Below are positions 1-64,000 of a stretch of DNA of 64,000 nucleotides, in pieces (the first letter of the stretch is position 1; each line of letters starts with the position of its first letter). The notes under the pieces were generated by a model that was given only the letters and a program-made list of their open reading frames with translations, made no database searches and was not told the DNA's origin. A program made the position numbers and the translations under genes. This stretch comes from Natrinema versiforme (GTDB lineage: Archaea > Halobacteriota > Halobacteria > Halobacteriales > Natrialbaceae). The stretch lies in assembly GCF_005576615.1 (NCBI RefSeq), contig NZ_CP040330.1, positions 1,488,001-1,552,000 on the forward strand. Direction: 5' to 3'.

Positions 1-765
1 CTCGAGGTCGCGCTCGATGAGTTCGATCTCGTGGCCGTCCTGGTCTCTCGTAAACGCGTACATGTTGTCGTTGCTCTCGGGGTCGCGGTAGTCGTCGGCA
101 CCGCGCTCGAGGAGTTGCTCCCAGTCGTCTTGGAGGTCGTCGATACGGATACAGAGGTGGCCCCACGCGTCGCCCATGTCGTACGTGCGGCCGTCGTAGT
201 TGTAGGTGAGTTCGACGGACATCGCTTCCTCGGCGGCGTCTCGGGGCTCGACGAAGTAGTTCGCGAAGGTGTCGGACTCCCAGCGGCCGACCTCGTCGTA
301 CTCGAACTTGCGGGTCCAGAAGCCGAGCGCCTCGTCCGCGTCCTCGACGCGGAGCATCGTGTGATCGAGCGACCAGAGCGCGCCCTCTTCGCGCTGGACG
401 ATCTCGATCTCGTGGCCGTCGGGGTCCTTCACGAACGCGTAGTCGCCGCCACAGGACTCCGGATCGCGGTAGTCGTCGACGCCCTCGTCCATCAGCTGCT
501 GGTAGTAATCCTCGAGTTCGCCGTCGGGGACGCGAACGGCAATGTGGCCCCACGCGTCGCCCACCTCGAGCTCCTCGCCCTCGTTGTGGGTGATCTCGAG
601 CATTGCGCCCTCGTCGTGCATCTCCTCGGGACCGAGATAGACGATGGTGAAGCCGTCGCCCTCGAAGCGATCCTTCTCCTCGTACTCGAGGTGGGTCTGA
701 TACCAGTCGAGCGATTCCTCGAGGTCAGCGACGCGGATCATCGTATGATCGAGCGTTCCGTCCAT
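1..765 (-). CDS. Double VOC (glyoxalase/bleomycin-resistance fold) protein, C-terminus cut by window edge
   Basis: The reading frame is open from ATG at 765 to the left edge (255 codons, no stop seen), so the C-terminus is missing. It contains two tandem VOC modules, roughly residues 5-126 and 132-252. Each opens with LDHTM(I/L)RV, has a central AWGH block and ends with DGHEIE, the usual positions of the His/Glu metal ligands of glyoxalase I-type enzymes, and both halves keep them. Two fused modules can form one complete metal site without dimerising. The substrate cannot be told; many haloarchaeal members are annotated as lactoylglutathione lyase or extradiol dioxygenase without proof. It follows the NhaC gene with a 48-bp gap and is probably cotranscribed with it. 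The fold is confident, the reaction is not. Confidence 0.85.
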   Translation of the reverse strand, partial: MDGTLDHTMIRVADLEESLDWYQTHLEYEEKDRFEGDGFTIVYLGPEEMHDEGAMLEITHNEGEELEVGDAWGHIAVRVPDGELEDYYQQLMDEGVDDYRDPESCGGDYAFVKDPDGHEIEIVQREEGALWSLDHTMLRVEDADEALGFWTRKFEYDEVGRWESDTFANYFVEPRDAAEEAMSVELTYNYDGRTYDMGDAWGHLCIRIDDLQDDWEQLLERGADDYRDPESNDNMYAFTRDQDGHEIELIERDLE

Positions 766-813
766 ACGCGAAACGACGCCTGCGACTCCAAAAAACGTGG
801 CGAAGGCGGCGGT

Positions 814-2511
814 CTACTCGGGTCGTTCCGTCGAATCCGAGTCGATATCGCTCTCGGGATCGGCGATGTCCGCGGCCGGGGTCGGCGCGACGGGCTCGAG
901 GCCCTTCCGGTCGGCGTCGAACCGCGAGAGGATGTTGACGAGGCCGACGAGGGCGACGACGCCGAGCGGCAGGAAGACGATTGGCGGGACCCCGAGGTAG
1001 CCGTTGAGCAGATAGCAGGTGACGACCACGGCGAAGACGGTCAGCGCGTAGGGCAGTTGCGTGCGCACGTGGTCGATCAGATCCGCACCGCTGAACGTCG
1101 CCGAGAGCACCGTCGTGTCGGAGATCGGCGAGGCGTGGTCGCCGAAGATCGCGCCGGAGAAGACGGCACCGACGGCGACCGGAACGAGTTCGAACCCGGT
1201 TCCCAGTTCGTAGGCGACCTGTATCGCGATGGGCGTGACGAGCCCCATCGTCGCCCACGACGACCCCATCGTAAAGGCCACGAACGCCGCGGCAATCAGG
1301 ATGAGGACGGGCAGCAACTCCGCCGAGAGGTAGGGTTCGACCAGACTCGCGACGTAGTCGCCCGTGCCGAGCGTCTCCGCGACGCTGCTGATCGTCCACG
1401 CGAGCACGAGGATCGTCACCGCCGTCAGCATGATGCCGAAGCCGTCGATGACGGTGTCGACCCCGTCGCCGAGATCGAACAGGCCGTAGGCGATCCCGAT
1501 CGCGATCGCCGACACGACCATGGCGAACGAGCCCCAGGTCAGCGCCGTCGCGAAGTCGCCCGCGCCGACGATGTCGATCAGGACCTGCGTGAGCCCCACT
1601 TCGTCCGCGGCGGCACCGACCGCCGTCGGCGCTCCCACCTCGGCCTGACTCGAGAGCCACGACTGGTAGCCCGTCCAGAAGGCACCCGCCAGCGTCACCG
1701 TGATCAGGACGACGACGGGCGCGAAAAAGGTCCGGAGCATCGGCCGCTCGTCGATCGGCTCGCCCAGATCCTCCTGGACCTTCTGGAGCGGCTGTGCGCC
1801 CTCGCGGTTGACTGCACCGGTCGTTCGCGACCGATGCTCGGCGTCTAACATCTCGCCGTAGTCCCGCCCGGACACCACGACGATCCCGACCATGACGATC
1901 GCCAGCAGCGCGTAGGTGTTGTACGGGATCGAGTCCACGAACGTCTGGAACGCGCTCGGCGCGTCCGCCGCGACGCCCATGTCCTCGTAGGCGCTGCTGA
2001 TCAGCGACAGCTGGAACGCGACCCAACTCGAGATGCCGAGCGTTGCGACGGGCGCGGCGGTCGAGTCGACGATGTACGCGAGCTTCTCGCGCGAGACCCG
2101 CAGTTCGTCGGAGATCTCGCGCATCGTACTCCCGACGATGGCGGTATTGGCGTAGTCGTCGAAGAACATGGCGAGTCCCAGTATCCACGTCGTTAGCCCG
2201 ACGGCCCGCTGGGACCGGAGGTTTGCGGTCGCCCACTGGCGGACGGCGATCGCGCCGCCGAGCCGCCAGATGAGCGCGACGCCGGAGCCCAGCAGGAGCG
2301 TGAATACGAGGATCTGGACGTGGAAACCATCGTCCGCGATGATCGCGCTGACGATCCAGTCGAACGTCTGTGCGAGGCCGAGGCCCTCGGTGTGGATAAC
2401 CGCGCCCGACCAAATGCCCAGAAACAGCGAGAGCATCGGCCGGCGGGTCACGATCGCGAGCACGATCGCGAGCACCGGCGGCACGAGCGAGAGCCACCCG
2501 ATATCAACCAT
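814..2511 (-). CDS. nhaC: NhaC-family Na+/H+ antiporter
   Basis: A 565-residue polytopic membrane protein with about a dozen hydrophobic segments. The family signature GDHASPISDTTVLS lies near residue 455 and the transporter ends in a charged, acidic cytoplasmic tail. NhaC-family carriers exchange Na+ for H+ (some members exchange organic acids or amino acids), in line with sodium export in a halophile. The start ATG at 2511 has a TATA-like AGAATATCC on the same strand about 28 bp upstream, which suggests a leaderless transcript. It is longer than typical bacterial NhaC (about 460 residues); the extra length is in loops around residues 190-250 and the tail. A second, more compact NhaC paralogue lies at 38539-39975. 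Ion specificity is inferred from the family. Confidence 0.88.
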   Translation of the reverse strand: MVDIGWLSLVPPVLAIVLAIVTRRPMLSLFLGIWSGAVIHTEGLGLAQTFDWIVSAIIADDGFHVQILVFTLLLGSGVALIWRLGGAIAVRQWATANLRSQRAVGLTTWILGLAMFFDDYANTAIVGSTMREISDELRVSREKLAYIVDSTAAPVATLGISSWVAFQLSLISSAYEDMGVAADAPSAFQTFVDSIPYNTYALLAIVMVGIVVVSGRDYGEMLDAEHRSRTTGAVNREGAQPLQKVQEDLGEPIDERPMLRTFFAPVVVLITVTLAGAFWTGYQSWLSSQAEVGAPTAVGAAADEVGLTQVLIDIVGAGDFATALTWGSFAMVVSAIAIGIAYGLFDLGDGVDTVIDGFGIMLTAVTILVLAWTISSVAETLGTGDYVASLVEPYLSAELLPVLILIAAAFVAFTMGSSWATMGLVTPIAIQVAYELGTGFELVPVAVGAVFSGAIFGDHASPISDTTVLSATFSGADLIDHVRTQLPYALTVFAVVVTCYLLNGYLGVPPIVFLPLGVVALVGLVNILSRFDADRKGLEPVAPTPAADIADPESDIDSDSTERPE

Positions 2512-2535
2512 AGCTACCTAGTCATCGGGCCGCCG

Positions 2536-2543
2536 GATATTCT
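2536..2543 (-). promoter_or_regulatory. TATA-like element of the NhaC gene
   Basis: On the minus strand AGAATATC lies about 28 bp before the ATG at 2511, the spacing expected when an archaeal transcript begins at or next to the start codon. A CTAG tetranucleotide (2518-2521) sits between this box and the start codon. Confidence 0.45.
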
Positions 2544-2655
2544 TGATCGTTCCGATCCGAATAGTGTCGATTCAACGATCGTACTCGATGGAATACCGGC
2601 GATGGTCGAGGATCGATTTCCGAAATAGTCCCTGAATCGCCCGATATAGCGCCGG

Positions 2656-3768
2656 TTACCGCCGCAGAATCAGCTTCAGCACGTCCTCGTCCTCGAGGAC
2701 GTGATCCGTTCCGACCTGCTGTTGATCGTGGGCTGCGCTGGGGCCGGTCACCCGGGCGAAGCGGAACCGCTCTTCCATCTCGCCGCCGAGTTTCTCGATG
2801 GCCTCGCCGACGGTGGTTCCCTTCGGGACGACGAGGGGTTCCTCCCAGTCGATGCCGCGGCCGGGCTTCTCCATGTAGACTCGGATCAGTCCGAGTCGTT
2901 CCCAGATGCGGTCTTTGAGCACGTCGAGCCCCTTCTCTTCCTCGGCGCTGATAAAGGTGACCTCCTCAGGGTCTAAGTCGCGCTGGCGCAACTGCTCGTC
3001 GACCGTCTCCTTGTAATCGGGATCGATCAGGTCGACCTTGTTGACGCAGGTGATCGAGGGGATGTACTCCCGGTTGTCCATCAGGCCGTCGACCAACCGG
3101 TCGATCGAGACGTTCTCCTGGAGGTTGACGACGGCGTTGACGTAGCCGTGTTCGCGGATGACCTGCTTGATCGTCTCCTCGTCTAGGTCTTGGTCGGTAC
3201 TCGAGGTGATCTTGATGCCGTCTTTGATCTTCGGACGGACCGTGACTTTCGGGGACTCCTGATCAACGCGGATGTTGATGTCGTACAGCTCTTCTTGGAG
3301 CCGATCGTACTGCTCGAGTTCGAACACCGAGAGCATGTAGATGATGAGGTCGGCGTTGCGGACGACCGCCAGCACCTGCTGGCCGCCGCCCTTGCCCGCC
3401 GCCGCGCCCTCGATCAGTCCCGGCACGTCGAGCATCTGGATGTTCGCGCCGCGGTGGTTCAGCATCCCCGGGTTGACATCGAGCGTCGTGAACTCGTAGG
3501 ACCCCGTCTCGCTTTCGGCGTTGGTCAGCGAGTTCAACAGCGACGACTTGCCGACGCTCGGGAATCCGACCAACGCGACGGTCGCGTCGCCGTGTTTCTC
3601 GACGGAATACCCGCCGCCGCCGCCCGATCCGGACTGCTGTTTCTCGAGTTTTTCCTTCTTCTCCGCGAGCTTCGACTTCAGCCGGCCGATGTGGGCCTCC
3701 GTCGACTTGTTGTAGGGCGTATTGGCTATTTCGTCTTCGATTGCCTCGATTTCATCCTCGAGCCCCAT
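2656..3768 (-). CDS. drg: DRG-family GTP-binding protein with TGS domain
   Basis: A 370-residue GTPase of the Obg/DRG superfamily. Residues 1-50 are a charged helical/coiled-coil segment. The G domain follows: GFPSVGKSSL (G1, near residue 68), DVPGLIEGA (G3), NKVD (G4) and a SAEEEKG-type G5. The last 75 or so residues form a TGS domain (LVVPKGTTVGEAIEKLGGEM...). DRG proteins are conserved from archaea to humans and are linked to ribosomes and translation, although the precise archaeal role is not settled. Length and domain order are those of archaeal DRG. ATG at 3768 fixes the start. It is divergent from the secreted protein at 3989 and not obviously in an operon. Confidence 0.93.
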   Translation of the reverse strand: MGLEDEIEAIEDEIANTPYNKSTEAHIGRLKSKLAEKKEKLEKQQSGSGGGGGYSVEKHGDATVALVGFPSVGKSSLLNSLTNAESETGSYEFTTLDVNPGMLNHRGANIQMLDVPGLIEGAAAGKGGGQQVLAVVRNADLIIYMLSVFELEQYDRLQEELYDINIRVDQESPKVTVRPKIKDGIKITSSTDQDLDEETIKQVIREHGYVNAVVNLQENVSIDRLVDGLMDNREYIPSITCVNKVDLIDPDYKETVDEQLRQRDLDPEEVTFISAEEEKGLDVLKDRIWERLGLIRVYMEKPGRGIDWEEPLVVPKGTTVGEAIEKLGGEMEERFRFARVTGPSAAHDQQQVGTDHVLEDEDVLKLILRR

Positions 3769-3812
3769 TTGTCAGTATGCAACCGGTCGCGCCGAAAAAC
3801 CCTTTCGAGACA

Positions 3813-3887
3813 CGCGTTGAGAACGCGCGGCGACGGCTGCCGATCACTCCGTCTCGAGTCGACTCGAGGGACACCGTCTGCGGTGTC
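3813..3887. repeat. Three adjacent perfect dyads between drg and the CARDB gene
   Basis: Three self-complementary elements lie within 75 bp: CGCGTT/AACGCG (3813-3827, loop GAG), the 16-bp palindrome CTCGAGTCGACTCGAG (3853-3868), and GACACCG/CGGTGTC (3870-3887, loop TCTG). They sit in the divergent intergenic gap 3769-3988. They could be operator sites or cruciform-prone DNA. CTCGAG is common in haloarchaeal DNA, so part of this could be chance. Confidence 0.5.
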
Positions 3888-3988
3888 GGCTCTGCTCTTC
3901 CCGGCGAATTGAACAATCGTTTCCTCGATTTCGTTCCTATTGCCAATATTGTATTAGCTATACCGTCTTGTGGGACATATGATAGCAT

Positions 3989-5623
3989 ATGCGCAGGCGA
4001 GAATACGTTACGGCGGTGGGGAGTAGCGTGGGTGCCCTCGCGGCGACGGGGGTGGGACACGCCCAGACGGGATCGCTCGAGCGGGTCTGCCCGGCGGCGA
4101 CCGCGACGACGGTCAGGCCCGGCGACGACGTGGTCTTCGAAGCCGCGGCGTCTCCGGGTGTCGAACCGCAGGCGGCCGACTGGCGGGTCGACGGTCCGGA
4201 CGGGGACGCTATCACGCCGTACGACCCGTTTTACAGTTACACCTACATCACGGGCAATCCGGCCGCTTACGGTCAGTTCGACGAGTCTGGAACACACGAG
4301 GTCAGCGTGACCGTCGACGGCACGACCGTTATCTGGACGGTCGAGGTCACCGAGAGCGCGCCGGACCCGCCGAACGCTGATGTGACGTGTGATCCGGGAC
4401 CGGACGCCACGATCACGGTCCGCGACGAGGTCGACGTGACCGCGTCGGCTGCCGACGATTTTGGGCGTCTCCATCGGCTCTTCTGGCAGGAAGGGCGCAA
4501 CGCCACGTACGTCGACCGGACCGACCTCTCGGGCTCGACGGGGACGGTCACGTATTCGACGACCGGCGGCAACGCGATCTGGTTCATCGGCGGCTATCCG
4601 ATGATCGCGTGGGTCGCCTGCCGGGACGGCCGGTTGGCGTCCGTCCGTACCGAGGGGCCGTCGGTCGTCGCGTTCCGAAACGTCACGATCACCGGCACGA
4701 ACGCGCCGGTCCACGCGGGCGAGGACCTCGTCGTCGAGGCCGAGATCGACGCCGAGGGCGATTCCACCTATCACGGGTTCGTCGACGTCGAAGCGGACCT
4801 GATCGTCGGTCACGACCCCACGCACGTCGACAGTCGGACAGTCGAAGTGTTCACCACCCAGACCGAGACCGTCGACCTCGAGTTCACGACGGCCACCGTG
4901 CGCAACACGCAGACGTTCCCGGTCCGCGTCGAGACGGCCCACGCCGCTTCCGAGACGGACGTGACCGTCATCGGAACCGAGGACGACGGGACGCAGGGCA
5001 ACCTCGAGGTGACCGGGCTCGAGACGAACGCGCCGGTGACCGGCGGCGAGTGGCTCGAGGTGACGGCCACGCTCGCGAACACGGGCGACGGGCCGGCCGA
5101 CCGGGACGTGGAACTCGTCGTCGGCCGCGATCCGACGACGGTCGATACGCAGGGCGTGACCGTCGGCGCGGGCCAGACGACGACGGTCTCGCTGGGCTAC
5201 GAGATCTATCCCGTCCGAAACGACGACGAGTTCCCTGTCCGGGTGGGAACGGGCGACGACACCGCCTCGCGGACGGTCCTGGTCTACGGACGTGACGGGA
5301 ACGACGGTGGTGATGGTGAGCCGTCGTTCGCGGTGTCGATCACCGGAACGAACGCGCCGGTGACCGGCGGCGAGTGGCTCTCGGTGACCGCCGCCGTCGA
5401 AAACGTCGGCGACGCCGCCGGCACGCACGACGTCGAACTCGTCGTCGGCCGCTCGCCCGAAGTGGTCGACGCCGCGAGCGTGAGCCTCCCGCCCGGCGGG
5501 ACGGGAACGGTTTCGCTCGGCTACGAGACCTACCCGGTGACCAACGACGACGTGTTCCCGGTGATGGTTCGGTCGCCCCACGCGAGCGACACGCGAACGG
5601 TGACGGTCCACGGAACGGGCTGA
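3989..5623 (+). CDS. Exported protein with three CARDB-like repeats
   Basis: A 544-residue protein beginning MRRREYVTAVGSSVGALAATG, which looks like a Tat signal peptide (RR then a weakly hydrophobic stretch) ending near the GHAQ cleavage site, so it probably acts outside the cell. Residues 30-120 form an Ig/PKD-like beta domain. From about residue 230 there are three tandem units of about 100 residues sharing NAPV..GEWL.VTA, VELVVGR.P..VD and SLGYE.YPV.NDD.FPV; they resemble CARDB adhesion or interaction modules. No enzyme motif is visible. Repeats 2 and 3 are nearly identical in places even at the DNA level. A TATA-like TTAGCTATA lies about 32 bp before ATG 3989. Probable roles are surface protein interaction or adhesion; this is inference. 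Confidence 0.75.
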   Translation: MRRREYVTAVGSSVGALAATGVGHAQTGSLERVCPAATATTVRPGDDVVFEAAASPGVEPQAADWRVDGPDGDAITPYDPFYSYTYITGNPAAYGQFDESGTHEVSVTVDGTTVIWTVEVTESAPDPPNADVTCDPGPDATITVRDEVDVTASAADDFGRLHRLFWQEGRNATYVDRTDLSGSTGTVTYSTTGGNAIWFIGGYPMIAWVACRDGRLASVRTEGPSVVAFRNVTITGTNAPVHAGEDLVVEAEIDAEGDSTYHGFVDVEADLIVGHDPTHVDSRTVEVFTTQTETVDLEFTTATVRNTQTFPVRVETAHAASETDVTVIGTEDDGTQGNLEVTGLETNAPVTGGEWLEVTATLANTGDGPADRDVELVVGRDPTTVDTQGVTVGAGQTTTVSLGYEIYPVRNDDEFPVRVGTGDDTASRTVLVYGRDGNDGGDGEPSFAVSITGTNAPVTGGEWLSVTAAVENVGDAAGTHDVELVVGRSPEVVDAASVSLPPGGTGTVSLGYETYPVTNDDVFPVMVRSPHASDTRTVTVHGTG

Positions 5624-5767
5624 GATCGGTCCGATCGGCCGCGAACGTCGAGTGGGCGCTCGAGGCCGGATCCGGGGCCTCGAGTCCCGAACCCGGATCG
5701 GCCGGCGGCGGGGTTACTCTTTCAGGCCGAAGGTTCAGGAGGGAGAGTCCACTGGCGGTTCGTGGCG

Positions 5768-6001
5768 ATGCGTCACGACGAATGGATGAATCTCCACGCG
5801 TTACTGCGGGAGATACGAGACGATATGGAGCACCGAGGGGATATCTCTCCGGATGCGTTCGCGGCGTACGACTATCAACACGCTCGACCGAAGCACCTCC
5901 ACCGACAGAAAAAGGAGCACAAGCGAGCGACGCGGCTCCTCCTCTGGGGGATCGTGCGGTCGATCGAGACGAAGAGCGACCTCGCCGTGGTGCGCCGCTG
6001 A
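5768..6001 (+). CDS. UPF0058-like small protein
   Basis: A 77-residue basic/acidic helical protein starting MRHDEWMNLHALLREI. The pattern E/DW..LH.LL, then a spacer, ARPKHLHRQKKEHKRA and a C-terminal hydrophobic helix matches the haloarchaeal UPF0058 family as I remember it. Histidines in LHALL and in HLHRQKKEH could bind metal, but no function is established. An in-frame GTG lies two codons upstream (5762); ATG 5768 fits family starts better. It stands alone downstream of the CARDB gene and before a long non-coding gap. Confidence 0.7.
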   Translation: MRHDEWMNLHALLREIRDDMEHRGDISPDAFAAYDYQHARPKHLHRQKKEHKRATRLLLWGIVRSIETKSDLAVVRR

Positions 6002-6516
6002 GGTCGAGTCGGTTCGGATCGGTGTAGGGACATCACGCGGCAAAAGGGTATTGTCGGTCAGCGATCGCCCTCGTACGGTGGTACTCTGAACGCGCCGGGT
6101 AGCGTCGTCGGTTCACCAGCGAATCGGAGTCGCCGGTCACTCGCGGTAGCACGAGCCGACGCCGGTCCGTTCCCGATCGACTGGGATCTCATCCGCCCGG
6201 GATCCGGTCACCCCGGATTTCGGGAACGGACAATCGTATGTGTGCTACCAACTCGCATAGTTGGCCTGCATGCCAGCGCCGGCACAACCATATCAGCGTA
6301 TAGCGGCGCTCTAACGCCGAATTAACTGGTCGGTACAGTAGTCGAACAGCTGGTATACGATCGGACAGGCACGGTGTTTCAGTGACCGCACGCTACCGAA
6401 AGTCGGCCTCGAGAAGCGGCCGAAACGCGATATATCCTGGTGCTACCACACGGGTCCATTACCGATGCAAACGGGACTTCGACACACATAAACGCCGGGC
6501 GACGGATTCTAGATGT
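6002..6516. other. 515-bp gene-free gap with a large imperfect dyad
   Basis: I find no convincing gene here: the frames that are open lack haloarchaeal codon bias and start context. The gap contains a nested dyad spanning 6145-6249: GGTAGCAC (6145-6152) with GTGCTACC (6242-6249), GTCCGTTCCCGA (6165-6176) with TCGGGAACGGAC (6220-6231), and ATCCGG (6202-6207) with CCGGAT (6213-6218). The 9-mer GTGCTACCA recurs at 6440-6448. Short hairpin-forming words also occur near 6305-6325. Possible identities are a structured RNA, a degraded mobile element or an upstream regulatory region of the gene at 6517. Confidence 0.5.
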
Positions 6517-6720
6517 ATGTCAAACGCGTCGCAGCTGCGTGACAGCACCCAGATCGTCCTTCCACGGGCGGCGCTCGAGGGGCTCGAGTCGCGGCTCGAC
6601 GACGAGTTCACGGTCACCGTCTTCCCGGACGGTGAGGACCGCTGCCGGATCATCGGCAGCCCCGTCGAGATCAAGGAAGCGAGCGAGTTCCTCGCTCGAC
6701 AGGGCGTCAGCGTGCGCTGA
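6517..6720 (+). CDS. Small conserved haloarchaeal protein (VNG_1110C-like)
   Basis: A 67-residue protein, MSNASQLRDSTQIVLPRAAL..., acidic, with a predicted alpha/beta pattern and a conserved-looking centre EFTVTVFPDGEDRCRIIGSPVEIK cut by short loops. It resembles the small haloarchaeal family that I associate with the name VNG_1110C; that assignment is from memory. ATG 6517 is chosen because the upstream in-frame extension (from 6382) is basic and unlike coding sequence. CATAAAC near 6487 could be a TATA box about 28 bp upstream, and a CTAG lies at 6509-6512. The function is unknown. It is convergent with tiaS. Confidence 0.7.
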   Translation: MSNASQLRDSTQIVLPRAALEGLESRLDDEFTVTVFPDGEDRCRIIGSPVEIKEASEFLARQGVSVR

Positions 6721-6790
6721 TCGGGTTTCGCCGAGTGCGGCGGTTCCGTTCGTGTTCTGTTCTCGAGTTCGGTCGTCTCCAGTCTCGCCG

Positions 6791-8110
6791 TCACCGCTCC
6801 GGATGCGTCGGCGCGTCGAACCCGCCCCGGACGAGTGGCTTCGCGACGTGCCGACGCGCACACGGCGGGACCTCGTACCAGCCCTCCTCGAGGTCGCGCT
6901 CGAGCGGTCGCTCCGCTTTCCCCGCCGTCCCGGTTCCGCAGTCCCGACAGCGATAGCCCTGATTCCGGCCTGCGCTCTTCATCGTCCGTCCGCAGTCGGG
7001 ACAGGTCGGCGTGACCCGCTCGGTGCGGACGAGTTCGCGGACGGCGAACTTCTCGAGTTTGAGCGTGCCGCTTGCAACCTCGCCGCAGGCGGTGATTCGG
7101 TCGCCGACGCACAACTCCCGCACCCGATCTCGGAATCGTTTCGTCGGCTCGAACGCCGCACAGGTGAGCCGTTCGGGTGCGCTCTCACCGTCTTCGTCTC
7201 CGCCGCCTCCACCCGTCGGTTCCGGTGACTCGAGGTCGACGAAGACGTGACCCCCGCGCCGGGTTTCGGGCTCGCTCGCGACCCGCCCCTCGAGCCGGTA
7301 GGCCCGCCCGTCCTCGATAGTCGCGATCGAGCCGTCCCGGAGGTGGATGTCCGTCCCCTGATTCGTCAGAAACAGCTGGCTCGCGGCGACGGGTTCGCTC
7401 TCGATCCGCTCGGCGACCGCCCGGACCGCGGCCCGCTCGTCGCCGCGGATCCCGTGCAGGATCGGGCCGGGCGTGTGCGGCACGCAGACGGTCTCGTCCT
7501 CGCCGCGGTCGACGGTGTCCCACACCTCGGGATAGCCCCGATCCGCCGCGGCGAAGACGCTCTCGTGGTCCACCTCGCGGGCGGTTCCCCACCGCTCGGA
7601 CTCGCGATAGGAGATATACTCGTGCGTCCACTCCTCGAGGGCCGCCCACGCGCCGACAGCGGCCAGCGCGCCGATCCGGCCGCGGCCGTTTCCGGCGTGC
7701 CACGACCGATAGCCGTGGCGCTCGATCGCCGCCGCGGCGTCGGCCGGCTCGAGGTGATCGCGGATCGCACTCCACGCGAACTGCTCGATGTCGTCGGGGA
7801 TCGCGCCCGCTTCGGTGGCGTGGTCCGCGACGACGAGCCCCGGATGCGTCCGCTCGTCCGCGGTTTCGGCCAGCGACTCGAGCCGGTCGCGGGCGACGGC
7901 CTCGGCGCGGTCGGGATCGCAGTCGGTGTGGATCGCCAGCGCGGCGTTGCCTCTCGTCTTGTATTCGACAGCGGGATTGAGCCGGACGAGGAGGAGTCGC
8001 TCGATCGCTGCCCCCTCGCGGCGCAGTCGCTCGGCGATCGTCGCGGCGACGTAGGTCGTACACATCCCTCGCTCTCGCGAGTCGGTATCGTCGATCCCGA
8101 CGACGGTCAT
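6791..8110 (-). CDS. tiaS: tRNA(Ile2) 2-agmatinylcytidine synthetase TiaS
   Basis: A 439-residue enzyme that in archaea uses agmatine and ATP to modify C34 of tRNA-Ile (CAU anticodon) so that it reads AUA. The protein starts MTVVGIDDTDSRERGMCTTY, the highly conserved TiaS N-terminus. It continues with the family core (NPAVEYKTRGNAALAIH), an OB-fold-like region near residues 270-340, and a C-terminal zinc ribbon CPDCGRTM...YRCRDCGT (near residues 385-410). ATG 8110 was chosen because homology begins exactly there. An upstream minus-strand CTTATATAT (8181-8189) implies a leader of about 50 nt. It is divergent from the HTH gene at 8278. Confidence 0.93.
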   Translation of the reverse strand: MTVVGIDDTDSRERGMCTTYVAATIAERLRREGAAIERLLLVRLNPAVEYKTRGNAALAIHTDCDPDRAEAVARDRLESLAETADERTHPGLVVADHATEAGAIPDDIEQFAWSAIRDHLEPADAAAAIERHGYRSWHAGNGRGRIGALAAVGAWAALEEWTHEYISYRESERWGTAREVDHESVFAAADRGYPEVWDTVDRGEDETVCVPHTPGPILHGIRGDERAAVRAVAERIESEPVAASQLFLTNQGTDIHLRDGSIATIEDGRAYRLEGRVASEPETRRGGHVFVDLESPEPTGGGGGDEDGESAPERLTCAAFEPTKRFRDRVRELCVGDRITACGEVASGTLKLEKFAVRELVRTERVTPTCPDCGRTMKSAGRNQGYRCRDCGTGTAGKAERPLERDLEEGWYEVPPCARRHVAKPLVRGGFDAPTHPER

Positions 8111-8180
8111 CGGCGGCTCTTGGCGGGGGATCGGGTAACCCCTTTCGGGACGCCGCGCCGTCGCCGACAGGCGGAACCTG

Positions 8181-8189
8181 ATATATAAG
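8181..8189 (-). promoter_or_regulatory. TATA box of tiaS
   Basis: CTTATATAT on the minus strand, about 75 bp before the tiaS start, in the 167-bp divergent gap shared with the HTH regulator. The element is also TATA-like on the plus strand (ATATATAAG), so it could serve either direction. Confidence 0.45.
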
Positions 8190-8249
8190 TATACTCCCGA
8201 TACGGGGACGAATCGCGACACGGCACCCGGGCATCACGGGGAAAACGTC

Positions 8250-8255
8250 TTATAT
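8250..8255 (+). promoter_or_regulatory. TATA box of the HTH regulator
   Basis: TTATAT centred about 26 bp before ATG 8278, which predicts transcription starting at the start codon (leaderless mRNA). Confidence 0.55.
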
Positions 8256-8277
8256 GAGGAATCGCTTACAACCCCGT

Positions 8278-9243
8278 ATGTCCCGCTCCGCGCTAGTCGG
8301 CAACGTAACCGCGATGTTAGAGGACGCGGGATTCATGGTCAGTGATCGGTGTGCGATCCGACCGAAGAGCTTCGATATCGCCGCGCGCTGTGGCGAGGAC
8401 CTGATCCTCGTCAAGATCCTCGCGAACATCGACGCGTTCAACGAGGCGACGGGCCAGGAGATGCGGCGACTGGGGACCTACCTCAACGCGACGCCGCTAG
8501 TCATCGGCCTGCGCAGTCGCGACGAGGATCTGAAACCCGATGTCGTCTACTTCCGACATGGCGTCCCCGTGTTCAGCCCCGATACGGCGTACAACCTGTT
8601 CATCGAAGAGGTTCCGCCGCTGATCTACGCCGCTCCCGGCGGCCTCTACGTCAACATCGACGGTGACCTGTTAGCCGACGAGCGAGAGGACCGCGACTGG
8701 AGTCTCGGCCAACTCGCCGGCGAACTCGGCGTCTCCCGACGGACCGTCTCGAAGTACGAGGACGGGATGAACGCCTCCGTCGAGGTCGCGATGGCGCTCG
8801 AGGAGATGTTCGAAGCGCCGCTGACGAGTCCCGTCGACGTACTCGAGGGGGCCGACGATGTCCACGAGAGCGAGGCAATGCCGGACGACCCCGAAGCGGA
8901 TCCGGACGACGAACAGGTCGTCGCCGTGCTCACGCGGGCCGGCTACAGCGTCCACCCGACGGCTCGGTCGCCGTTTACGGCCGTCAGCGAGGACGAAGAC
9001 GACAGCGAGATCGTCCTGACGGGTCACTCGAAGTTCACGAAGGCCGCGGAGAAACGCGCCCGGATCATGAGTTCGATCGGGCAGGTCACCCGCACGCGAT
9101 CCGTCTACGTCGTCGACCGCGCGAAACAGGAATCGGTCGACGGCACCGCGCTGGTCGAGCGCGACGAACTCGCGAAGTTCCGGAACGCCGACGACCTCCG
9201 GGATGTCATCCGGGAGCGCTCCGAGTACGAAGAAGCGGTCTGA
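8278..9243 (+). CDS. HTH (Cro/CI-type) transcriptional regulator with flanking duplicated alpha/beta domains
   Basis: 321 residues. The central region (about 130-185) is a Xre/Cro-CI helix-turn-helix: [21 protein letters not shown] is the recognition core. It belongs to the archaeal putative HTH regulator family with long N- and C-terminal arms. The N-terminal domain (residues 5-110, MLEDAGFMV...LILVKILAN...TPLVIGLRS) and the C-terminal domain (residues 225-300, VLTRAGYSV...EIVLTGHSK...SVYVVDRAK) look like two copies of one alpha/beta fold resembling a catalytically empty restriction-endonuclease/Mrr-like core. The middle linker (about 200-220) is very acidic. ATG 8278 is preferred over an upstream ATG at 8254 because the TATA box fits it. 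Its targets are unknown. Confidence 0.82.
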
Positions 9244-9301
9244 AGCCCGATACGCGCTGTTCGGCTCGTTTTACAGTCGACGCCAAGCCACCGAGACGTC
9301 G

Positions 9302-9559
9302 TCACGCCGCGCCGGTGCCGTAGGTCTCCTCGAGATACTCGACGATATCGTCGCTTTCGGGCATGCCTTCGATGCCGTTCGCTTCGTCGACGATGACCGG
9401 GACGCCGGTCTGGCCGCTGACTTTTTCGACTTCCGTGCGCTCGTCGTGCGAGCGGGGGACTTCGATAACGTCGTAATCGACCTCGAGGTCGTCGAGTTTC
9501 GAGCGGACTTTGGCGCAGTACGGACAGCCGGGAAGCTCGTACATCGTGATGTCTGCCAT
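9302..9559 (-). CDS. Glutaredoxin-like protein
   Basis: An 85-residue thioredoxin-fold protein. The redox motif CPYC lies at residues 12-15 after ITMYELPG, followed by the TGVPVIVDE cis-proline segment and a DDIVEYLEETYG C-terminal helix, as in glutaredoxins and the N-terminal domain of glutathione S-transferases. It is complete for a glutaredoxin. Haloarchaea use gamma-glutamylcysteine rather than glutathione, so the physiological thiol partner is inferred. It lies convergent with the HTH gene and 137 bp downstream of the end of the permease gene on the same strand. Confidence 0.9.
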   Translation of the reverse strand: MADITMYELPGCPYCAKVRSKLDDLEVDYDVIEVPRSHDERTEVEKVSGQTGVPVIVDEANGIEGMPESDDIVEYLEETYGTGAA

Positions 9560-9695
9560 GCGGGGATATTGCCGCGGAAGACGTATCAGCCCACCGGTCG
9601 GCCGGGCGATTGCCGGAGCCGAGGCGGTCAGGACGCATTCGTCGTTCGGCGTCGGGGCGCGTATGATCGACGGAAAGGCGGACCAAACTGCTCCG

Positions 9696-11132
9696 TTAGA
9701 ACGAGAGCATTTCGGCGTCGACGGCGAAGAAGACGGCGAAGTAGAGGATGAACGCGACGGCGAGTGCCCACTGGCCGAGCGAGACGTCGTCGGCTTCGCC
9801 CATCGAGGCCTTGACGAGCGGGTAGCTCATGATCCCGGCGGCGAGCCCGTTCGAGATCGACGTGGTCATCGGCATGACCGTGATCGTCAGCCCGCCCGAA
9901 ATCGCCCACGCGGGGTGTTGCCAGTCGATGTCGGTGACGCCCTGTAGCATGATGATGCCGACGACGACCAGCGCGAGGTAGGACGCGTACTGCGGAATCG
10001 CGCTGATCAGCGGCACGAGAAGCAGGGACACCAAGAAGAGGAGGCCGACGACGAGCGCGGTGAATCCGGTCCGGCCGCCCTCCTCGACGCCAGTCGAGGA
10101 TTCGATGTAGGTCGTCACCGTCGAGGTCCCGATCATCGCCCCGACAGTGGTCCCGATCGCGTCGGCCATCAGCGGCTTCTCGATCTCGGGGAGGTCCCCG
10201 TTCTCGTCGAGGAAGCCCCCGATCTGGGAGACGCCGATGAGCGTCCCGGCCGTGTCGAAGAAGTCGACGAAGAAGAACGTGAAGACCACGAGCACGAAGA
10301 CGAGCGGATCGTCAGTGATCATCCCGAGCCCGTCGACGAAGCCGGCGACGAGCGGCGTGAAGTCGTACTGAACGTTCGCGATCAGACTCACAAGCCCCTC
10401 GTTGCTGACCTGCTCGTAGCTCCCCGGCGGCGTGAGCGTTCCCGGCGAGACGACGTCGAGGGCCGTCAGCAGCCAGCCGGCGACGGCGGTGGCGAGAATT
10501 CCGATGACGATCGAGCCCTGAATCCCGCGGGCGTGGAGGATGAGCATTAGCGCGAGTCCGACGACCGAGAGCGCGGCGACGGCGCTCGTCGCGACGTTGC
10601 CCATCGTCACGAGCGTGTCGGGGTCCGCGACGACGATCTGCATCTCCTGGAGTCCCAAGAAGAGCAGATAGACGCCGATACCGGCCCCGACGGCGAACTT
10701 GACGGGTTCCGGGAAGAGTTCGATGATGTACCGGCGCGCGCCGATCGCAGTCAGGACGATGAAGACGATCCCTTCGACGAAAACCGCCGCGAGCGCGACC
10801 TGCCACGGCACGCCGAGGCTGAGGACGACCGTGTACGCGAAAAAGGCGTTCAGTCCCATCCCCGGCGCGAGGCCGAACGGCCTGTTCGCCCAGAACGCCA
10901 TCACGAAGATCGCGACCGCCGACGAGAGAATCGTCGCGACGGTGATCATCTGCGTGACTTCGCCCGAACTGTAGCCCTCGAGCGCGATCGCCTCACCGAG
11001 GATCGCCGGATTGACGACGATGATGTAGGACATCGCCAAGAACGTCGTCAGCCCCGCGATCGATTCGGTCTCGAGGTCGGTATCGTGCTCGTCGAAGCCG
11101 AAGAACGCTGCGAGTGTCTCGATAGCCCCCAT
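9696..11132 (-). CDS. NCS2-family (AzgA-type) purine permease
   Basis: A 478-residue polytopic membrane protein with 12-14 hydrophobic segments. The N-terminal block ESIAGLTTFLAMSYIIVVNP, then APGMGLNAFF and the later FVDFFDTAGTLIGV, are characteristic of the AzgA/PbuG-like branch of the nucleobase-cation symporter-2 family, which imports adenine, guanine or hypoxanthine with protons. The chosen ATG 11132 excludes a 53-residue upstream in-frame extension that is not family-like. A perfect 12-bp palindrome overlaps the presumed transcription start, and a dyad shared with the purF upstream region lies about 65-82 bp upstream; both fit purine-responsive control. It is divergent from trkA. Confidence 0.9.
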   Translation of the reverse strand: MGAIETLAAFFGFDEHDTDLETESIAGLTTFLAMSYIIVVNPAILGEAIALEGYSSGEVTQMITVATILSSAVAIFVMAFWANRPFGLAPGMGLNAFFAYTVVLSLGVPWQVALAAVFVEGIVFIVLTAIGARRYIIELFPEPVKFAVGAGIGVYLLFLGLQEMQIVVADPDTLVTMGNVATSAVAALSVVGLALMLILHARGIQGSIVIGILATAVAGWLLTALDVVSPGTLTPPGSYEQVSNEGLVSLIANVQYDFTPLVAGFVDGLGMITDDPLVFVLVVFTFFFVDFFDTAGTLIGVSQIGGFLDENGDLPEIEKPLMADAIGTTVGAMIGTSTVTTYIESSTGVEEGGRTGFTALVVGLLFLVSLLLVPLISAIPQYASYLALVVVGIIMLQGVTDIDWQHPAWAISGGLTITVMPMTTSISNGLAAGIMSYPLVKASMGEADDVSLGQWALAVAFILYFAVFFAVDAEMLSF

Positions 11133-11137
11133 ATTGG

Positions 11138-11149
11138 ATGCTCGAGCAT
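11138..11149. promoter_or_regulatory. 12-bp palindrome at the purine permease start
   Basis: ATGCTCGAGCAT is a perfect palindrome 6 bp upstream of the permease ATG (11132, minus strand). With the minus-strand TATA-like GTTTAAC (about 11164-11170), it would cover the transcription start, a position where repressors act in archaea. Confidence 0.4.
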
Positions 11150-11196
11150 AACCACACCGGTTAGTTAAACGTTCTTGTCCGCATTGACGCGCTGTG

Positions 11197-11214
11197 TATA
11201 CACGCTTGTGGATA
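11197..11214. promoter_or_regulatory. Candidate purine operator upstream of the NCS2 permease
   Basis: Reads TATACACGCTTGTGGATA on the plus strand. It matches the purF upstream element at 24149-24166 at 15 of 18 positions (consensus TATACACGnnTGTGGnTA). It overlaps a perfect GTGTATACAC palindrome (11194-11203) and sits 65-82 bp upstream of the permease start, also about 100 bp upstream of trkA. Confidence 0.45.
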
Positions 11215-11314
11215 GAATAGTGAGTAGACCCGACGGCTCGCTCGCCGGTCGACTCGTGTCGGCAGGAGGTGACGGGACGAACGTATTTCACCCCCGAGCG
11301 CGTACCGTGGTACC

Positions 11315-11977
11315 ATGAGGTTTGTCATCGTGGGATACGGTCGGGTCGGCTCGCGGACGGCAACCATCCTCGCCGAGGAGGGACACGAGGTCGTCATCGT
11401 CGACAACGACGCCGACCGCATCGAACGCGCGAGCGACGAGGGGTTCGAGACGGTCCGGGGCGACGGGGCCGACGAAGACGTACTCGTCGACGCGGAGATC
11501 GGAACCGCCGACGCGATCGGTGCGTTCACGCCCGATCTCAACGCCAACTTCGCGGCGTGTATGGTCGGCACCCACCACGGCTGTCGGACCGTTCTGCGGA
11601 TCGACGAGGACTACCGCGAGGACATCTACGAGAAGTACGCCGAGGAGGTCGACGAGATCGTCTATCCCGAGCGGCTGGGCGCTGCGGGCGCGAAGACGGC
11701 CCTGCTCGGCGGCGACTTCAACGTCGTCGCCGATCTCGCTGCGAACCTCCAGTTGACCGTCCTCGAGATTCGGGAGGGGTCGCCGGCGGTCGGCAAGCGG
11801 ATGAGCGAACTCGAACTGCCCGAGTCCGCACGGATCTACGCCCACGGGCGCGCACGTGAGCCGCTGACGATCCCGCTGCCGGGCACCGAACTCGCGGTCG
11901 GCGACGAGGTCGCGGTCATCACCGAGACCGATCGCGCGTCCGCGGTTCGATCCGCGCTGTTGCCCGCAAGCGCCTGA
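11315..11977 (+). CDS. trkA: TrkA-type potassium uptake regulator (RCK)
   Basis: 220 residues with the full RCK layout: an N-terminal Rossmann domain with nucleotide motif VIVGYGRVGSRTA (residues 4-16) and acidic IVDND at the end of beta-2, then RCK_C from about residue 140 (LTVLEIREGSPAVGKRMSEL...GDEVAVIT). Such proteins bind NAD(H)/ATP and gate Trk/Ktr potassium channels on the cytoplasmic face, essential for a salt-in osmotic strategy. No membrane partner gene is adjacent, so its channel is encoded elsewhere. The length is typical of single-RCK archaeal TrkA. Confidence 0.92.
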   Translation: MRFVIVGYGRVGSRTATILAEEGHEVVIVDNDADRIERASDEGFETVRGDGADEDVLVDAEIGTADAIGAFTPDLNANFAACMVGTHHGCRTVLRIDEDYREDIYEKYAEEVDEIVYPERLGAAGAKTALLGGDFNVVADLAANLQLTVLEIREGSPAVGKRMSELELPESARIYAHGRAREPLTIPLPGTELAVGDEVAVITETDRASAVRSALLPASA

Positions 11978-12050
11978 CTGTGCTTTCGACTCGGTCTTGT
12001 CGCTGCGCTCGAGCGAAGCCACTGGCGCTTCCGAAAGGGTAGAAAACCGG

Positions 12051-12111
12051 GAGCAGGCGCGCTGACGGCTGGGATGGGGGGAGGGGTGGGGAGACCGCCG
12101 CGCGCCTGTTC
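12051..12111. terminator. G-quadruplex-capable hairpin between convergent trkA and methyltransferase genes
   Basis: Arms GAGCAGGCGCGC (12051-12062) and GCGCGCCTGTTC (12100-12111) pair over 12 bp with one G-T wobble. The 37-nt loop carries four plus-strand G-runs (12071-12073, 12076-12081, 12083-12086, 12088-12091) separated by 1-2 nt, a strong quadruplex motif. Its position downstream of two convergent genes suggests transcription termination or a roadblock. The remaining gap (11978-12200) shows nothing else. Confidence 0.5.
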
Positions 12112-12200
12112 CTTTCGTCACACCGGGAACTAATAAAACCGCGTCAGACGATCGACGGACGAGAGTCAGACATCGCCGCCGGCGCGCTCCAGAACGCGGT

Positions 12201-13310
12201 TCAGGTCCCGTCCTCGAGACGGAAGACGAGCACGTTCTGGTGGACCATCGAGGGGACAAAGGAGAACGGGTAGCCGTAGACGTGGAGGTCCTTCGTCGGA
12301 TCGTACCAGATCAGGTTCGCCGCGAGCGAGAGCGGTGCGGTCGACTCGATCGCCCGCGCGAGATCCGCCGAGAGGAACTCGTAGGACTGCTCGCGGTACA
12401 TGTCGCCGATGAAGACGACGACGTGGCCGTCCGGCGCGACGGCCTCGGTGAATCGGTCGAACTTCGCGGCCATGTCGTCGAGCCACGCTTCTTTCGTTTG
12501 ACGTTCGTCGGGCCCGTCGTCCGTCTCGAGACCGGCGTCGTCGGCGTCGGTGGCGGTACCAGCAGCACTATCGCCTTCGAGATCGCCACCGGCGGTCGCG
12601 GCCGCGGCCGCGCCGTCGAACGACCCCAACTTGCTCTCGCGGGTCTCGCGTTCGTTGCGCGTCTGCTCGAGTTCGTCCATGTGCCAGTAGGGGACGTCGG
12701 TCAGCAGGAGGTCGACGGAATCGTCGGGGACGTCCTCGATCAGGTCGGCGCAGTCCCCGTGTCGGAGTTCCTGTTCGGCCAGCGGCGGCTCGCCGCGGGC
12801 GCGGCGCTCGTCGTTTTCCTCCGCGAGGACTTCTCGGTAGATCTCGATCCACCGCTCGGTGCGCTCGAAGCCGATGGCCTCCCGGAGCCCGGTCCCCTCG
12901 TGTTCGCAGAAACTCGCGCCGAGCAAGGTCCCGCCGACGCCCGCGAAGGGGTCGAGGACGGTATCGCCGGCCTTGCTGAACCGGTCGATCAGGTCCGCAC
13001 AGAGCCGCGGCGGTTTCTGGCCGCCGTGTTCGCTGCGCAGGTCGTGTTGGACCGCGGGCGGGTAGCTCTCGGCGATCACGGACTTCGTGGCGTACTTCCA
13101 CTCCTTGCCCGTGAGGTCGTTGACCCGATTGCGCTCGTCGTAGACGCCGCGGCCCTCGACGTAGCGCTGGTGATCGGCCAACTCGTCGGTATCGATCACC
13201 TCGCCGTCCTCGACCGGGAGGGACTCCTCCCGCGCGCGGTTGGCGTCGAACGCGCCGTCCTCGTCCGTGAACAGGCGGCTCTGGCGGTGTCGATCCCCGT
13301 CGTCTGCCAT
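12201..13310 (-). CDS. DNA methyltransferase (N4-cytosine/N6-adenine type), apparently orphan
   Basis: 369 residues. AdoMet-binding motif I is DPFAGVGGTLLGA (from about Asp120), followed by ERTERWIEIY and the catalytic-loop position TDVPYW (Asp205). An acidic, low-complexity insert (about residues 215-270) precedes motifs leading to a FIGDMYR segment. The catalytic tetrad is normally D/N/S-PP-Y/F/W; here it reads D-V-P-Y. No restriction endonuclease gene is adjacent, so this looks like an orphan methyltransferase. One candidate is the haloarchaeal CTAG methyltransferase called Zim in Haloferax; that link is a guess from memory, although CTAG is strikingly rare in this window. ATG 13310 was chosen over a GTG at 13325. 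Confidence 0.78.
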   Translation of the reverse strand: MADDGDRHRQSRLFTDEDGAFDANRAREESLPVEDGEVIDTDELADHQRYVEGRGVYDERNRVNDLTGKEWKYATKSVIAESYPPAVQHDLRSEHGGQKPPRLCADLIDRFSKAGDTVLDPFAGVGGTLLGASFCEHEGTGLREAIGFERTERWIEIYREVLAEENDERRARGEPPLAEQELRHGDCADLIEDVPDDSVDLLLTDVPYWHMDELEQTRNERETRESKLGSFDGAAAAATAGGDLEGDSAAGTATDADDAGLETDDGPDERQTKEAWLDDMAAKFDRFTEAVAPDGHVVVFIGDMYREQSYEFLSADLARAIESTAPLSLAANLIWYDPTKDLHVYGYPFSFVPSMVHQNVLVFRLEDGT

Positions 13311-13421
13311 ACCTCGAGTGCTCACGGGAGTCGCTTAAACGCTTGTCTTCGTCCACCGCCGCTCGAGCCGGTGACGCGAGTGTTAGCGAGACCATTTGAA
13401 CGTCCCGGCCCTACCTCGGGT

Positions 13422-14555
13422 ATGAACATGCTCGTCGACGGCGAGTGGCGGACGGACGCGTACGAGTCGACCGGTGACGACGGCTCGTTCGAACGCCAGA
13501 CGACGCCGTTCCGCGACGAAATCCGCGATGAGCCGAACGCTCGATTCCGACCCGAGGCGGGTCGGTATCACCTGTACGTCTCGCTGGCCTGCCCGTGGGC
13601 GCATCGAACGCTCGTGACGCGAGCGCTGAAGGGCCTCGAGGACGCGATCTCGGTCTCGATCGTCGACCCCTACCGCGGCGAGGGCGGCTGGCAGTTTACC
13701 CCCGAAAAAGAGGGCTGTACACCCGATCACGTCCACGACGCGGATTTCCTCCGGGAGCTATACGTCCGCGCGGATCCGGACGCGACCTGCCGTGTGACGG
13801 TACCGGTACTCTGGGACACGCAGGAAGACACCATCGTCAACAACGAGTCCGAAGAGATCATGCGGATGCTCGACACTGAGTTCGACGACTACGCCGATCG
13901 AGACGTCGATCTCTACCCCGAGGGCTACCGCGACGACATCGACCGGATCATCGACGAGATTTACGACCCGATCAACAACGGCGTCTACCGCGCCGGCTTC
14001 GCCACGAAACAGGGCCCCTACGACGAGGCGGTCGACGACCTCTTCGCCGCGCTCAACCACTGGGACGAGGTGCTTGCCGACCAGCGGTATCTCGCGGGCG
14101 ATCGGCTCACCGAAGCCGACATCGCGATGTTCACGACGCTCGTCCGGTTCGATACCGTCTATCACACGCACTTCATGTGTAACGTCCAGTACATCCGGGA
14201 GTACGACAACCTCTGGCCGTACCTCCGGGATCTCTACCAGACGGGCGTTCCCGACCAGCGGGAGGGAACGGAACCGCGAGCGGGGAGCGGTGCGAGACGC
14301 GACCGCGGGGAGCGTCTCGACGGAGCGAACGGGGAGGAACGATCCGTGAGCGACGCGACCCGCGAGCACGGCGTCGCCGAGACGGTGAATATGGACCACA
14401 TCAAGGAACACTACTACACGACCCACCCCGACGTGAACCCCCACCGGATCGTCGCTCGCGGGCCGGACCTCGCGTTCGAGGCCCCCCACGACCGCGACGA
14501 CCTCCCGGGCGGCCCGCCGTCGGACCTCGTCGCAACGGCGAACGCCGACGACTAA
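13422..14555 (+). CDS. Glutathione S-transferase-like protein (glutathionyl-hydroquinone reductase / ECM4-YqjG family)
   Basis: 377 residues. Family blocks are clear: RYHLYVSLACPWAHRTL (catalytic Cys in the thioredoxin-fold domain, near residue 57), VPVLWDTQEDTIVNNESEEI (residues 125-145), the all-helical domain with LTEADIAMFTTLVRFD, and the ending NMDHIKEHYYTTHPDVNP. Family enzymes reduce glutathionyl-hydroquinones; in haloarchaea the thiol is probably gamma-glutamylcysteine (inference). Residues 277-318 (14250-14375) are a charged, low-complexity 42-codon stretch absent from the family core, flanked by Gly-Val codons on both sides, which looks like an in-frame insertion. ATG 13422 is where homology begins. 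Confidence 0.87.
   Translation: MNMLVDGEWRTDAYESTGDDGSFERQTTPFRDEIRDEPNARFRPEAGRYHLYVSLACPWAHRTLVTRALKGLEDAISVSIVDPYRGEGGWQFTPEKEGCTPDHVHDADFLRELYVRADPDATCRVTVPVLWDTQEDTIVNNESEEIMRMLDTEFDDYADRDVDLYPEGYRDDIDRIIDEIYDPINNGVYRAGFATKQGPYDEAVDDLFAALNHWDEVLADQRYLAGDRLTEADIAMFTTLVRFDTVYHTHFMCNVQYIREYDNLWPYLRDLYQTGVPDQREGTEPRAGSGARRDRGERLDGANGEERSVSDATREHGVAETVNMDHIKEHYYTTHPDVNPHRIVARGPDLAFEAPHDRDDLPGGPPSDLVATANADD
14250..14375 (+). repeat. Likely in-frame insertion inside the GST-like gene
   Basis: 126 nt encoding residues 277-318, rich in Arg, Glu, Gly and Ser, interrupting the conserved join between the helical domain and the terminal NMDHIKEHYY block. DNA words such as GGAGCGAACGGGGAGG and GAGCGACGCGACCCGCGAGC resemble the GAGCG-rich repeats often seen between haloarchaeal genes. 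Confidence 0.5.
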
Positions 14556-14619
14556 GCGAGAGTCGGACTCGAGCGAGCGATCGAAAGCGCGGCGAAAAAA
14601 CGAGAGACGGGACGACGGC

Positions 14620-14946
14620 TTACGATTCGGCGGCCGTCTGGTCGGCTTCGGCTTGGCCGACATCTTCGGCGTCGGTTTCGGTGTCCCCCTCGTCGGCGTC
14701 GACCGACTCGGTATCGGCTTCTTGCGTGTTTCTCGAGCCGTCGTGACCGGTCTCGCGCCGCCAGTTTTCGAAGCTGTGTTCGAACTCGTCTTCTGCCACG
14801 AACACCTTCCAGAGGATCCACGCCGGGACGAGCACCGGTATCATCGGAATCAGGACGATTACGAGTATCGCCGCCATGATGTAGCCGAACAGGGACATCT
14901 GGGTGTTCGGCCCGTAGCCCGACGACTCGGACACCTTGGTTGACAT
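14620..14946 (-). CDS. Small membrane protein with acidic tail
   Basis: 108 residues starting MSTKVSESSGYGPNTQMSLFG. One long hydrophobic stretch (about residues 20-48, IMAAILVIVLIPMIPVLVPAWILW) could cross the membrane once or form a tight hairpin. The rest, from about residue 55, is a highly acidic tail rich in Glu, Asp and Thr. I do not recognise a functional family; similar short proteins are common and uncharacterised in haloarchaea. ATG 14946 is preferred to upstream in-frame starts because the preceding 48 residues look non-coding. It is convergent with the GST-like gene. Confidence 0.6.
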   Translation of the reverse strand: MSTKVSESSGYGPNTQMSLFGYIMAAILVIVLIPMIPVLVPAWILWKVFVAEDEFEHSFENWRRETGHDGSRNTQEADTESVDADEGDTETDAEDVGQAEADQTAAES

Positions 14947-15158
14947 GTGCGGCGCTACGAACGTGTCGGTATTCCGTCTTTCGATTCGATGGGTCCTCGC
15001 GGGAACGAATTCGGCCGAGAAATCACTGATCCGTGACACGTCGACGGGCGTGATCTCGGGAGACGAGCGACGATCGATCGTTTCGAGCAACGGCCAGTGA
15101 TTCGCACTCCTGACGCCATCAAAACGGGAGTCCGTCGACTCGAGCCCGTTGGGCCCGC

Positions 15159-15935
15159 TCAGTCGTCGCTCAGAACCGCCTCGGAGTCGTCCTGCGGGCG
15201 GTAGCCGAGATCGAGCATGGTCTCGGTGAGCGAGAGGAAGCGCTCGGAGTTGTCGGAAACGCCGTGGGCGATCAGGGGCGAGTCATCGAGCGTCGTCGTC
15301 GCCGCCGCGTTGAGCACCCGTCGGCAGTCGCCGGGGCTGAGCCACATCGCGCGGGCGTAGCGCTCGCCCGCGGCGTCTCGCTCGTCGCAGATCTCCCGGA
15401 GTTCGTCGCGAGTGAGCAGCCAGCCGATCCGCAGGTTCACCACGTCGAACCCGTGTCGCTTGGCGTAGTACGACCCCATCGCCTCGCCGAAGACCTTCGT
15501 GACGCCGTAGTACGTGTCGGGGTTCGTCGGATCGCTCGGCCGGACGGCGTCGGGGCTGCCGCCGGTCGACTCCGGCCGGATCGCCGAGGCGGTGTTCGCC
15601 ATGTTGACCGCGTGGTTCGAACTCGCGAAGACCACCCGCTCGAGGTCGTTCTCCTCGGCGGCCTCGAAGGCGTTGTACACTCCCTCCACGTTCGGGCCGC
15701 TGACCTCGTCCCACTCGGCCCGCGGCGAGGGGTTGGCCGCGAGGTGGATCAACACGTCCTGGCCCTCGAGGGCGTCGATGAACTGCTCGCGGTCGGTGAT
15801 CTCGATGGGGTCTGCGTCCAAGTCCTCGGTCTCGCTGTGGGTGAACAGCGTCAGATCGTACTCGTCGTCCGGGAACGCGTCGATGGCCTCTCGGCCCACG
15901 TTACCCGCCGCACCGGTGATGGCGATATTCGTCAT
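15159..15935 (-). CDS. Extended SDR, NAD-dependent sugar dehydrogenase/epimerase (Azf / uronate dehydrogenase-like)
   Basis: 258 residues. N-terminal Rossmann motif ITGAAGNVG (residues 6-14), substrate-binding VFASSNHAVN (about residues 100-109), catalytic YYGVTK and the VNLRIGW segment. The SSNHAV motif and the small C-terminal domain (MWLSPGDCRRVL, then LIAHGVSDNSERFLSL) match the group containing haloarchaeal Azf (NAD-dependent glucose-6-phosphate dehydrogenase) and bacterial uronate dehydrogenase. The exact sugar substrate is not resolvable. An in-frame ATG at 15944 adds three residues; MTNIAITG is the better start. The gene downstream on the same strand (ending at 14620) is 212 bp away, so it is probably a single transcript. 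Confidence 0.85.
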   Translation of the reverse strand: MTNIAITGAAGNVGREAIDAFPDDEYDLTLFTHSETEDLDADPIEITDREQFIDALEGQDVLIHLAANPSPRAEWDEVSGPNVEGVYNAFEAAEENDLERVVFASSNHAVNMANTASAIRPESTGGSPDAVRPSDPTNPDTYYGVTKVFGEAMGSYYAKRHGFDVVNLRIGWLLTRDELREICDERDAAGERYARAMWLSPGDCRRVLNAAATTTLDDSPLIAHGVSDNSERFLSLTETMLDLGYRPQDDSEAVLSDD

Positions 15936-15997
15936 ACGGACCATACAGCAACGGTGTAGAAATAATTCGGGGCGGCGCGTTCCGGTCTGACGCCGGC

Positions 15998-17011
15998 CTA
16001 CGGCTCGACGACGATCTTGCCGACGCTCTCACGATCCTGCATCGCCGCGAAGGCGTCGTCGGTGTCCTCGAGCGCGTACGTCTCGTCGATTTCGGGGTCG
16101 AGTTCGCCGTCGGCCGCGAGGTCGACGAGCCGTCGCAGGTCGTCCTGCGTTCCCATCGTCGAGCCGACGATGCGTTTGTGGCCGAGGAAGAGGTTCGCCA
16201 CGTCGACGGTCGACTCGTTGCCCGCCGTGCGGCCGCAGATCGCCATCGTCCCGCCGCGACGCATGACGGACTGTCCGAGTCGGGTGAACTCGCCGCCGAG
16301 GTGGTTGATGACCGCGTCCGGCGCGCCGATCTCCTCGACTTCGCCGCGAATCTCGTCGATATCCGTCGATTCGATCCCGTGATCGAGCCCGAGGTCGCGC
16401 ACCCGCTCGAGTTTCTCGGCCGACGAGGACGTGCCGATCGTCTCTGCACCGAAGATGGCTGCGAGTTGGATCGTCGCGACGCCGACGCCCCCGGTCGCAC
16501 CGGGGACGAAAACGAAATCGCCGGGACCGACCTCGGCCCGCCGCAGCATGTGGAACGCGGTCATGTACGCCGTCGGAATCGCGGCGGCGGTCGCCGCGTC
16601 GACGTCGTCGGGCAACGGAATCAGCCGATCGGCCCGCACGCGGGCGGTTTCGGACAGCCCGCCGTGATAGAGCGAGAACCGTTCGCAGGTGTTCTCCGGG
16701 CCTTCGCGACAGAACCGACAGGAGCCACACGTCTCGTTCGGGCAGAGAACGACCCTGTTGCCGGGCTCGAGCCCCCGAACGTCCGCGCCGACCTCGCTCA
16801 CGACGCCGGCCACGTCGAGTCCCGTGACGAACGGCAGGTCGTCGGCGTCGACCATCGCCGAATCCCCCTCGAGAATCCAGAGATCGTGGCGATTGATCGC
16901 GCAGGCCTCGACGTCGACCAGCGCCTCGTCGGGGCCGGGTTCGGGTTCGTCGCGGTCGATCACGTCCACTCCCTCGGGACCGATCAGATCGGTAAACGCT
17001 GCGGCTCGCAT
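15998..17011 (-). CDS. Zinc-dependent alcohol dehydrogenase (MDR family)
   Basis: 337 residues. The N-terminal GroES-like domain has catalytic-zinc region AINRHDLWILEG and FVTGLDVAGVVSEVG, and a structural zinc loop CPNETCGSCRFCREGPENTC with four cysteines (residues 96-115). The Rossmann domain contains VPGATGGVGVATIQLA (about residues 168-183). The catalytic-site Cys of classical ADH is replaced by Asn/Arg in CAINRHD, so the catalytic zinc site may differ. It probably oxidises alcohols or reduces quinone/enoyl substrates with NAD(P)H. A CTAG (17044-17047) lies 33 bp upstream of ATG 17011. It is 62 bp upstream of the Azf-like gene in the same orientation; cotranscription is possible. Confidence 0.87.
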   Translation of the reverse strand: MRAAAFTDLIGPEGVDVIDRDEPEPGPDEALVDVEACAINRHDLWILEGDSAMVDADDLPFVTGLDVAGVVSEVGADVRGLEPGNRVVLCPNETCGSCRFCREGPENTCERFSLYHGGLSETARVRADRLIPLPDDVDAATAAAIPTAYMTAFHMLRRAEVGPGDFVFVPGATGGVGVATIQLAAIFGAETIGTSSSAEKLERVRDLGLDHGIESTDIDEIRGEVEEIGAPDAVINHLGGEFTRLGQSVMRRGGTMAICGRTAGNESTVDVANLFLGHKRIVGSTMGTQDDLRRLVDLAADGELDPEIDETYALEDTDDAFAAMQDRESVGKIVVEP

Positions 17012-17135
17012 CGGTTTTCGACTCGACCTCGAGGGCAAAGACCCTAGGGAAGGCGGCACTGCGGTCGGGACCTCGAGGCGGTTCCGCACATCGATGTCGG
17101 CGATCAGCGCCGCTCGATCGGTCGATCGGTCGCCG

Positions 17136-18419
17136 TTAGGCCGATTCCGAATTCGGCGCTGGCAAGGCCCGGAGCCCGCGCGGCGGCACGAGGTAGTTCG
17201 CCCGGTTGCGGACCCTGATGTACTGGAGGATGCCGTTGTTCGTCCGCGAACTGATCGAGCCGTCGGTGAGGTCGCTCCCGGTCATCGCGTTGCGCGTTTT
17301 CACGAAGTCCGCGATTGAGCGCTGCAGCGAGAGGAAGTGAGTGGCCGCCGCGTCGTCGTCGGTCGAATCGAAGTCCCGGCGGAGGATGATCGGCTCGCCG
17401 TCCTCGCGGGCTCGAGCCGTCTTCTGGGCGTGGCCGACCGTTCCGCGTCGCGCGTCCTCGGCCGCGTCGCCGCCGACCTCGGCGATACGACTCGAGTCGC
17501 CGAGGTTGTCCCCGGCCCCGTCGACGAGCCCCTCGTCGGCGTGGGTCGGCGAGAACATCTTCGAGACCCGGATATCGCGGCTGTCCTGTTCGTACCACTG
17601 GTGGAGGTGTAGCCGGATTTTCGAGAGGTGGATGGTCGTCCCGCCGGCGAAGGGACCGTCCCGAATCGTCACGCGGTCCTCGCTCGCCTGCGTCTTCCTG
17701 AAGCCGGATTTGAACCCCATGAACATCGGCGCGTCGTCGGGAACCGGCTCGCTGTCCGGGATGCCGCTGACGCCGGACTGGCGATCCGCCGGGAGGCCGC
17801 GGCCGATGAATCCCGTTCGGCGCTCGGCTACGTCGAAGACCCCCTCGAGGGTGCCCTCGACCTCGAGCCCGTTGAGTTCCTCGAGGTCGCCTTGCAGCGC
17901 CTCTTCGGCGCTCAGCGTGACGTGGCCGTAGTCGCTGGCCAGATGGATCAGGGCGTCGTACTCGTCGAGTTCGGGGTCCTCGATCGGCGCGAGCGCTTCG
18001 GGATCGGGCAGGTCGACGCTTTCGGGAAGGTCAGTCTCGAACCGATCGAAGTACGCCGGACCGTAGCCGATCGTAAACGCCAGTCCCTCGTTCCCGCGTT
18101 TGTACGCTTTCTCGAGGGTTTGGAACGCGGTCTCGAGTTGCTCGCGTTCGTCTTCGGCGTCCGCTGGCCCGTCGCCGACGTACTCGAGGCCGAGCAGGAG
18201 GTGGTGTTCGGGCGGCTCGATGTTCCCGTGGTCGTCCTCGGCGAGGAACTCGTTCCACGCGTGCTGGCGGTCGGGAAGTTCTTCGGGGCTGAGCGCGGCC
18301 TGTGGCACGTCCTCGGTCTCCTCGCGCTGGAGGCAGGCGGCGAGCGCGCTCGCACCGCCGATGGCGACGGCGCTGCGGACGAACGCGCGACGCGAGAGCC
18401 CGCGGTCCGGACCGTTCAT
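17136..18419 (-). CDS. Tat-exported DyP-like (EfeB-type) haem peroxidase lipoprotein with altered active site
   Basis: 427 residues. The N-terminus LSRRAFVRSAVAIGGASALAAC combines a twin-arginine signal with a lipobox (Cys about 29), so it is likely an extracytoplasmic lipoprotein. The body matches the dye-decolourising peroxidase fold: LAFTIGYGPAYFDRF, a YDALIHLASDYG ferredoxin-like strand, MGFKSGF, HLHQWYEQDSRD, VGHAQK (candidate proximal His330) and C-terminal THFLSLQRSIADFVKTRNAM. The hallmark GxxDG is GFKSG (235-239), so the distal catalytic Asp is Ser238. Family members oxidise dyes or free iron from haem; this one may have lost or changed the peroxidase chemistry. Divergent from the SRPBCC gene (85 bp apart). 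Confidence 0.8.
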   Translation of the reverse strand: MNGPDRGLSRRAFVRSAVAIGGASALAACLQREETEDVPQAALSPEELPDRQHAWNEFLAEDDHGNIEPPEHHLLLGLEYVGDGPADAEDEREQLETAFQTLEKAYKRGNEGLAFTIGYGPAYFDRFETDLPESVDLPDPEALAPIEDPELDEYDALIHLASDYGHVTLSAEEALQGDLEELNGLEVEGTLEGVFDVAERRTGFIGRGLPADRQSGVSGIPDSEPVPDDAPMFMGFKSGFRKTQASEDRVTIRDGPFAGGTTIHLSKIRLHLHQWYEQDSRDIRVSKMFSPTHADEGLVDGAGDNLGDSSRIAEVGGDAAEDARRGTVGHAQKTARAREDGEPIILRRDFDSTDDDAAATHFLSLQRSIADFVKTRNAMTGSDLTDGSISSRTNNGILQYIRVRNRANYLVPPRGLRALPAPNSESA

Positions 18420-18504
18420 ACACGACCCTCGGTGGTTCGCGACTAAGGCTATTGCGGTCACACCGACCGGTACAGCCATCCGTCTGAGAGTGGTACATTC
18501 TCGC

Positions 18505-18957
18505 ATGAATCAGGTCGAAGTGTTCGTCGAGATCGACGCCCCGCCGGCGGCCGTCTGGGACGCGCTGCTCTCGTTCGACACCTATCCCGAGTGGGACCCG
18601 ATCCGTCGCACGATCGAGGGGGTCGCCGTCGACACGGCGGGACGCGAGGGCAGCGCCGAACCCGCCGATCTCACCCGGCTACTCGACGGACCGATGGCCG
18701 TCACCGTCGACCCTCACAGACGACTCGGCTGGCTCGACCGGCTCGTGGTGCCCTTCGCGTTCGACCGCTACCACGAGTTCCACCTCGTGCCGATCGACGA
18801 CGGCGAGCGAACGCGACTCCTCCAGCGGGAGACGGTCCGCGGCGCATTCGCCCCGCTCACGTTCGACGAGGGGCGCGTGGAACGGGCGTTCATCGAGATG
18901 AATGACGCGATCGCGGCCCGGGCCGAACGCCGGACGAGCGCGAGCCCGATCGCCTGA
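18505..18957 (+). CDS. SRPBCC-superfamily (START/Bet v1-like) protein
   Basis: 150 residues, MNQVEVFVEIDAPPAAVWDALLSFDTYPEWDPIRRTIEG, the standard opening of polyketide cyclase/dehydrase-type SRPBCC proteins, which form a deep hydrophobic cavity for lipids or small molecules. The rest (PMAVTVDPHRRLGWLDRL, then YHEFHLVPIDDGERTRLLQRETVRG) fits the beta-sheet and C-terminal helix order. No catalytic residues can be assigned. It is divergent from the DyP-like gene; a functional link is possible but unsupported. Confidence 0.8.
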   Translation: MNQVEVFVEIDAPPAAVWDALLSFDTYPEWDPIRRTIEGVAVDTAGREGSAEPADLTRLLDGPMAVTVDPHRRLGWLDRLVVPFAFDRYHEFHLVPIDDGERTRLLQRETVRGAFAPLTFDEGRVERAFIEMNDAIAARAERRTSASPIA

Positions 18958-19007
18958 TTCCTGCTCCGTACTCGGTCACGCCTGTCGAATCAACCCCGCC
19001 CGAGCGA

Positions 19008-19664
19008 TCAGACCAACTCGAGCAGCGCCTCGAGGGACTCGATTTCGTGTGCCGGCTCGCTCGAGAGGGCGTACTCCCTGCGGTGATCCCGCCGGATGAA
19101 CGCCGCGTCGATGCCGGCCGCGTCGGCCGCGGCGATGTCGACGCGACTGTCCCCCACGAACAGCGGGTTCTCGACCGCGAGATCTGCCAGCGCCCGCTCG
19201 AGGTAATACGGCGTCGGCTTCTTGCGCTCGATGCCCTCGAGGGTCGGCTCGCGGCCGTACCAGACATCGACCGCGAGGTCGCAGTGCTCGAGGACGTTCC
19301 CGATCGTCTCGTGTTGGTTGTTGCTGACGATCGCCGTCGGGGTCGACAGCGACTCGAGCGTCGCGACGTCGTCGTAGTGGCGTTTTCGACCGGCCCGAAG
19401 CTCGGCGAGTTGGGCCGCGATCGCGGCGTCTTCGCGGGCGCGCCAGAGGTCGTCGAGATCGATACCGTGGTGGTCAGCGGTTCGACGCAGCGAGGTCACG
19501 TCCGGACTGAGCAACGTCTCGATGTGGTCGGCGGGCGGATCCGTGACGCCGACGCTCTCGAAGGCGTCGGTCATCGCGTCGATCAGTACGTCCCGATCCG
19601 TCGGCGTCGTCAGGACGCCGTCGTTGTCGAAGATGACCGCGTCGTACGCCGTTTGGGCACCCAT
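19008..19664 (-). CDS. HAD-superfamily hydrolase (phosphoglycolate phosphatase-like)
   Basis: 218 residues with all four HAD motifs: FDNDGVL (nucleophile Asp near residue 11), SNNQ (motif II), KKPTPYYLERAL (motif III Lys) and VGDSRVDIAAADAAG (motif IV). The helical cap between motifs I and II (about residues 20-95) is of C1 type, as in phosphoglycolate phosphatases and beta-phosphoglucomutases. Substrate is unknown. ATG 19664 is preferred; the in-frame upstream stretch is not family-like. It is divergent from the HTTM gene. Confidence 0.87.
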   Translation of the reverse strand: MGAQTAYDAVIFDNDGVLTTPTDRDVLIDAMTDAFESVGVTDPPADHIETLLSPDVTSLRRTADHHGIDLDDLWRAREDAAIAAQLAELRAGRKRHYDDVATLESLSTPTAIVSNNQHETIGNVLEHCDLAVDVWYGREPTLEGIERKKPTPYYLERALADLAVENPLFVGDSRVDIAAADAAGIDAAFIRRDHRREYALSSEPAHEIESLEALLELV

Positions 19665-19784
19665 GTGGCCTGTCGTAGGACCGGGGGGATTTCGGCGTTG
19701 TGTCGGACAGCGACTGAGGTTTCTCCTCACTTGCCCGATCCGACGCCCCGCCTCGGTCCCTACCTATCGGGCGACGAGAAAATA

Positions 19785-19790
19785 CTTATA
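19785..19790 (+). promoter_or_regulatory. TATA box of the HTTM gene
   Basis: CTTATA in an AT-rich patch about 43 bp before ATG 19831, predicting a leader of about 18 nt. Confidence 0.45.
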
Positions 19791-19830
19791 CATCGCTTGA
19801 CAACCCGCGAGCCACTTCACTGGTCCCGCT

Positions 19831-21345
19831 ATGACAACCGCCCGATCCGATTCCGCGACGCCGACCGACGATCCCGTGACGACGCTCGAGTCGCTCCGGG
19901 CGGTCGTCAGGTCGCGTCTCGGAATCGATCCGCGGGCGCTCGCCGCGTTCCGGATCGGGCTGGGACTCGTCGTCCTGTTCGATCTGCTCTTGCTTCGGCT
20001 CCCGGGACTGGTCACGTTCTACACGGACGAGGGGGTCCTCCCCCGCTCCGCTCTCAGGGAGGTGTCGCCAGCGCTCGCGAAGTGGTCCCTTCACGCCCTC
20101 TCGGGCTCCGCGTGGGCACAGGGGCTCTTGCTCGCGATCACCGGTCTCTTCGCGACGTGCGTGCTTGTCGGCTACCGCCACCGGCTCGCGGCCGTCGGCG
20201 CGGCGCTGCTCCTCGCGTCGCTTCACGCCCGCAACCCGTATCTGGTCAACGGCGGCGATACGATCCTCATCTCGCTGCTCCTCTTCGCGGCCGTCCTTCC
20301 GCTCGAGGCCCGGTGGTCGCTCCGTCCGCGTCGACTCGAGTTCCGGTCCGCGAGCGGGGACGATCCTCGCGTAGTTTCGACGGCGACCGCGATCCTCTGC
20401 CTGCATATCGTCGTCATCTACGCGATCAATGCGATCCTCAAGTTCCGGAGCGACGCGTGGCTGTCCGGCGTGGCCGTAAAGCGGATCTTCCGACTCGAGG
20501 ACTTCATCGACCACGCGGGGCCGACGATCGCGGAGTTCCCCGCTCTCCTGACCGCGATCAACTGGCTCTGGATCGCGGTTCTCGCCGCGTCGGTGCTGCT
20601 CGTGGTCGCGCCCGGTCGGCTCCGGACCGCGACCGTCGCCGCGTTCGTCGGCGCTCACCTCAGCATGGCGGCGACGATGCGTCTGGGTGCCTTCCCGTTC
20701 GTCATGGTCGCCGTCCTGCTCGTCTTCCTCCCGCCGCCGGTCTGGGACCGAATCGAGCGCTTCGTTTCGGCGAGTGGGCTCGAGGGGCGTCTCGAGTCCC
20801 GCGCGGTCAGAGGGGAGTCTGGAGAAACGGGGAAGACGGTAGCCGAGTCAACGGTCTCACCGCGCGTTCGGCGCGGTACCCGACTCGCCGCGGCGGGGCT
20901 TCTCGTCTGTCTCTTCCTCGCCGTGGTGGGCTGGCAGGTCGCCGCGGCGGGACTCGTCGATACTCCGGCCTCGAGCGACGACGGCGCGCTGGGGAGCGCG
21001 AGTTGGGCCTTCTTTGCGCCCCAGCCGCCCGACTCCTACAGCTGGTACGTCGTCGAGGCGACCCCCGAGTCCGGAGAATCGACCGATCTGGTCACCGGCG
21101 ATCCGGCGACGTTCGACCGCCCGGACAACGCAATGGATCGATACCCGACGACGCTCTGGAAGCGGTACGGGACGAAGGGACAGGGGGCGGGCGACGCCGC
21201 CCTCGAGTCGGCGGGCGCGTACTTCTGTGACCGCGCCCCTGCCGGGACCGAGTCGGTGACGATCTATCGCGTCGAACAGCCGGTCGACGCGGACGGGCCG
21301 GTCGGCGAGCCGATCCCCCACGAGACGGTTACCCGTTCGTGTTGA
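19831..21345 (+). CDS. HTTM-domain integral membrane protein (gamma-carboxylase-like)
   Basis: 504 residues. After a soluble N-terminus (about 30 residues) there are about eight transmembrane segments: RIGLGLVVLFDLLLLRLPGLVTFYTDEGVLPR is the typical HTTM opening, and LHARNPYLVNGGDTILISLLLF and YAINAILKFRSDAWLSG follow. HTTM is the membrane part of vitamin K-dependent gamma-glutamyl carboxylase; haloarchaeal stand-alone versions have no proven activity. The C-terminal region after a last membrane segment near residue 365 is a soluble extracytoplasmic domain of about 120 residues with SWYVVEATPESGE. No partner gene is evident nearby. Confidence 0.85.
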   Translation: MTTARSDSATPTDDPVTTLESLRAVVRSRLGIDPRALAAFRIGLGLVVLFDLLLLRLPGLVTFYTDEGVLPRSALREVSPALAKWSLHALSGSAWAQGLLLAITGLFATCVLVGYRHRLAAVGAALLLASLHARNPYLVNGGDTILISLLLFAAVLPLEARWSLRPRRLEFRSASGDDPRVVSTATAILCLHIVVIYAINAILKFRSDAWLSGVAVKRIFRLEDFIDHAGPTIAEFPALLTAINWLWIAVLAASVLLVVAPGRLRTATVAAFVGAHLSMAATMRLGAFPFVMVAVLLVFLPPPVWDRIERFVSASGLEGRLESRAVRGESGETGKTVAESTVSPRVRRGTRLAAAGLLVCLFLAVVGWQVAAAGLVDTPASSDDGALGSASWAFFAPQPPDSYSWYVVEATPESGESTDLVTGDPATFDRPDNAMDRYPTTLWKRYGTKGQGAGDAALESAGAYFCDRAPAGTESVTIYRVEQPVDADGPVGEPIPHETVTRSC

Positions 21346-21503
21346 TCTCCGGTGCCGGTGGCGAGACGGGATCCGACGCCGGAACACCGATCCCGTCCGT
21401 AGGTTCAAGTACGGACGGGCGACCAGACCCGCCGTGAGCCACGAGATGAGTCCCGACTCGCGCGTCGCGCAGTCCGATTCACGCCGTTCCGGTCGGGTGG
21501 ACG

Positions 21504-22118
21504 ATGGGCCATAGGGCGCTCGTCGCCTACCGGCGGCCGGATCGCCTCTACGACCTGCGGTACAGCCACTGGGGCGGCGAGGCGCTGTCGCTCGCCGACG
21601 AGATCACGGCGACGACCCCGCTCGCTGACGGTGCGATCGAGGGGTCCCTGCTTGCGGACTCGATCACTCGCGACCGCATCCTGCAGGACTTCCTCGATCC
21701 CTGCGTTCACGAGGCGCTCTATCTCGTCGCGCCGGCCGACGACTACGCGGTCGACGCCTACCGGGTCTGCTGGCTCGAGTGGGGTGACGGCCGCGACGAC
21801 GGCCGGGGTGCGATCGTCGCCGCCCGGGCCGACGACGGGGGCGGAGCCGGGGCCGGGACCGAGGGCGAGCGTATCGAGACCTGGTTTCGCGCGACCAAGA
21901 CCGCGCTGGCCGATATCATCGAGATGGGCGCGCTCTCGCGGCGGGCCGCACAGGCGTACCTCGAGGCCCGCGTCTGCGAGGATCAGGACGGCATCCTCTA
22001 CACGTACGGCGAGTCGGTCGAGGACTCGTCGTACACGCCGACGCCCGATCGCTGGCTCGAAGAGGAGCGTCGAGAGCGCGACGAGCGGACGGACGGCTCT
22101 GGAGAAACCGACGAGTGA
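21504..22118 (+). CDS. Conserved haloarchaeal protein of unknown function (DUF6735-like)
   Basis: 204 residues starting MGHRALVAYRRPDRLYDLRYSHWGG, followed by a mixed alpha/beta domain (ATTPLADGAIEGSLLADSITRDRILQDFLDPCVHEALYLV...YRVCWLEWG), a Gly/Asp-rich loop, ETWFRATKTALADIIEMGALSRRAAQAYLEAR, and an acidic tail. I believe this corresponds to a haloarchaeal domain of unknown function (DUF6735), from memory. It has no signal peptide and no membrane segment, so it is probably cytoplasmic. It is convergent with the MutS-family gene, 43 bp away. Confidence 0.7.
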   Translation: MGHRALVAYRRPDRLYDLRYSHWGGEALSLADEITATTPLADGAIEGSLLADSITRDRILQDFLDPCVHEALYLVAPADDYAVDAYRVCWLEWGDGRDDGRGAIVAARADDGGGAGAGTEGERIETWFRATKTALADIIEMGALSRRAAQAYLEARVCEDQDGILYTYGESVEDSSYTPTPDRWLEEERRERDERTDGSGETDE

Positions 22119-22161
22119 GCGGTGCGAGGACGAACTGGAAGACGGCTCGGCTTCGAGAAAC

Positions 22162-23985
22162 TCACTCGCCGGTGGTCCAGCGCGCGTCCGCGAGCGTCCG
22201 CTGGACGACCTCGTCGCCCACCGCTTCCGCTAAGGTCTCGAACCCGGCGCGCTCGCTCCGGTCGCCGGCGTTCGCGACCAGCCGCGAGACGATGAACTCC
22301 GGCGTCGAGCGGCCCACGGTGTCGAACCGGGGCTGGTAGTCGACGAGCAACTCGAGGTCCGGGTTCAGTCCCTCCGCGAAGATGCCGTCGACCCGCGCCT
22401 CCGGCGGGAGCGGCTCTAAGTCGTCCGCGAGGTGGGTGACGAACACACCGAGCGCCTCGCGGTCGACGGAGAGCGTGACGAGGCCGTGGAGGAGGTCCGC
22501 CGCGCTGCCCGGCTCCGTGATCGCCTCGAACTCGTCGACCAGCATCAGGGTCCGTCCGCCTGTCGAGAGCGGCGGGACGATCGACTTGAGCGTCGACTCG
22601 AGGACCCCGGCGTTGAAACTCGCGTGCCGGCGGTGGAAGACCAGCGAGTCGACCGGCGTCACCTCGGCCCGATCCGCGGGGACCGGCAGCCCCATCGTCG
22701 CCAGCAGGACGACCTGACACAGCGTCTCAAGCAGGGTCGTCTTCCCGCCGCTGTTGGCTCCAGTGAGGACCGCGACCCGCTGGTCGCCGGGGACTGATCC
22801 GACGCCCTCGGGGACGCTCGTCACGCCGTGCTCGCCGAGGCCATAGGTGACCGGTTGGACCGACTCCCCGTCGTGTGCGGCGAGCGTGAGGTTGCGCGCG
22901 TTGACGACGGACACCGCGGCGTCGTCGGTTCGCCCAGTGCGTGCGCTCTCGTCTTCCGAGCCGCTCCGTGCCTCGCTCTCCACGAACACGGGACGGGTAC
23001 AGTCGTACTCGAGCGCGAAGCGAGCCAGCGAGAGGTGCAAGGCGATGTCGTCGACCGCTGCGACGGCCCGGTCGATCGCATCGCGGGCCGTTTCGAGCGT
23101 TTCCTCGAGGTCGCTCGCGACGGCCTGTTCGCGCTCGTCGACTGCTTCCGTGAGATCGCTCCGGAGCGTTCGCAACGTGCCGCCGACGAAGTCGGTCGCA
23201 TCCGTCGCGTCGGTGGGCATCGCGTCCCGAACGCGATCGATCGTCGCGTCCGTCTCGTTCAGCACGTGGTCCTCGAAGGACTGCCGGAATCCCTCGGCGT
23301 CGTGGACGCCCGCCGAGCGCAGGTCGTCGATCAACGCGAGCGCGTTCGCGTCCATGTCCTCGATCGCGCCCAGATCGTCCCGGAGCCGGTCGAGTTCTGC
23401 GTCGGCACCGTCTCGAACCCTGCCGCCGTCGAGCGCCGCCAGCGCCTCGGCGGCCTTCGCGAGCGTTTCCGCCTCGAGGTCCGCGATCGCGGCGAACGGG
23501 CCGGAGTCGACCCCGGCCTCGAGCAGCGCCAGCGCGGCCTCGACGGCCGCGTGCTCGCTCCCATCGCGCTCGTCGTAGCGCTCGTAGGCCTCGAGCACGG
23601 CGGTCCGATCGGCCTCGGCGAGGTCGGCCCACGCGTCCCGGGCCGCGAGCACATCGTCGAGTCGCGATTCCATCGCCTCACGGCCGTCGAGCGGTGTGAG
23701 CACCCGGATTCGATCGGCCGCCCGTTGAGTGACTGCGTGCTCGACCGCGAGATCCAGTAGCTCCTTGTAAGCCGACCGCGCGTCGCTGGTCGAGAGGATA
23801 TCCATGCCAGCGCCGCCGGTCGCCCGCCGGAGGATACGGGTCGCGCGGCCGCGAGCGAGTCCGGCGTCCGCGAGCGCCCGCACGTCGCCGCTCTCGATCG
23901 CCCGGATCGCCGCCTCTCTCCCTAACTCGTCGACCAGCGTCTCCCGCGTCTTCGGGCCGACCCCCCAGTACTCCTCGAGTCGCAT
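22162..23985 (-). CDS. MutS-family (MutS2/MutS5-like) ATPase with N-terminal helix-hairpin-helix
   Basis: 607 residues. Residues 1-50 (MRLEEYWGVGPKTRETLVDELG...LARGRATRILRR) form a helix-hairpin-helix DNA-binding element. A long helical region (about 100-330) corresponds to the MutS lever/clamp. The C-terminal ABC-type ATPase has Walker A TGANSGGKTTLLE (about residues 408-420), FHRRHASFNAGVLESTLKS (signature region) and Walker B LMLVDEFEAI. It lacks the mismatch-recognition domain I, as in MutS2/MutS5 proteins, and no Smr nuclease domain is visible. Likely roles are recombination intermediates or repair rather than mismatch sensing. A start ATG at 23985 fits the HhH. Confidence 0.87.
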   Translation of the reverse strand: MRLEEYWGVGPKTRETLVDELGREAAIRAIESGDVRALADAGLARGRATRILRRATGGAGMDILSTSDARSAYKELLDLAVEHAVTQRAADRIRVLTPLDGREAMESRLDDVLAARDAWADLAEADRTAVLEAYERYDERDGSEHAAVEAALALLEAGVDSGPFAAIADLEAETLAKAAEALAALDGGRVRDGADAELDRLRDDLGAIEDMDANALALIDDLRSAGVHDAEGFRQSFEDHVLNETDATIDRVRDAMPTDATDATDFVGGTLRTLRSDLTEAVDEREQAVASDLEETLETARDAIDRAVAAVDDIALHLSLARFALEYDCTRPVFVESEARSGSEDESARTGRTDDAAVSVVNARNLTLAAHDGESVQPVTYGLGEHGVTSVPEGVGSVPGDQRVAVLTGANSGGKTTLLETLCQVVLLATMGLPVPADRAEVTPVDSLVFHRRHASFNAGVLESTLKSIVPPLSTGGRTLMLVDEFEAITEPGSAADLLHGLVTLSVDREALGVFVTHLADDLEPLPPEARVDGIFAEGLNPDLELLVDYQPRFDTVGRSTPEFIVSRLVANAGDRSERAGFETLAEAVGDEVVQRTLADARWTTGE

Positions 23986-24148
23986 ACGTGGTGACTCGTG
24001 GCGACTGTCTTGAACGCTGTGTCATGTTGCCGCGCGCCGGTCCATGGGAGACGCTGGTATCGACCGCGCCCGTTCGGAATAGCCGACATCCGCTCGAGCG
24101 AACCGGTCCGCTGTACGTTCGCGTGTCGGTACACGTCCGTCCACAACA

Positions 24149-24166
24149 TATACACGAATGTGGGTA
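24149..24166. promoter_or_regulatory. Candidate purine operator upstream of purF
   Basis: TATACACGAATGTGGGTA, an imperfect inverted repeat (TACAC / GTGGGTA arms), 45-62 bp upstream of the purF TATA box. It matches the element upstream of the purine-type permease (11197-11214) at 15 of 18 positions. An adjacent GGTACACG (24129-24136) may be a further half-site. The rest of the 23986-24240 gap shows no gene. Confidence 0.45.
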
Positions 24167-24210
24167 TGTTTCTCCTCGAGGGGGAGTCGAAGAAGCACAA
24201 ACACGGGGAT

Positions 24211-24216
24211 TTTTAT
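24211..24216 (+). promoter_or_regulatory. TATA box of purF
   Basis: TTTTAT centred about 27 bp before ATG 24241, predicting a leaderless mRNA and supporting that start over ATG 24280. Confidence 0.5.
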
Positions 24217-24240
24217 CGGCTCGGTGCCCTACTGACTCCC

Positions 24241-25752
24241 ATGACTGATGGGCGGGGCGAAACTCCCCGGCGAACAGGGATGACCGAAAAGTGTGGCGTC
24301 GTCGGCGTCGCACTCGACGGTCGAGACGCGGCACGACCGTTGTACTACGCGCTCTACGCACTCCAGCACCGCGGGCAGGAGTCCGCGGGGATCGTCACTC
24401 ACGACGGGTTCCAACAGCACAGCCACGTCGAAATGGGGCTCGTGGGGGACGCCTTCGGCGAGGACGACCTCGACGCGCTCAACGGGGCCGCGGGGATCGG
24501 CCACGTCCGGTATCCGACGGCCGGCTCGGTCGACTCCTCCTGTGCACAGCCCTTCTCCGTCTCCTTTAAGAGCGGCTCGCTCGGTCTGAGCCACAACGGC
24601 AACCTCGTCAACGCCGACGAGATCCGCGACGAACTCGCCGCCGCGGGGCATGCCTTCACCAGCGACGGCGACACCGAGGTCATCGCCCACGACCTCGCGC
24701 GCAACCTCCTCGAGGAGGATCTGGTCCGCGCCGTCAAGCGCACGATGGGGCGGATCCACGGCTCGTACTCGCTGACGATCACCCACGACGACACGGTCCT
24801 CGGCGTGCGCGATCCGCAGGGGAACCGCCCCCTCTGTATCGGGGAACTCGAGGACGGCTACATCCTCGCCTCCGAGTCGGCCGCGATCGACACCTTAGAT
24901 GGGGAACTCGTCCGCGACGTTCGGCCGGGGGAACTCGTCGTCCTGCAGGACGACGGGCAGGGCTTTGACTCCTACCAGCTCGTCGAGAACGAGAACACCG
25001 CCCACTGCTTCTTCGAGCACGTTTACTTCGCACGCCCCGACAGCGTGATCGACGACACGCTCGTCTACGAGGCCCGGCGGAACCTCGGTCGCAAGCTCTG
25101 GGAGGAAAGCGGCGTCGAGACCGATGTCGTGATGCCGGTCCCCGACTCGGGACGCGCGTTCGCGTCGGGCTACGCCGACGCGGCGAGCGAGACGACCGCC
25201 GACGGCGAGGCCCGCGACGCGGATGACGACGGCGTCGAGTTCGCCGAGGGGCTGATGAAGAACCGCTACGTCGGCCGTACCTTCATCATGCCTACCCAAG
25301 ACGAGCGCGAACGCGCGGTGCGGCTGAAGCTCAACCCGATCAAGTCCACGATCGAGGGCAAGACTGTCACCGTCATCGACGACTCGATCGTCCGCGGGAC
25401 CACCTCGACCCAGCTCGTCCAACTGCTCAAGGACTGCGGGGCCGAGGCGGTCCACGTCCGCATCGGCGCGCCGGCGATCGTCGCCCCCTGTTACATGGGC
25501 ATCGACATGGCCACCCGCGAGGAGCTGATCGCCGCGGACAAATCGACCGACGAGATCCGCGACGAGATCGCCGCCGACAGTCTCGCCTATCTCTCGACCG
25601 ACGCCGTCGCAGACGTGCTCGAGAAAGAACGGATCGACCTCTGTCTGGGCTGTGTCACGGGCGAGTACCCCTACGACATCGAGGGCGAAGAAACCGACCG
25701 CGACGTGAGCCGTCCCGATGTGGGCGGTCAGCAGTTGCCCGCGGACGACTAA
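24241..25752 (+). CDS. purF: Amidophosphoribosyltransferase
   Basis: 503 residues. It catalyses the first committed step of purine synthesis (PRPP plus glutamine to phosphoribosylamine). The Ntn-hydrolase glutaminase domain begins at CGVVGVALDG (catalytic Cys17 after removal of a 16-residue propeptide), with HRGQESAGI, HVRYPTAG and SHNGNLVNADE. The PRTase domain has the PRPP loop VIDDSIVRGTTS (about residue 380), and the CLGC cysteines near the C-terminus are typical of Fe-S-type PurF. ATG 24280 would leave only a three-residue propeptide; the TATA spacing favours 24241. A dyad shared with the purine permease lies upstream. Confidence 0.95.
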   Translation: MTDGRGETPRRTGMTEKCGVVGVALDGRDAARPLYYALYALQHRGQESAGIVTHDGFQQHSHVEMGLVGDAFGEDDLDALNGAAGIGHVRYPTAGSVDSSCAQPFSVSFKSGSLGLSHNGNLVNADEIRDELAAAGHAFTSDGDTEVIAHDLARNLLEEDLVRAVKRTMGRIHGSYSLTITHDDTVLGVRDPQGNRPLCIGELEDGYILASESAAIDTLDGELVRDVRPGELVVLQDDGQGFDSYQLVENENTAHCFFEHVYFARPDSVIDDTLVYEARRNLGRKLWEESGVETDVVMPVPDSGRAFASGYADAASETTADGEARDADDDGVEFAEGLMKNRYVGRTFIMPTQDERERAVRLKLNPIKSTIEGKTVTVIDDSIVRGTTSTQLVQLLKDCGAEAVHVRIGAPAIVAPCYMGIDMATREELIAADKSTDEIRDEIAADSLAYLSTDAVADVLEKERIDLCLGCVTGEYPYDIEGEETDRDVSRPDVGGQQLPADD

Positions 25753-25755
25753 CAA

Positions 25756-25832
25756 CGAAATTTTGCGCTGCGTTCTGAGCGGACGGATGCGCCGATAGCG
25801 CATCCGTCCGCTCGTCACTCGGCAAAATTTCG
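25756..25832. repeat. Nested perfect palindrome (77 bp) after purF
   Basis: Inner stem: GAGCGGACGGATGCGC (25777-25792) and its exact complement (25798-25813) around a CGATA loop. Outer arms: CGAAATTTTGC (25756-25766) and GCAAAATTTCG (25822-25832), also exact. The 10-nt and 8-nt spacers are unpaired. It begins 4 bp after the purF stop and lies between convergent genes. It could be a bidirectional terminator or a palindromic mobile/REP-like unit. Confidence 0.75.
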
Positions 25833-25947
25833 ATCAAAAGCACTCCTCCTTCCCCTCCAGCCGCGCGTCGCGCGGCTTCCGGGTCAGTCGTCGGCCCGCT
25901 CGCGCCACCGGCGCTCGCGGTCGTAAACGGTGTCCGTCGTCTCCTGC

Positions 25948-27774
25948 TCACCCTTGGAACGCCTCCGCGAACTCCGCCGGGAGCGTGCCGATATCGATCC
26001 CCCACGCGATCGGGAGCCAGCCGACCGCGACCAGCGTGATCAGGACGATCCCGATGACGTTGAGTCCGACGCCGACCTTGGCCATCTGGGGCAGCGTGAT
26101 GTAGCCGCTACCGAAAACGATCGCGTTCGGCGGGGTCGCGACCGGGAGCATGAACGCGAACGAGGCGGCGGTCGCGCCCGCGATCATGAGTCCGAAGGGG
26201 TGGACGCCGATGCCGACCGCGACGCCGGCGAGGATCGGCATGAGCATCGCCGTCGTCGCCGTGTTCGAGGTGACCTCCGTCAGGAAGATCGTCATCAGCA
26301 CCACGGCGAACAGGATCGCGATCATCGACACGCCCTCGAGGAGGCCGAGCCCCTCGCCGATCCACGCCGCGAGGCCGGTCTCGCCGAAGGCGTTCGCGAT
26401 GGAGAGCCCGCCGCCGAACAGGAGGATGACCCCCCACGGGATGTCGACGGCGTTCGTCCAGTCGAGCAGGAAGGTGTGGTCGCCCTCGGCGGTCGTCGTC
26501 GGCAGCGTAAACAGGACCAGCGCGCCGCCGATGGCGACGATCGTATCGGCGTCCTCCGGCGGCGCGACGCCGAAGAGCGGATCGATCAGGCTCGCGCCGA
26601 TCCAGGACGCCGCCATCGCGACGAAGACCACGGCGACCATCCGCTCCTGTCTGCTCATCGATCCGAGCCGCTCGAGTTCGCGGTCAATCGTGTCCGCGCC
26701 GGCTGGGAGTTCCTCGAACTGGGGCGAGACCGCTCGAGTGACGTAGCCGTAGACGGCGACGAGGCCGATGATCGAGATCGGCACGCCGTAGAGCATCCAC
26801 TCGGCGAAGGAGACGGACTGGTCGAACAGCTCCGAGGCCTGCCCCGCGAAGAGTACGTTCGGCGGGGTGCCGATCAACGTCGCGACGCCACCGACGGACG
26901 CGCCGTAGGCGATACAGAGCATCAGCGCGACGCCGAACGAAAAGTTCCCCTCGCTGGTGTCGACCTCGAGACCAGTCTCGTCGACCAGATCGGCGGTCTG
27001 GTAGATGACCGCCAGCGCGATGGGGACCATCATCATCACGGTTGCGCTGTTCGAGACCCACATCGAGAGGAAGGCCGTCGCGAGCATGAACCCGAGGATG
27101 AGCCGCGAAGGCTCGGTGCCGACCGCTTTGATCGTCCGCAGCGCGATTCGCCGGTGGAGTCCCCACCGCTGCATCGCCATCGCGAGGAAGAACCCGCCCA
27201 TGAAGAGGAAGATCAGCGGGTGGCCGTAGGACGGCGTCGTGTCCGCGACGGGGAGCGCCCCGGTCAGCGGGAACAGAACGATCGGGAGCAGCGACGTGGC
27301 GGGGATCGGAATCGCCTCGGACATCCACCAGACGGCGACCCACGCGGTGACGGCGGCGACGGCCTTTCCCGCGGCCGAGAGCCCGTCCGGCGTCGGCGAG
27401 AGGAAGATGAGCGCGAACAGGACGGGTCCGAGGACGAAGCCGATCTTCTGCCGGAGCCCGTACGTGCCGCCGACATCGAACGGCGAGCCACCGTCGTCGC
27501 TGCGGTCGCCACCGCCGGAGCCGTCGTTGCCGTCACCGCCGCGGTGAGTCCCGTCGCCGGTTCGGGCACCCTCGCTCGCCTCCCGGTCGCGACCGCCGTC
27601 GGGGAACACCCGCCGTGCGAGGCGACGTTCCTCGGCCGTCAGGTCGTCCATGTCCGCGATCATGGCCGGCGCGTCGAGCGTGAGATACGCCTTCGTCCGG
27701 GTGTTGACGGTCCACAGATACGCCCACAACCGCCGGGAGACCGATCCCACGGTCGACTCTCGCTCCGTCACCAT
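25948..27774 (-). CDS. SLC13/DASS-family sodium:anion (dicarboxylate/sulfate) symporter
   Basis: 608 residues. The first 110 or so residues are a soluble, Gly/Asp-rich extension (MVTERESTVGSVSRRLWAYLW...). The transporter core follows with about a dozen membrane segments: AWVAVWWMSEAIPIPATSLLPI, LFMGGFFLAMAMQRWGLHRRIA, SNSATVMMMVPIALAVIYQTA and, in the second half, TEVTSNTATTAMLMPILAGVAV. The two SNT motifs (SNSAT and SNTAT) are the Na+/substrate sites of the DASS family, which imports C4-dicarboxylates, citrate or sulfate. ATG 27774 is preferred over GTG 27792, since a TATA box lies 31 bp upstream of it. The substrate is unresolved. Confidence 0.9.
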   Translation of the reverse strand: MVTERESTVGSVSRRLWAYLWTVNTRTKAYLTLDAPAMIADMDDLTAEERRLARRVFPDGGRDREASEGARTGDGTHRGGDGNDGSGGGDRSDDGGSPFDVGGTYGLRQKIGFVLGPVLFALIFLSPTPDGLSAAGKAVAAVTAWVAVWWMSEAIPIPATSLLPIVLFPLTGALPVADTTPSYGHPLIFLFMGGFFLAMAMQRWGLHRRIALRTIKAVGTEPSRLILGFMLATAFLSMWVSNSATVMMMVPIALAVIYQTADLVDETGLEVDTSEGNFSFGVALMLCIAYGASVGGVATLIGTPPNVLFAGQASELFDQSVSFAEWMLYGVPISIIGLVAVYGYVTRAVSPQFEELPAGADTIDRELERLGSMSRQERMVAVVFVAMAASWIGASLIDPLFGVAPPEDADTIVAIGGALVLFTLPTTTAEGDHTFLLDWTNAVDIPWGVILLFGGGLSIANAFGETGLAAWIGEGLGLLEGVSMIAILFAVVLMTIFLTEVTSNTATTAMLMPILAGVAVGIGVHPFGLMIAGATAASFAFMLPVATPPNAIVFGSGYITLPQMAKVGVGLNVIGIVLITLVAVGWLPIAWGIDIGTLPAEFAEAFQG

Positions 27775-27801
27775 TCTCCCCGTTGCTCCCACAGGAAGGC
27801 G

Positions 27802-27809
27802 TATAAATA
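27802..27809 (-). promoter_or_regulatory. TATA box of the DASS transporter gene
   Basis: TATTTATA on the minus strand (plus TATAAATA), about 31 bp before ATG 27774. Confidence 0.5.
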
Positions 27810-27883
27810 GTGATCGCTTACGTCATCGCGACGACCGAAAACGGAAGCGAACAGGATACGAGGCGGTCCGGACAAGTCGAGGT

Positions 27884-28273
27884 ATGCCACTGCTGCAGTT
27901 CGATACGACACTGTCGCTATCGGATGCAGAGAAAACCGCCTTCGCCGACCGGGTCACGGAGCTGTATACCGATGAGATGGCGACGACCGCGGGACACGTC
28001 GCCGTGACGATCCGGGACCGCGAGCCGGCGGACCTCCACCTCGGGCGCGCCGTCGATGGCCCGCTGGTGTTTCTCGACGCCGAGATACGGCAGGGCCGAT
28101 CGCTCGAGCGAAAACGCTCGTTCGCGCTGGCGACCATGGCCTACCTCGGGGACACGTTCGATGTCCCCGACGAGAACATGAAGGTCGTGTTCACCGAACA
28201 TCCGGGCGAGTCGATGATGGGCGTCGACCGCGTCGGCGGCGAGTGGGACGGTGACGGCGAAGATGGCGACTGA
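27884..28273 (+). CDS. Tautomerase-superfamily protein
   Basis: 129 residues beginning MPLLQFDTTLSLS: after Met removal the N-terminal Pro would be the catalytic base, as in 4-oxalocrotonate tautomerase and MIF-like enzymes. It has two beta-alpha-beta units (about 1-60 and 65-125), including HVAVTIRDREPADLHLGR and MKVVFTEHPGESMMGV, the MIF-like length rather than the 62-residue 4-OT length. Its substrate is unknown. It starts 109 bp upstream of and divergent from the DASS transporter, and upstream of the UspA gene in the same orientation (121 bp). Confidence 0.85.
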   Translation: MPLLQFDTTLSLSDAEKTAFADRVTELYTDEMATTAGHVAVTIRDREPADLHLGRAVDGPLVFLDAEIRQGRSLERKRSFALATMAYLGDTFDVPDENMKVVFTEHPGESMMGVDRVGGEWDGDGEDGD

Positions 28274-28394
28274 GTCTCGGGACTCGAGCCGATATCCGAC
28301 CCACTCCGGCCGGGTTCGAACGGCGGGGTCCCCGCGGACGGTAGCGGCATCGACCGCTGAAACCACTATCCGTCTCGATCCCGAACGGCTACGC

Positions 28395-28850
28395 ATGTAC
28401 CGCGTGTTGCTTCCCGTCGACGACACCGAATCGCGAGCGCGGGACCAAGCGGCGGCCGTCCGCGACCTCCCGGGCGCAGCGACCGAGATCTCGGTCGACG
28501 TGCTCCACGTCCGCGAAGACGCCGGCGGAACGGACGCCGAGTGGGCGGCGGGCGGGTTCGCCGAGGAGTACGCCGACGAGATGGAGCGCCTGCAGGGGGA
28601 CGAGTCGCTCCCCGGGTCGGTCGAGGCGGCGGTCGACGTACTGGAAGCGGGCGATCTCGAGTGGACGGTTCGAACGGCGACGGGCGATTCCGCGGAGACG
28701 ATCCTCGAGGCGGCCGAGGAGTACGACAGCGATCTGATCGTTATCGGCGTCCGCAGTCGGTCGCCGGTCGGCAAGGTACTCTTCGGGAGCGTCGCGCAGG
28801 CGGTGATCCTCGATAGCGATCGGCCGGTAACGGTTGTCCCGGCAAACTAA
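28395..28850 (+). CDS. Universal stress protein (UspA family)
   Basis: 151 residues. MYRVLLPVDDTESRARDQAAAV at the N-terminus and the C-terminal ATP-loop block DLIVIGVRSRSPVGKVLFGSVAQAVILDSDRPVTVVPA match UspA domains, with the G-2x-G-9x-G(S/T) type loop seen as GVRSRSPVGKVLFGS, suggesting an ATP-binding member. The middle part contains an acidic helix (EYADEMERLQGDE). Such proteins are cytoplasmic dimers linked to stress survival; haloarchaea carry many copies. ATG 28395 is the family start. Confidence 0.9.
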   Translation: MYRVLLPVDDTESRARDQAAAVRDLPGAATEISVDVLHVREDAGGTDAEWAAGGFAEEYADEMERLQGDESLPGSVEAAVDVLEAGDLEWTVRTATGDSAETILEAAEEYDSDLIVIGVRSRSPVGKVLFGSVAQAVILDSDRPVTVVPAN

Positions 28851-28885
28851 CAGTCACGCTCGCGGCGGCGCGTCGGTTCGATCGA

Positions 28886-30139
28886 TTACCGCAGGCAGGC
28901 CGCGACGACCTCGAGCATCCCCTCACCGCGGACCTCTTCCGCAAAGAGGGGGACCCGCCGAACGTCGGTGCCGCGGAAGAGATCCTGTGCCTCGGCGAGC
29001 GCGCCTTGTTGGACATCCCACCGCCGCTGACAGAACTCGCAGTCGTCGAGATTCGGCTGCAGGAACTCGCCGTCGACGTCGTCGGTGACGTTCGACAGCG
29101 GCTCCATCACCCGGTTGACGACGACGGTGCCGACGGGAATCTCGAACTCTCGGAGCTGCTGGCGCAGGCGCTTCGACTCGAAGACGCTCATCTCCTCGGG
29201 GATCATGACGATCCGGAAGTCCGTCCGCGCGGGATCCCGCAGGGCCGCCCGCAGGCGCTCGATGCGCTCGCGGAGGACTTCCAGGTCCTCGAGGTCGCTG
29301 CCGTCGTCGGGCTCCTCGCCACCGCCGAACATCCCCTTGACGCCGTCGAGCATGCCGCCGATGCGCTGGCGGAACTTCACCAGTCGGCCCATCATGGAGT
29401 CCATAATCTCGGGCAATTGCAGCAGCCGGAGCGTGTGGCCCGTCGGGGCCGTGTCGACGATCACGCGCTCGAAGCGCTCGTCGTCCATGTACTCGAGCAG
29501 GAGCTGCATCGCCGCGGCCTCGTCCGCGCCGGGCATCGCGCCGCCGAAGAGGGCGTCCATCGGCGACTCGCCGCCGAGCATCTCGCCGAGCCCGCCGAGG
29601 GGACCGCCCTCGGCTCCCTCGCCGCCGGGGAAGGGAGAACTCCCGCCGCCGACCCCGTTCGCCCCGCCGGAGAACGGGCCCTCTGCGTCTGCCTCTGCAT
29701 CTGTACCCGCTCCTGCGCCCGCGCCGCCGAAGGGAGTCTCGCCTCGCTCCATTGCGGCCTCCGGATCGATCTCGGCCGCGTAGAGAGGGATGTCGTCGCG
29801 GATTCGGTCGGGCTCGGCCGGGATGTCGGTCTCGAAGGTGTCCGAGAGCGAGTGGGCCGGATCGGTCGAGACGATCAGCGTCCGGGTGCCGCCGCGGGCG
29901 CTGTCGAGCGCGGTCGCGGCCGCCATCGTCGTCTTCCCGACGCCGCCTTTCCCACCGTAGAGGACGTACTCGGGACCGTCGATTGGCTCGTCGGACGGTT
30001 CGACGTCGACGGTCTCGCGCTCGCCCGTCTCCGCGTCGTCGACCGAGTCGGTCGGCGTCACCTCGATGGTGTGTCCGTCGTCGCTGTCCCTCGCCGCGTC
30101 CCCGTCCTCGTCGACCGGTTCGACGTCGATGCCGCTCAT
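28886..30139 (-). CDS. get3: Get3/ArsA-family ATPase with acidic N-terminal extension and Gly-rich insert
   Basis: 417 residues. After an acidic extension of about 55 residues comes the deviant Walker A YGGKGGVGKTT (about residues 61-71), then VSTDPAHSLSDTF (switch I region), TAPTGHTLRLLQLPE (switch II) and a C-terminal CEFCQRRW zinc-type CxxC. Residues about 140-225 are a Gly/Met/Pro-rich insert (GGLGEMLGG, MDALFGGAMPGADEAA) in the position of the substrate-binding subdomain. A single ATPase domain fits archaeal Get3, a candidate chaperone for tail-anchored proteins, rather than the two-domain bacterial ArsA; no arsenite pump gene is nearby. Confidence 0.88.
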   Translation of the reverse strand: MSGIDVEPVDEDGDAARDSDDGHTIEVTPTDSVDDAETGERETVDVEPSDEPIDGPEYVLYGGKGGVGKTTMAAATALDSARGGTRTLIVSTDPAHSLSDTFETDIPAEPDRIRDDIPLYAAEIDPEAAMERGETPFGGAGAGAGTDAEADAEGPFSGGANGVGGGSSPFPGGEGAEGGPLGGLGEMLGGESPMDALFGGAMPGADEAAAMQLLLEYMDDERFERVIVDTAPTGHTLRLLQLPEIMDSMMGRLVKFRQRIGGMLDGVKGMFGGGEEPDDGSDLEDLEVLRERIERLRAALRDPARTDFRIVMIPEEMSVFESKRLRQQLREFEIPVGTVVVNRVMEPLSNVTDDVDGEFLQPNLDDCEFCQRRWDVQQGALAEAQDLFRGTDVRRVPLFAEEVRGEGMLEVVAACLR

Positions 30140-30207
30140 ACCGCGCGTTTCCCGGTCCCGACACGAGTATTCGTCGGTCTCGATTACGGTCGCCTAACCG
30201 ACTGCCC

Positions 30208-31656
30208 CTATCGCTCCGTCACCGAGGGCCGAGCCGGTGGCTCGTCCCCGCGGACGATATCGCAAAGCGCCAGCGCGATCGGCACGGCCCACAGCGTCAC
30301 GTACAGCGCGTGGGCGAGCGGGCTCGAAACGAGCGCGTAGCGGAGCCTCGCCCACCCCTCGAGTGGAACGGCGTCTCGAGCCGCGCGGTAGGCAACCACG
30401 CTGTAGTATGCCCAAACGGCCGCGTTGCAGGCGACGAGAACGCCCAGCGGGCCGGCGAGCGAAACCCAGCCGAGCGCGGCCGAGACGAGCACCGCGATCG
30501 CGAGCGGAATTCCGACGACGTTCGTCACTGCGAGCAAGTGCATCACCGCCGTCCCTGCAACGAATCGGACCCGGTCGGACCTGGATCGATCGGGTGCGTG
30601 TGGACACCGGTACGAGTCGCGAACCTGCTGTCGGCTCTGCTGAACCCACGCGTCGATAGCCGTGGGACACCGAGTTCGGAGGTACCGATCCAGTACGCCG
30701 ACCGCGCCGTTTCGGCGGGGTTCCGTCCCGCCGCGGGTCGTCGCTCCCGTCGCGTCGTCGCGTCGCCGGCCTTCGAGGTCGTTTAGCACGCGGGCCGTCG
30801 CGAACGTTCCCTCCTCGAGCGGTCGGCACGGCTCACTTCCCGCGTTCGTGGACGGCAGATCCGATCGAACCGCGCTCCCCATCGACTCGAGCAGGGGGAC
30901 GGGACCGTCGTGGACGTTCCCCGCGGTTCGTTTCGCCCGCACGATATCGTACTCCTCGAGGCCGACGACGGCGAGTTCGAACGCGTCGACGGGGAGCCGC
31001 GTGCCCGCGACACAGGCGGTGACGATGTCGTCGGCGGCGAACGAGCGTGTCGCAAGTGCCTCGGACAGCGCGGCCGCTTCGGTTCGAGAACCGCTGCCGC
31101 CACCAGTACCTGCCCGCCGATCCGTCACCCGGGCATCCGTGACGATCTCGCCGTCGATCCCGATCAGCGACACCGCCAGACCGTTCGCTCGTCCCGATTC
31201 GACGGCGTCGGACGGATCGACCGCGGCGCGGTCCTCGAGCCCGTAGACGACGGCCACGGAGACCTGACTGGCGGGATAGGTCTGGCCCGCGATCGACGCG
31301 AGGGTCCCCTCGAGCGAGTCCCACCGGTCTCCGGCGACGGGGACGAACACGTGGATCCGCCGCCGGAGACGTGCGGGGAGGCGACAGTCGGGTCCGAAAT
31401 TGTGGTCGACGGGTGGTGCCGGCCGAGCCGTAGGGTCGCCGCTGGACGACGAGCTGTGATCGCCGCCGCCTCGAGGCCGTGGTCGCCGCGGTCGTCGCTT
31501 CGGGTCGGCCACCGTTCCCTCGAGCACTCGACCGAGCGTCCGTTCGTCGACTGCGTCGACCGGGCGGCGAGCGAACAGGACCACGAGTCCGCAGTTGACG
31601 ACGAGGTAGCCGACTTGGGTCACGACGAACGCGGCGACGACGGCCTTGAGTAGCAT
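30208..31656 (-). CDS. Divergent GT2-like membrane protein
   Basis: 482 residues. It opens with one transmembrane segment (residues 4-28), followed by a basic Ser/Pro-rich linker, a soluble domain (about 95-280) beginning RRIHVFVPVAGDRWDSLEGTLASIAGQTYPASQVSVAVV, which is the opening of a family-2 glycosyltransferase, and three or four C-terminal membrane helices (about 370-470). That layout is typical of processive or lipid-linked glycosyltransferases. However, I cannot find a clear DxD or the ED/QxxRW acceptor-site motifs, so catalysis is doubtful. It is upstream of get3 on the same strand with a 68-bp gap. Confidence 0.6.
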   Translation of the reverse strand: MLLKAVVAAFVVTQVGYLVVNCGLVVLFARRPVDAVDERTLGRVLEGTVADPKRRPRRPRPRGGGDHSSSSSGDPTARPAPPVDHNFGPDCRLPARLRRRIHVFVPVAGDRWDSLEGTLASIAGQTYPASQVSVAVVYGLEDRAAVDPSDAVESGRANGLAVSLIGIDGEIVTDARVTDRRAGTGGGSGSRTEAAALSEALATRSFAADDIVTACVAGTRLPVDAFELAVVGLEEYDIVRAKRTAGNVHDGPVPLLESMGSAVRSDLPSTNAGSEPCRPLEEGTFATARVLNDLEGRRRDDATGATTRGGTEPRRNGAVGVLDRYLRTRCPTAIDAWVQQSRQQVRDSYRCPHAPDRSRSDRVRFVAGTAVMHLLAVTNVVGIPLAIAVLVSAALGWVSLAGPLGVLVACNAAVWAYYSVVAYRAARDAVPLEGWARLRYALVSSPLAHALYVTLWAVPIALALCDIVRGDEPPARPSVTER

Positions 31657-31765
31657 TCCTCACTGGCCACGGCCTCCCCGCGTATCTGTATTGCGGCCGG
31701 ACAGTCGCCGCTCGAGAACGGTTTCGGTGGCGACGACGCACGGACCGTTTCGGTGGCGACGGCAC

Positions 31766-32866
31766 TCACTCGAAGTAGGCTGCCAGTCGCTCGGCCGCTT
31801 CCTCGACGCGCGGGGTCACGAGGGCGAACCGCAACCACTCCGTCCGCGAGTCGCCGAAGGCCTCCCCGGGCATCCCGGCCACGCCGGCCTCGTCGATCAG
31901 TCGCTCGACGTTCTCGAGCGTGCCCGGGTAGTCGTCGAAGCGGGCCATCACGTAGAACGACCCGTCTGGACGGGTGTACTCGGCTCCCGCCGCCTCGAGC
32001 GCGTCGGTAAAGGTCGTGACGCGCTCGCGGAGGCGTTCGCGGTTGCGCTCGTAGTAGTCCGGCCTCGTCTCGCGCAGGGCGTTCAGGACCGCGTACTGGC
32101 CGGGTCGGGTAGTCGCGACGTTGACCAGCATGTGTCGGCTCTTGGCGTCGTCGACGAGTTCCGGCGGGAGGATCGCGTAGCCCACCCGAACACCGGTGAT
32201 CGCCATCGACTTCGAAAACGCGTTCGTGACGATCCGGTGGGCCGAATCGGTCTCGAGCGCGCTCGCGAACTCGCCCGAGAGGTCGTAGTGGTCGTAGACC
32301 TCGTCGCTGATCAGGATCGCGTCGTATTCTTCGGCGACGGCGACGAGTTCCCGCATCGTCTCGGCGGGGTAGACCGCGCCGGTCGGGTTGTTCGGCGTGG
32401 TCACGACGATCGCGGCGGTCTCCTCGCTCGCGGCCGCGCGGACGGCGGCGGGGTCGAGTTGCCCGTCGTCGGCGGTCGCGACGAACCGCTGTGTTCCGCC
32501 GAGCATCGTCGTCTTGCCGGGATAGTAGGGATAGACCGGATCGGTCAGCAGGATCTCGTTCCCGGAGTCTCGCTCGAGGGCCCGCGCCATCGCGAGGTAG
32601 TTCGCCTCGCCCGCGCCGTTCGTGACGATGACCTGCTCGGCGTCGATGCCGCGGCGCGTGGCGATCTCCTCGCGTAACTCGAGCAGCCCCTCGCTGGGCG
32701 GGTACTGGAACCGGTCGGGCTCGAGGTCGGCGTACTCGCGCAGGCCGTCCCGGAGCGCCTCGGGGGGCTCCCAGTCGGGGTTCCCGCTGACCATGTCGAT
32801 GACGTCGCGGTCCGCCGCGTCCGCGTACTCCATGACCCGGAAGAAAAGCGGCGTCTCGTAATCCAT
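31766..32866 (-). CDS. PLP-dependent class I/II aminotransferase (aspartate aminotransferase-like)
   Basis: 366 residues, fold type I. SGNPDWEPPEAL, TNGAGEANYLAMARAL, TPNNPTGAVYP (substrate Asn), ISDEVYDHY (PLP Asp/Tyr) and NAFSKSMAITGVRVGYA (PLP-lysine near residue 229), then a C-terminal Arg in RFALVTPRVEE. The N-terminal MDYETPLFFRVMEYAD matches archaeal aspartate/aromatic aminotransferase homologues. The amino-acid specificity cannot be read. ATG 32866 marks where homology begins; the upstream in-frame sequence is unrelated. It is divergent from cinA. Confidence 0.92.
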   Translation of the reverse strand: MDYETPLFFRVMEYADAADRDVIDMVSGNPDWEPPEALRDGLREYADLEPDRFQYPPSEGLLELREEIATRRGIDAEQVIVTNGAGEANYLAMARALERDSGNEILLTDPVYPYYPGKTTMLGGTQRFVATADDGQLDPAAVRAAASEETAAIVVTTPNNPTGAVYPAETMRELVAVAEEYDAILISDEVYDHYDLSGEFASALETDSAHRIVTNAFSKSMAITGVRVGYAILPPELVDDAKSRHMLVNVATTRPGQYAVLNALRETRPDYYERNRERLRERVTTFTDALEAAGAEYTRPDGSFYVMARFDDYPGTLENVERLIDEAGVAGMPGEAFGDSRTEWLRFALVTPRVEEAAERLAAYFE

Positions 32867-33022
32867 AGTCGGTACTGGACGGCCGCTGCTGGTTTGGCTT
32901 TTCGTTTCCGCGCCGAGCGCGACGGAATTCGGCCGCTCGAGTTTGGCCGAACCAGTTGGGTGGTGACCCACACTGGGCCGGCAACCCTCGCTTTCACAAC
33001 GATTCCGCCCCTCGATTCGGGT

Positions 33023-33535
33023 ATGAACGACGACATCGACCGCGAGCTGCCGATAGAGATCGCCGACGCCTTGCGGGACGCCGAGGAGACGCTGGCCGTC
33101 GCCGAGTCCTGTACCGGCGGCCTGATCGGTGCCGCGATCACCGCCGTCCCGGGCGCGAGCGACTACTTCGATTCGGGGCTGACGACCTACGCCTACGACG
33201 CCAAGCGCCGCCACCTCGGCGTCAGTCGGGAAGCCCTCGACGAACACGGTGCCGTCTCCGAACCCGTGGCTCACGAGATGGCACGGGGAATCCGAGACGT
33301 GGCGGACGTGACGTGGGGTATCTCGACGACCGGTGTCGCCGGCCCCACCGGCGGCACCGACGCGAACCCGGTCGGCACCGTCTACATCGGCGTCTCCTAC
33401 GCGGGGCCGTGGGGGTCCGAGGACTCGTACTCGACCGTCTCTCGCTACGTCTTCGACGGCGATCGCGCGGACGTCCGCGCCGCGACCGTCGAGCAGGCGC
33501 TCGAGGACCTGCTCGCGGAACTCGAGGCGCGCTGA
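33023..33535 (+). CDS. cinA: CinA C-terminal-type nicotinamide-nucleotide amidase
   Basis: 170 residues comprising only the CinA/PncC domain: LAVAESCTGGLIGAAITAVPGASDYF (catalytic-loop AESCTGG near residue 28) and ISTTGVAGPTGGTDANPVGTVYIG. The domain deamidates NMN to nicotinic acid mononucleotide, recycling pyridine nucleotides. The N-terminal MoaB-like domain of bacterial CinA is absent, as is usual for PncC-only proteins. ATG 33023 is the start where homology begins. Confidence 0.92.
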   Translation: MNDDIDRELPIEIADALRDAEETLAVAESCTGGLIGAAITAVPGASDYFDSGLTTYAYDAKRRHLGVSREALDEHGAVSEPVAHEMARGIRDVADVTWGISTTGVAGPTGGTDANPVGTVYIGVSYAGPWGSEDSYSTVSRYVFDGDRADVRAATVEQALEDLLAELEAR

Positions 33536-33659
33536 GTCGGAGAGGGGGCTCCGATAGCAGATACACATCTGAGAAGCGACACGTCTACCGAAACAGACAG
33601 GGATCGGTGACAGTCTCGAGAGTAAACTATTCCCCGGTCGACTCCACAGATGCGGGTAG

Positions 33660-34145
33660 ATGAACAAGAAGGGTCACGTGCTCAACGCCGTTCTGTTGAG
33701 CATCGGATTGGGATATTTGCTCGAGCCGACGGGGGATCTGGAGACGTTTCGAACGATCGTGATGATCGGCGTTCCGGTCTCGCTGGGGGCGCTGTTTCCG
33801 GACGTCGACACCGCGTTCGGCAAGCACCGGAAGACGCTCCATAACCTGCCGATTCTCGCGGCTTTCGTCGCCTTTCCGTACGTCTTCGGGAACCTCGAGT
33901 ACGTCTGGATCGGCGTGTTGACCCACTACGTCCTCGATGTCGCGGGGAGCAAACGCGGGATCGCCCTGTTTTACCCCGTCTGGAAGAAGGAGTTCGGGCT
34001 GCCCATCGGTGTCGCGGTCAGCAGCAAGCGCGCCGATCTGATGATGGCGTTCGTCACCGTCGCCGAACTGGTACTGGTCGCCCTGATCGTCTTCGAGATC
34101 CCCCAGTGGGGCTTCGAGATGGGGCGGAAGACGCTCGGGATATAG
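33660..34145 (+). CDS. YdjM/DUF457-type membrane-bound metal-dependent hydrolase
   Basis: 161 residues, MNKKGHVLNAVLLSIGLGYLL. The pattern H at residue 6, SLGALFPDVDTAFGKHRKTLHNLP (Asp/His cluster, residues 41-63) and THYVLDVAG matches the LexA-binding, inner-membrane-associated putative hydrolase family (YdjM, DUF457). Four membrane segments are predicted. The conserved H and D residues could bind metal near the membrane surface; activity is not proven in archaea. It lies 124 bp after cinA. Confidence 0.85.
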   Translation: MNKKGHVLNAVLLSIGLGYLLEPTGDLETFRTIVMIGVPVSLGALFPDVDTAFGKHRKTLHNLPILAAFVAFPYVFGNLEYVWIGVLTHYVLDVAGSKRGIALFYPVWKKEFGLPIGVAVSSKRADLMMAFVTVAELVLVALIVFEIPQWGFEMGRKTLGI

Positions 34146-34216
34146 GCTCGTGCCGTGAGCGAGGCGCGTGGCCGACCGTCTCGTGAACGTCAGCGAGGGA
34201 CAGTGCGAACCCGTCG

Positions 34217-34483
34217 TCAATCGTGGGCGGCGGCAATCGACAGATCGTTCTCGTCGATCTCGACGCGATAGTCGTCGACGGTAAACGCGACCTCGGGGTG
34301 TGAGCCGGTGATGACGAGCGTATCGAGCGCTTCCGGATCGATCTGTTCGTACAGGGTCGTTCCCAGCGCCGTCGAGAGGTCGGTCGGGTCGACGCCTTCG
34401 ATGCCGGCGATCGCGTTGACGATGGCGACGGTCGGCGTCGTGCTTGACCACGTGTATCGACCGGAAAACAGTTCTTCTCCCAT
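34217..34483 (-). CDS. HalOD1 output-domain protein
   Basis: 88 residues, MGEELFSGRYTWSSTTPTVAIVNAIAGIEGVDPTDLSTALGTTLYEQIDPEALDTL with DYRVEIDENDLSIAA at the end: the stand-alone HalOD1 domain, found in haloarchaea as an output module or alone. Typically such short proteins accompany two-component or bacterio-opsin-activator regulation, but no sensor is adjacent here. A GTG at 34519 could add 12 residues. It is convergent with the YdjM-like gene. Function is unknown. Confidence 0.75.
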   Translation of the reverse strand: MGEELFSGRYTWSSTTPTVAIVNAIAGIEGVDPTDLSTALGTTLYEQIDPEALDTLVITGSHPEVAFTVDDYRVEIDENDLSIAAAHD

Positions 34484-34664
34484 GTCTCGTTCCTGTCCGA
34501 CAGACTGTCGATATCCCACTTAGATATGCGGTGACTATCCGCGCGAAAACCTGCGGTTATCGGAATCGGTAACGCAGTCGACTACTGCTATTCTGAATCG
34601 AGAGTCCACGTGAAAATCGCCTAATCTGGTCCGTGACGGGTCGAAATACACCGGTCGCTCTCAC

Positions 34665-35654
34665 TTATCGTCGGTTCGGCGACCACTCGTCGCAGGCGTC
34701 CATGTCGTCCATCGCCGTTTCGTGGCGGGCACAGTAGGGAACCATTCCCTCCGACGAGCGGACGTACTCGAAGTGCTCGCAGTTCCCGCAGTAGCGATCC
34801 GTCGGTTCGGCCGGCGTCTCGGTCGACGACTCGACGATTTCCGCATCGCGACCGTCGCCCGCCTCGAGCGGCGAGGAGATATCCGAGGCCGCGGAGCCGC
34901 CGTCGCTGGTCGCAGCGCCGACGGTCCGGCCGGGAGTCGATCCGGTACCGGAGCCGGTCGCCGATCGCGACGAGCGGCCGGCGGACCCCTCGTCGTACGA
35001 GAACGATGCTCGCTTGGACCCGGACACGTCTCCGTCGGCGTCCGCGTTAGTCTGCGTGTCGACGTCTCCGTCCGGCGTGCCGCCGAGGAAGCCGATGCCG
35101 CCCAACCCGCCCGCGTCGCTCGAGTCGTCGACCTCGACGACGGTCTTGTTGTGGCGGGTGACGTTCATCTGGAGGTTGCCGCCGGGATCGTTGCGCATTT
35201 TGAAGGTGGCGACGGCGCTGAACAGACACCAGATCGCCGGCAGGAGCCCGAGCAGGTAGATGGCCGAGACCTCGAGCGTGAGTTGGTTGCCGCCGTAGCG
35301 CCAGTGTTGGGGGTAGGCGTGCCAGAAGAGTGCGACGCCGAGCAGACAGAGGCTCGCGCTGATCGCGGCCGTGGCTTGGACGCGTCGACTGGCCGGTAAT
35401 ACGACGAAGACGCCGACGAGAGCGGTCGGGACGCTGAGCCCGGCCAGTACGCCCGCGGCGCGGACGGTCGCGAACTGCGCGGCCATCCCCTCGGAGAGCT
35501 CGACCGCGTACCCGCCGAAGAGGTCGGTCGTCGCCACGAGTACGGCCACGACGGCCAGAAGTGCACCGAGCACCACGAGCGCCGTCCCCGCGTACAGTCG
35601 GCGACTCGTCACCCCCGGTGCGGTCCCATCGTAGGCCTCCGTCAGGCTTGTCAT
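34665..35654 (-). CDS. Four-helix membrane protein with C-terminal zinc-ribbon-like motif (DUF7139-like)
   Basis: 329 residues. Four membrane segments fill residues 20-155 (LYAGTALVVLGALLAVVAVLVATT, then LAGLSVPTALVGVFVVLP, ISASLCLLGVALFW and AIYLLGLLPAIWCLFSAVATF). Residues 160-285 are a low-complexity acidic/Ser-Gly linker, and the C-terminus is a Cys/His cluster YCGNCEHFEYV...MVPYCARHETAMDDMDACDEWSPN, likely zinc binding. The layout resembles a haloarchaeal membrane family I associate with DUF7139, from memory. No function is established. It is divergent from the gene at 35792. Confidence 0.72.
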   Translation of the reverse strand: MTSLTEAYDGTAPGVTSRRLYAGTALVVLGALLAVVAVLVATTDLFGGYAVELSEGMAAQFATVRAAGVLAGLSVPTALVGVFVVLPASRRVQATAAISASLCLLGVALFWHAYPQHWRYGGNQLTLEVSAIYLLGLLPAIWCLFSAVATFKMRNDPGGNLQMNVTRHNKTVVEVDDSSDAGGLGGIGFLGGTPDGDVDTQTNADADGDVSGSKRASFSYDEGSAGRSSRSATGSGTGSTPGRTVGAATSDGGSAASDISSPLEAGDGRDAEIVESSTETPAEPTDRYCGNCEHFEYVRSSEGMVPYCARHETAMDDMDACDEWSPNRR

Positions 35655-35791
35655 AGGCAGTCGTTCGACGGCCCATCACAAAACGATACGTCAGACACAC
35701 CTCGGTTGTCGGAGAGGTCGTCCGGCGGCGGGACCCGAGCGCGACCCGCGGAAACGAAAGCTTGAATCACCGCGCTCGCAAACGACGGCCT

Positions 35792-36079
35792 ATGAGCGAC
35801 GAGGACGAAGACGCCGAGCCAGCAGTCTCACTCGGAGAGGGTACCCCGGTCGAGGGCGCGCCGCTCGCCCGCGTCAGTTCGCGACTTGCGTGGCCGAAGG
35901 AAAAGAGCGAAGTCGATCGGCTCGAGGGCGATGCCGTCATCCGAACGCCGGACGGTCCCCGCGAACTGTCGACCGTGCTTGAGTCGGTCGACGAGACGTA
36001 CTTCCAGCGCCATCAGGAGTTCGAGGGGCACGTTCGAGACGTGATCGGGACCGGGCCGGTTCCGACTGCGGACGAGTAA
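35792..36079 (+). CDS. Small haloarchaeal protein (DUF5789-like)
   Basis: 95 residues, very acidic N-terminus MSDEDEDAEPAVSLGEGTPVEGAPL, then ARVSSRLAWPKEKSEVDRLEGDAVIRTPDGPRELSTVLESV, and an alpha-helical end. The motif RLAWPKEKSEV followed by DAVIRTPDGPR fits haloarchaeal DUF5789 proteins as I recall them. Cytoplasmic, no known role. It overlaps nothing, and the membrane protein gene starts 4 bp after its stop, so the two are probably translated together. Confidence 0.7.
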   Translation: MSDEDEDAEPAVSLGEGTPVEGAPLARVSSRLAWPKEKSEVDRLEGDAVIRTPDGPRELSTVLESVDETYFQRHQEFEGHVRDVIGTGPVPTADE

Positions 36080-36083
36080 CACC

Positions 36084-36779
36084 GTGGCGTCACAGTCGGG
36101 GCGACGCGACGATCACTGGCTCCGTGAGTACATGTCCTTTTCTTGGGTCCAGAAGGCGTTACTGGTCGGTGCCGTGGTGACGCTGCTGTGGATGCGGTTG
36201 GTCCCCAGTGACCTCGACCAGCGGGTCGTCGTCGACGCTATCCTCCTGATCGGAGGCCCGCTCGCGCTCGGGCTCGCCCACGGGAACCGCATCGGCTGGC
36301 GCATCGATCGCGTCGCGATCCGCAATACGGTCCTCCTCGCGCTGTTCGTCGCCCCGTTCTACGTCGTCGGATCGACGCTGCCGACGATCCGGGCGTTCTA
36401 CCCGATCTGGGAGACCTCGGCCGCACCGGCGGCGTTCATCCCGCACGCGATCAAACTCTTCGTCCTCGCGCTGGCCGCCGAGACCTACTACCGCGGCCTG
36501 CTCTGTGTCGGCGTCAAGGAGATCGGGTTCGTCGCCGTCTTCATCAGCCCCGTCGTCTACATGTTCCACCACGCCTCGAAACCGCCCATCGAGTTCCTGC
36601 TGTCGGGGCCGACGGACGTCCTGTTCGGTGCCGTCGACTACAAGTCGAACTCGATTCTCCCGTCGGTCGTCGCCCACGGCGGCGGCCTCGTCCTGCTCGA
36701 CTGGCTCGTCCTGCACGAGCCGCTGTTCGATCCGACGTTCCTCGTGCGATTCCTCGAGTGGCTGCCGATCCCGCTGTAG
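36084..36779 (+). CDS. CPBP (CAAX protease)-like membrane protein with a degenerate motif
   Basis: 231 residues with about six membrane helices. Residues near 132 read LAAETYYRGLLCVG: CPBP intramembrane proteases normally have EExxxR, but here it is AETYYR, keeping only the second Glu and the Arg. A second motif would be FHHASKP (about residue 155) and later AHGGG, which could supply histidines. Function as a protease is uncertain. GTG at 36084 is 4 bp after the preceding stop; ATG 36132 is an alternative start. Confidence 0.65.
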   Translation: MASQSGRRDDHWLREYMSFSWVQKALLVGAVVTLLWMRLVPSDLDQRVVVDAILLIGGPLALGLAHGNRIGWRIDRVAIRNTVLLALFVAPFYVVGSTLPTIRAFYPIWETSAAPAAFIPHAIKLFVLALAAETYYRGLLCVGVKEIGFVAVFISPVVYMFHHASKPPIEFLLSGPTDVLFGAVDYKSNSILPSVVAHGGGLVLLDWLVLHEPLFDPTFLVRFLEWLPIPL

Positions 36780-36854
36780 CGGGGTCGCGGCGGTCGCCGC
36801 CCACCTGGTCGGACGACGGGACCGATTAAGGGCCGGGACGACCAACCGTCGCGT

Positions 36855-37292
36855 ATGGCACTTCCCATCGACCCGACGCAGATCGATCCGGCGGACTACG
36901 GCGAGCACCGCGCGGTACTCGAGATGGACCACGAGGAGGCCATCGAGCACACCCGCGAGGTGTTCACCGAGGCGGGCTTTGGCGTCCCGGCCGAGTTCTC
37001 GCCCTCGGAACTGCTCAACGAAAAGGTCGACGCGGACCGCGATCCCTACTACGTGCTCGGGGCCTGTAACCCCGAGATGGCGGATCGGGTACTGGACGTG
37101 ACCGAGCAGATGGGGGCGCTGTTCCCCTGTAACGTCGTCGTCTGGGAGGAAGAGCCGGGTCGGCAGGTCGTCTACCACGTCTCGATCATGAAGATCGCGC
37201 GGCTGCTCGGCATCGCTCCCGACGACGAGAACTGGCAAGAGATCGTCGACACGACCAGCGAGATGGTCGACGAGGCCTACGCGAACCTTTAG
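36855..37292 (+). CDS. DUF302-family protein
   Basis: 145 residues: LEMDHEEAIEHTREVFTEAGFGVPAEFSPSELLNEKVDADRDPYYVLGACNPEMADRVLD and GALFPCNVVVWEEE are characteristic of DUF302, whose family members form dimeric alpha/beta proteins of unknown function that often appear near sulfur or metal genes. The conserved Cys at LGACNP and FPCNVVV could be of functional interest. Cytoplasmic. It is 75 bp downstream of the CPBP-like gene and 139 bp upstream of the AI-2E gene. Confidence 0.88.
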   Translation: MALPIDPTQIDPADYGEHRAVLEMDHEEAIEHTREVFTEAGFGVPAEFSPSELLNEKVDADRDPYYVLGACNPEMADRVLDVTEQMGALFPCNVVVWEEEPGRQVVYHVSIMKIARLLGIAPDDENWQEIVDTTSEMVDEAYANL

Positions 37293-37402
37293 AACCGGCC
37301 ACAACCGTCTCGTCTCCTCCTCGCGGAATCGGCGTCCCGAGCGCGACGATTCCGTCCCGATCGGGTTCTCCTTGTCGAACCGTACAGTCACAAACGCCAA
37401 CA

Positions 37403-37407
37403 TTTAT
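37403..37407 (+). promoter_or_regulatory. TATA box of the AI-2E family gene
   Basis: TTTAT centred about 27 bp before ATG 37432, predicting a leaderless transcript. Confidence 0.5.
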
Positions 37408-37431
37408 GTTTTCTGTTCAAGAGGATGAAAT

Positions 37432-38514
37432 ATGGACGCCCGAACGGCGTTTTTCGCCCTCCTCGTCGCCGCCCTCTGCGGACTTGCTGCCCTGCTGGTC
37501 CTCCCCCTCGTGGAGTACGTGCTGGCGGCCTGTCTGCTCGCGGTCGTTCTCCGCCCGGCCTACCAGCGACTGGAACCGCGCGTCGGTCCGCGACTCGCCG
37601 GCCTCGCGCTCACCGGCGTCGCCGTCGTGGCCGGTGTCGTTCCGCTGCTCCTCGTTTCGCTGGTCGTTCTCCGGACCGCCCTGTCGACCCTCGAGTCGCT
37701 CGAGGCCGACCGGATCGTCGAGTACGGCCGCGAAGTCGCCCGGGACGACCTCGGACTGGCCGACGGGACGGTCACCGCACTCGAGTCCGCCGTGCGATCG
37801 GAACTCGAGGAATCCTTTGCGGGTGCCGCGGAGGTGACGCTGACTCGACTGATCGATATCGTGACGACGGGGATCGACGTGGCGGTCGGACTGGTCGTCC
37901 TCGTCTTCCTGGTGTACTACCTGCTGGTCGACGGCGCGGCCTTCCTCGACTGGCTCCGCGAGACCGCGCCGCTCGAGACGCGAGTGCTCGACGAACTGTT
38001 CGCGGACGTCCACGACGTCACGTGGGCGGTCCTCCGCAGTCACGTCCTCGTCGCGGTCGTACAGGGGATACTCGGCGGGCTGGGGCTCGCAATCCTCGGC
38101 GTGCCGTACGCGACCACGCTGGGAGTGATCCTCGTTCTCGCCTCGTTTCTCCCGACGATCGGCGTCTGGCTCGTCTGGGGTCCGGTCACGGTCGCCCACG
38201 CGGCCTCGAGCGGTCCCGCACGCGCCGCTGTCCTCTTGGGGTACGGCGTCGCCGTGCTCGCCGTTACGGACAGCTACCTGCGCGCGTACCTCGTCGACCG
38301 CGGCTCGAGTTTGCATCCGGCGACCGCACTGGTGGGCGTCGTCGGCGGCATCTACCTCTTCGGTGTCGTCGGGCTCTTCGTCGGCCCCATGATACTCGCG
38401 GCGTTCAAAGCCTGCGTGACCGTCGCCCATCGGCTCGAGCGGGCCGATTCGGACGACACCGACTCCGCGACCGGACCCGATCGAGAGCAATCCTTCGTGG
38501 AAGCAAAACAGTAG
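37432..38514 (+). CDS. AI-2E-family membrane transporter (UPF0118)
   Basis: 360 residues with about eight membrane helices. LVVLVFLVYYLLVDGAAFLDWL, the re-entrant LAILGVPYATTLGVILVLASFLPTIG and the C-terminal HPATALVGVVGGIYLFGVVGLFVGPM are typical of the AI-2E transporter family (TqsA, YdiK and Na+(Li+)/H+ antiporter members). In halophiles some members move Na+ rather than a signalling molecule; the substrate here is not known. It is convergent with the nhaC gene. Confidence 0.9.
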   Translation: MDARTAFFALLVAALCGLAALLVLPLVEYVLAACLLAVVLRPAYQRLEPRVGPRLAGLALTGVAVVAGVVPLLLVSLVVLRTALSTLESLEADRIVEYGREVARDDLGLADGTVTALESAVRSELEESFAGAAEVTLTRLIDIVTTGIDVAVGLVVLVFLVYYLLVDGAAFLDWLRETAPLETRVLDELFADVHDVTWAVLRSHVLVAVVQGILGGLGLAILGVPYATTLGVILVLASFLPTIGVWLVWGPVTVAHAASSGPARAAVLLGYGVAVLAVTDSYLRAYLVDRGSSLHPATALVGVVGGIYLFGVVGLFVGPMILAAFKACVTVAHRLERADSDDTDSATGPDREQSFVEAKQ

Positions 38515-38538
38515 TGTATTCGATGGTCTATACGCCGC

Positions 38539-39975
38539 TCAGTCCGCGGTATGGGCCCGCTCGGCCCGGTTAACCGTCGGAATCCCGCGACCGGTCAGCG
38601 CCATCAGGAATAGGACGGCCGGCGAGAGGAATCCGAACAGGTAGAACGGCGCGTACTCGAGGGTGGGGACGCCGGTTGCCGAGGCCATGAAGACGCCGCC
38701 GGCGTGCCACGGAATGAGCGCGCCGGTGGGGGTCCCGGCGGCTTCGACGGCCCGGGAGAGTTCCTCGCTGTCGAGGCCGAACTCGTCGTAGAGGTTTCGC
38801 AGCGTCAGCCCCGGGAGGACGATGCTCATGTACTGCTGGGCGGTGAGCGCGTTGATCAGGATCGCCGAGAGCCCGGTGCCGGCGATCAGGCCGCCGGAAC
38901 TGCCCACGCCCTGCGAGAGGCGGTGAGCGAGGACGGCCAGCACGCCGGTGTGCTCGAGGAGACCGCCGAGCGAGAGCGCGGCGACGACGACGGTGATCGT
39001 CCACGCGGAGCCGGTGAGGCCGCCGGTCGCGAGGAGTTCGTTCACGAGGTCGGTCCCGGTCTGGGGCTCGGTGCCGCTCATGAAGACTCCCCACGCGGCG
39101 ACGAAGCCGGTCCCTTGGACCAGAATCGTGGTGAAGACGCCGGCGAAGACGCCGGCGACGAGCGTGGGGAGCGCGGGGTAGCCGTAGAGCGCGAGACCGA
39201 AGGTGACCACGAGCGGCAGGAAGACGAGCACGGAGAGGTCGTACGTGCCCGCGAGCGCGGTCTGGATCTCGACGATGCGGCCGGCCGGAATCTCACCGCC
39301 TGCCTGCAGGCCGAACGCGGCGAATCCTAACACTGAGAGTCCGAACGCGATGGCCGTCCCCGTTCGCATCCGGCGGATGTGGTCGTACAGCGGCGTGTTC
39401 GTCACGCCGGCCGCGAGATTGGTCGTGTCCGACAGCGGGGACTGCTTGTCGCCCGCGTAGGCTCCCGAGATGACCGCACCGACGGTCAGCGGCCCGGAGA
39501 CCCCGAGCCCCGCACCGATCCCGACGAACGCGACGCCCAGCGTCCCGACCGTCGTCCACGAGGAGCCGATCGAGAACGCGACGACGGCTGCCAAGATCGC
39601 GGCGACGGGCAGGAACACCGTCGGCGTCAGCAACTCGAGGCCGTAGTACATCATCGCCGGGATCGTGCCGGCGTCGACCCACGTGGCGATCAGTGCGTAG
39701 ATCGTAAAGATGATCAACAGCGCCTGTATCCCCATCAGAAGGCCGTTCGAGATTCCGTCGGAGAGTTCGGGCCAACTGTATCCCAGATAGCGACCGAACG
39801 CGCCGACGAAGACAATACTCCAGAGCAGCGGGACGTGCGGATCGAGGCCGAGGACGGCCGATCCGACGCCGAGGAAGGCGACGACCGCGAACACCGGAAC
39901 GAGCGCGAGAGCGAACGACGGCCGCCGTTCGGGCTCGAGGTCGTCGATCGTCGTCGGTGTAAAGTCGGCTGACAT
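38539..39975 (-). CDS. nhaC: NhaC-family Na+/H+ antiporter (second copy)
   Basis: 478 residues, the usual NhaC size. Signature GDKQSPLSDTTNLAAGV near residue 175 and ALTAQQYMSIVLPG in the second half; 11-12 membrane segments. The GDKxSPLSDTT form is that of classical NhaC-type antiporters, distinct from the longer paralogue at 814-2511 with GDHASPISDTT. A minus-strand TATA (CTTTTATTCC, 39996-40005) lies about 25 bp before ATG 39975, predicting a leaderless transcript. It maintains sodium and pH balance at the membrane. Confidence 0.9.
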   Translation of the reverse strand: MSADFTPTTIDDLEPERRPSFALALVPVFAVVAFLGVGSAVLGLDPHVPLLWSIVFVGAFGRYLGYSWPELSDGISNGLLMGIQALLIIFTIYALIATWVDAGTIPAMMYYGLELLTPTVFLPVAAILAAVVAFSIGSSWTTVGTLGVAFVGIGAGLGVSGPLTVGAVISGAYAGDKQSPLSDTTNLAAGVTNTPLYDHIRRMRTGTAIAFGLSVLGFAAFGLQAGGEIPAGRIVEIQTALAGTYDLSVLVFLPLVVTFGLALYGYPALPTLVAGVFAGVFTTILVQGTGFVAAWGVFMSGTEPQTGTDLVNELLATGGLTGSAWTITVVVAALSLGGLLEHTGVLAVLAHRLSQGVGSSGGLIAGTGLSAILINALTAQQYMSIVLPGLTLRNLYDEFGLDSEELSRAVEAAGTPTGALIPWHAGGVFMASATGVPTLEYAPFYLFGFLSPAVLFLMALTGRGIPTVNRAERAHTAD

Positions 39976-39995
39976 CGGCTGTGGTATGCACTTGG

Positions 39996-40005
39996 GGAAT
40001 AAAAG
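39996..40005 (-). promoter_or_regulatory. TATA box of the second nhaC gene
   Basis: CTTTTATTCC on the minus strand, centred about 25 bp before the ATG at 39975. Confidence 0.5.
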
Positions 40006-40136
40006 GTGAGCGGTTTATTACCCGAAGGTATGTTTCGCGATAGCAGTGGTCACATTACCGCTGAGTGAACAGTCTCTCGGCGGTCGGCTCGCTGGTCGAA
40101 TTCGGTGGACAGCGGCGAAAATAACGGCCGACGGGC

Positions 40137-41438
40137 TCACTCCGAGCTCGAGAACGCGCTCAGGTTGGCCTGCAGTCCGGCCGCGAGTTCCGATTTCCGC
40201 CGTAATCGCGCGTAGGAAACCGGCAGTCGGGTCGCGACCTCCGAAACCGCCTCGTGGAACGTCTCCGCCTCGCCGTACTCTCCCTCGAAGGCGTTCCGGA
40301 CGCTCTCGCGGACCTGCCAGACGCCGACGGGTGCCCAGTAGTCGTCGGAGACCTCCCGCAAAACGAGACACTTCGCCTGCCGGCCGATCGACTCGAGGTA
40401 CTCCAAGACGCCCAGTCGGGCGGCGTAGTAGGCCCCCGCGGTTTCCTCGACGTAGCTCGAGCGCCCCTCGTAGCCCTCCGAGGCGCTGGCGAGCCAGATG
40501 TCGTCGTGCGGGTCGGGGTTCCAGATGCTGCCCGGCGCCTTCATCTCGACGAGTTCGAACTCCCAGTTGCCGGGCGCGAGCACGACCCAGTAGCGGTTGC
40601 CGACGTACTCGTTCGCCCAGACCTGCACCTCGTCGATGCTGGGCGCGTTGCGGATGCGCCCGCGCAGGTACTGCCCCACGGTGTCGTCGACGGCCGTGAT
40701 CGACCAGCGCGTGGGAACCAGTCGGCGCTGTTTCGTCTGCCCCAGCGCGCCTGCGGAGAGAATCGAATTGATCTCGTAGACGTCGAACCCGCGCCGGTAG
40801 AGGTAGGTCATCGCGCCCTGTGCCTGCCAGTCGTCGTCCTCGAGGGTCTTCTTGACCGGTTTGGGGACGTAGGGGTTCTCCCGCAGTTCGGCGTTGGTCG
40901 CGTTGGCCCGGGGCCCGCGCGGCGTCGCTACGTCGGTTCCCGCGTCGAGGCCGAGGTCGGGCTTGTCGTCCAGTCCGATCTCGAGGTCGACCGGCCGGTC
41001 GGCGATGGCGACCTCCCGTTGGACGCCGACGAAGCCGTCCCAGACGTCGTCGACCGAGGGGGTCATCCGGCTCGCGATGCTCGGGGAGTCGACGTTCGCG
41101 CGCTTGCTCGAGTTCAGGAGCCCGGTCCGGCGCTGGAGCACGTCGTCGATGGCATAGCCCTGCTGGTACCAGTCGCCGTCGGTGACGTACTCCGCGGCGT
41201 CGTCCTCGTCGCCGACCGGCGAGAGCAGTCCGACGGGAATGTCCGGGTAGTTCGACCGGCCGACGAAGATCGACGGCGAGGTCGAGCCGACGAGCGTGTC
41301 GCCGCTCAGGGCGTCGTCGAACTTCCGTTCGAACTCCTCTAGGTGATCCGTGATCGCGTAGGACTTCTCCTTGGCGAGGCGGCGACGTTCGGCCTCCTCA
41401 TCGGGCTCTAAGTCCTCGATATAGTCGCCGAGGCGCAT
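40137..41438 (-). CDS. nreA: DNA repair protein NreA
   Basis: 433 residues. The Nre family block SPSIFVGRSNYPDIPVGLLSPVGD (residues 53-77) is diagnostic; further conserved segments are NPYVPKPVKKTLEDDDWQAQGAMTYLY, RRLVPTRWSITAVDD and WVVLAPGNWEFELVEMKAPGS. The C-terminus ends QANLSAFS, matching the PCNA-interacting PIP box QxxLxxF with the final aromatic replaced. Nre proteins participate in repair of DNA crosslinks in haloarchaea and bind PCNA. No NreB-type zinc finger is visible. A CTAG (41448-41451) sits 10 bp upstream of ATG 41438. Confidence 0.9.
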   Translation of the reverse strand: MRLGDYIEDLEPDEEAERRRLAKEKSYAITDHLEEFERKFDDALSGDTLVGSTSPSIFVGRSNYPDIPVGLLSPVGDEDDAAEYVTDGDWYQQGYAIDDVLQRRTGLLNSSKRANVDSPSIASRMTPSVDDVWDGFVGVQREVAIADRPVDLEIGLDDKPDLGLDAGTDVATPRGPRANATNAELRENPYVPKPVKKTLEDDDWQAQGAMTYLYRRGFDVYEINSILSAGALGQTKQRRLVPTRWSITAVDDTVGQYLRGRIRNAPSIDEVQVWANEYVGNRYWVVLAPGNWEFELVEMKAPGSIWNPDPHDDIWLASASEGYEGRSSYVEETAGAYYAARLGVLEYLESIGRQAKCLVLREVSDDYWAPVGVWQVRESVRNAFEGEYGEAETFHEAVSEVATRLPVSYARLRRKSELAAGLQANLSAFSSSE

Positions 41439-41834
41439 TCACTCGAGCTAGGGCGGGGACGGTGTTGAATGTTGAGTTTCGGGCGGCGGAGCGCGTTCGG
41501 GATCCGAGCGATCACGCTATTCGTGTGGCTCCTTGCTTGGTTTCGGTCGGCAGAAGTGTCAGAGGCAGAGGTCCAGTCGCGTCTGCAACCGAACCTCACT
41601 CACTGCTTCGAGCCGGGGTATAAAGTAATCGCCAGCGCGTTTTCTGAGTCGGAAAACGCGCAGACGAGAGGACACAGCCACCGGCTTTCGGCGAGCCGAC
41701 GCGCCAACGGTGGTCTCTCGCCGTGGACGACTCGAGTGTGCCGGGACACCGGCGGAACGATGGCGACGGGAGACGATGACGCGTAGCATTCTGCTATCGA
41801 GTAGTTTAAAAACGGCGGGCGGGAAAGAAGGGGT
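41439..41834. other. 396-bp gene-free interval with its own TATA-like box and nested stems
   Basis: No convincing gene: the short open frames lack start context. Structures seen: a hairpin pairing GGTTTCGGT (41539-41547) with ACCGAACC (41588-41595, one bulge); TATAAAG (41619-41625); a perfect hairpin GCGCGTTTTC / GAAAACGCGC (41635-41661); nested stems CGAGAG/CTCTCG (41665-41670, 41715-41720), CCACCG/CGGTGG (41678-41683, 41708-41713) and GGCT/AGCC; and GCCGG/CCGGC (41740-41753). The set downstream of the TATA box could be a non-coding RNA of about 120-170 nt. I do not recognise it as a known family. Confidence 0.45.
41805..41811 (+). promoter_or_regulatory. TATA box of the zinc-finger/EF-1beta operon
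   Basis: TTTAAAA centred about 27 bp before ATG 41835, predicting a leaderless mRNA. Confidence 0.55.
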
Positions 41835-42014
41835 ATGAGTACGACCGACGACCGAGAGACGCGTTCCTGCGTCTCCTGTGGGCTCAACATCGCGGGTACC
41901 AACGCAGCCGCGTTCAAGTGTCCCGACTGCGGCCAGCAGATCTACCGCTGTGCCAAGTGTCGCAAGCAGAGCAACCTCTACGAGTGCCCCGACTGCGGAT
42001 TCACCGGACCATAA
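41835..42014 (+). CDS. Small zinc-finger protein (HVO_2753-like)
   Basis: 59 residues with four CxxC motifs: SCVSCGLN, KCPDCGQQ, RCAKCRKQ and ECPDCGFTG, i.e. two zinc sites, as in the Haloferax small zinc-finger protein HVO_2753. That protein is known to affect biofilm and motility; a role here is by analogy. It is too short for many gene finders. It is followed after 9 bp by the EF-1beta gene in the same direction, a conserved pairing in haloarchaea that suggests a link with translation. Confidence 0.88.
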   Translation: MSTTDDRETRSCVSCGLNIAGTNAAAFKCPDCGQQIYRCAKCRKQSNLYECPDCGFTGP

Positions 42015-42023
42015 GGTTTCACA

Positions 42024-42290
42024 ATGGGTAAAGTCGCTGCCAAAATCAAGGTCATGCCGGACAGCCCCGAAATCGACCTCGACGCGCTCCAAGAGCGCCT
42101 CGAGAGCACCCTCCCCGAGGGCGCGAAGATCAACGGCGTCGAACGCGAAGAGGTCGCGTTCGGTCTCGTCGCGCTCTACCCGACCGTGATCGTCCCCGAC
42201 GGTTCGGGCGGCACGGAAGCCGTCGAGGAGAGCTTCGGTGACGTTGAGGGCGTCGAAAGCGTCGGCGTCGAGAACGTCGGCCGCATCTAA
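42024..42290 (+). CDS. ef1b: Elongation factor 1-beta (aEF-1B)
   Basis: 88 residues, [82 protein letters not shown], cut here by family blocks only: the whole protein is the single alpha/beta domain of the archaeal guanine-nucleotide exchange factor that recycles EF-1alpha GDP to [13 protein letters not shown] and the [12 protein letters not shown] end are diagnostic. It is cotranscribed with the upstream zinc-finger gene. Confidence 0.95.
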
Positions 42291-42386
42291 CGCACGGCGT
42301 TCGTTTTTCGCCGTTTCGAATAATTCCGTTCGTGAGCCGCGCGTTTTCGTCTCGAGCGGTCGGGCCGACGAGAGAGACTCGAGTCG

Positions 42387-42821
42387 CTACTGTTCTTGCT
42401 CGCGGTTCGCACCGAGGTCGGCCTGTGAGACGATCTCCGCGCTGATCGGGGAGAGATCGACGGTCACGTCTGCGGTGACGGCCTTGCTGATCTCGTCGAG
42501 GTTTCCGGCGAGGACCGTCAGCACGTCGTCGGGGCTGGTATAGACCAGCATGTTTCCGTCTTGGCCCTCCGCGACGAGTTGCGTGTCGTTCAGGACGACC
42601 TGATCGTTCTGAATCGTCGCCGAGACGACCGGCAGCGCCGCCGGCTTCCCCGGCTCGTCGTCCCTGACCTTGCGGATGTGGACTTCGTCGAGGTCGATAA
42701 CCTCCTTGTACTCCTGGATCTGTTCGGCGCAGTCGACCATGTCGTTGAGGAGGGCGGTCCGCTTTTCGTTGCCGTGGTCGCCGTCGAGACAGTGCTGACA
42801 GACGCGGAGTTCGAGTCGCAT
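42387..42821 (-). CDS. Haloarchaeal conserved hypothetical with CxxC-H motif
   Basis: 144 residues starting MRLELRVCQHCLDGDHGNEKRTALLNDMVDCAEQIQEYKEVIDL. CQHCLDGDHG near residue 8 could bind metal. Then a beta-rich stretch VVSATIQNDQVVLNDTQLVAEGQDGNMLVYTSPDDVLTVLAG and acidic C-terminus. ATG 42821 is chosen because the upstream in-frame extension to 43187 overlaps the MBL gene in another frame and lacks family features. Unknown function; convergent with the EF-1beta gene. Confidence 0.65.
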   Translation of the reverse strand: MRLELRVCQHCLDGDHGNEKRTALLNDMVDCAEQIQEYKEVIDLDEVHIRKVRDDEPGKPAALPVVSATIQNDQVVLNDTQLVAEGQDGNMLVYTSPDDVLTVLAGNLDEISKAVTADVTVDLSPISAEIVSQADLGANREQEQ

Positions 42822-42882
42822 TACGCGCCGATTGGGGTTGGATACCGATGAGAATTCCGCTTCTGTTCGTCGGCGTTCGCAC

Positions 42883-43572
42883 TCACTCCCTTCCCTGCTC
42901 GTAGATCTCCTGAATCCGTTCGGTCCCTCGATCGACGTACCCGCCGTGATAGCACACGGTGTGGTCGACCTCGAGATCCGCCAGCGCCCCGACGGACTCG
43001 ATCGCGCGGTCCATATCGGGCGTGAACCGCGGTTTCGGACCGGCGAGGGGCTCGTCGCCGTCCGCGACCAGCGCGTCGCCGGCCACGAGCAGGTTCCCCG
43101 TCGGGAAGTACAACGAGAGATGTCCGGGCGCATGGCCGGGCGTGGCGATGACTTCCATTGGCCCCGCGAGAGTCGGCAATCGGACACCGTCGGTCAGTTC
43201 GATATCGATGTCGACGGGCGGATACCGGTCGCCGCCGTCCGACCCCTTGATCGGCTCCTGCTCGCCCGAGACGTACGGCGCTTCGTCGCGGTGGGTCGCG
43301 ACGATCGCGTCGACTCGCTCGAGCAGTTCCGCGAGCCCGCCCGCGTGGTCCGCGTCGTGGTGGGTCAGGACGACGAGCCAGATGTCCGCGAGTTCGAACC
43401 CCATTCCGGCCAGATGAGTCTCGATCTGGCCGACCGCGCCGGCGGGGCCGGCGTCGAGCAACACCAGTCCGCGGGCCGTCTCGACCGCCGTCGGGGTGAA
43501 CGTCCGTTCGTCGCCGCCGTACTCGAGGGTCAGTGGCAGTGCGTACACGCCGGGATCGTCGCGATCAGTCAT
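42883..43572 (-). CDS. Metallo-beta-lactamase-fold hydrolase (glyoxalase II-like)
   Basis: 229 residues. The MBL motif reads LTHHDADHAGGL (residues 69-80): the usual HxHxDH here is H71-H72-D73-A74-D75-H76, so the second His of the motif is Asp, a variant seen in some family members. TPGHAPGHLSLYF (about residues 138-150, third metal His), GDALVADGD and CYHGGYV (last His) complete the site. It probably hydrolyses thioesters or phosphoesters. ATG 43572 was selected over an upstream frame extension. Confidence 0.83.
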   Translation of the reverse strand: MTDRDDPGVYALPLTLEYGGDERTFTPTAVETARGLVLLDAGPAGAVGQIETHLAGMGFELADIWLVVLTHHDADHAGGLAELLERVDAIVATHRDEAPYVSGEQEPIKGSDGGDRYPPVDIDIELTDGVRLPTLAGPMEVIATPGHAPGHLSLYFPTGNLLVAGDALVADGDEPLAGPKPRFTPDMDRAIESVGALADLEVDHTVCYHGGYVDRGTERIQEIYEQGRE

Positions 43573-43656
43573 GCGGGCCGATTGGCGGGCCGACCCCAAA
43601 GGCGTAGCCCTCACGGGCGACGCGACTCGAGTGTTCGAAACACCGGATTCGACGAC

Positions 43657-44823
43657 TCAGGAGAGAACGCCGTCGATGGCTCCCTCGAGGTCGGCGATCA
43701 GGTCGTCGGCGTGTTCGATCCCTACCGAGACGCGGATCAGGCTATCCGAGAGCCCGGCTTCGATGCGTTCCTCGCGGGGAATCGCGGCGTGGGTCATCGG
43801 GGCGGGCTGTTCGATCAGGCTCTCGACGCCGCCCAGGCTCTCCGCGAGAGTGAATATCTCGGTGTTCGAGACGACCTCGCTCGCCTCTTCTAAGCTCGCG
43901 TCGAGTTCGAAACTCAGCATGCCGCCGAAGTCGTCCATTTGCTCGGCGGCGATCTCGTGGCCGGGATGGGACTCGAGGCCGGGGTAGTAGACGCGGTCGA
44001 CATCGGGGTGGTCGTCGAGGACATCGGCGATCGCGCGGGCGTTCTCGCAGTGGCGGTCCATGCGGACGGGCAGCGTCTTGGTGCCCCGGAGGACGAGGAA
44101 GGACTCGAAGGGACCGGGCGTCGCCCCGACGGAGTTCTGATAGAAGCCGAGTCGCTCGTCGAGTTCCTCGTCGTTCGTTAGCAGTGCGCCGCCGACGGCG
44201 TCGGAGTGGCCGCCGAGGTACTTGGTCAGCGAGTGCGAGACGATGTCGGCACCCAGATCGAGCGGCCGCTGGAGGTACGGCGTCGCGAACGTGTTGTCGA
44301 TCGCACAGAGCGCGTCGTGGGCGTGAGCGATCTCGGCCGCACCCGCGATGTCGACGATCGACATGAGCGGGTTCGTCGGCGTCTCGAGCCAGAGCAGCGC
44401 GGTCTCATCGCGGAACGCGGCCTCGAGTTCGTCGAGGTCGGTCATATCGACGAACGAGAACTCGAGGTCGTAGTCCTCGTAGACCTGCGTGAAGATGCGG
44501 TGGGTCCCGCCGTAGACGTCGTTGCCGGTGACGACGTGGTCGCCGGCCTCGAGCAGATTGAGGACGGTGTTGATCGAGGCCATTCCGCTGGCGAACGCAC
44601 GGCCGTACTCGGCGTTCTCCAGACTCGCGAGGTTCGCCTCGAGATCGGTGCGCGTGGGATTCCCGGTCCGCGAGTACTCGTAGCCGCGGTGGTCGCCCGG
44701 CGCGTCCTGCTTGTAGGTGGAATTGGCGTGAATCGGGGTCATCAGTGCGCCAGTCTCCTCGTCCGGTTCCTGGCCAGCGTGAATCGAGCGAGTCTCGATC
44801 CGGCGGTCTGCATCTTCGTCCAT
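43657..44823 (-). CDS. Cystathionine gamma-synthase / gamma-lyase family PLP enzyme
   Basis: 388 residues, fold type I, Cys/Met metabolism family. [28 protein letters not shown] (PLP Tyr/Arg loop), [49 protein letters not shown] and the PLP-lysine [16 protein letters not shown] (Lys near residue 197). The family interconverts homocysteine, cysteine and cystathionine; synthase and lyase cannot be separated from the sequence alone. The methionine synthase genes at 50929-53006 are in the same region. ATG 44823. A short dyad (ACTC..GAGT) lies immediately upstream. Confidence 0.9.
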
Positions 44824-44905
44824 ACTCGTATGAGTGCCGCGCGGCCGGATCATTGTTGCGGCGGGAGGTGGAGAATGGGTGTAGGGCGGTGGAGAGGGAG
44901 TCGTA

Positions 44906-44936
44906 CCGCGCGAGCGGAGCGAGCGCGGCCTTTTTT
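44906..44936 (+). terminator. Rho-independent-like terminator with no upstream plus-strand gene
   Basis: CCGCGC (44906-44911) and GCGCGG (44923-44928) form a G/C stem around an 11-nt loop, followed by CC and six T (44931-44936) on the plus strand. The only known gene to the left (cystathionine enzyme) is transcribed the other way from 44823, so this would terminate an unannotated plus-strand transcript or block read-through. Confidence 0.45.
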
Positions 44937-44944
44937 GGAGCAGA

Positions 44945-44997
44945 TTTTTTGACGGGGTTCGAGGTCAGCTATGCTGACCGAGGACCCCGTGAAAAAA
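44945..44997. repeat. Long hairpin flanked by T6 and A6 upstream of the L21e promoter
   Basis: TTTTTTGACGGGG (44945-44957) pairs with CCCCGTGAAAAAA (44985-44997) with one mismatch; the inner GGTCAGC/GCTGACC stem (44963-44969, 44973-44979) is perfect around a TAT loop; three of the five intervening positions pair. The whole forms a near-continuous stem of about 25 bp. It lies upstream of the L21e TATA box, outside both predicted mRNAs. Confidence 0.6.
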
Positions 44998-45018
44998 GGT
45001 GCGTGGGAATACGTGTGT

Positions 45019-45024
45019 TTTATA
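45019..45024 (+). promoter_or_regulatory. TATA box of rpl21e-rpo4
   Basis: TTTATA in TTTTATAAC, about 33 bp before ATG 45055, implying a very short leader. Confidence 0.5.
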
Positions 45025-45054
45025 ACCGTCACCGGACAAAGCGGTCGTACGACT

Positions 45055-45363
45055 ATGCCGAAATCTAATGGCCCTCGTCAGGGAACCCGGAGAAAGCTCG
45101 CGAACGATCCTCGAGACCGCGGTACCTCGCCGCCACAGCGTGCGATTCAGGAGTACGAGGAGGGTGAGAAAGTCCACCTGAAGATCGACCCAAGTGTTCC
45201 GGACGGTCGCTTCCACCCGCGATTCGACGGTCACACCGGCGAAGTCGTCGGGAAACAGGGCAGCGCCTTCAAAGTCGAGATCAACGACGGCGGTAAGGAC
45301 AAGACCCTGCTCGTGACCGCGGCCCACATGCGCGCACAGAATCAGGAAAAGAACCGGATCTGA
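45055..45363 (+). CDS. rpl21e: Ribosomal protein L21e (50S subunit)
   Basis: 102 residues, [81 protein letters not shown], cut by linking residues, is the conserved archaeal/eukaryal L21e core, an SH3-like beta barrel with basic N-terminal tail that binds 23S rRNA. The upstream in-frame ATG at 44971 is rejected because L21e homology starts at MPKSNG and the TATA box lies between the two. Followed 6 bp later by rpo4, a common archaeal gene order. Confidence 0.96.
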
Positions 45364-45369
45364 TCAGGG

Positions 45370-45726
45370 ATGACGATCTTCAAAGAGATCGTCGACGAGG
45401 AGTTCCTGACGGTCTCGGAGACGAAGGAGCTGCTCGCCGACATCGAAGCCGAACGCGCGATGGACGAGGATCGCGAGCTGCGCTACGAGCTCGCGCGAGC
45501 GATCGAACACGCGAACCGATTTGCGGTCCTCGAGCCCGAGGAGGCCCAGTCGCTGGTCGACGACCTGCAGACCATCGAGAAGGTTGACGAGCCGACGGCC
45601 TACAAGATCGCCAACCTCCTGCCGCAAGACCGGGACGAACTCCGGTCGGTGTACGCACAGCAGCGGTACTCGCTGTCGGGGGACGAACTCGACGAAATTC
45701 TCAATATCGTCGCACAGTACGCCTGA
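45370..45726 (+). CDS. rpoF: DNA-directed RNA polymerase subunit Rpo4 (RpoF)
   Basis: 118 residues: MTIFKEIVDEEFLTVSETKELLADIEAERAMDEDRELRYE followed by LARAIEHANRFAVLEPEEAQSLVDDL and a C-terminal helical tail ending in DEILNIVAQYA. This is the archaeal Rpb4 homologue, which with Rpo7 forms the stalk of RNA polymerase that binds nascent RNA and aids open-complex formation. It is 6 bp downstream of rpl21e, cotranscribed. A stop at 45726 is followed by a 278-bp gap. Confidence 0.95.
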   Translation: MTIFKEIVDEEFLTVSETKELLADIEAERAMDEDRELRYELARAIEHANRFAVLEPEEAQSLVDDLQTIEKVDEPTAYKIANLLPQDRDELRSVYAQQRYSLSGDELDEILNIVAQYA

Positions 45727-45977
45727 ACGCGGTCCCTTCGTGGCGTTCGGAGGTGGCTTCGTCGCTCGCCGATACCCGACCAGCATCGGCGCTCGAGGCC
45801 GCGTACCCGGGCCGGTTTCGATTTGTCCGTGACCGCCACCGACTGGCAGGTAGCGGTGCGTTCGTTCTGGTTGGTGTCGGTGACTGACGACGCCGATATC
45901 GAACCGCGGACCGAACGCGATGGTAACGCCCCCGGTGGCAGTCACACGCAGTCTCCTGCAAGCGGGCCGACTCTTTA

Positions 45978-45996
45978 AGTACGGCGTGGCCGTACT
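45978..45996. promoter_or_regulatory. 19-bp perfect dyad between TATA box and start of the DUF655 gene
   Basis: AGTACGGC-gtg-GCCGTACT is perfect. It lies just after the TATA-like TTTAAG (45974-45979) and 9 bp before ATG 46005, so it overlaps the expected RNA polymerase start region. This is a typical site for a repressor; the regulator is unknown. Confidence 0.5.
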
Positions 45997-46004
45997 GTAA
46001 ACCA

Positions 46005-46601
46005 ATGAGCGAAGCTGATCGCGATGAGCTGGACGTTCGTCGTGCGGTCGTGTTGGATTACCTCGCACACGGGCTGTCGGACGACGGCCGACCGCAGTAC
46101 GCGAAGTCGCCGGCAGGCTACGCCGTCGGTATCGAGGACTTTCAGCTCTATCAAGTCGCCTTCGACGAGGACGAGCGCCTGACCATCGGGAGCGAAGTCA
46201 TCGTCGAACCGCCAGCCGAACGGGACATTGTCACCGAATGTCACCGAGTGGAGTACGAGGATCTCTCCTCGGGTGCCCAATCCGAACTCGAGTACGTCGT
46301 CGCTGATCTCGTCGAGGAGAACGAAGAGCGGTTCGTCGACTTCTACAACGACGCCCAGCCGATCACGTTGCGGCTCCACCAGCTGAACCTGCTGCCGGGC
46401 ATCGGGAAGAAGCTCCGCAACGGGATTCTCGACGAGCGAAAGCGCAAGCCCTTCGAGAGCTTCGAGGAACTGTCCGAGCGCGTCTCCGGCCTGCACGACC
46501 CCGACGAGATCCTCGTCGAGCGCATCCTCGAGGAGCTCCGCGACGACGATCTCAAATACCAGACGTTCGTGGGGCGGCGCGAACAGGAACAGAACCAGTA
46601 G
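46005..46601 (+). CDS. DUF655 RNA/DNA-binding protein
   Basis: 198 residues. Block VRRAVVLDYLAHGLSDDGRPQYAKSPAGYAVGIEDFQLYQVAFDED begins the DUF655 OB-like domain, and the C-terminal half contains a helix-hairpin-helix: LNLLPGIGKKLRNGILDERKRKPFESFEELSERVSGLHDP. DUF655 is an archaeal protein of unknown exact role often found beside ksgA, rpo4 and L21e, and the order here (L21e, Rpo4, DUF655, KsgA) follows that pattern. TATA-like TTTAAG and a dyad at 45978-45996 control the start. Confidence 0.88.
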   Translation: MSEADRDELDVRRAVVLDYLAHGLSDDGRPQYAKSPAGYAVGIEDFQLYQVAFDEDERLTIGSEVIVEPPAERDIVTECHRVEYEDLSSGAQSELEYVVADLVEENEERFVDFYNDAQPITLRLHQLNLLPGIGKKLRNGILDERKRKPFESFEELSERVSGLHDPDEILVERILEELRDDDLKYQTFVGRREQEQNQ

Positions 46602-46637
46602 CGAGCGACCCGGCTCCGTTCTCCGAATCGAAGCGAC

Positions 46638-46656
46638 CCGCGATGCGATGTCGCGG
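46638..46656 (+). terminator. Hairpin after the DUF655 gene
   Basis: CCGCGA (46638-46643) and TCGCGG (46651-46656) pair perfectly around a 7-nt loop; the following 46665-46690 is pyrimidine-rich. A plausible transcription terminator, about 36 bp after the stop codon at 46601. Confidence 0.35.
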
Positions 46657-46798
46657 ACGACGCCGTTCTGTTTCCTTCCGTTCCCTCTCCGATCAACCCT
46701 CAAGTGCCCGTTCGCGAGCGATTGTGGGGAGCGAATCCGAGACACAAAACCGGCCGTGAGACGGTGCGTTTACACCGGCCCCGGCCGTAGCGCCGGCA

Positions 46799-47638
46799 AT
46801 GAGAGATCCAGACGGACTGATCGCCCGGGCGGGCGTCCGCGGCGATCCGGACCGCGACCAGCACTTCCTCGTCGACGACCGCGTGCTGGACCGGTTGCCG
46901 ACCTACCTGACTGAAACCGACGCCGACACGAGCCATATCCTCGAGATCGGTGGCGGAACGGGCGCGCTGACTGACCGGCTGCTCGCGGTCGGCGACGAGG
47001 TGACGGTAGTCGAACGCGATCGCGAACTCGCCGCATTTCTGCGCGAGGAGTTCGCCGACGAGATCGACGCCGGCGAGTTGACCGTCGTTCAGGGCGACGC
47101 ACTCAAGGTCGAATTACCCGACTTCACGGCGTCGGTCTCGAATCTCCCCTACGGCGTCTCGAGCGAGATCGCCTTTCGGCTCTTTCCCGAGAAGAAGCCG
47201 CTCGTCTTGATGTTTCAACAGGAGTTCGCTGAACGGATGGTCGCCGAGCCGAACACGTCGGAGTACGGCCGGCTCTCGGTCTCGAGCCAGCACTACGCTG
47301 ATGTCGAACTCGTCGAGTCGATCCCGAAGGAGGCGTTCTCGCCGCCGCCGGCGGTACAGAGCGCGGTGGTTCGTGCGATCCCGCGCGAGCCCGACTACGA
47401 GGTCGACAACGAGGACTTTTTCCTGCGGTTCGTCAAGGCGCTGTTCACCCAGCGCCGGAAGACGATCCGGAACGGGATCCGGAACACGGCTCACATCTCC
47501 GGACTCGCCGAACCCGAGGCGGTCGTCGACGCGGCCGACGAGGACGTGCTCCGAAAGCGGGCCGGCGCGATGGCACCCTCCGAGTTCGCCGCGCTCGCCC
47601 AACTCGCGAGGGATGTTGGTGGCCCGATCGACGAGTAA
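46799..47638 (+). CDS. ksgA: rRNA adenine dimethyltransferase KsgA/RsmA
   Basis: 279 residues. DPDGLIARAGVRGDPDRDQHFLVDDRVLDR is the start; AdoMet motif I ILEIGGGTGALTDRLL (about residues 40-55), VERDRELAAFLREE, VSNLPYGVSSEIAFRLF (motif IV NLPYG, about residue 113), LMFQQEFAERMVA and the C-terminal domain FFLRFVKALFTQRRKTIRNGIRNTAHISG. It dimethylates two adjacent adenines near the 3' end of 16S rRNA, a late ribosome-assembly step. ATG 46799 is the family start; TATA-like TTTACA lies at about 46769. Confidence 0.95.
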   Translation: MRDPDGLIARAGVRGDPDRDQHFLVDDRVLDRLPTYLTETDADTSHILEIGGGTGALTDRLLAVGDEVTVVERDRELAAFLREEFADEIDAGELTVVQGDALKVELPDFTASVSNLPYGVSSEIAFRLFPEKKPLVLMFQQEFAERMVAEPNTSEYGRLSVSSQHYADVELVESIPKEAFSPPPAVQSAVVRAIPREPDYEVDNEDFFLRFVKALFTQRRKTIRNGIRNTAHISGLAEPEAVVDAADEDVLRKRAGAMAPSEFAALAQLARDVGGPIDE

Positions 47639-47755
47639 TCTCGAGGCCCGGCTCGCGGGGCCCGTTCGGCTCGAGTCGCGGTCGAGGGTCGATGGGAACA
47701 GTCCGACCAACGGATACTCAAAGCTACGCGACCGACGGGTTTGAGAGACGAACGC

Positions 47756-48922
47756 ATGTCCGAACTACTGACGGAGTTCGACCGGCTCTCGGCGGTGTTT
47801 CCGACGACGCCGCTGAAACTCGCGGTGTCGATCGTGGCGCTCGGACTCGTCGTCGGCGTCCTCCTCGCCTACCGGCGGCTCCACGCGTGGGTCGCCGAGC
47901 GGGCGCGGCCGCTGTACGCCGATATCGCTTCCATGGCCCTGCTCATCGCAACCTGTGGGATGAGCCTCAGTATCGTACTCGGCGTCTGGGGCCAGACGGC
48001 GGAACTGAGCCGGCTCTACAACGACTTCGGGCTCGGCGGCGACGGCGTCGCACGCGCGATCTTCTCGTTTCTCCTGCTCGTCGTGACGGTCATCGTCACC
48101 CGGTTCGTCCGCCGGGTGATCGAGGAGGTGTTCGGCTCGTCCTCGGCCGTGACGGCCCACCAGCGGAAGGTCACCCACCGCCTCTCGCAGGTGATCATCT
48201 GGTCCGTCTCGCTGGTCGTCGTGCTCGGCATCTGGATCGAGGACCTCGGGAGCCTGCTCGTCGGGGCCGGCTTCCTCGGGATCGTCCTGGGGATGGCCGC
48301 TCGGCAGACCCTCGGGACGATGCTCGCCGGCTTCGTCCTGATGTTCGCCCGGCCGTTCGAGATCGGCGACTGGATCGCGGTCGACGACAACGAGGGAATC
48401 GTCACCGACATCTCGATCGTCAACACTCGCGTCCGGTCGTTCGACGGCGAGTACGTCATGATCCCCAACGACGTCATCGCCTCGAGCATGGTGACCAACC
48501 GCTCGAAGCGGGGGCGACTGCGACTCGAGGTCGAGGTCGGCGTGGACTATGCGACCGATATCGACCGTGCCGCGGACCTCGCGAAGACCGCGATCGAAGA
48601 TATCGACGAGGCACTGGCCGCGCCGTCGCCGCAGATCGTTGCCAAGTCCTTCGGCGACTCGTCGGTGATACTCGGCGCGCGCTTCTGGATCGACAAGCCG
48701 AGCGCCAGACGCTACTGGACGGCTCGAACCGCCGCGATCAGCGCCGTCAAGGCGGCCTTCGAGGACGAGGGAATCAAGATCCCGTACCCGCAGCGCGAAC
48801 TGTCCGGACGGGCCGAGACCGGCGGCTTTCGGATCGCCGACGACGGCGAAGCGACGCCGGCCGGGGAATCCGGCGACGGCGAATCGCGCGAACACCGCAT
48901 GACGACACCGGAGGATCGATAG
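47756..48922 (+). CDS. mscS: Small-conductance mechanosensitive channel (MscS family)
   Basis: 388 residues. After three membrane segments the pore helix LLVGAGFLGIVLGMAARQTLGTMLAGFVLMFARPF (about residues 160-200) and the beta domain FEIGDWIAVDDNEGIVTDISIVNTRVRSFDGEYVMIPNDVIASSMVTN are clear MscS signatures. The C-terminal domain continues to about residue 330, followed by an acidic tail. MscS opens when membrane tension rises, releasing solutes during a drop in salinity, important for halophiles. ATG 47756 chosen over TTG 47741. Confidence 0.93.
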   Translation: MSELLTEFDRLSAVFPTTPLKLAVSIVALGLVVGVLLAYRRLHAWVAERARPLYADIASMALLIATCGMSLSIVLGVWGQTAELSRLYNDFGLGGDGVARAIFSFLLLVVTVIVTRFVRRVIEEVFGSSSAVTAHQRKVTHRLSQVIIWSVSLVVVLGIWIEDLGSLLVGAGFLGIVLGMAARQTLGTMLAGFVLMFARPFEIGDWIAVDDNEGIVTDISIVNTRVRSFDGEYVMIPNDVIASSMVTNRSKRGRLRLEVEVGVDYATDIDRAADLAKTAIEDIDEALAAPSPQIVAKSFGDSSVILGARFWIDKPSARRYWTARTAAISAVKAAFEDEGIKIPYPQRELSGRAETGGFRIADDGEATPAGESGDGESREHRMTTPEDR

Positions 48923-49495
48923 ATGACACTCGAGGACCGACGCGACGAGGAACCGGACGTGTACCAACCCGCCGAGGACTCTCACCTGCTGGCCGAGGCG
49001 GCCTGTGACCGACTCGAGGGGAGCGAGGTCGTCCTCGAGGTCGGCACGGGTTCGGGCTACGTCGCCAAACAAATCGCCGACGAGACGGGCGCTCGCGTCG
49101 TCGCATCGGATCTGAACCCACACGCCGTGCGCCAAGCCCGCACCGAGGGCGTCGAGGCGGTGCGAGCGGATCTCGTCTCGCCGTTTCGGGACGGGTCCTT
49201 CGACGCGGTCGCGTTCAACCCGCCGTACCTGCCGACCGATCCCGAAAACGAGTGGGACGACTGGATGGAACGCGCCCTGTCGGGCGGCGAGGACGGCCGA
49301 GCCGTCATCGATCCGTTCCTCGAGCACGTCGGTCGCGTGCTCGCCCCCGACGGCGTCGTCTACCTGCTCGTGAGCAGTCTCACCGGCGTCGACGAGGTGG
49401 TCGAAGAGGCCGGCAAACACGGGTTCAGCGCTGTCGCCGTCGCCGACGAGTCGTTCCCCTTCGAGACGCTGACGGTGCTCGAGTTGTTCCGTTGA
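48923..49495 (+). CDS. HemK/Mtq2-type class I protein methyltransferase
   Basis: 190 residues. DVYQPAEDSHLLAEAA is the N-terminal signature, AdoMet motif I VVLEVGTGSGYVAKQI (about residues 36-51), DLNPHAVRQAR (acidic loop), and NPPYLPTDPENEWDDWM (catalytic NPPY near residue 99). NPPY enzymes of the HemK/Mtq2 group methylate a glutamine in release factors (Mtq2-Trm112 type in archaea) or other proteins. It starts immediately at the mscS stop (TAG then ATG), so it is translationally coupled to mscS. Confidence 0.88.
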   Translation: MTLEDRRDEEPDVYQPAEDSHLLAEAACDRLEGSEVVLEVGTGSGYVAKQIADETGARVVASDLNPHAVRQARTEGVEAVRADLVSPFRDGSFDAVAFNPPYLPTDPENEWDDWMERALSGGEDGRAVIDPFLEHVGRVLAPDGVVYLLVSSLTGVDEVVEEAGKHGFSAVAVADESFPFETLTVLELFR

Positions 49496-49566
49496 GGGCT
49501 CAACGAGAAGCCGGTGCGATAATGTTATGGAAAGGTACTTTTCGAACCTCTGATAACCGGTGAGTA

Positions 49567-50790
49567 ATGCCCTCCACTCGACGGACGCTGCTGACGAGCG
49601 TCGGCGCCGCCGTTACGAGCATGACGCTCGCGGGCTGTTCGCAGCTCCCAGCCGCCCTCGGCCCCGATCCAGAGCCCGATGAGCCGCCCGAATCGGGCGT
49701 CGAGAGGCGGGTTGACCCCGGCGATCACATTCTCGGTGCCGACGGCGACTGGTCGAGTTTCGGCTGTAACGCCGCCAATACCCGCGCTGTCGCCGACGGT
49801 CAGGCACCGGTCGACGGCGTCAGCGAGCGCTGGCGGGCCGATGTCGCACAACTTGGGTATCGGGCGCCGGTCGTCGCTGGCGGTCGCGTCTATCACCCCG
49901 ACGGCCGAAGACTGCGGGTCTTCGACGCCGCGGACGGAACGGAGTTGTGGACCCTCGAGGACAGCCGGGTAGCGCCGTTGGTTCGCGACGGCGTGGTCTA
50001 CGTCCCCGTCGGAACCACCCTCTACGCCCTCGAGGCCGACACCGGCGACGAACTGTGGAATCGGGAGTTCGAAACGCGGGGAAGCGTGACGACGCCGACG
50101 ACGTACGAGGGACGCCAGTTGGTCTGTGGCGCGGGCGAACGCGTCGTCTCGCTCGATCCCGAGACCGCCGAGATCCGGTGGGAACGCGAGGTCTTCGGAC
50201 AGGTGCTCGACCACCTCGCCGTCTTCCAGGGCTACGGGTTCGTCGTCGCGACTGAGGCCGGCGAGGTCTCCCTGTTCTCCGAGGAGGGGACGGGCTGGCG
50301 GCGGTGGGAGCTCCCGTCGACGCCGACGTGTCCGCCGAGCGCCGATACGGACTCGATCTACGTCACCTGTCGTAACGGGACGACGTACGCGCTAATGGAC
50401 GACGGACTTTCGGACCCGGAGATCACCTGGACGGACGACACGGGCTGGGCCGAACGCGGGATCGGCGTCGTCGACGATCTCGTCCTCGTCGCGAACGGTC
50501 GCGGACTCCACGCCGTCGACGCCGAATCCGGCGAGCATCGCTGGGAATACGACACCGGCGACTGGCGACATACAGCCCCCGCGTACGGTCGCGACACGCT
50601 GTTCGTCGGCGGCGACCGACTCTGGGCGGTCGATCCAACACCCGGTGACAGCCCGGACGGCGGCCCTGCGGTCCGATTCGAACGAAAATTCGCGGGTCGG
50701 GTCGGTCTGGGTCCGGTCCTCGACGACGGTACGCTGTACGTCGTCGCCGAAGTCGAAGACGAGACGTTCGCGCTGCTGGCGCTGGACTGA
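49567..50790 (+). CDS. Tat-exported PQQ-propeller lipoprotein (BamB/YvgB-like)
   Basis: 407 residues. N-terminus MPSTRRTLLTSVGAAVTSMTLAGC is a Tat signal with lipobox (Cys about 24), so it is anchored outside the membrane. The body repeats the propeller blade pattern V..G.VY....L.A.DA..G...W (VVAGGRVYHPDGRRLRVFDAADGTELWTL, VVYVPVGTTLYALEADTGDELWNRE, WEREVFGQVLDHLAVFQGYGFVV). This is a PQQ-type beta-propeller; the role could be binding or a dehydrogenase subunit. No PQQ-binding Cys or metal residue can be assigned. Confidence 0.8.
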   Translation: MPSTRRTLLTSVGAAVTSMTLAGCSQLPAALGPDPEPDEPPESGVERRVDPGDHILGADGDWSSFGCNAANTRAVADGQAPVDGVSERWRADVAQLGYRAPVVAGGRVYHPDGRRLRVFDAADGTELWTLEDSRVAPLVRDGVVYVPVGTTLYALEADTGDELWNREFETRGSVTTPTTYEGRQLVCGAGERVVSLDPETAEIRWEREVFGQVLDHLAVFQGYGFVVATEAGEVSLFSEEGTGWRRWELPSTPTCPPSADTDSIYVTCRNGTTYALMDDGLSDPEITWTDDTGWAERGIGVVDDLVLVANGRGLHAVDAESGEHRWEYDTGDWRHTAPAYGRDTLFVGGDRLWAVDPTPGDSPDGGPAVRFERKFAGRVGLGPVLDDGTLYVVAEVEDETFALLALD

Positions 50791-50928
50791 GCCACGGATC
50801 GTCGGGAAACGCCGCCAGATTCCCTCACCGGCTACGATCTGTACCGTCCGCATACTCGCGGGAATTACTGACACGCATTTCAGTATATGGAAAATATTAA
50901 GCGTCGGTATAGCCTAGCCGTGACCACG

Positions 50929-51933
50929 ATGACTGAGTACGTTTCGACCACGCCGGGGCTGTATCCGCTCCCGGACTGGGCGAAAGACGACCTTTCAGAC
51001 CTGAAAGGACACCAGAAACACGACCTCATCAGCGGCGACGAGGGCGAGGCAATCACCGCGGCCTACGAGGAGGCCCGCGACGAAGTGATCGGCGTCCAGC
51101 AAGACGCCGGCCTCGACCGCGTCGTCGAGGGGCAACTGCGCTGGGACGACATGCTCGCCCACCCGCTGGCCGTCGCCGACGCCGTCGAAACGCGCGGGAT
51201 CGTCCGCTACTACGACAACAACAACTTCTACCGAGAGCCGGTCGTCCAGGACGACCTCGAGCCCACCGGCGACGTCGCCTCCGAACTCGAGGCGACCGCG
51301 GAACTGACCGACGGCGACGACCTGCAGGCAGTTCTCCCCGGTCCGTACTCGCTTTCGGACCTCGCGACTGACGAACAGTACGGCGACGAGGCCGACTTCC
51401 TCGGTGCAATTGCCGACTTCCTCGAGGGTGAGGTCGACGCCTTCCCCGAGCACGAGACGCTGTTCCTGCTCGAGCCCTCGCTGGTCGAGAACGCTCCCGA
51501 CGACGGACAGGACGAGCGCGCGAGCGAGGCGATCGATCAGGTCGCTGGCGCGACCGACGCCGACGTCGTCGTCCAGCCCTACTGGGGCGCACTCGAGGAG
51601 AAGGTCTACGCGCACCTGCTCGACGCCGACATCGACGCGGTCGGCTTCGACTTCGTCGCGAATCAGGACGACAACCTCTACAACATTCAGGAGTACGGCG
51701 CACCTGACGACATCGCGCTGGGCCTCGCGGACGGCCAGAACACGCTCGTCGAGGATCCCGAAGCGATCCGCGACCGGGTCGAGTGGGTCGAAGGCCAACT
51801 CGGCGTCACCGAGTTCGAGACGGTCTACCTGACGACGAACACCGAGACGTTCTACCTGCCCTACGGCAAGTACGTGGAGAAACTCGAGGTCCTTGCGGAG
51901 GCCGCAGACCTCGCGGAGGTGACAGCAGCATGA
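50929..51933 (+). CDS. metE: Methionine synthase-like (MetE N-terminal module)
   Basis: 334 residues, MTEYVSTTPGLYPLPDWAKDDLSDLKGHQKHDLISGDEGEAITAAYEEARDEVIGVQQDAGLDRVVEGQLRWDDMLAHPLAVA. The barrel continues with LPGPYSLSDLA, LEPSLVENAP, DVVVQPYWGALEEKVY and ETVYLTTNTETFYLPYGKYVEKL. It is one of the two proteins that together replace bacterial cobalamin-independent MetE; the N-terminal half lacks the zinc ligands present in the next gene. AATATTAAG (50892-50900) lies about 33 bp before ATG 50929. The stop overlaps the next start. Confidence 0.87.
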   Translation: MTEYVSTTPGLYPLPDWAKDDLSDLKGHQKHDLISGDEGEAITAAYEEARDEVIGVQQDAGLDRVVEGQLRWDDMLAHPLAVADAVETRGIVRYYDNNNFYREPVVQDDLEPTGDVASELEATAELTDGDDLQAVLPGPYSLSDLATDEQYGDEADFLGAIADFLEGEVDAFPEHETLFLLEPSLVENAPDDGQDERASEAIDQVAGATDADVVVQPYWGALEEKVYAHLLDADIDAVGFDFVANQDDNLYNIQEYGAPDDIALGLADGQNTLVEDPEAIRDRVEWVEGQLGVTEFETVYLTTNTETFYLPYGKYVEKLEVLAEAADLAEVTAA

Positions 51934-53006
51934 GCACGAACGAGAACAAAGATCAGTTCCGACCGCCCGAGCACGATTCCGACCACTTCCTGCTGACGAC
52001 CGTCGTCGGCTCCTACCCCAAGCCCAAGTGGCTCAACCGCGCGAAGGAACTCTATCAGGACGAGGATCACGGGTTCGACGCCGACGACTATCAGGAGGCC
52101 AAAGACGACGCCTCGCGACTCATCACGAACGAGCACGAGCGCGCCGGCCTCGACGTCGTTGTCGACGGCGAGATGCGGCGCAACGAGATGGTCGAGTTCT
52201 TCGCCCACCGTATCGAGGGCTACGAGTTCAACGGCCCCGTCAAGGTCTGGGGACACAACTACTTCGACAAGCCGAGCGTCGTCAGCGAAGTCGAGTACGA
52301 CGACAGCTGGCTCGTCGACGAGTACGAGTTCACCGCCGACGCGAGCGACCGACCGGTCAAGGTCCCGATCACGGGTCCCTACACGCTCGCGAACTGGTCC
52401 TTTAACGAGGCCTACGAGGACGACGACGAACTCACCCTCGAGCTCGCCGACCTCGTCAACGAGGAGATCGAGAAACTCGTCGACGCCGGCGCGCGCTACA
52501 TCCAGATCGACGAGCCCGCGCTCGCGACGACGCCCGACGACCACGCCATCGTCGGCGAGGCCCTAGAGCGCATCGTCGCCGACCTCCCCGAGGAGGTCCG
52601 CATCGGTCTCCACGTCTGTTACGGCGACTACTCCCGTATCTATCCCGAAATCCTCGAGTTCCCGGTCGACGAGTTCGACCTCGAACTCGCGAACGGCGAC
52701 TACGACCAGCTCGATGTGTTCAAGGACCCCGAGTTCACCAAGGATCTCGCGCTCGGCGTCTGTGACGCCCACGTCGCGGAAGTCGAGTCCGTCGAGCAGA
52801 TCGAGGAAAACATCAAGAAGGGCCTCGAGGTCGTCCCGCCGGAACAGCTCGTCGTCTCGCCGGACTGCGGCGTGAAGCTGCTGCCCCGCGAGGTCGCCTA
52901 CGGCAAGATGGCGAATATGGTGCAGGCGGCCCGTAACGTCGAGGAGGACCTCGACGCGGGCACCATCGATATCGAGCGCGGTGCGCCGACGCCGGCCGAC
53001 GACTGA
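51930..53006 (+). CDS. metE: Methionine synthase, cobalamin-independent (MetE C-terminal catalytic module)
   Basis: 358 residues. VGSYPKPKWLNRAKEL, GEMRRNEMVEFFAHRIEGYEFNG, ITGPYTLANWSF, AGARYIQIDEPALA, GLHVCYGDYSRIYPEI and VSPDCGVKLLPREVAYGKM are catalytic-domain blocks of MetE. GLHVCYGD (His/Cys) and SPDCG (Cys) are the expected zinc ligands that activate homocysteine. The enzyme methylates homocysteine; the archaeal methyl donor is not fixed by sequence. The ATG overlaps the stop of the upstream module by 4 bp (ATGA), so the two are translationally coupled, probably one functional complex. Confidence 0.92.
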   Translation: MSTNENKDQFRPPEHDSDHFLLTTVVGSYPKPKWLNRAKELYQDEDHGFDADDYQEAKDDASRLITNEHERAGLDVVVDGEMRRNEMVEFFAHRIEGYEFNGPVKVWGHNYFDKPSVVSEVEYDDSWLVDEYEFTADASDRPVKVPITGPYTLANWSFNEAYEDDDELTLELADLVNEEIEKLVDAGARYIQIDEPALATTPDDHAIVGEALERIVADLPEEVRIGLHVCYGDYSRIYPEILEFPVDEFDLELANGDYDQLDVFKDPEFTKDLALGVCDAHVAEVESVEQIEENIKKGLEVVPPEQLVVSPDCGVKLLPREVAYGKMANMVQAARNVEEDLDAGTIDIERGAPTPADD

Positions 53007-53010
53007 CGAC

Positions 53011-53060
53011 TGACGCGGTTCGTCGCGTCACTGCGTTCGACCGGCGAGCGAATCGCCGGT
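53011..53060 (+). terminator. Tandem hairpins after the metE pair
   Basis: TGACGCG/CGCGTCA (53011-53030, loop GTTCGT) begins 5 bp after the metE stop, followed by ACCGGCGA/TCGCCGGT (53040-53060, loop GCGAA). Both are perfect. The rest of the gap to 53258 is AT-rich toward the nitroreductase promoter and holds a small dyad CATCTC/GAGATG (53121-53136). Confidence 0.4.
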
Positions 53061-53225
53061 TGCGATCACTGCCGCGTTCTCTTCACGCCCGTATTCCGTT
53101 TCGACGACGGCACGTGCTCGCATCTCGTGTGAGATGTTCGCACGCATATTTCGATGAAGTTTACTGTTGAATCAAGAAACAGAACACGGACACGAGTGTT
53201 ACCTGATATCCTCCCTGTCTAATAA

Positions 53226-53232
53226 TATATAT
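53226..53232 (+). promoter_or_regulatory. TATA box of the nitroreductase gene
   Basis: TATATAT in a run of AT, centred about 30 bp before ATG 53259, implying a leader of a few nucleotides. Confidence 0.5.
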
Positions 53233-53258
53233 GTGGTCCGAGACCGAATAAACGAGAG

Positions 53259-53876
53259 ATGCAAGACGCTCTCGAGAGCCGACGCGAACTCAGTGACGAT
53301 GTCGCCGAGCACCGCGATCCCGACCACGATATCGATCCGCTGTTCGTCAACCGATGGTCGCCACGCGCGATGACCGGCGAGCCGCTCGAGGAGGACGAGT
53401 ATCTCCCGCTGTTCGAGGCCGCCCGCTGGGCACCCTCCGCGTTCAACAACCAGCACTGGCGGTTCCTCGTCGCCGACCGCGAGGACGAGGAGTGGGACGC
53501 GTTCCTCGATCTGCTCTCCGAGAACAATCGCGCGTGGGCGAGCGACGCCGCCGTGCTCGCCGTCATCGTCTCGAAGACGACGTTCGACCACAACGGCGAA
53601 CCGGCCCCCGTCCACTCCTTCGACACCGGCGCGGCGTGGGAGAACCTCGCGCTCGAGGGCGCACGCCGCGATCTGGCCGTCCACGGAATGGCCGGCTTCG
53701 ATTACGAACGCGCGGCCGCAGAACTCGATGTCCCCGAGGAGTTCGCGGTCGAAGCGATGGTCGCGATCGGCGAGCGCGCGCCGCCCGAAACGCTCCCCGA
53801 GGAGCTACGGGAGCGCGAGCAGCCGAGCGACCGTAAGCCGCTCTCGGAGATCGTCCACCGCGGCGGCTTCGAGTAG
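53259..53876 (+). CDS. Nitroreductase-family NAD(P)H/FMN oxidoreductase
   Basis: 205 residues. FVNRWSPRAMTGEPLEEDEYLPLFEAARWAPSAFNNQHWRFLVADRED is the family opening with FMN contacts (RWSPR, PSAFNNQ), FDTGAAWENLALEGARRDLAVHGMAGFDYERAA is the second FMN block, and VAIGERAPPETLPEELREREQPSDRKPLSEIVHRGGF is the C-terminal end. Such enzymes reduce nitro compounds, quinones or flavins with NAD(P)H. Cytoplasmic. A typical length for the family. Confidence 0.88.
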   Translation: MQDALESRRELSDDVAEHRDPDHDIDPLFVNRWSPRAMTGEPLEEDEYLPLFEAARWAPSAFNNQHWRFLVADREDEEWDAFLDLLSENNRAWASDAAVLAVIVSKTTFDHNGEPAPVHSFDTGAAWENLALEGARRDLAVHGMAGFDYERAAAELDVPEEFAVEAMVAIGERAPPETLPEELREREQPSDRKPLSEIVHRGGFE

Positions 53877-53947
53877 TCGATCCGATCGTTCGCTCGATCC
53901 CCCGTTCCAAGCTCAACGGCTTTTCGTCCGACGACTGAACGGCCGCT

Positions 53948-54055
53948 ATGGACAACCCGCTGTCGAGCGACACGCTCCGCGGGCGAACCGGCTCGCTCGG
54001 ACCGTTCATCCTCCGCCGTGCGGAGCGAACCGAGGCGATCAATTGGGACGAATAG
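53948..54055 (+). CDS. Possible 35-residue small protein
   Basis: An open frame from ATG 53948 to TAG 54055 encodes MDNPLSSDTLRGRTGSLGPF and 15 more residues ending AINWDE. 28 of 34 codons end in G or C, the bias of real genes here. It is below normal gene-finder limits and has no recognised homologue or clear TATA box. It sits between the nitroreductase gene and the convergent hypothetical gene. It may be chance. Confidence 0.3.
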   Translation: MDNPLSSDTLRGRTGSLGPFILRRAERTEAINWDE

Positions 54056-54163
54056 GGCGGATACCCCCTGTGGTGTCCGTGCTCGAGCGGTCCGTGGCAG
54101 GCTCCTCGAGTGATCGATCGGCGTAACCCGACTCGCAATCGAGCCGGGTCGATCTCACTGCTC

Positions 54164-54760
54164 TCAGAGAAGATCGATATTCCCCGGCCTCTCGGCGCTC
54201 CCGACGACGATCGAGCCGTCGCGGCGAACGACGATCCCGTAGCCGAGTAGGGTGCACTCGAGGACCACGTCGTCGGCTCGTCCGCCGTCGCTTCGAACCG
54301 AGTCCTCGACGGCGAACGTGATCGACTCGAGGCTCGAGACGGCCGCCGGAAGTGCCGCGAACGTCTCCGACGGCACGTCCCGGATCTCCCCCTCGACGGT
54401 GAACGAGAGCACGTCGGGCGGCGGTTCGATCGGCTCGCGGTCCTCGTCCGCCGACGACCGGTGCGCGTCGAGCCCGGCCGCGATGTCGTCCCCGTCCGGC
54501 GTCGCGACGCCGACATCGACGGTCTCGAGTCTGAGAGTTGCCGGGCCGGTCAGATCGAGCGCGACGGAGTCCGCGTCGCCGTCCGGTACGGTCACGCGAA
54601 CCGGGTTCAACGTCGTTCCCGCGAACTCGCCGAGCAGCGTCTCGGTCGCTCTCAGAGTGCCCTCCACCCTGAATTCGAGTCCGTCGGGCGGTCGCGTTTC
54701 CACGGTGACGTTCGACAGCCGAACGCTCTCCGCGTCGTCGAATCGGACTGTGTTGCTCAT
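54164..54760 (-). CDS. Hypothetical protein with internal duplication
   Basis: 198 residues, MSNTVRFDDAESVRLSNVTVE. Two halves share the pattern PPDxLxFxVEGxxR: PPDGLEFRVEGTLRATETLLGEFAGTT (residues 24-50) and PPDVLSFTVEGEIRDVPSETFAALPAA (residues about 112-138), followed in each by an alternating beta stretch. Thus it looks like a duplicated small beta domain. No signal peptide or membrane segment. I do not recognise the family. The ATG at 54760 lies in a 157-bp divergent gap to the GH3 gene. Confidence 0.6.
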   Translation of the reverse strand: MSNTVRFDDAESVRLSNVTVETRPPDGLEFRVEGTLRATETLLGEFAGTTLNPVRVTVPDGDADSVALDLTGPATLRLETVDVGVATPDGDDIAAGLDAHRSSADEDREPIEPPPDVLSFTVEGEIRDVPSETFAALPAAVSSLESITFAVEDSVRSDGGRADDVVLECTLLGYGIVVRRDGSIVVGSAERPGNIDLL

Positions 54761-54910
54761 CGGTTTCCGGTGAGCCTACGGTCCGAGCCGGGGAAACGGT
54801 ACCGCCGGGATCCGGCGTGGACGGCGTATTCCCTGCATACGAGAGTCTACTCGAACGCTACACGCAGTGTGTCCGACATAGCTACGTGTTATCCGCTAGA
54901 TAGCTAGGAA

Positions 54911-54918
54911 TTATTTAT
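54911..54918 (+). promoter_or_regulatory. TATA box of the GH3 gene with two CTAG sites just upstream
   Basis: TTATTTAT, about 32 bp before the chosen ATG 54947. CTAG occurs at 54896-54899 and 54904-54907, 8 bp apart, in the BRE position. Confidence 0.5.
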
Positions 54919-54946
54919 GCAGTATCGAGTTATGGCAGAGAGTTGC

Positions 54947-57508
54947 ATGCCAAACGGAAACGATCACGATGGCGTCGACGAATCGCGCAGGACGTTCATG
55001 AAGGCAACCGGTGCGGCGACGGCCGCGGCCGGGCTCGGAGCCACCAGTGCGGCGGCCGGCGACGGGAAGCGATCGAAGCGTCTCGAGGACGCGATCAAGG
55101 CGATGACCCTCGAGCAGAAGGTCGGCCAGATGACCCAGGTCGCGATCGACGATCTCGGCGAGGGGTTCGGCCCCGACACCGCGTTCAACGATCACGACGA
55201 CGTGGACACGGTCGGCGAGCTATTCTCGGAGCTCCACGTCGGTTCGATCCTCAACGGCGGCGCGACGGGACCGACGTTCGACGGCGAGGAGTTCGTCGAG
55301 GGACTCAACGGCCTCCAGGAGTACAACCTCACGGTCAACGAGCCGGCGATCCCGTTCGTCTGGGGCTGTGACGCGCTCCACGGGAACTGCCTGCTCGAGG
55401 GGTGTACGAGCTTCCCGCAGCGACTCAACATGGGCGCGACGCGCGACATCGATCTCGTCGAGGCGGCGGCGACCCACACCGGCGACTCCGTCGCGGCGAT
55501 CGGCGGCCACTGGAATTTCGGGCCGACGCTGGACGTCCTGCGGGACATGCGCTGGGGCCGCTACTTCGAGGGCCACAGCGAGGACGCGATGTTGCTCGGC
55601 GAGATGGGGAAGGCTCGCGCCCGCGGGTTCGAGGCCAACGGCCGGGTCGCCGCGACGGTCAAGCACTTCGCCGGCTACGGCACCCCGAACACCGGTTCCG
55701 ACCGGACCCACGCACGGACCTCGATGCGGGACCTGCGGACCCGCCAGTTCGAGCCCTACCGGCGCGGGCTCGAGGAAGCCAAGACGGTGATGGTCAACAG
55801 CGGCGCGGTCAACGGGAAGCCGGCCCACGCCTCCTCGTGGCTGCTGACGACGGTCCTGCGGGACCGATTCGACTTCGATGGCGTGGTCCTGACCGACTGG
55901 GACGACTTCGAGCGGATGCTCTCCAACCACGAGTACCTGCCCGAGACCGACGCCGGCTGGCGCGAGTCGGTCCGGCAGGGTATCGAAGCCGGCGTCGATA
56001 TGCACATGTGCGGCGGCGAGACGGCGCCGACCGACTTCATCGACACCGTGATCGACCTCGTCGAGAGCGGCGACCTCTCCGAGGCACGCATCGACGAGTC
56101 GGTCCGTCGCATCCTCGAGCTCAAGGCCGACCTCGGGCTGTTCGCGGACCCGCTCGCGCCGGAAGACGAGATCGGCGACATCGTCGGCGGCGCTGCCGAT
56201 GTCTCCGAGCAACTCGCCAAGGAGTCGCTGGTCCTGCTGCAAAACGAGGACGACACGCTCCCGCTCGAGGGCGTCGACGACCTGCTGCTGACCGGGCCCG
56301 GCGTCCACGAAGGGATGGAAAACCGGTTCCTGATGCAACACGGCGGCTGGACGCTCGGCTGGCAGGGGATCGAGGACGGGAACCTGACCGAGGACGGCCC
56401 GCGACCGCGCCAGAACACGATCGAGGGCGAACTGGCAGCGCGGCTCGGCGACGGGCTCACACACGTCCCGACGGAGTACGAGCCCGCGGCCTACGAGAGC
56501 CTCTACGAGAACTTCGATAACGGCTTCTTCGATGTCACCGACGAGCAGGCGGCGGCGGTCCGCGAGGCCGCACCTGGCTCCGACGCCGTCGTCGTCGTCC
56601 TCGGCGAGGGAACGCACAACGAGGGCTTCGGCGACCGGGACAAGATGCGCTTCCTCGAGGCCCAGCGGGAACTCGTCGAACTCGTCGATAGCGAGACCGG
56701 CGACGACGTCCCGCTCGTCGGTGTGATCCTCGCCGGAAGCCCGCGCGGCACGGCGGAGACGTTCGAGCACCTCGATGCCGTGCTCTTCGCCGGCCAACCG
56801 GGCAGCGATGCCGGCGTCGCGATCGCCGACACGCTCTTTGGCGACTACAACCCCTCCGGGAAGCTTCCGTTCACGTGGGAGTCCCACGTCGGGCACGTCC
56901 CCCAGATCTACGACGAGTATCCGCCGCGCCATCCCGACAGTGCGGGCGATCAGATGGTCCAGTTCGAGTTCGGCCACGGCCTCTCCTACACCGACTGGGA
57001 GTACGCGGACCTGTCGCTGTCGACCGAGTCGGTGACGAACCCCGCCTCGACGCCGACCGTGACGGCCCACGTCACCGTTGAGAACGCCGGCGACACGGCC
57101 GGCGAGCACATCGTCGAGATCTACAACACCGAATCCTACGGCTCCGTGCTCCAGCCCCAGCGTCGTCTGATGGGCTTCGAGCGGGTCGCCCTCGAGCCGG
57201 GCGAGCGCGAGACCGTCGCCGTCGACCTCGACCTCTCGACGCTCGAGGTCGTCCCCGGCGACGTTCCCGGCTGGGGGCCCCGGGTCGTCGAGGCCGGCGA
57301 GTACGAGCTCGCAGTCGGCTCCGACTGGGGCGTGAACGCGAGCGACGAGGACGGCGGTGGCGGCGAGACGACGACGCTGACCGTCGGAGAGACGGCCTCC
57401 ATCACCGATCCCGAGCCGACGCCCGGTCGCTACGACATCGACGGGGACGGGGACGAGGACTTCAGCGACGTGATGGCGCTCCACCGACGACTCAAGCGGC
57501 GACGGTAA
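54947..57508 (+). CDS. Tat-exported GH3-family beta-glucosidase with dockerin-like tail
   Basis: 853 residues from ATG 54947. Tat signal: ESRRTFMKATGAATAAAGLGATSAAA. GH3 domain: KAMTLEQKVGQMTQVAIDD, LHVGSILNG, FVWGCDALHG, VKHFAGYGTPNTGSDR, and DGVVLTDWDDFERML with the nucleophile Asp317; the second domain starts after ELKADLGLF (LAKESLVLLQNEDDTLPL) and an FN3-like domain follows (VENAGDTAGEHIVEIYN). The last 30 residues (GRYDIDGDGDEDFSDVMALHRRL) carry one Ca2+-loop, dockerin-like motif. It probably hydrolyses beta-glucosides outside the cell. ATGs at 54917 and 54932 are alternatives; TATA spacing favours 54947. Confidence 0.92.
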   Translation: MPNGNDHDGVDESRRTFMKATGAATAAAGLGATSAAAGDGKRSKRLEDAIKAMTLEQKVGQMTQVAIDDLGEGFGPDTAFNDHDDVDTVGELFSELHVGSILNGGATGPTFDGEEFVEGLNGLQEYNLTVNEPAIPFVWGCDALHGNCLLEGCTSFPQRLNMGATRDIDLVEAAATHTGDSVAAIGGHWNFGPTLDVLRDMRWGRYFEGHSEDAMLLGEMGKARARGFEANGRVAATVKHFAGYGTPNTGSDRTHARTSMRDLRTRQFEPYRRGLEEAKTVMVNSGAVNGKPAHASSWLLTTVLRDRFDFDGVVLTDWDDFERMLSNHEYLPETDAGWRESVRQGIEAGVDMHMCGGETAPTDFIDTVIDLVESGDLSEARIDESVRRILELKADLGLFADPLAPEDEIGDIVGGAADVSEQLAKESLVLLQNEDDTLPLEGVDDLLLTGPGVHEGMENRFLMQHGGWTLGWQGIEDGNLTEDGPRPRQNTIEGELAARLGDGLTHVPTEYEPAAYESLYENFDNGFFDVTDEQAAAVREAAPGSDAVVVVLGEGTHNEGFGDRDKMRFLEAQRELVELVDSETGDDVPLVGVILAGSPRGTAETFEHLDAVLFAGQPGSDAGVAIADTLFGDYNPSGKLPFTWESHVGHVPQIYDEYPPRHPDSAGDQMVQFEFGHGLSYTDWEYADLSLSTESVTNPASTPTVTAHVTVENAGDTAGEHIVEIYNTESYGSVLQPQRRLMGFERVALEPGERETVAVDLDLSTLEVVPGDVPGWGPRVVEAGEYELAVGSDWGVNASDEDGGGGETTTLTVGETASITDPEPTPGRYDIDGDGDEDFSDVMALHRRLKRRR

Positions 57509-57554
57509 TACGACGGGGCCCACCGCGGCAGTGACCATTGGGGCTGCAGCCGTC

Positions 57555-57577
57555 GCGGGAACGCGACCGCGTCCCGC
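57555..57577 (+). terminator. Hairpin after the GH3 gene
   Basis: GCGGGA(a)CGC (57555-57564) pairs with GCGTCCCGC (57569-57577) with one bulged A around a GACC loop, 47 bp after the GH3 stop. No T-run follows, so its termination role is uncertain. Confidence 0.3.
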
Positions 57578-57623
57578 ACCCGCTTCGCCAACAACTAACT
57601 GTCGGCTCGGCGAACGGGTGACC

Positions 57624-58751
57624 ATGACTCTCGAGATCGGCGTTCTCGGCTATCGATTCATGGGGAAAGCACACGCGAACGCGATGGCTCGATTGCCGAT
57701 GTTCTTCCCGGACGCACCCGAGATCGAACGCAGCGTGCTCGTCGGCCGCGACGAGGAGGCGCTGTCGGACGCGGCCGATCGACTCGGGTTCGAGTCGATA
57801 TCGACGGACTGGACCGAGGTCGTCGACGATGTGGACGTCTTCTACAACCTCGGTCCGAACCACGTCCACCGAGAGCCGTCGATCGCCGCCCTCGAGGCCG
57901 GAACGCCGGTCTTCTGTGAGAAGCCGCTCGCACCGACGCTCGAGGAAGCGGACGTGATGGCGGAGACGGCGCGCGAGGCGGGCGACGACGTGCCCGCGGG
58001 CTGCGCGTTCAACTACCGGTTCGTACCCGCGATCCGGTACGCGAAGCGGCTGCTCGAGGCGGGCGAACTCGGCGAGATCCGTCAGGTCCGCGGCCGGTAT
58101 CTGCAGGACTGGCTGGTCGACCCCGAGGCCCCGTGGTCGTGGCGCAACGACGAGGAGATGGCCGGTTCGGGCGCGCTCGGCGACCTCGGCTCGCACACGG
58201 TCGATCTCCTGCGATTCCTCGTCGGGTCCGACGACCTCGCGGGCGAGATCAAACGAGTCAGCGGCCACCTCCAGACGTTCGTGGATGAGCGGCCGGTCGA
58301 AGACGGCGACGAGACGCGTCCCGTCACCGTCGACGACGCCTACACCGCGCAACTCGAGTTCGAAAACGGTGCCGTCGGATCCCTCGAGGGGACGCGGGTC
58401 GCGGCGGGCCACAAGAACGACCACACGATCGAAGTCCACGGCTCCGAGGGCAGTCTCCGGTTCTCGCTCGAGCGGCTGAACGAACTCGAGGTACTGCGAG
58501 CCGACGAGAATCGGGGCTACGAGACGATTCTGGTCACCGACGCGGACGATCCCTACGTCGACCACTGGTGGCCGCCGGGCCACGTGCTGGGCTGGGAGCA
58601 CACCTTCGTCCACGAGAATTACGAGTTCCTCAGCGCGGTTGCGAGCGGCGACGCGTTCGAACCGAACTTCGACGACGGTCTCGCCGCTCAGCAGGTCCTC
58701 GACGCGATCGAACGGAGCGACGAGCGCGGCGAGCGGGTCGCCCTCGAGTAA
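57624..58751 (+). CDS. Gfo/Idh/MocA-family NAD(P)-dependent oxidoreductase
   Basis: 375 residues. N-terminal Rossmann IGVLGYRFMGKAHANAM (motif GxGxxG as GYRFMG near residues 8-13), FYNLGPNHVHREPSIAAL, FCEKPLAPTLEEADVM (EKP motif, Lys97 catalytic), and second domain GYRFVPAIRYAKRLLEAGELGEIRQVRGRYLQDWLVDPEAPWSWR plus GALGDLGSHTVDLLRFL (His). Family members oxidise or reduce sugar derivatives such as myo-inositol, glucose or gluconate. It follows GH3 by 115 bp, so it may process products of the glycosidase, which is inference. Confidence 0.9.
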   Translation: MTLEIGVLGYRFMGKAHANAMARLPMFFPDAPEIERSVLVGRDEEALSDAADRLGFESISTDWTEVVDDVDVFYNLGPNHVHREPSIAALEAGTPVFCEKPLAPTLEEADVMAETAREAGDDVPAGCAFNYRFVPAIRYAKRLLEAGELGEIRQVRGRYLQDWLVDPEAPWSWRNDEEMAGSGALGDLGSHTVDLLRFLVGSDDLAGEIKRVSGHLQTFVDERPVEDGDETRPVTVDDAYTAQLEFENGAVGSLEGTRVAAGHKNDHTIEVHGSEGSLRFSLERLNELEVLRADENRGYETILVTDADDPYVDHWWPPGHVLGWEHTFVHENYEFLSAVASGDAFEPNFDDGLAAQQVLDAIERSDERGERVALE

Positions 58752-59211
58752 CGCGGTTCCGGTCTCGTTCTAAAGCACTCGCTCTCCCTAGAGACGGGCT
58801 TCCGGGCCCGCCTCGAGTGACCTCAGTCCGAGAAACGTGAGCCGATCGGCTGGGGCTGGGGTGTGGTCCGCCCCGTTGCCAGCAACAGCGGGACGTACAC
58901 CGACGAAACGAGCCCGCTGCGTGTACTGGCAGCAGAGAATACCACGTCCTCCCCACCCGATTCGCTCGTTCCCTTCGGTCACTCACTCATCCCTCGCGCG
59001 AGTTCGTCCCGCGATTCACTGTCGTTCATCACGGGACAGCACGCGCCACTGTACTGGATCGACAGCCGGTCTGGAGCGGAGACGGACCGGCGCAGTCGTC
59101 GAGCGTCAGAACGACAGTGTGGCGGCACACGTCCGATCCGTTCCGACGCTTGACTGACACCCAGCGCGTAACCGGATTTTTTGTAGCTCCGCTAAGAATA
59201 ACTCCGTGGGA
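58752..59211. repeat. 460-bp gene-free stretch, possibly a dispersed intergenic repeat
   Basis: Short frames on both strands lack start signals and codon bias, so I call no gene. The segment about 58870-59060 contains GTACAC/GTGTAC (about 58896 and 58921), GCAGAGAATACCACGTCC and a run of CGCTCG/TCACTCACTCATCC, which resembles repeats I associate with natrialbalean intergenic DNA (from memory only). The final 40 bp, with six T at 59177-59182 and AAGAATAAC, serve as the promoter of the next gene. Confidence 0.35.
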
Positions 59212-59703
59212 ATGGACGACAGGATTCGGGCGTTCATCGCCAACGAGGGCTGGCTACTGGTGGCGATCCTGACGTTCGCACTGACGAGTATCGCCGGCAT
59301 TGCCGGCCTCGGAGCGCTCGCGGGCGCGATCTCGGTCATCGGATGGTTCCTGCTGACGCCGGTCCTGCTGTTCTGGGGCGACGAAGTCGCGCTGTTGCTC
59401 GAGGACGCCGACGCGACGGGCACGACGCAAACCACCGAGACGGACGCCGAATCGGACCCGCTCGAGGAGCTGAAACGCCGCTACGCGGCGGGGGAGATCG
59501 ACGAGACGGAGTTCGAACGCCGACTCGAGCGGCTCGTGGCGGTCGACGAGATTCCGGACGACGCGATCGGTTCCGGAGCGGCCGACGAGACGCCGACGGA
59601 CACTGTGAGAGTCGATGAGGCGTCGGACGAGGCGACTCGGACCGAACCGCTCGAGCGAGAGACCGATCTCGACCACGAGCGAGAACGGGAGTGCGACCGC
59701 TAG
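59212..59703 (+). CDS. SHOCT-domain membrane protein
   Basis: 163 residues, MDDRIRAFIANEGWLLVAILTF. Two membrane segments span residues about 12-55. The acidic linker then leads to a SHOCT domain, DPLEELKRRYAAGEIDETEFERRLERLV (about residues 83-110), a short C-terminal module of unknown function that appears in many membrane proteins in archaea and bacteria, and a very acidic tail. GTG 59206 lies two codons upstream; ATG 59212 is preferred. The stop TAG forms part of a CTAG. Confidence 0.78.
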   Translation: MDDRIRAFIANEGWLLVAILTFALTSIAGIAGLGALAGAISVIGWFLLTPVLLFWGDEVALLLEDADATGTTQTTETDAESDPLEELKRRYAAGEIDETEFERRLERLVAVDEIPDDAIGSGAADETPTDTVRVDEASDEATRTEPLERETDLDHERERECDR

Positions 59704-59790
59704 CTGCGGGTCCGTCGGCCACGACACCTGCGCTCGCCGATCGCCGGAGGCGTCGAGTATTCCCGGCTGGCGACCCAACGGTGACTCGCT

Positions 59791-60795
59791 ATGACTGCGG
59801 AGATGACCGCCTACGTTATCGAGGAGTACGGCGACCCGGACGTTTTCGCGGAGACGACCCTCGAGGTCCCCGACCCCGAGCCGAACGAGATCCGCGTCGA
59901 GGTCGCTGCGTCCAGTGTCAACCCCGTCGATTACAAGATCCGGCAGGGCGCGCTGCCGGACTTCGCCCCCGAACTCCCGGCGACGCTCCACTGCGACGTG
60001 TCGGGCGTCGTCGACGCCGTTGGGGAAAACGTCGACCGGTTCGAGGCGGGCGACGAGGTGTATGGCATGCCCGGCGGCGCGGGCCGGCAGGGGAGCCTCG
60101 CCGACTACGTCGTCGGCCACGCCGGCACGTTCGCGCACGCGCCGGACTCGATCCCGCTCGAGGAGAGCGCCGCCCTCCCGGTCGTCGCGCTCACGGCGTG
60201 GGAGCTCCTCGACGACAAGACCAGCGTCGATATCGACGACGAGGTGCTCGTCTACGGCGGCAGCGGCGGCGTCGGCCACATCGCGGTCCAACTGGCCCGC
60301 TGGTTCGGCGCGGCCGTCACCGCGACGGGCTCGAGCGAGGAGAAACGCGATCTCGCGGAGCGCCTCGGCGCCGACGCGACGGTCGACTACACCGAGACCG
60401 ATGTCGAGACCTACGTCGCCGAGCACGCCTCCGGTGGCGGCTTCGATACCGTCGTCGACCCGATCGGGGACGAGCACCTCGAGACGGCCTTCGAGGCGGT
60501 CCGGCCCTACGGCACCGTCGTGACGACCGAGTCGAGCGCGGCCCAGGAACTCGACCTCGGACCGATGCACGCGAATTCCCTCGAACTCGGCGTCGTGCTC
60601 GTTATCCTGCCCGTGTTGCTCGGCGACCGGCAGGACCGCATCGGCGAGGAACTCGCCGACATCGCGGCGCTCGTCGACGACGGAGCGGTCGAACCGCACA
60701 TCGACGAACGGTTCGCCTTCGACGATGCCGCCGAGGCACACCGTCGCGGCGAAAACGGCGACTTCCTCGGGAAACTGCTGCTCGTCAACGAGTGA
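59791..60795 (+). CDS. Zinc-independent MDR-family NADPH:quinone oxidoreductase
   Basis: 334 residues. MTAYVIEEYGDPDVFAETTLEVPDPEPNEIRVEVAASSVNPVDYKIRQGALPDFAPELPATLHCDVSGVV is the GroES-like domain; LVYGGSGGVGHIAVQLARWFGA the nucleotide motif (about residues 150-172); no zinc-binding cysteines. This is the quinone reductase branch of the MDR superfamily, related to crotonyl-CoA reductase and zeta-crystallin. It could reduce quinones or enones with NADPH. ATG 59791 adds four residues (MTAE); ATG 59803 is the alternative. It lies 87 bp downstream of the SHOCT gene. Confidence 0.87.
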   Translation: MTAEMTAYVIEEYGDPDVFAETTLEVPDPEPNEIRVEVAASSVNPVDYKIRQGALPDFAPELPATLHCDVSGVVDAVGENVDRFEAGDEVYGMPGGAGRQGSLADYVVGHAGTFAHAPDSIPLEESAALPVVALTAWELLDDKTSVDIDDEVLVYGGSGGVGHIAVQLARWFGAAVTATGSSEEKRDLAERLGADATVDYTETDVETYVAEHASGGGFDTVVDPIGDEHLETAFEAVRPYGTVVTTESSAAQELDLGPMHANSLELGVVLVILPVLLGDRQDRIGEELADIAALVDDGAVEPHIDERFAFDDAAEAHRRGENGDFLGKLLLVNE

Positions 60796-60898
60796 GCGGT
60801 GGCTCCGAGAGAGCAGTGACTCGCCGCGGTCGACCCAGTCGGCCGGGCTGGCTCGAGGCCGCGCGGTCGACTATGCCGCCCTGAAATCGCCCGAACGA

Positions 60899-61147
60899 CT
60901 ACTCCGACTCGATTTTTCCGACCGTCTGAATCTCGTCGTAGCGCACGCTGCCCTCGCCGAGCGGCTGGCCGTCGATCTCGAGATAGCCGGGTTCGAAACT
61001 CGTCAGTTCGCCGGTGACATCCGTCTCGTGGTCCTCGGTCCGCTCCTCGCTGCGGACCTCGACGATATCGCCGATCTCGAGGTGCTCTCGGACGAGCGCT
61101 TTCGTCCGCTCCGTGTCGGCGTCGGGTGGGATCTTCAGATTGGTCAT
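60899..61147 (-). CDS. Small haloarchaeal protein, unknown
   Basis: 82 residues beginning MTNLKIPPDADTERTKALVREHLEIGDIVEVRSEERTEDHETDVTGEL. Alternating beta segments (IVEVRS, TGELTSFEPGYLEIDGQ, SVRYDEIQTVGKIES) suggest a small SH3- or PRC-barrel-like fold. The upstream in-frame extension to 61270 has no family features, so ATG 61147 is chosen. Unknown function. It lies divergent from the HD phosphohydrolase gene (109 bp). Confidence 0.6.
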   Translation of the reverse strand: MTNLKIPPDADTERTKALVREHLEIGDIVEVRSEERTEDHETDVTGELTSFEPGYLEIDGQPLGEGSVRYDEIQTVGKIESE

Positions 61148-61256
61148 CGTACGTCGACCGTCCACGGCCACGCCGGTAGTAGTTGAGCCGGTATTCGCAA
61201 CTCGGGACCCCGTACTCGGACGACAGTTTTTGTACCAACGGGCCGAAACGTGACCG

Positions 61257-62489
61257 ATGAAGATCGTCAAGGACAGCGTCCACGACCATATTCAGGTCGA
61301 CGGCGTCGCCCGCGACCTCCTCGATACGCCGGCACTACAGCGGCTCCGGCGGATCAGCCAACTCGGGACCGTCTCGCTTGTCTATCCCTCGGCCAATCAC
61401 ACCCGCTTCGAGCACAGCCTCGGCGTCTACCACCTCGTCTGCGAGGCCCTCGAGCAACTCGGCGTCGAGGGGCGGCAAGCGGAGCGGGTCCACGCGGCGG
61501 CCCTGCTCCACGATGTCGGTCACGCCCCGTTCAGTCACAATATCGAGGCGCTTACCCACCGCCGAACGGGTCGCTACCACGACGATGTCCACGACCTGCT
61601 CGCGGACGGGGCGGTCGGGGACGTGTTGGAAGCGCACGGCTTAGCGCCCGACGCGGTCGCGGATCTGGTCGCCGGCGAGGGGCGGTTCGGCCAGCTGGTC
61701 TCGGGCGAACTCGACGTCGACCGGATGGACTATCTGGTGCGCGACGCCCACCACACCGGGGTCCCCTACGGGACGATCGACCACGGCCGACTCGTCCGAG
61801 AACTCACCTTCGCGAACGGCGAACTCGTCCTCGACGAGGGCAACGTCCAGACCGCCGAGAGCCTGCTGGTCGCGCGGGCGCTGATGAACCCGACCGTCTA
61901 CAGCCACAGCGTCGCCCGGATCAGCAAGGCGATGCTCCGGCGGGCGAGCGAACGGCTACTGGACGTTCCCACCACCGATATCGATGCCGAGACCCTCCAG
62001 CGGATGGACGACTACGATCTGACCGTGGCCCTTCGCTCGTGCGACGAGACGGCGGCGTTCTGCCGACGACTGGACCAGCGCGATCTGTTCAAGCGGGCCG
62101 TGTGGGCCGAAATCGACGACGTGCCGGGCGGGATCATCGAGGCCGACCACGAGACGATCCGCGAGTTCGAACGGGAGATCAGCGACCGGGCCGGCGTCGA
62201 TCCGGACCACGTCATCCTCGACGTGCCGAGTCGCCCCTCGATGACGGAGTCCACGACGCGCGTGATGGTCAACGGCGAGATCCGCCAGTTGGGCCAGCAG
62301 TCGCCGCTGGTCGAGGCGCTGCGCGCGGCCCAGTACTCGCAGTGGCGGCTCGGGGTGTACTCGCCGCCGGACCTGCGCGACCGTGTCGGCCGGGCCGCGG
62401 TCGAGGTGCTCGGGCTCGATATCGACGGCGCGCTGGTCAGCGAGGTCCGGGACGGGCTGGATACGACGCTGGACCAGTTCGTCGACTAA
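61257..62489 (+). CDS. HD-domain phosphohydrolase (SAMHD1/dGTPase-like)
   Basis: 410 residues. The HD metal site is NHTRFEHSLGVYHLV (His53) and AALLHDVGHAPFSHN (His85, Asp86), with a later DVDRMDYLVRDA. This is the family containing SAMHD1-like deoxynucleotide triphosphohydrolases; the N-terminal DSVHDHIQVD motif resembles that of dNTPase regulators. The rest is a helical C-terminal region (about 230-410). A role in dNTP pool control is likely, based on the family. ATG 61257. Confidence 0.9.
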   Translation: MKIVKDSVHDHIQVDGVARDLLDTPALQRLRRISQLGTVSLVYPSANHTRFEHSLGVYHLVCEALEQLGVEGRQAERVHAAALLHDVGHAPFSHNIEALTHRRTGRYHDDVHDLLADGAVGDVLEAHGLAPDAVADLVAGEGRFGQLVSGELDVDRMDYLVRDAHHTGVPYGTIDHGRLVRELTFANGELVLDEGNVQTAESLLVARALMNPTVYSHSVARISKAMLRRASERLLDVPTTDIDAETLQRMDDYDLTVALRSCDETAAFCRRLDQRDLFKRAVWAEIDDVPGGIIEADHETIREFEREISDRAGVDPDHVILDVPSRPSMTESTTRVMVNGEIRQLGQQSPLVEALRAAQYSQWRLGVYSPPDLRDRVGRAAVEVLGLDIDGALVSEVRDGLDTTLDQFVD

Positions 62490-62623
62490 CGGTATCGACG
62501 GACGACGCCGGGCATATCGGCTTCGTCGGCCACATCGACCACATCGGCTCCGCTGGGCGCGGACGATCGGGGTAGCCACTTCAGGCTCGCGGCTTATCCC
62601 CCGTCGGCGGAGAGGACTCGGTG

Positions 62624-62833
62624 ATGAGTACATTCGTTAGTCGCCTCTCGATACTCCTCGTCGTCGCAACCGCTATCGCCGTCGTACTGGTCGGTTGGGC
62701 CGGCGGATTCATCACGATCGAATCGCTCGAGCGGTCGGAGTCCGCCGTCGTCGTCGGCCTCTCCCTGCTCGTCCTCTCCGGACTGGTCGCCGTGTTGTAC
62801 GAACCGCTCGAGGTCGACGACGAGTCGAACTGA
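62624..62833 (+). CDS. Small two-helix membrane protein
   Basis: 69 residues, MSTFVSRLSILLVVATAIAVVLVGWAGGFITI, a first membrane helix (about 8-30), a short acidic link and a second helix (VVVGLSLLVLSGLVAVLY, about 42-60), then an acidic tail. No family recognised. GTG 62621 directly upstream is an alternative start. CTTATC around 62592 may be the TATA element. Confidence 0.6.
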   Translation: MSTFVSRLSILLVVATAIAVVLVGWAGGFITIESLERSESAVVVGLSLLVLSGLVAVLYEPLEVDDESN

Positions 62834-62983
62834 GCTCGCCGCTTACTGTCTGCCGTCCACCGTCCGTCGCCTGCTTCCCGTCGCTCACTCGGTTATCGTC
62901 CATCGCCAATCGACCGGCAACCTCCCGATCCGACGCTGATCCTGCCCCGAACCGTTGAAGGCGGTGACCACAAACTACCCCGT

Positions 62984-64000
62984 ATGGAACGAACGGGAAC
63001 GATCCTCCGCGGTCGCGAGTTCGAACCCGTCGAGGGACGGGTCGTCATCGGCGACGACGGCCGCATCGAGGCCATCGAGGAAACGGCGGTCGAGAGCGAC
63101 GACATCATCCTCCCGGCCTTCGTAAACGCCCACACCCACATCGGCGACTCGATCGCCAAGGAGGCCGGCGGCGGCCTCTCGCTCGAGGAGCTGGTCGCCC
63201 CGCCGGACGGGCTGAAACACCGGCTTCTCAGGGACGCCTCCCGCGAGGAACTGGTGACCGCGACGGAGCAGTCGCTACGATTCATGCAGCGGGCCGGCAC
63301 GGCCGCCTGTCTGGACTTCCGCGAGGGCGACGTGGCGGGCGTTCGGATGCTCGAGGACGCCGCAGCGGGTCTCGACATCGACGCGCTGTCGTTCGCTCGG
63401 GGCTCCATCGACGCGATGCGCGCCGGCGACGGCTACGGCGCGAGCGGCGCGAACGACGACAGCTTCGACCGGGAGCGAGCGGCGACCCGCGAGGCGGGCA
63501 AACCCTTCGGCATCCACGCGGGCGAGGTCGACGCGAGCGACATCGATCCAGCCCTGGACCTCGAGCCGGACTTTCTGGTCCACATGGTCCACCCCGAGCC
63601 CCGTCACCTCGAGCGGGTGGCAGCACAGGAGGTACCGATCGTCGTCTGCCCGCGCTCGAACCTCGTCACCGACGTGGGGCTCTCGCCCTACGCGGACCTC
63701 CACGAACGGACGACGCTCGCGCTGGGAACTGACAACGTGATGCTCAACTCGCCGTCGATGTTCCGCGAGATGGAGTTCCTCGCGAAGCTCTCCGACCTTT
63801 CCGCGGCCGACATCCTCCGCATGGCGACGATCAACGGGGCCGAGATCGCCGACCTCGAGTACGGCCTGATCGAACCCGGCCGGGAGGCCCGACTGCTGGT
63901 GCTCGATGGCGATTCGGACAACCTCGTGGGCGCGCGGGACCCGGTTCGGGCCGTGGTCCGGCGGGCGGGCGTCGACGACGTTCAGGAAGTCGTTTACGGG
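62984..64000 (+). CDS. Amidohydrolase-superfamily deaminase/hydrolase, 3' end cut by window edge
   Basis: 339 codons are visible from ATG 62984 with no stop. MERTGTILRGREFEP is the beta-strand N-terminal domain; the metal site opens with FVNAHTHIGDS (HxH, about residues 48-50), and FGIHAGEVD (His), FLVHMVHPEPRHLERV and CPRSNLVTDVG (SNL), TLALGTDNVMLNSPSMFREMEFL (Asp) follow, as in TrzA/SsnA-type chlorohydrolase or S-adenosylhomocysteine deaminase relatives. Likely reaction: hydrolytic deamination of a nucleoside-like compound; substrate not known. Confidence 0.87.
   Translation, partial: MERTGTILRGREFEPVEGRVVIGDDGRIEAIEETAVESDDIILPAFVNAHTHIGDSIAKEAGGGLSLEELVAPPDGLKHRLLRDASREELVTATEQSLRFMQRAGTAACLDFREGDVAGVRMLEDAAAGLDIDALSFARGSIDAMRAGDGYGASGANDDSFDRERAATREAGKPFGIHAGEVDASDIDPALDLEPDFLVHMVHPEPRHLERVAAQEVPIVVCPRSNLVTDVGLSPYADLHERTTLALGTDNVMLNSPSMFREMEFLAKLSDLSAADILRMATINGAEIADLEYGLIEPGREARLLVLDGDSDNLVGARDPVRAVVRRAGVDDVQEVVYG

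Follow-up and report, generated by a model that had tools for sequence, protein, structure and literature searches.

Directly downstream of purF, the genome of Natrinema versiforme carries a nested perfect palindrome, and the question raised by this locus is whether the structure serves to end transcripts in both directions or marks the borders of a very small mobile unit, the two explanations first offered for it. The window, to which all positions refer, is the whole 64-kb stretch of DNA that was analysed. A first-pass annotation had placed two concentric perfect repeats at 25756–25832, and these are real and exact: the outer arms, CGAAATTTTGC (25756–25766) and GCAAAATTTCG (25822–25832), are complementary at 11/11 positions, while the inner stem, GAGCGGACGGATGCGC (25777–25792) with its partner at 25798–25813, is paired at 16/16 around a 5-nt loop. 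With loops of up to 60 nt allowed, this stem of 16 bp exceeds every other perfect stem of the window, and among the only 18 stems of at least 10 bp, the outer pair ranks third. The folding z-score is −6.0 for the palindrome region on the + strand and −7.3 for positions 25745–25950 on the − strand, with no shuffle reaching either value. The palindrome lies, as the annotation had proposed, between two convergent genes listed among the open reading frames (ORFs): purF on the + strand, with its TAA stop codon at 25750–25752 and the element starting 3 nt later, and an SLC13-type transporter gene on the − strand (25948–27792), named from its translation only.

The palindrome is one end of a larger repeated unit. 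A search of the genome for the outer arms, suggested in the first-pass annotation, was positive, with six occurrences of the exact arms at 40–70 bp spacing and none for the reversed-pattern control. Further copies with 74–79% identity were recovered by similarity search, and a 23-nt pattern comprising the right arm and the next linker matched 23 times in the same genome, with 0 control matches. A covariance model (R1) trained on 46 copies detects about 30 copies in this genome at E <1e-4, all on one chromosome-sized contig (C2), which confirms that the unit is repeated and rules out the idea that the palindrome alone is a unique terminator. All genome-wide counts are those of such search tools. 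The copies share a layout composed of a left arm, one or more variable hairpins, a right arm, ATCAAAAGCACTCCTCCYTCC, hairpin B, TCRGTCGTCGGCCCGCTCGC and hairpin C. At purF, the modelled core spans 25756–25902 on the − strand, with the RNA 5′ end at 25902 (cmsearch 100.8 bits, E 1.4e-23), and the whole conserved element runs from about 25756 to about 25920, so that the limits 25756–25832 hold for the palindrome and fall short of the unit. A further right-hand block is found in about half of the copies in this genome; it consists of GCCTGCCCTCCCCCGRGTCGC, a hairpin and CCCGGCCA, is present in L014, L017, L019, L022, L025, L027, L028, L030 and L031, and is absent at purF. The − strand of 25655–26005 is open in one frame (GGVLLIEILPS...), and copies of the element may therefore be annotated as small hypothetical proteins.

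The element is widespread in haloarchaea. The linker pattern is present in 104/391 genomes of the class, in copy lists that are biased toward that pattern and to which the purF site was added by a deliberate search, and the covariance model matches in 86/145 haloarchaeal genomes sampled. Hosts include most genera of Natrialbaceae and scattered members of several other families, among them Natrinema, Natronorubrum, Natronococcus, Halobiforma, Halopiger, Halovivax, Halomarina and Haladaptatus, and some genomes hold more than 20 copies. A plasmid collection yielded few matches, including an element at the same purF site in N. thermotolerans, and a phage collection none. A viral origin was discarded, as the seven viral contig matches (L147–L153) are mutually alike, resemble ordinary coding sequence and are without the element's arms. 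In Rfam 15, the element has no match at gathering level, and sub-threshold matches occur at chance level only. The element is apparently undescribed so far, the absence of a description from the limited literature searched being weak evidence of novelty.

Comparison of the copies supports a conserved RNA fold on the − strand. RNAalifold predicts on that strand a helix 1 (GGGCC-GA-C-GA-CY-GA-CC ... GG-GA-RG-GA-G-GA-G-U-GCUU), followed by a helix A, made of the outer arms, and its inner hairpin, with 97.8% of the cells paired vs 83.5% in shuffles. Sixteen of the 27 pairs are changed on both sides, covariation as good was obtained in 0/500 shuffles, and covariation counts far exceed those of shuffles and slid controls. 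The Y-R pair, scored in 172 copies, reads UA in 82, CG in 75, UG in 8 and CA in 5, the pair next inside it is CG in 76, UG in 60 and GC in 16, and the six tandem G.A positions are each kept in 166–172 copies; double changes found in single copies (own_L029 and own_L020) also preserve the outer pairs of helix 1. Read on the − strand, the pairs include in all 78 G.U vs 14 A.C, which identifies the folding strand as the one opposite to the abutting gene. The same test is uninformative for helix A (12 G.T and 8 A.C of 2030 pairs), because its stems are almost perfectly Watson–Crick. In own_L032, L286, L315, L316 and L320, helix 1 takes a variant form whose strands seem to have changed places (GAGGAA ... 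GACGAC), apparently with the tandem G.A pairs kept.

In the purF copy, the RNA of the − strand begins with hairpin C (GCTCGCGCCACCGGCGCTCGCGG, 25898–25920), which adjoins helix 1. The 5′ strand of helix 1, GGGCC-GA-C-GA-CU-GA-CCC, lies at 25881–25897 and its 3′ strand, GGGGAAGGAGGAGUGCUU, at 25838–25855, with three tandem G.A pairs between them, and the helix encloses hairpin B (AGCCGCGC-GTC-GCGCGGCT, 25859–25877), an exchangeable module. Helix 1 ends in GUGCUU-UU, and is followed in order by UUUU, an 8-nt spacer, UUUU and helix A. The first U-tract (25836–25839) comes directly past helix 1, and the second, encoded by AAAA at 25824–25827 in the right arm, starts 12 nt from it. The inner hairpin of helix A (25777–25813) is a fast-changing, exchangeable module. 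For + strand transcripts leaving purF, the left arm in turn carries a T4 at 25761–25764, 8 nt past the stop codon. A T4 at positions 6–9 of the left arm is kept in 187/205 copies. The U4 pairs are nearly invariant and show no compensating changes, whereas the neighbouring pairs covary. The register of the tracts is also fixed: the T-runs start 12 nt apart in 25 of the 26 distinct segments found by the model, many of them from distant families, and are mostly 4/4, 5/5 or 4/5 in length, while the spacer sequence varies. The suggestion that the arms provide termination tracts is largely supported, since these T4 tracts are kept beyond the needs of pairing.

The placement of the element is equally constrained. 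The left arm is recognisable in 205 copies, of which 160 come after a coding-like ORF; the arm starts 0–5 nt past the stop codon in 138 of the 160 and overlaps the stop by one base in 3 more, and the orientation relative to the abutting gene is always the same. These 160 protein-gene copies represent only 47 sites. The abutting genes, named by reading their translations, encode an EngB-like GTPase, PurF, an acyl-CoA dehydrogenase, a geranylgeranyl reductase, an AsnC/Lrp-like protein, TFS, GyrB, a thermosome, a PAN-type ATPase, DNA polymerase II subunits and others. Within Natrialbaceae, different genera carry the element at the same gene ends (gyrB, purF, TFS, thermosome, PAN and others); in other families, the position rule holds and the genes are mostly different. 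Control genes taken from the same loci (n=195) end in TGA in 110 cases vs 5 of the 47 element sites, and have a TTTT at most 14 nt from the stop in only 5. Some copies directly follow SRP RNA (RF01857) or tRNA genes, and a few precede the start of the next gene. Where the left gene is on the + strand and the right neighbour can be scored, the latter is convergent at 39 of 57 sites and tandem at 18. Where two elements adjoin in other genomes, they stand back to back in 9/9 cases, in the order '− then +' and mostly 120–270 nt apart, and double elements between genes are frequent in other families.

Some copies adjoin conserved sequence of another kind. At one site common to several genera (L027, L079, L102, L138, L159 and L198), a conserved GTGAAACTTGCCATGCCCGACGGAAGACGG lies about 60 nt before the left arm; no coding ORF was found for it, L027 has no tRNA or Rfam match, and it is possibly an unannotated RNA gene. 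RNase P RNA was considered as the gene preceding own_L027 and set aside, there being no Rfam match. In L033, L086, L128 and L132, a strongly conserved TTGCATACCCGGTAAAAATCCGGGCG... also occurs about 60 nt before the left arm, with no recognised gene.

With the structure, folding strand, T-tracts and their spacing, placement, orientation and family-wide conservation of sites established by these comparisons, we consider the element to be probably, at odds of slightly better than even (about 0.55), a conserved haloarchaeal gene-boundary terminator of the intrinsic type, which would stop transcription arriving from downstream and may also act in both directions. On the − strand, an RNA hairpin is immediately followed by a U-tract, as in intrinsic terminators, and the convergent gene ends as well as the tRNA and SRP RNA ends are places where a terminator would be expected. 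In Haloferax volcanii, a T-stretch terminates at 95% and a tested hairpin at 59%, and the median 3′ UTR is 97 nt (PMC7237163). The convergent transporter gene would be the likely source of − strand RNA, antisense transcription another, and this RNA would fold helix 1 into a GC-rich hairpin with its three tandem G.A pairs; UUUU-N8-UUUU would then be exposed, and RNA polymerase would halt before purF. Helix A would come next, and the T4 of the left arm may help to end the purF mRNA in the opposite direction. Since the strand that folds is read in the direction of purF, the stronger terminator would face that gene, and a hairpin with U-tracts on the strand running to the protected boundary is the look expected of a terminator for incoming transcription. 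The bidirectional terminator of the first-pass annotation survives as an alternative, yet one in which the folded strand favours a single direction. We infer termination, its direction and its bidirectional part from sequence comparison.

Several observations do not sit easily with termination. At about one-third of the sites, the downstream gene is a tandem + gene, no gene supplies − strand transcripts, and helix 1 is equally conserved; these sites are unexplained by a terminator unless antisense transcription is common there. A T4 is short for an archaeal terminator, a simple terminator scan gives no call at the purF element, and termination does not account for the exchange of hairpin modules among sites. 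With only about 30 genes served, the element is not a general terminator. More tentatively, and with less confidence than in the terminator itself, the copies could form a class-wide family of strand-specific boundary RNAs, in which a tandem-G.A helix and two phased U-tracts, placed at the 3′ ends of a constant group of housekeeping genes and RNA genes, would block incoming antisense transcription while modules are exchanged by ectopic recombination; the element would then be a dedicated insulator-terminator, different from the archaeal terminators known so far.

The history of the sites bears on the main rival explanation. Across 29 Natrinema genomes, the purF site holds the element in most and a degenerate element or none in others; its arms and hairpins differ among species, and where the element is missing, divergence at the far end prevents a clean junction from being drawn. 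Near-identical inner hairpins are found in 10/485 pairs of copies from the same site and in 46 pairs from different sites, an identical 45-nt inner hairpin is common to two unrelated sites of this genome, and the inner loops of L049 and L059 are inverted relative to L014. The shared sites, together with hairpin identity between sites, indicate an old set of sites, fixed within the family, and an exchange of modules between copies.

A mobile unit bounded by the 11-bp arms was rejected, because the conserved unit extends past the arms and genera share its sites: the AT-rich arms, first read as terminal inverted repeats, form a single helix within a longer, asymmetric element that has its remaining helices beyond these arms, they vary with compensating changes, the copies stand 0–5 nt past the stop at gene ends common to several genera and in a single orientation, and no associated transposase was found. 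A dispersed palindromic repeat that was once mobile (REP/BOX/MITE-like or of the unexplained SMR class) and has since become mostly immobile, retained behind stop codons since insertion does no harm at such positions, with the − strand structure reflecting a single-stranded DNA or RNA intermediate read by an unknown enzyme, is the least improbable of the rivals, though still unlikely. The many copies, the identical 45-nt module at different sites, presence or absence at purF among Natrinema species and the difference in sites between families would all be expected of it, and small repeats that lack both a transposase and target duplication are known from Haloquadratum (PMC3119063). However, the concentration of the 160 protein-gene copies at 47 sites, the fixed orientation, the precision relative to the stop codon and the fixed 12-nt register speak against it, as do the scarcity of plasmid matches, the lack of phage matches and the Y1 transposase loci of this genome, whose examined flanks carry no copy of the core motifs.

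Somewhat less plausible is a 3′-UTR RNA element that protects the mRNA or binds a protein (for stability, localisation or processing) with no direct role in termination. The tandem G.A helix, highly conserved in RNA terms and more elaborate than a terminator needs, is consistent with such a role, as is the placement after mRNA, tRNA and SRP RNA ends; but, the folded strand being antisense to the abutting gene, the element would serve the convergent transcript only, which is missing at tandem-gene sites, and the invariant U-tracts better fit termination. An independent family of antisense non-coding RNA genes of about 150–200 nt with their own promoters is the most doubtful, the separate conserved fold, the class-wide distribution and the optional extra 5′ hairpin block being offset by the absence, on visual inspection at purF and gyrB, of any promoter-like signal upstream of the RNA 5′ end, the 25–30 copies with swapped loops and the lack of an Rfam match.

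Accounts of termination in archaea usually centre on a bare T-stretch and helper factors. A strongly structured, homologous element kept at the same gene ends across genera would provide a ready-made system in which to test hairpin-assisted termination, and would also serve the study of how genes are defended against antisense transcription. As the modules move while the positions stay fixed, it also illustrates clearly how non-coding elements evolve in concert.

Several known systems resemble the element in part. BOX-type repeats are modular and made of exchangeable hairpins, as the element is, but BOX copies do not, to our knowledge, keep to the stop codons of one set of genes in different genera. 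The archaeal G-quadruplex repeats (PMC8044849) are a different, methanogen element. REP sequences and BIMEs are likewise repeated intergenic palindromes with proposed roles in termination and mRNA stability, whereas the element is longer, has several helices and is fixed in orientation and site relative to genes. REPs tagged with GTAG or CGTC have been described (PMC3733652); alignment A1 contains no conserved GTAG foot, GTC-GTC occurs only within helix 1, and no core motifs are found in the examined flanks of the Y1 family loci, where a RAYT partner would be sought. The SMR, MITE and PATE repeats of Haloquadratum are also haloarchaeal, transposase-free and palindromic or equipped with inverted repeats, mainly target other mobile elements and are often strain-specific (PMC3119063). 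Unlike them, the element occupies shared sites after conserved housekeeping and RNA genes, and its 11-bp arms are internal rather than terminal, with helix 1 and hairpin C outside. Intrinsic terminators and the T-stretch terminators of H. volcanii (PMC7237163) share with it a GC-rich RNA hairpin directly followed by U-tracts and a location at gene ends, often convergent ones. The element differs from both in its two U-tracts at a fixed 12-nt register, its tandem G.A helix and the second hairpin after the U-tracts, and in being homologous at fixed genes within a family, where it abuts the stop codon of the gene on the opposite strand.
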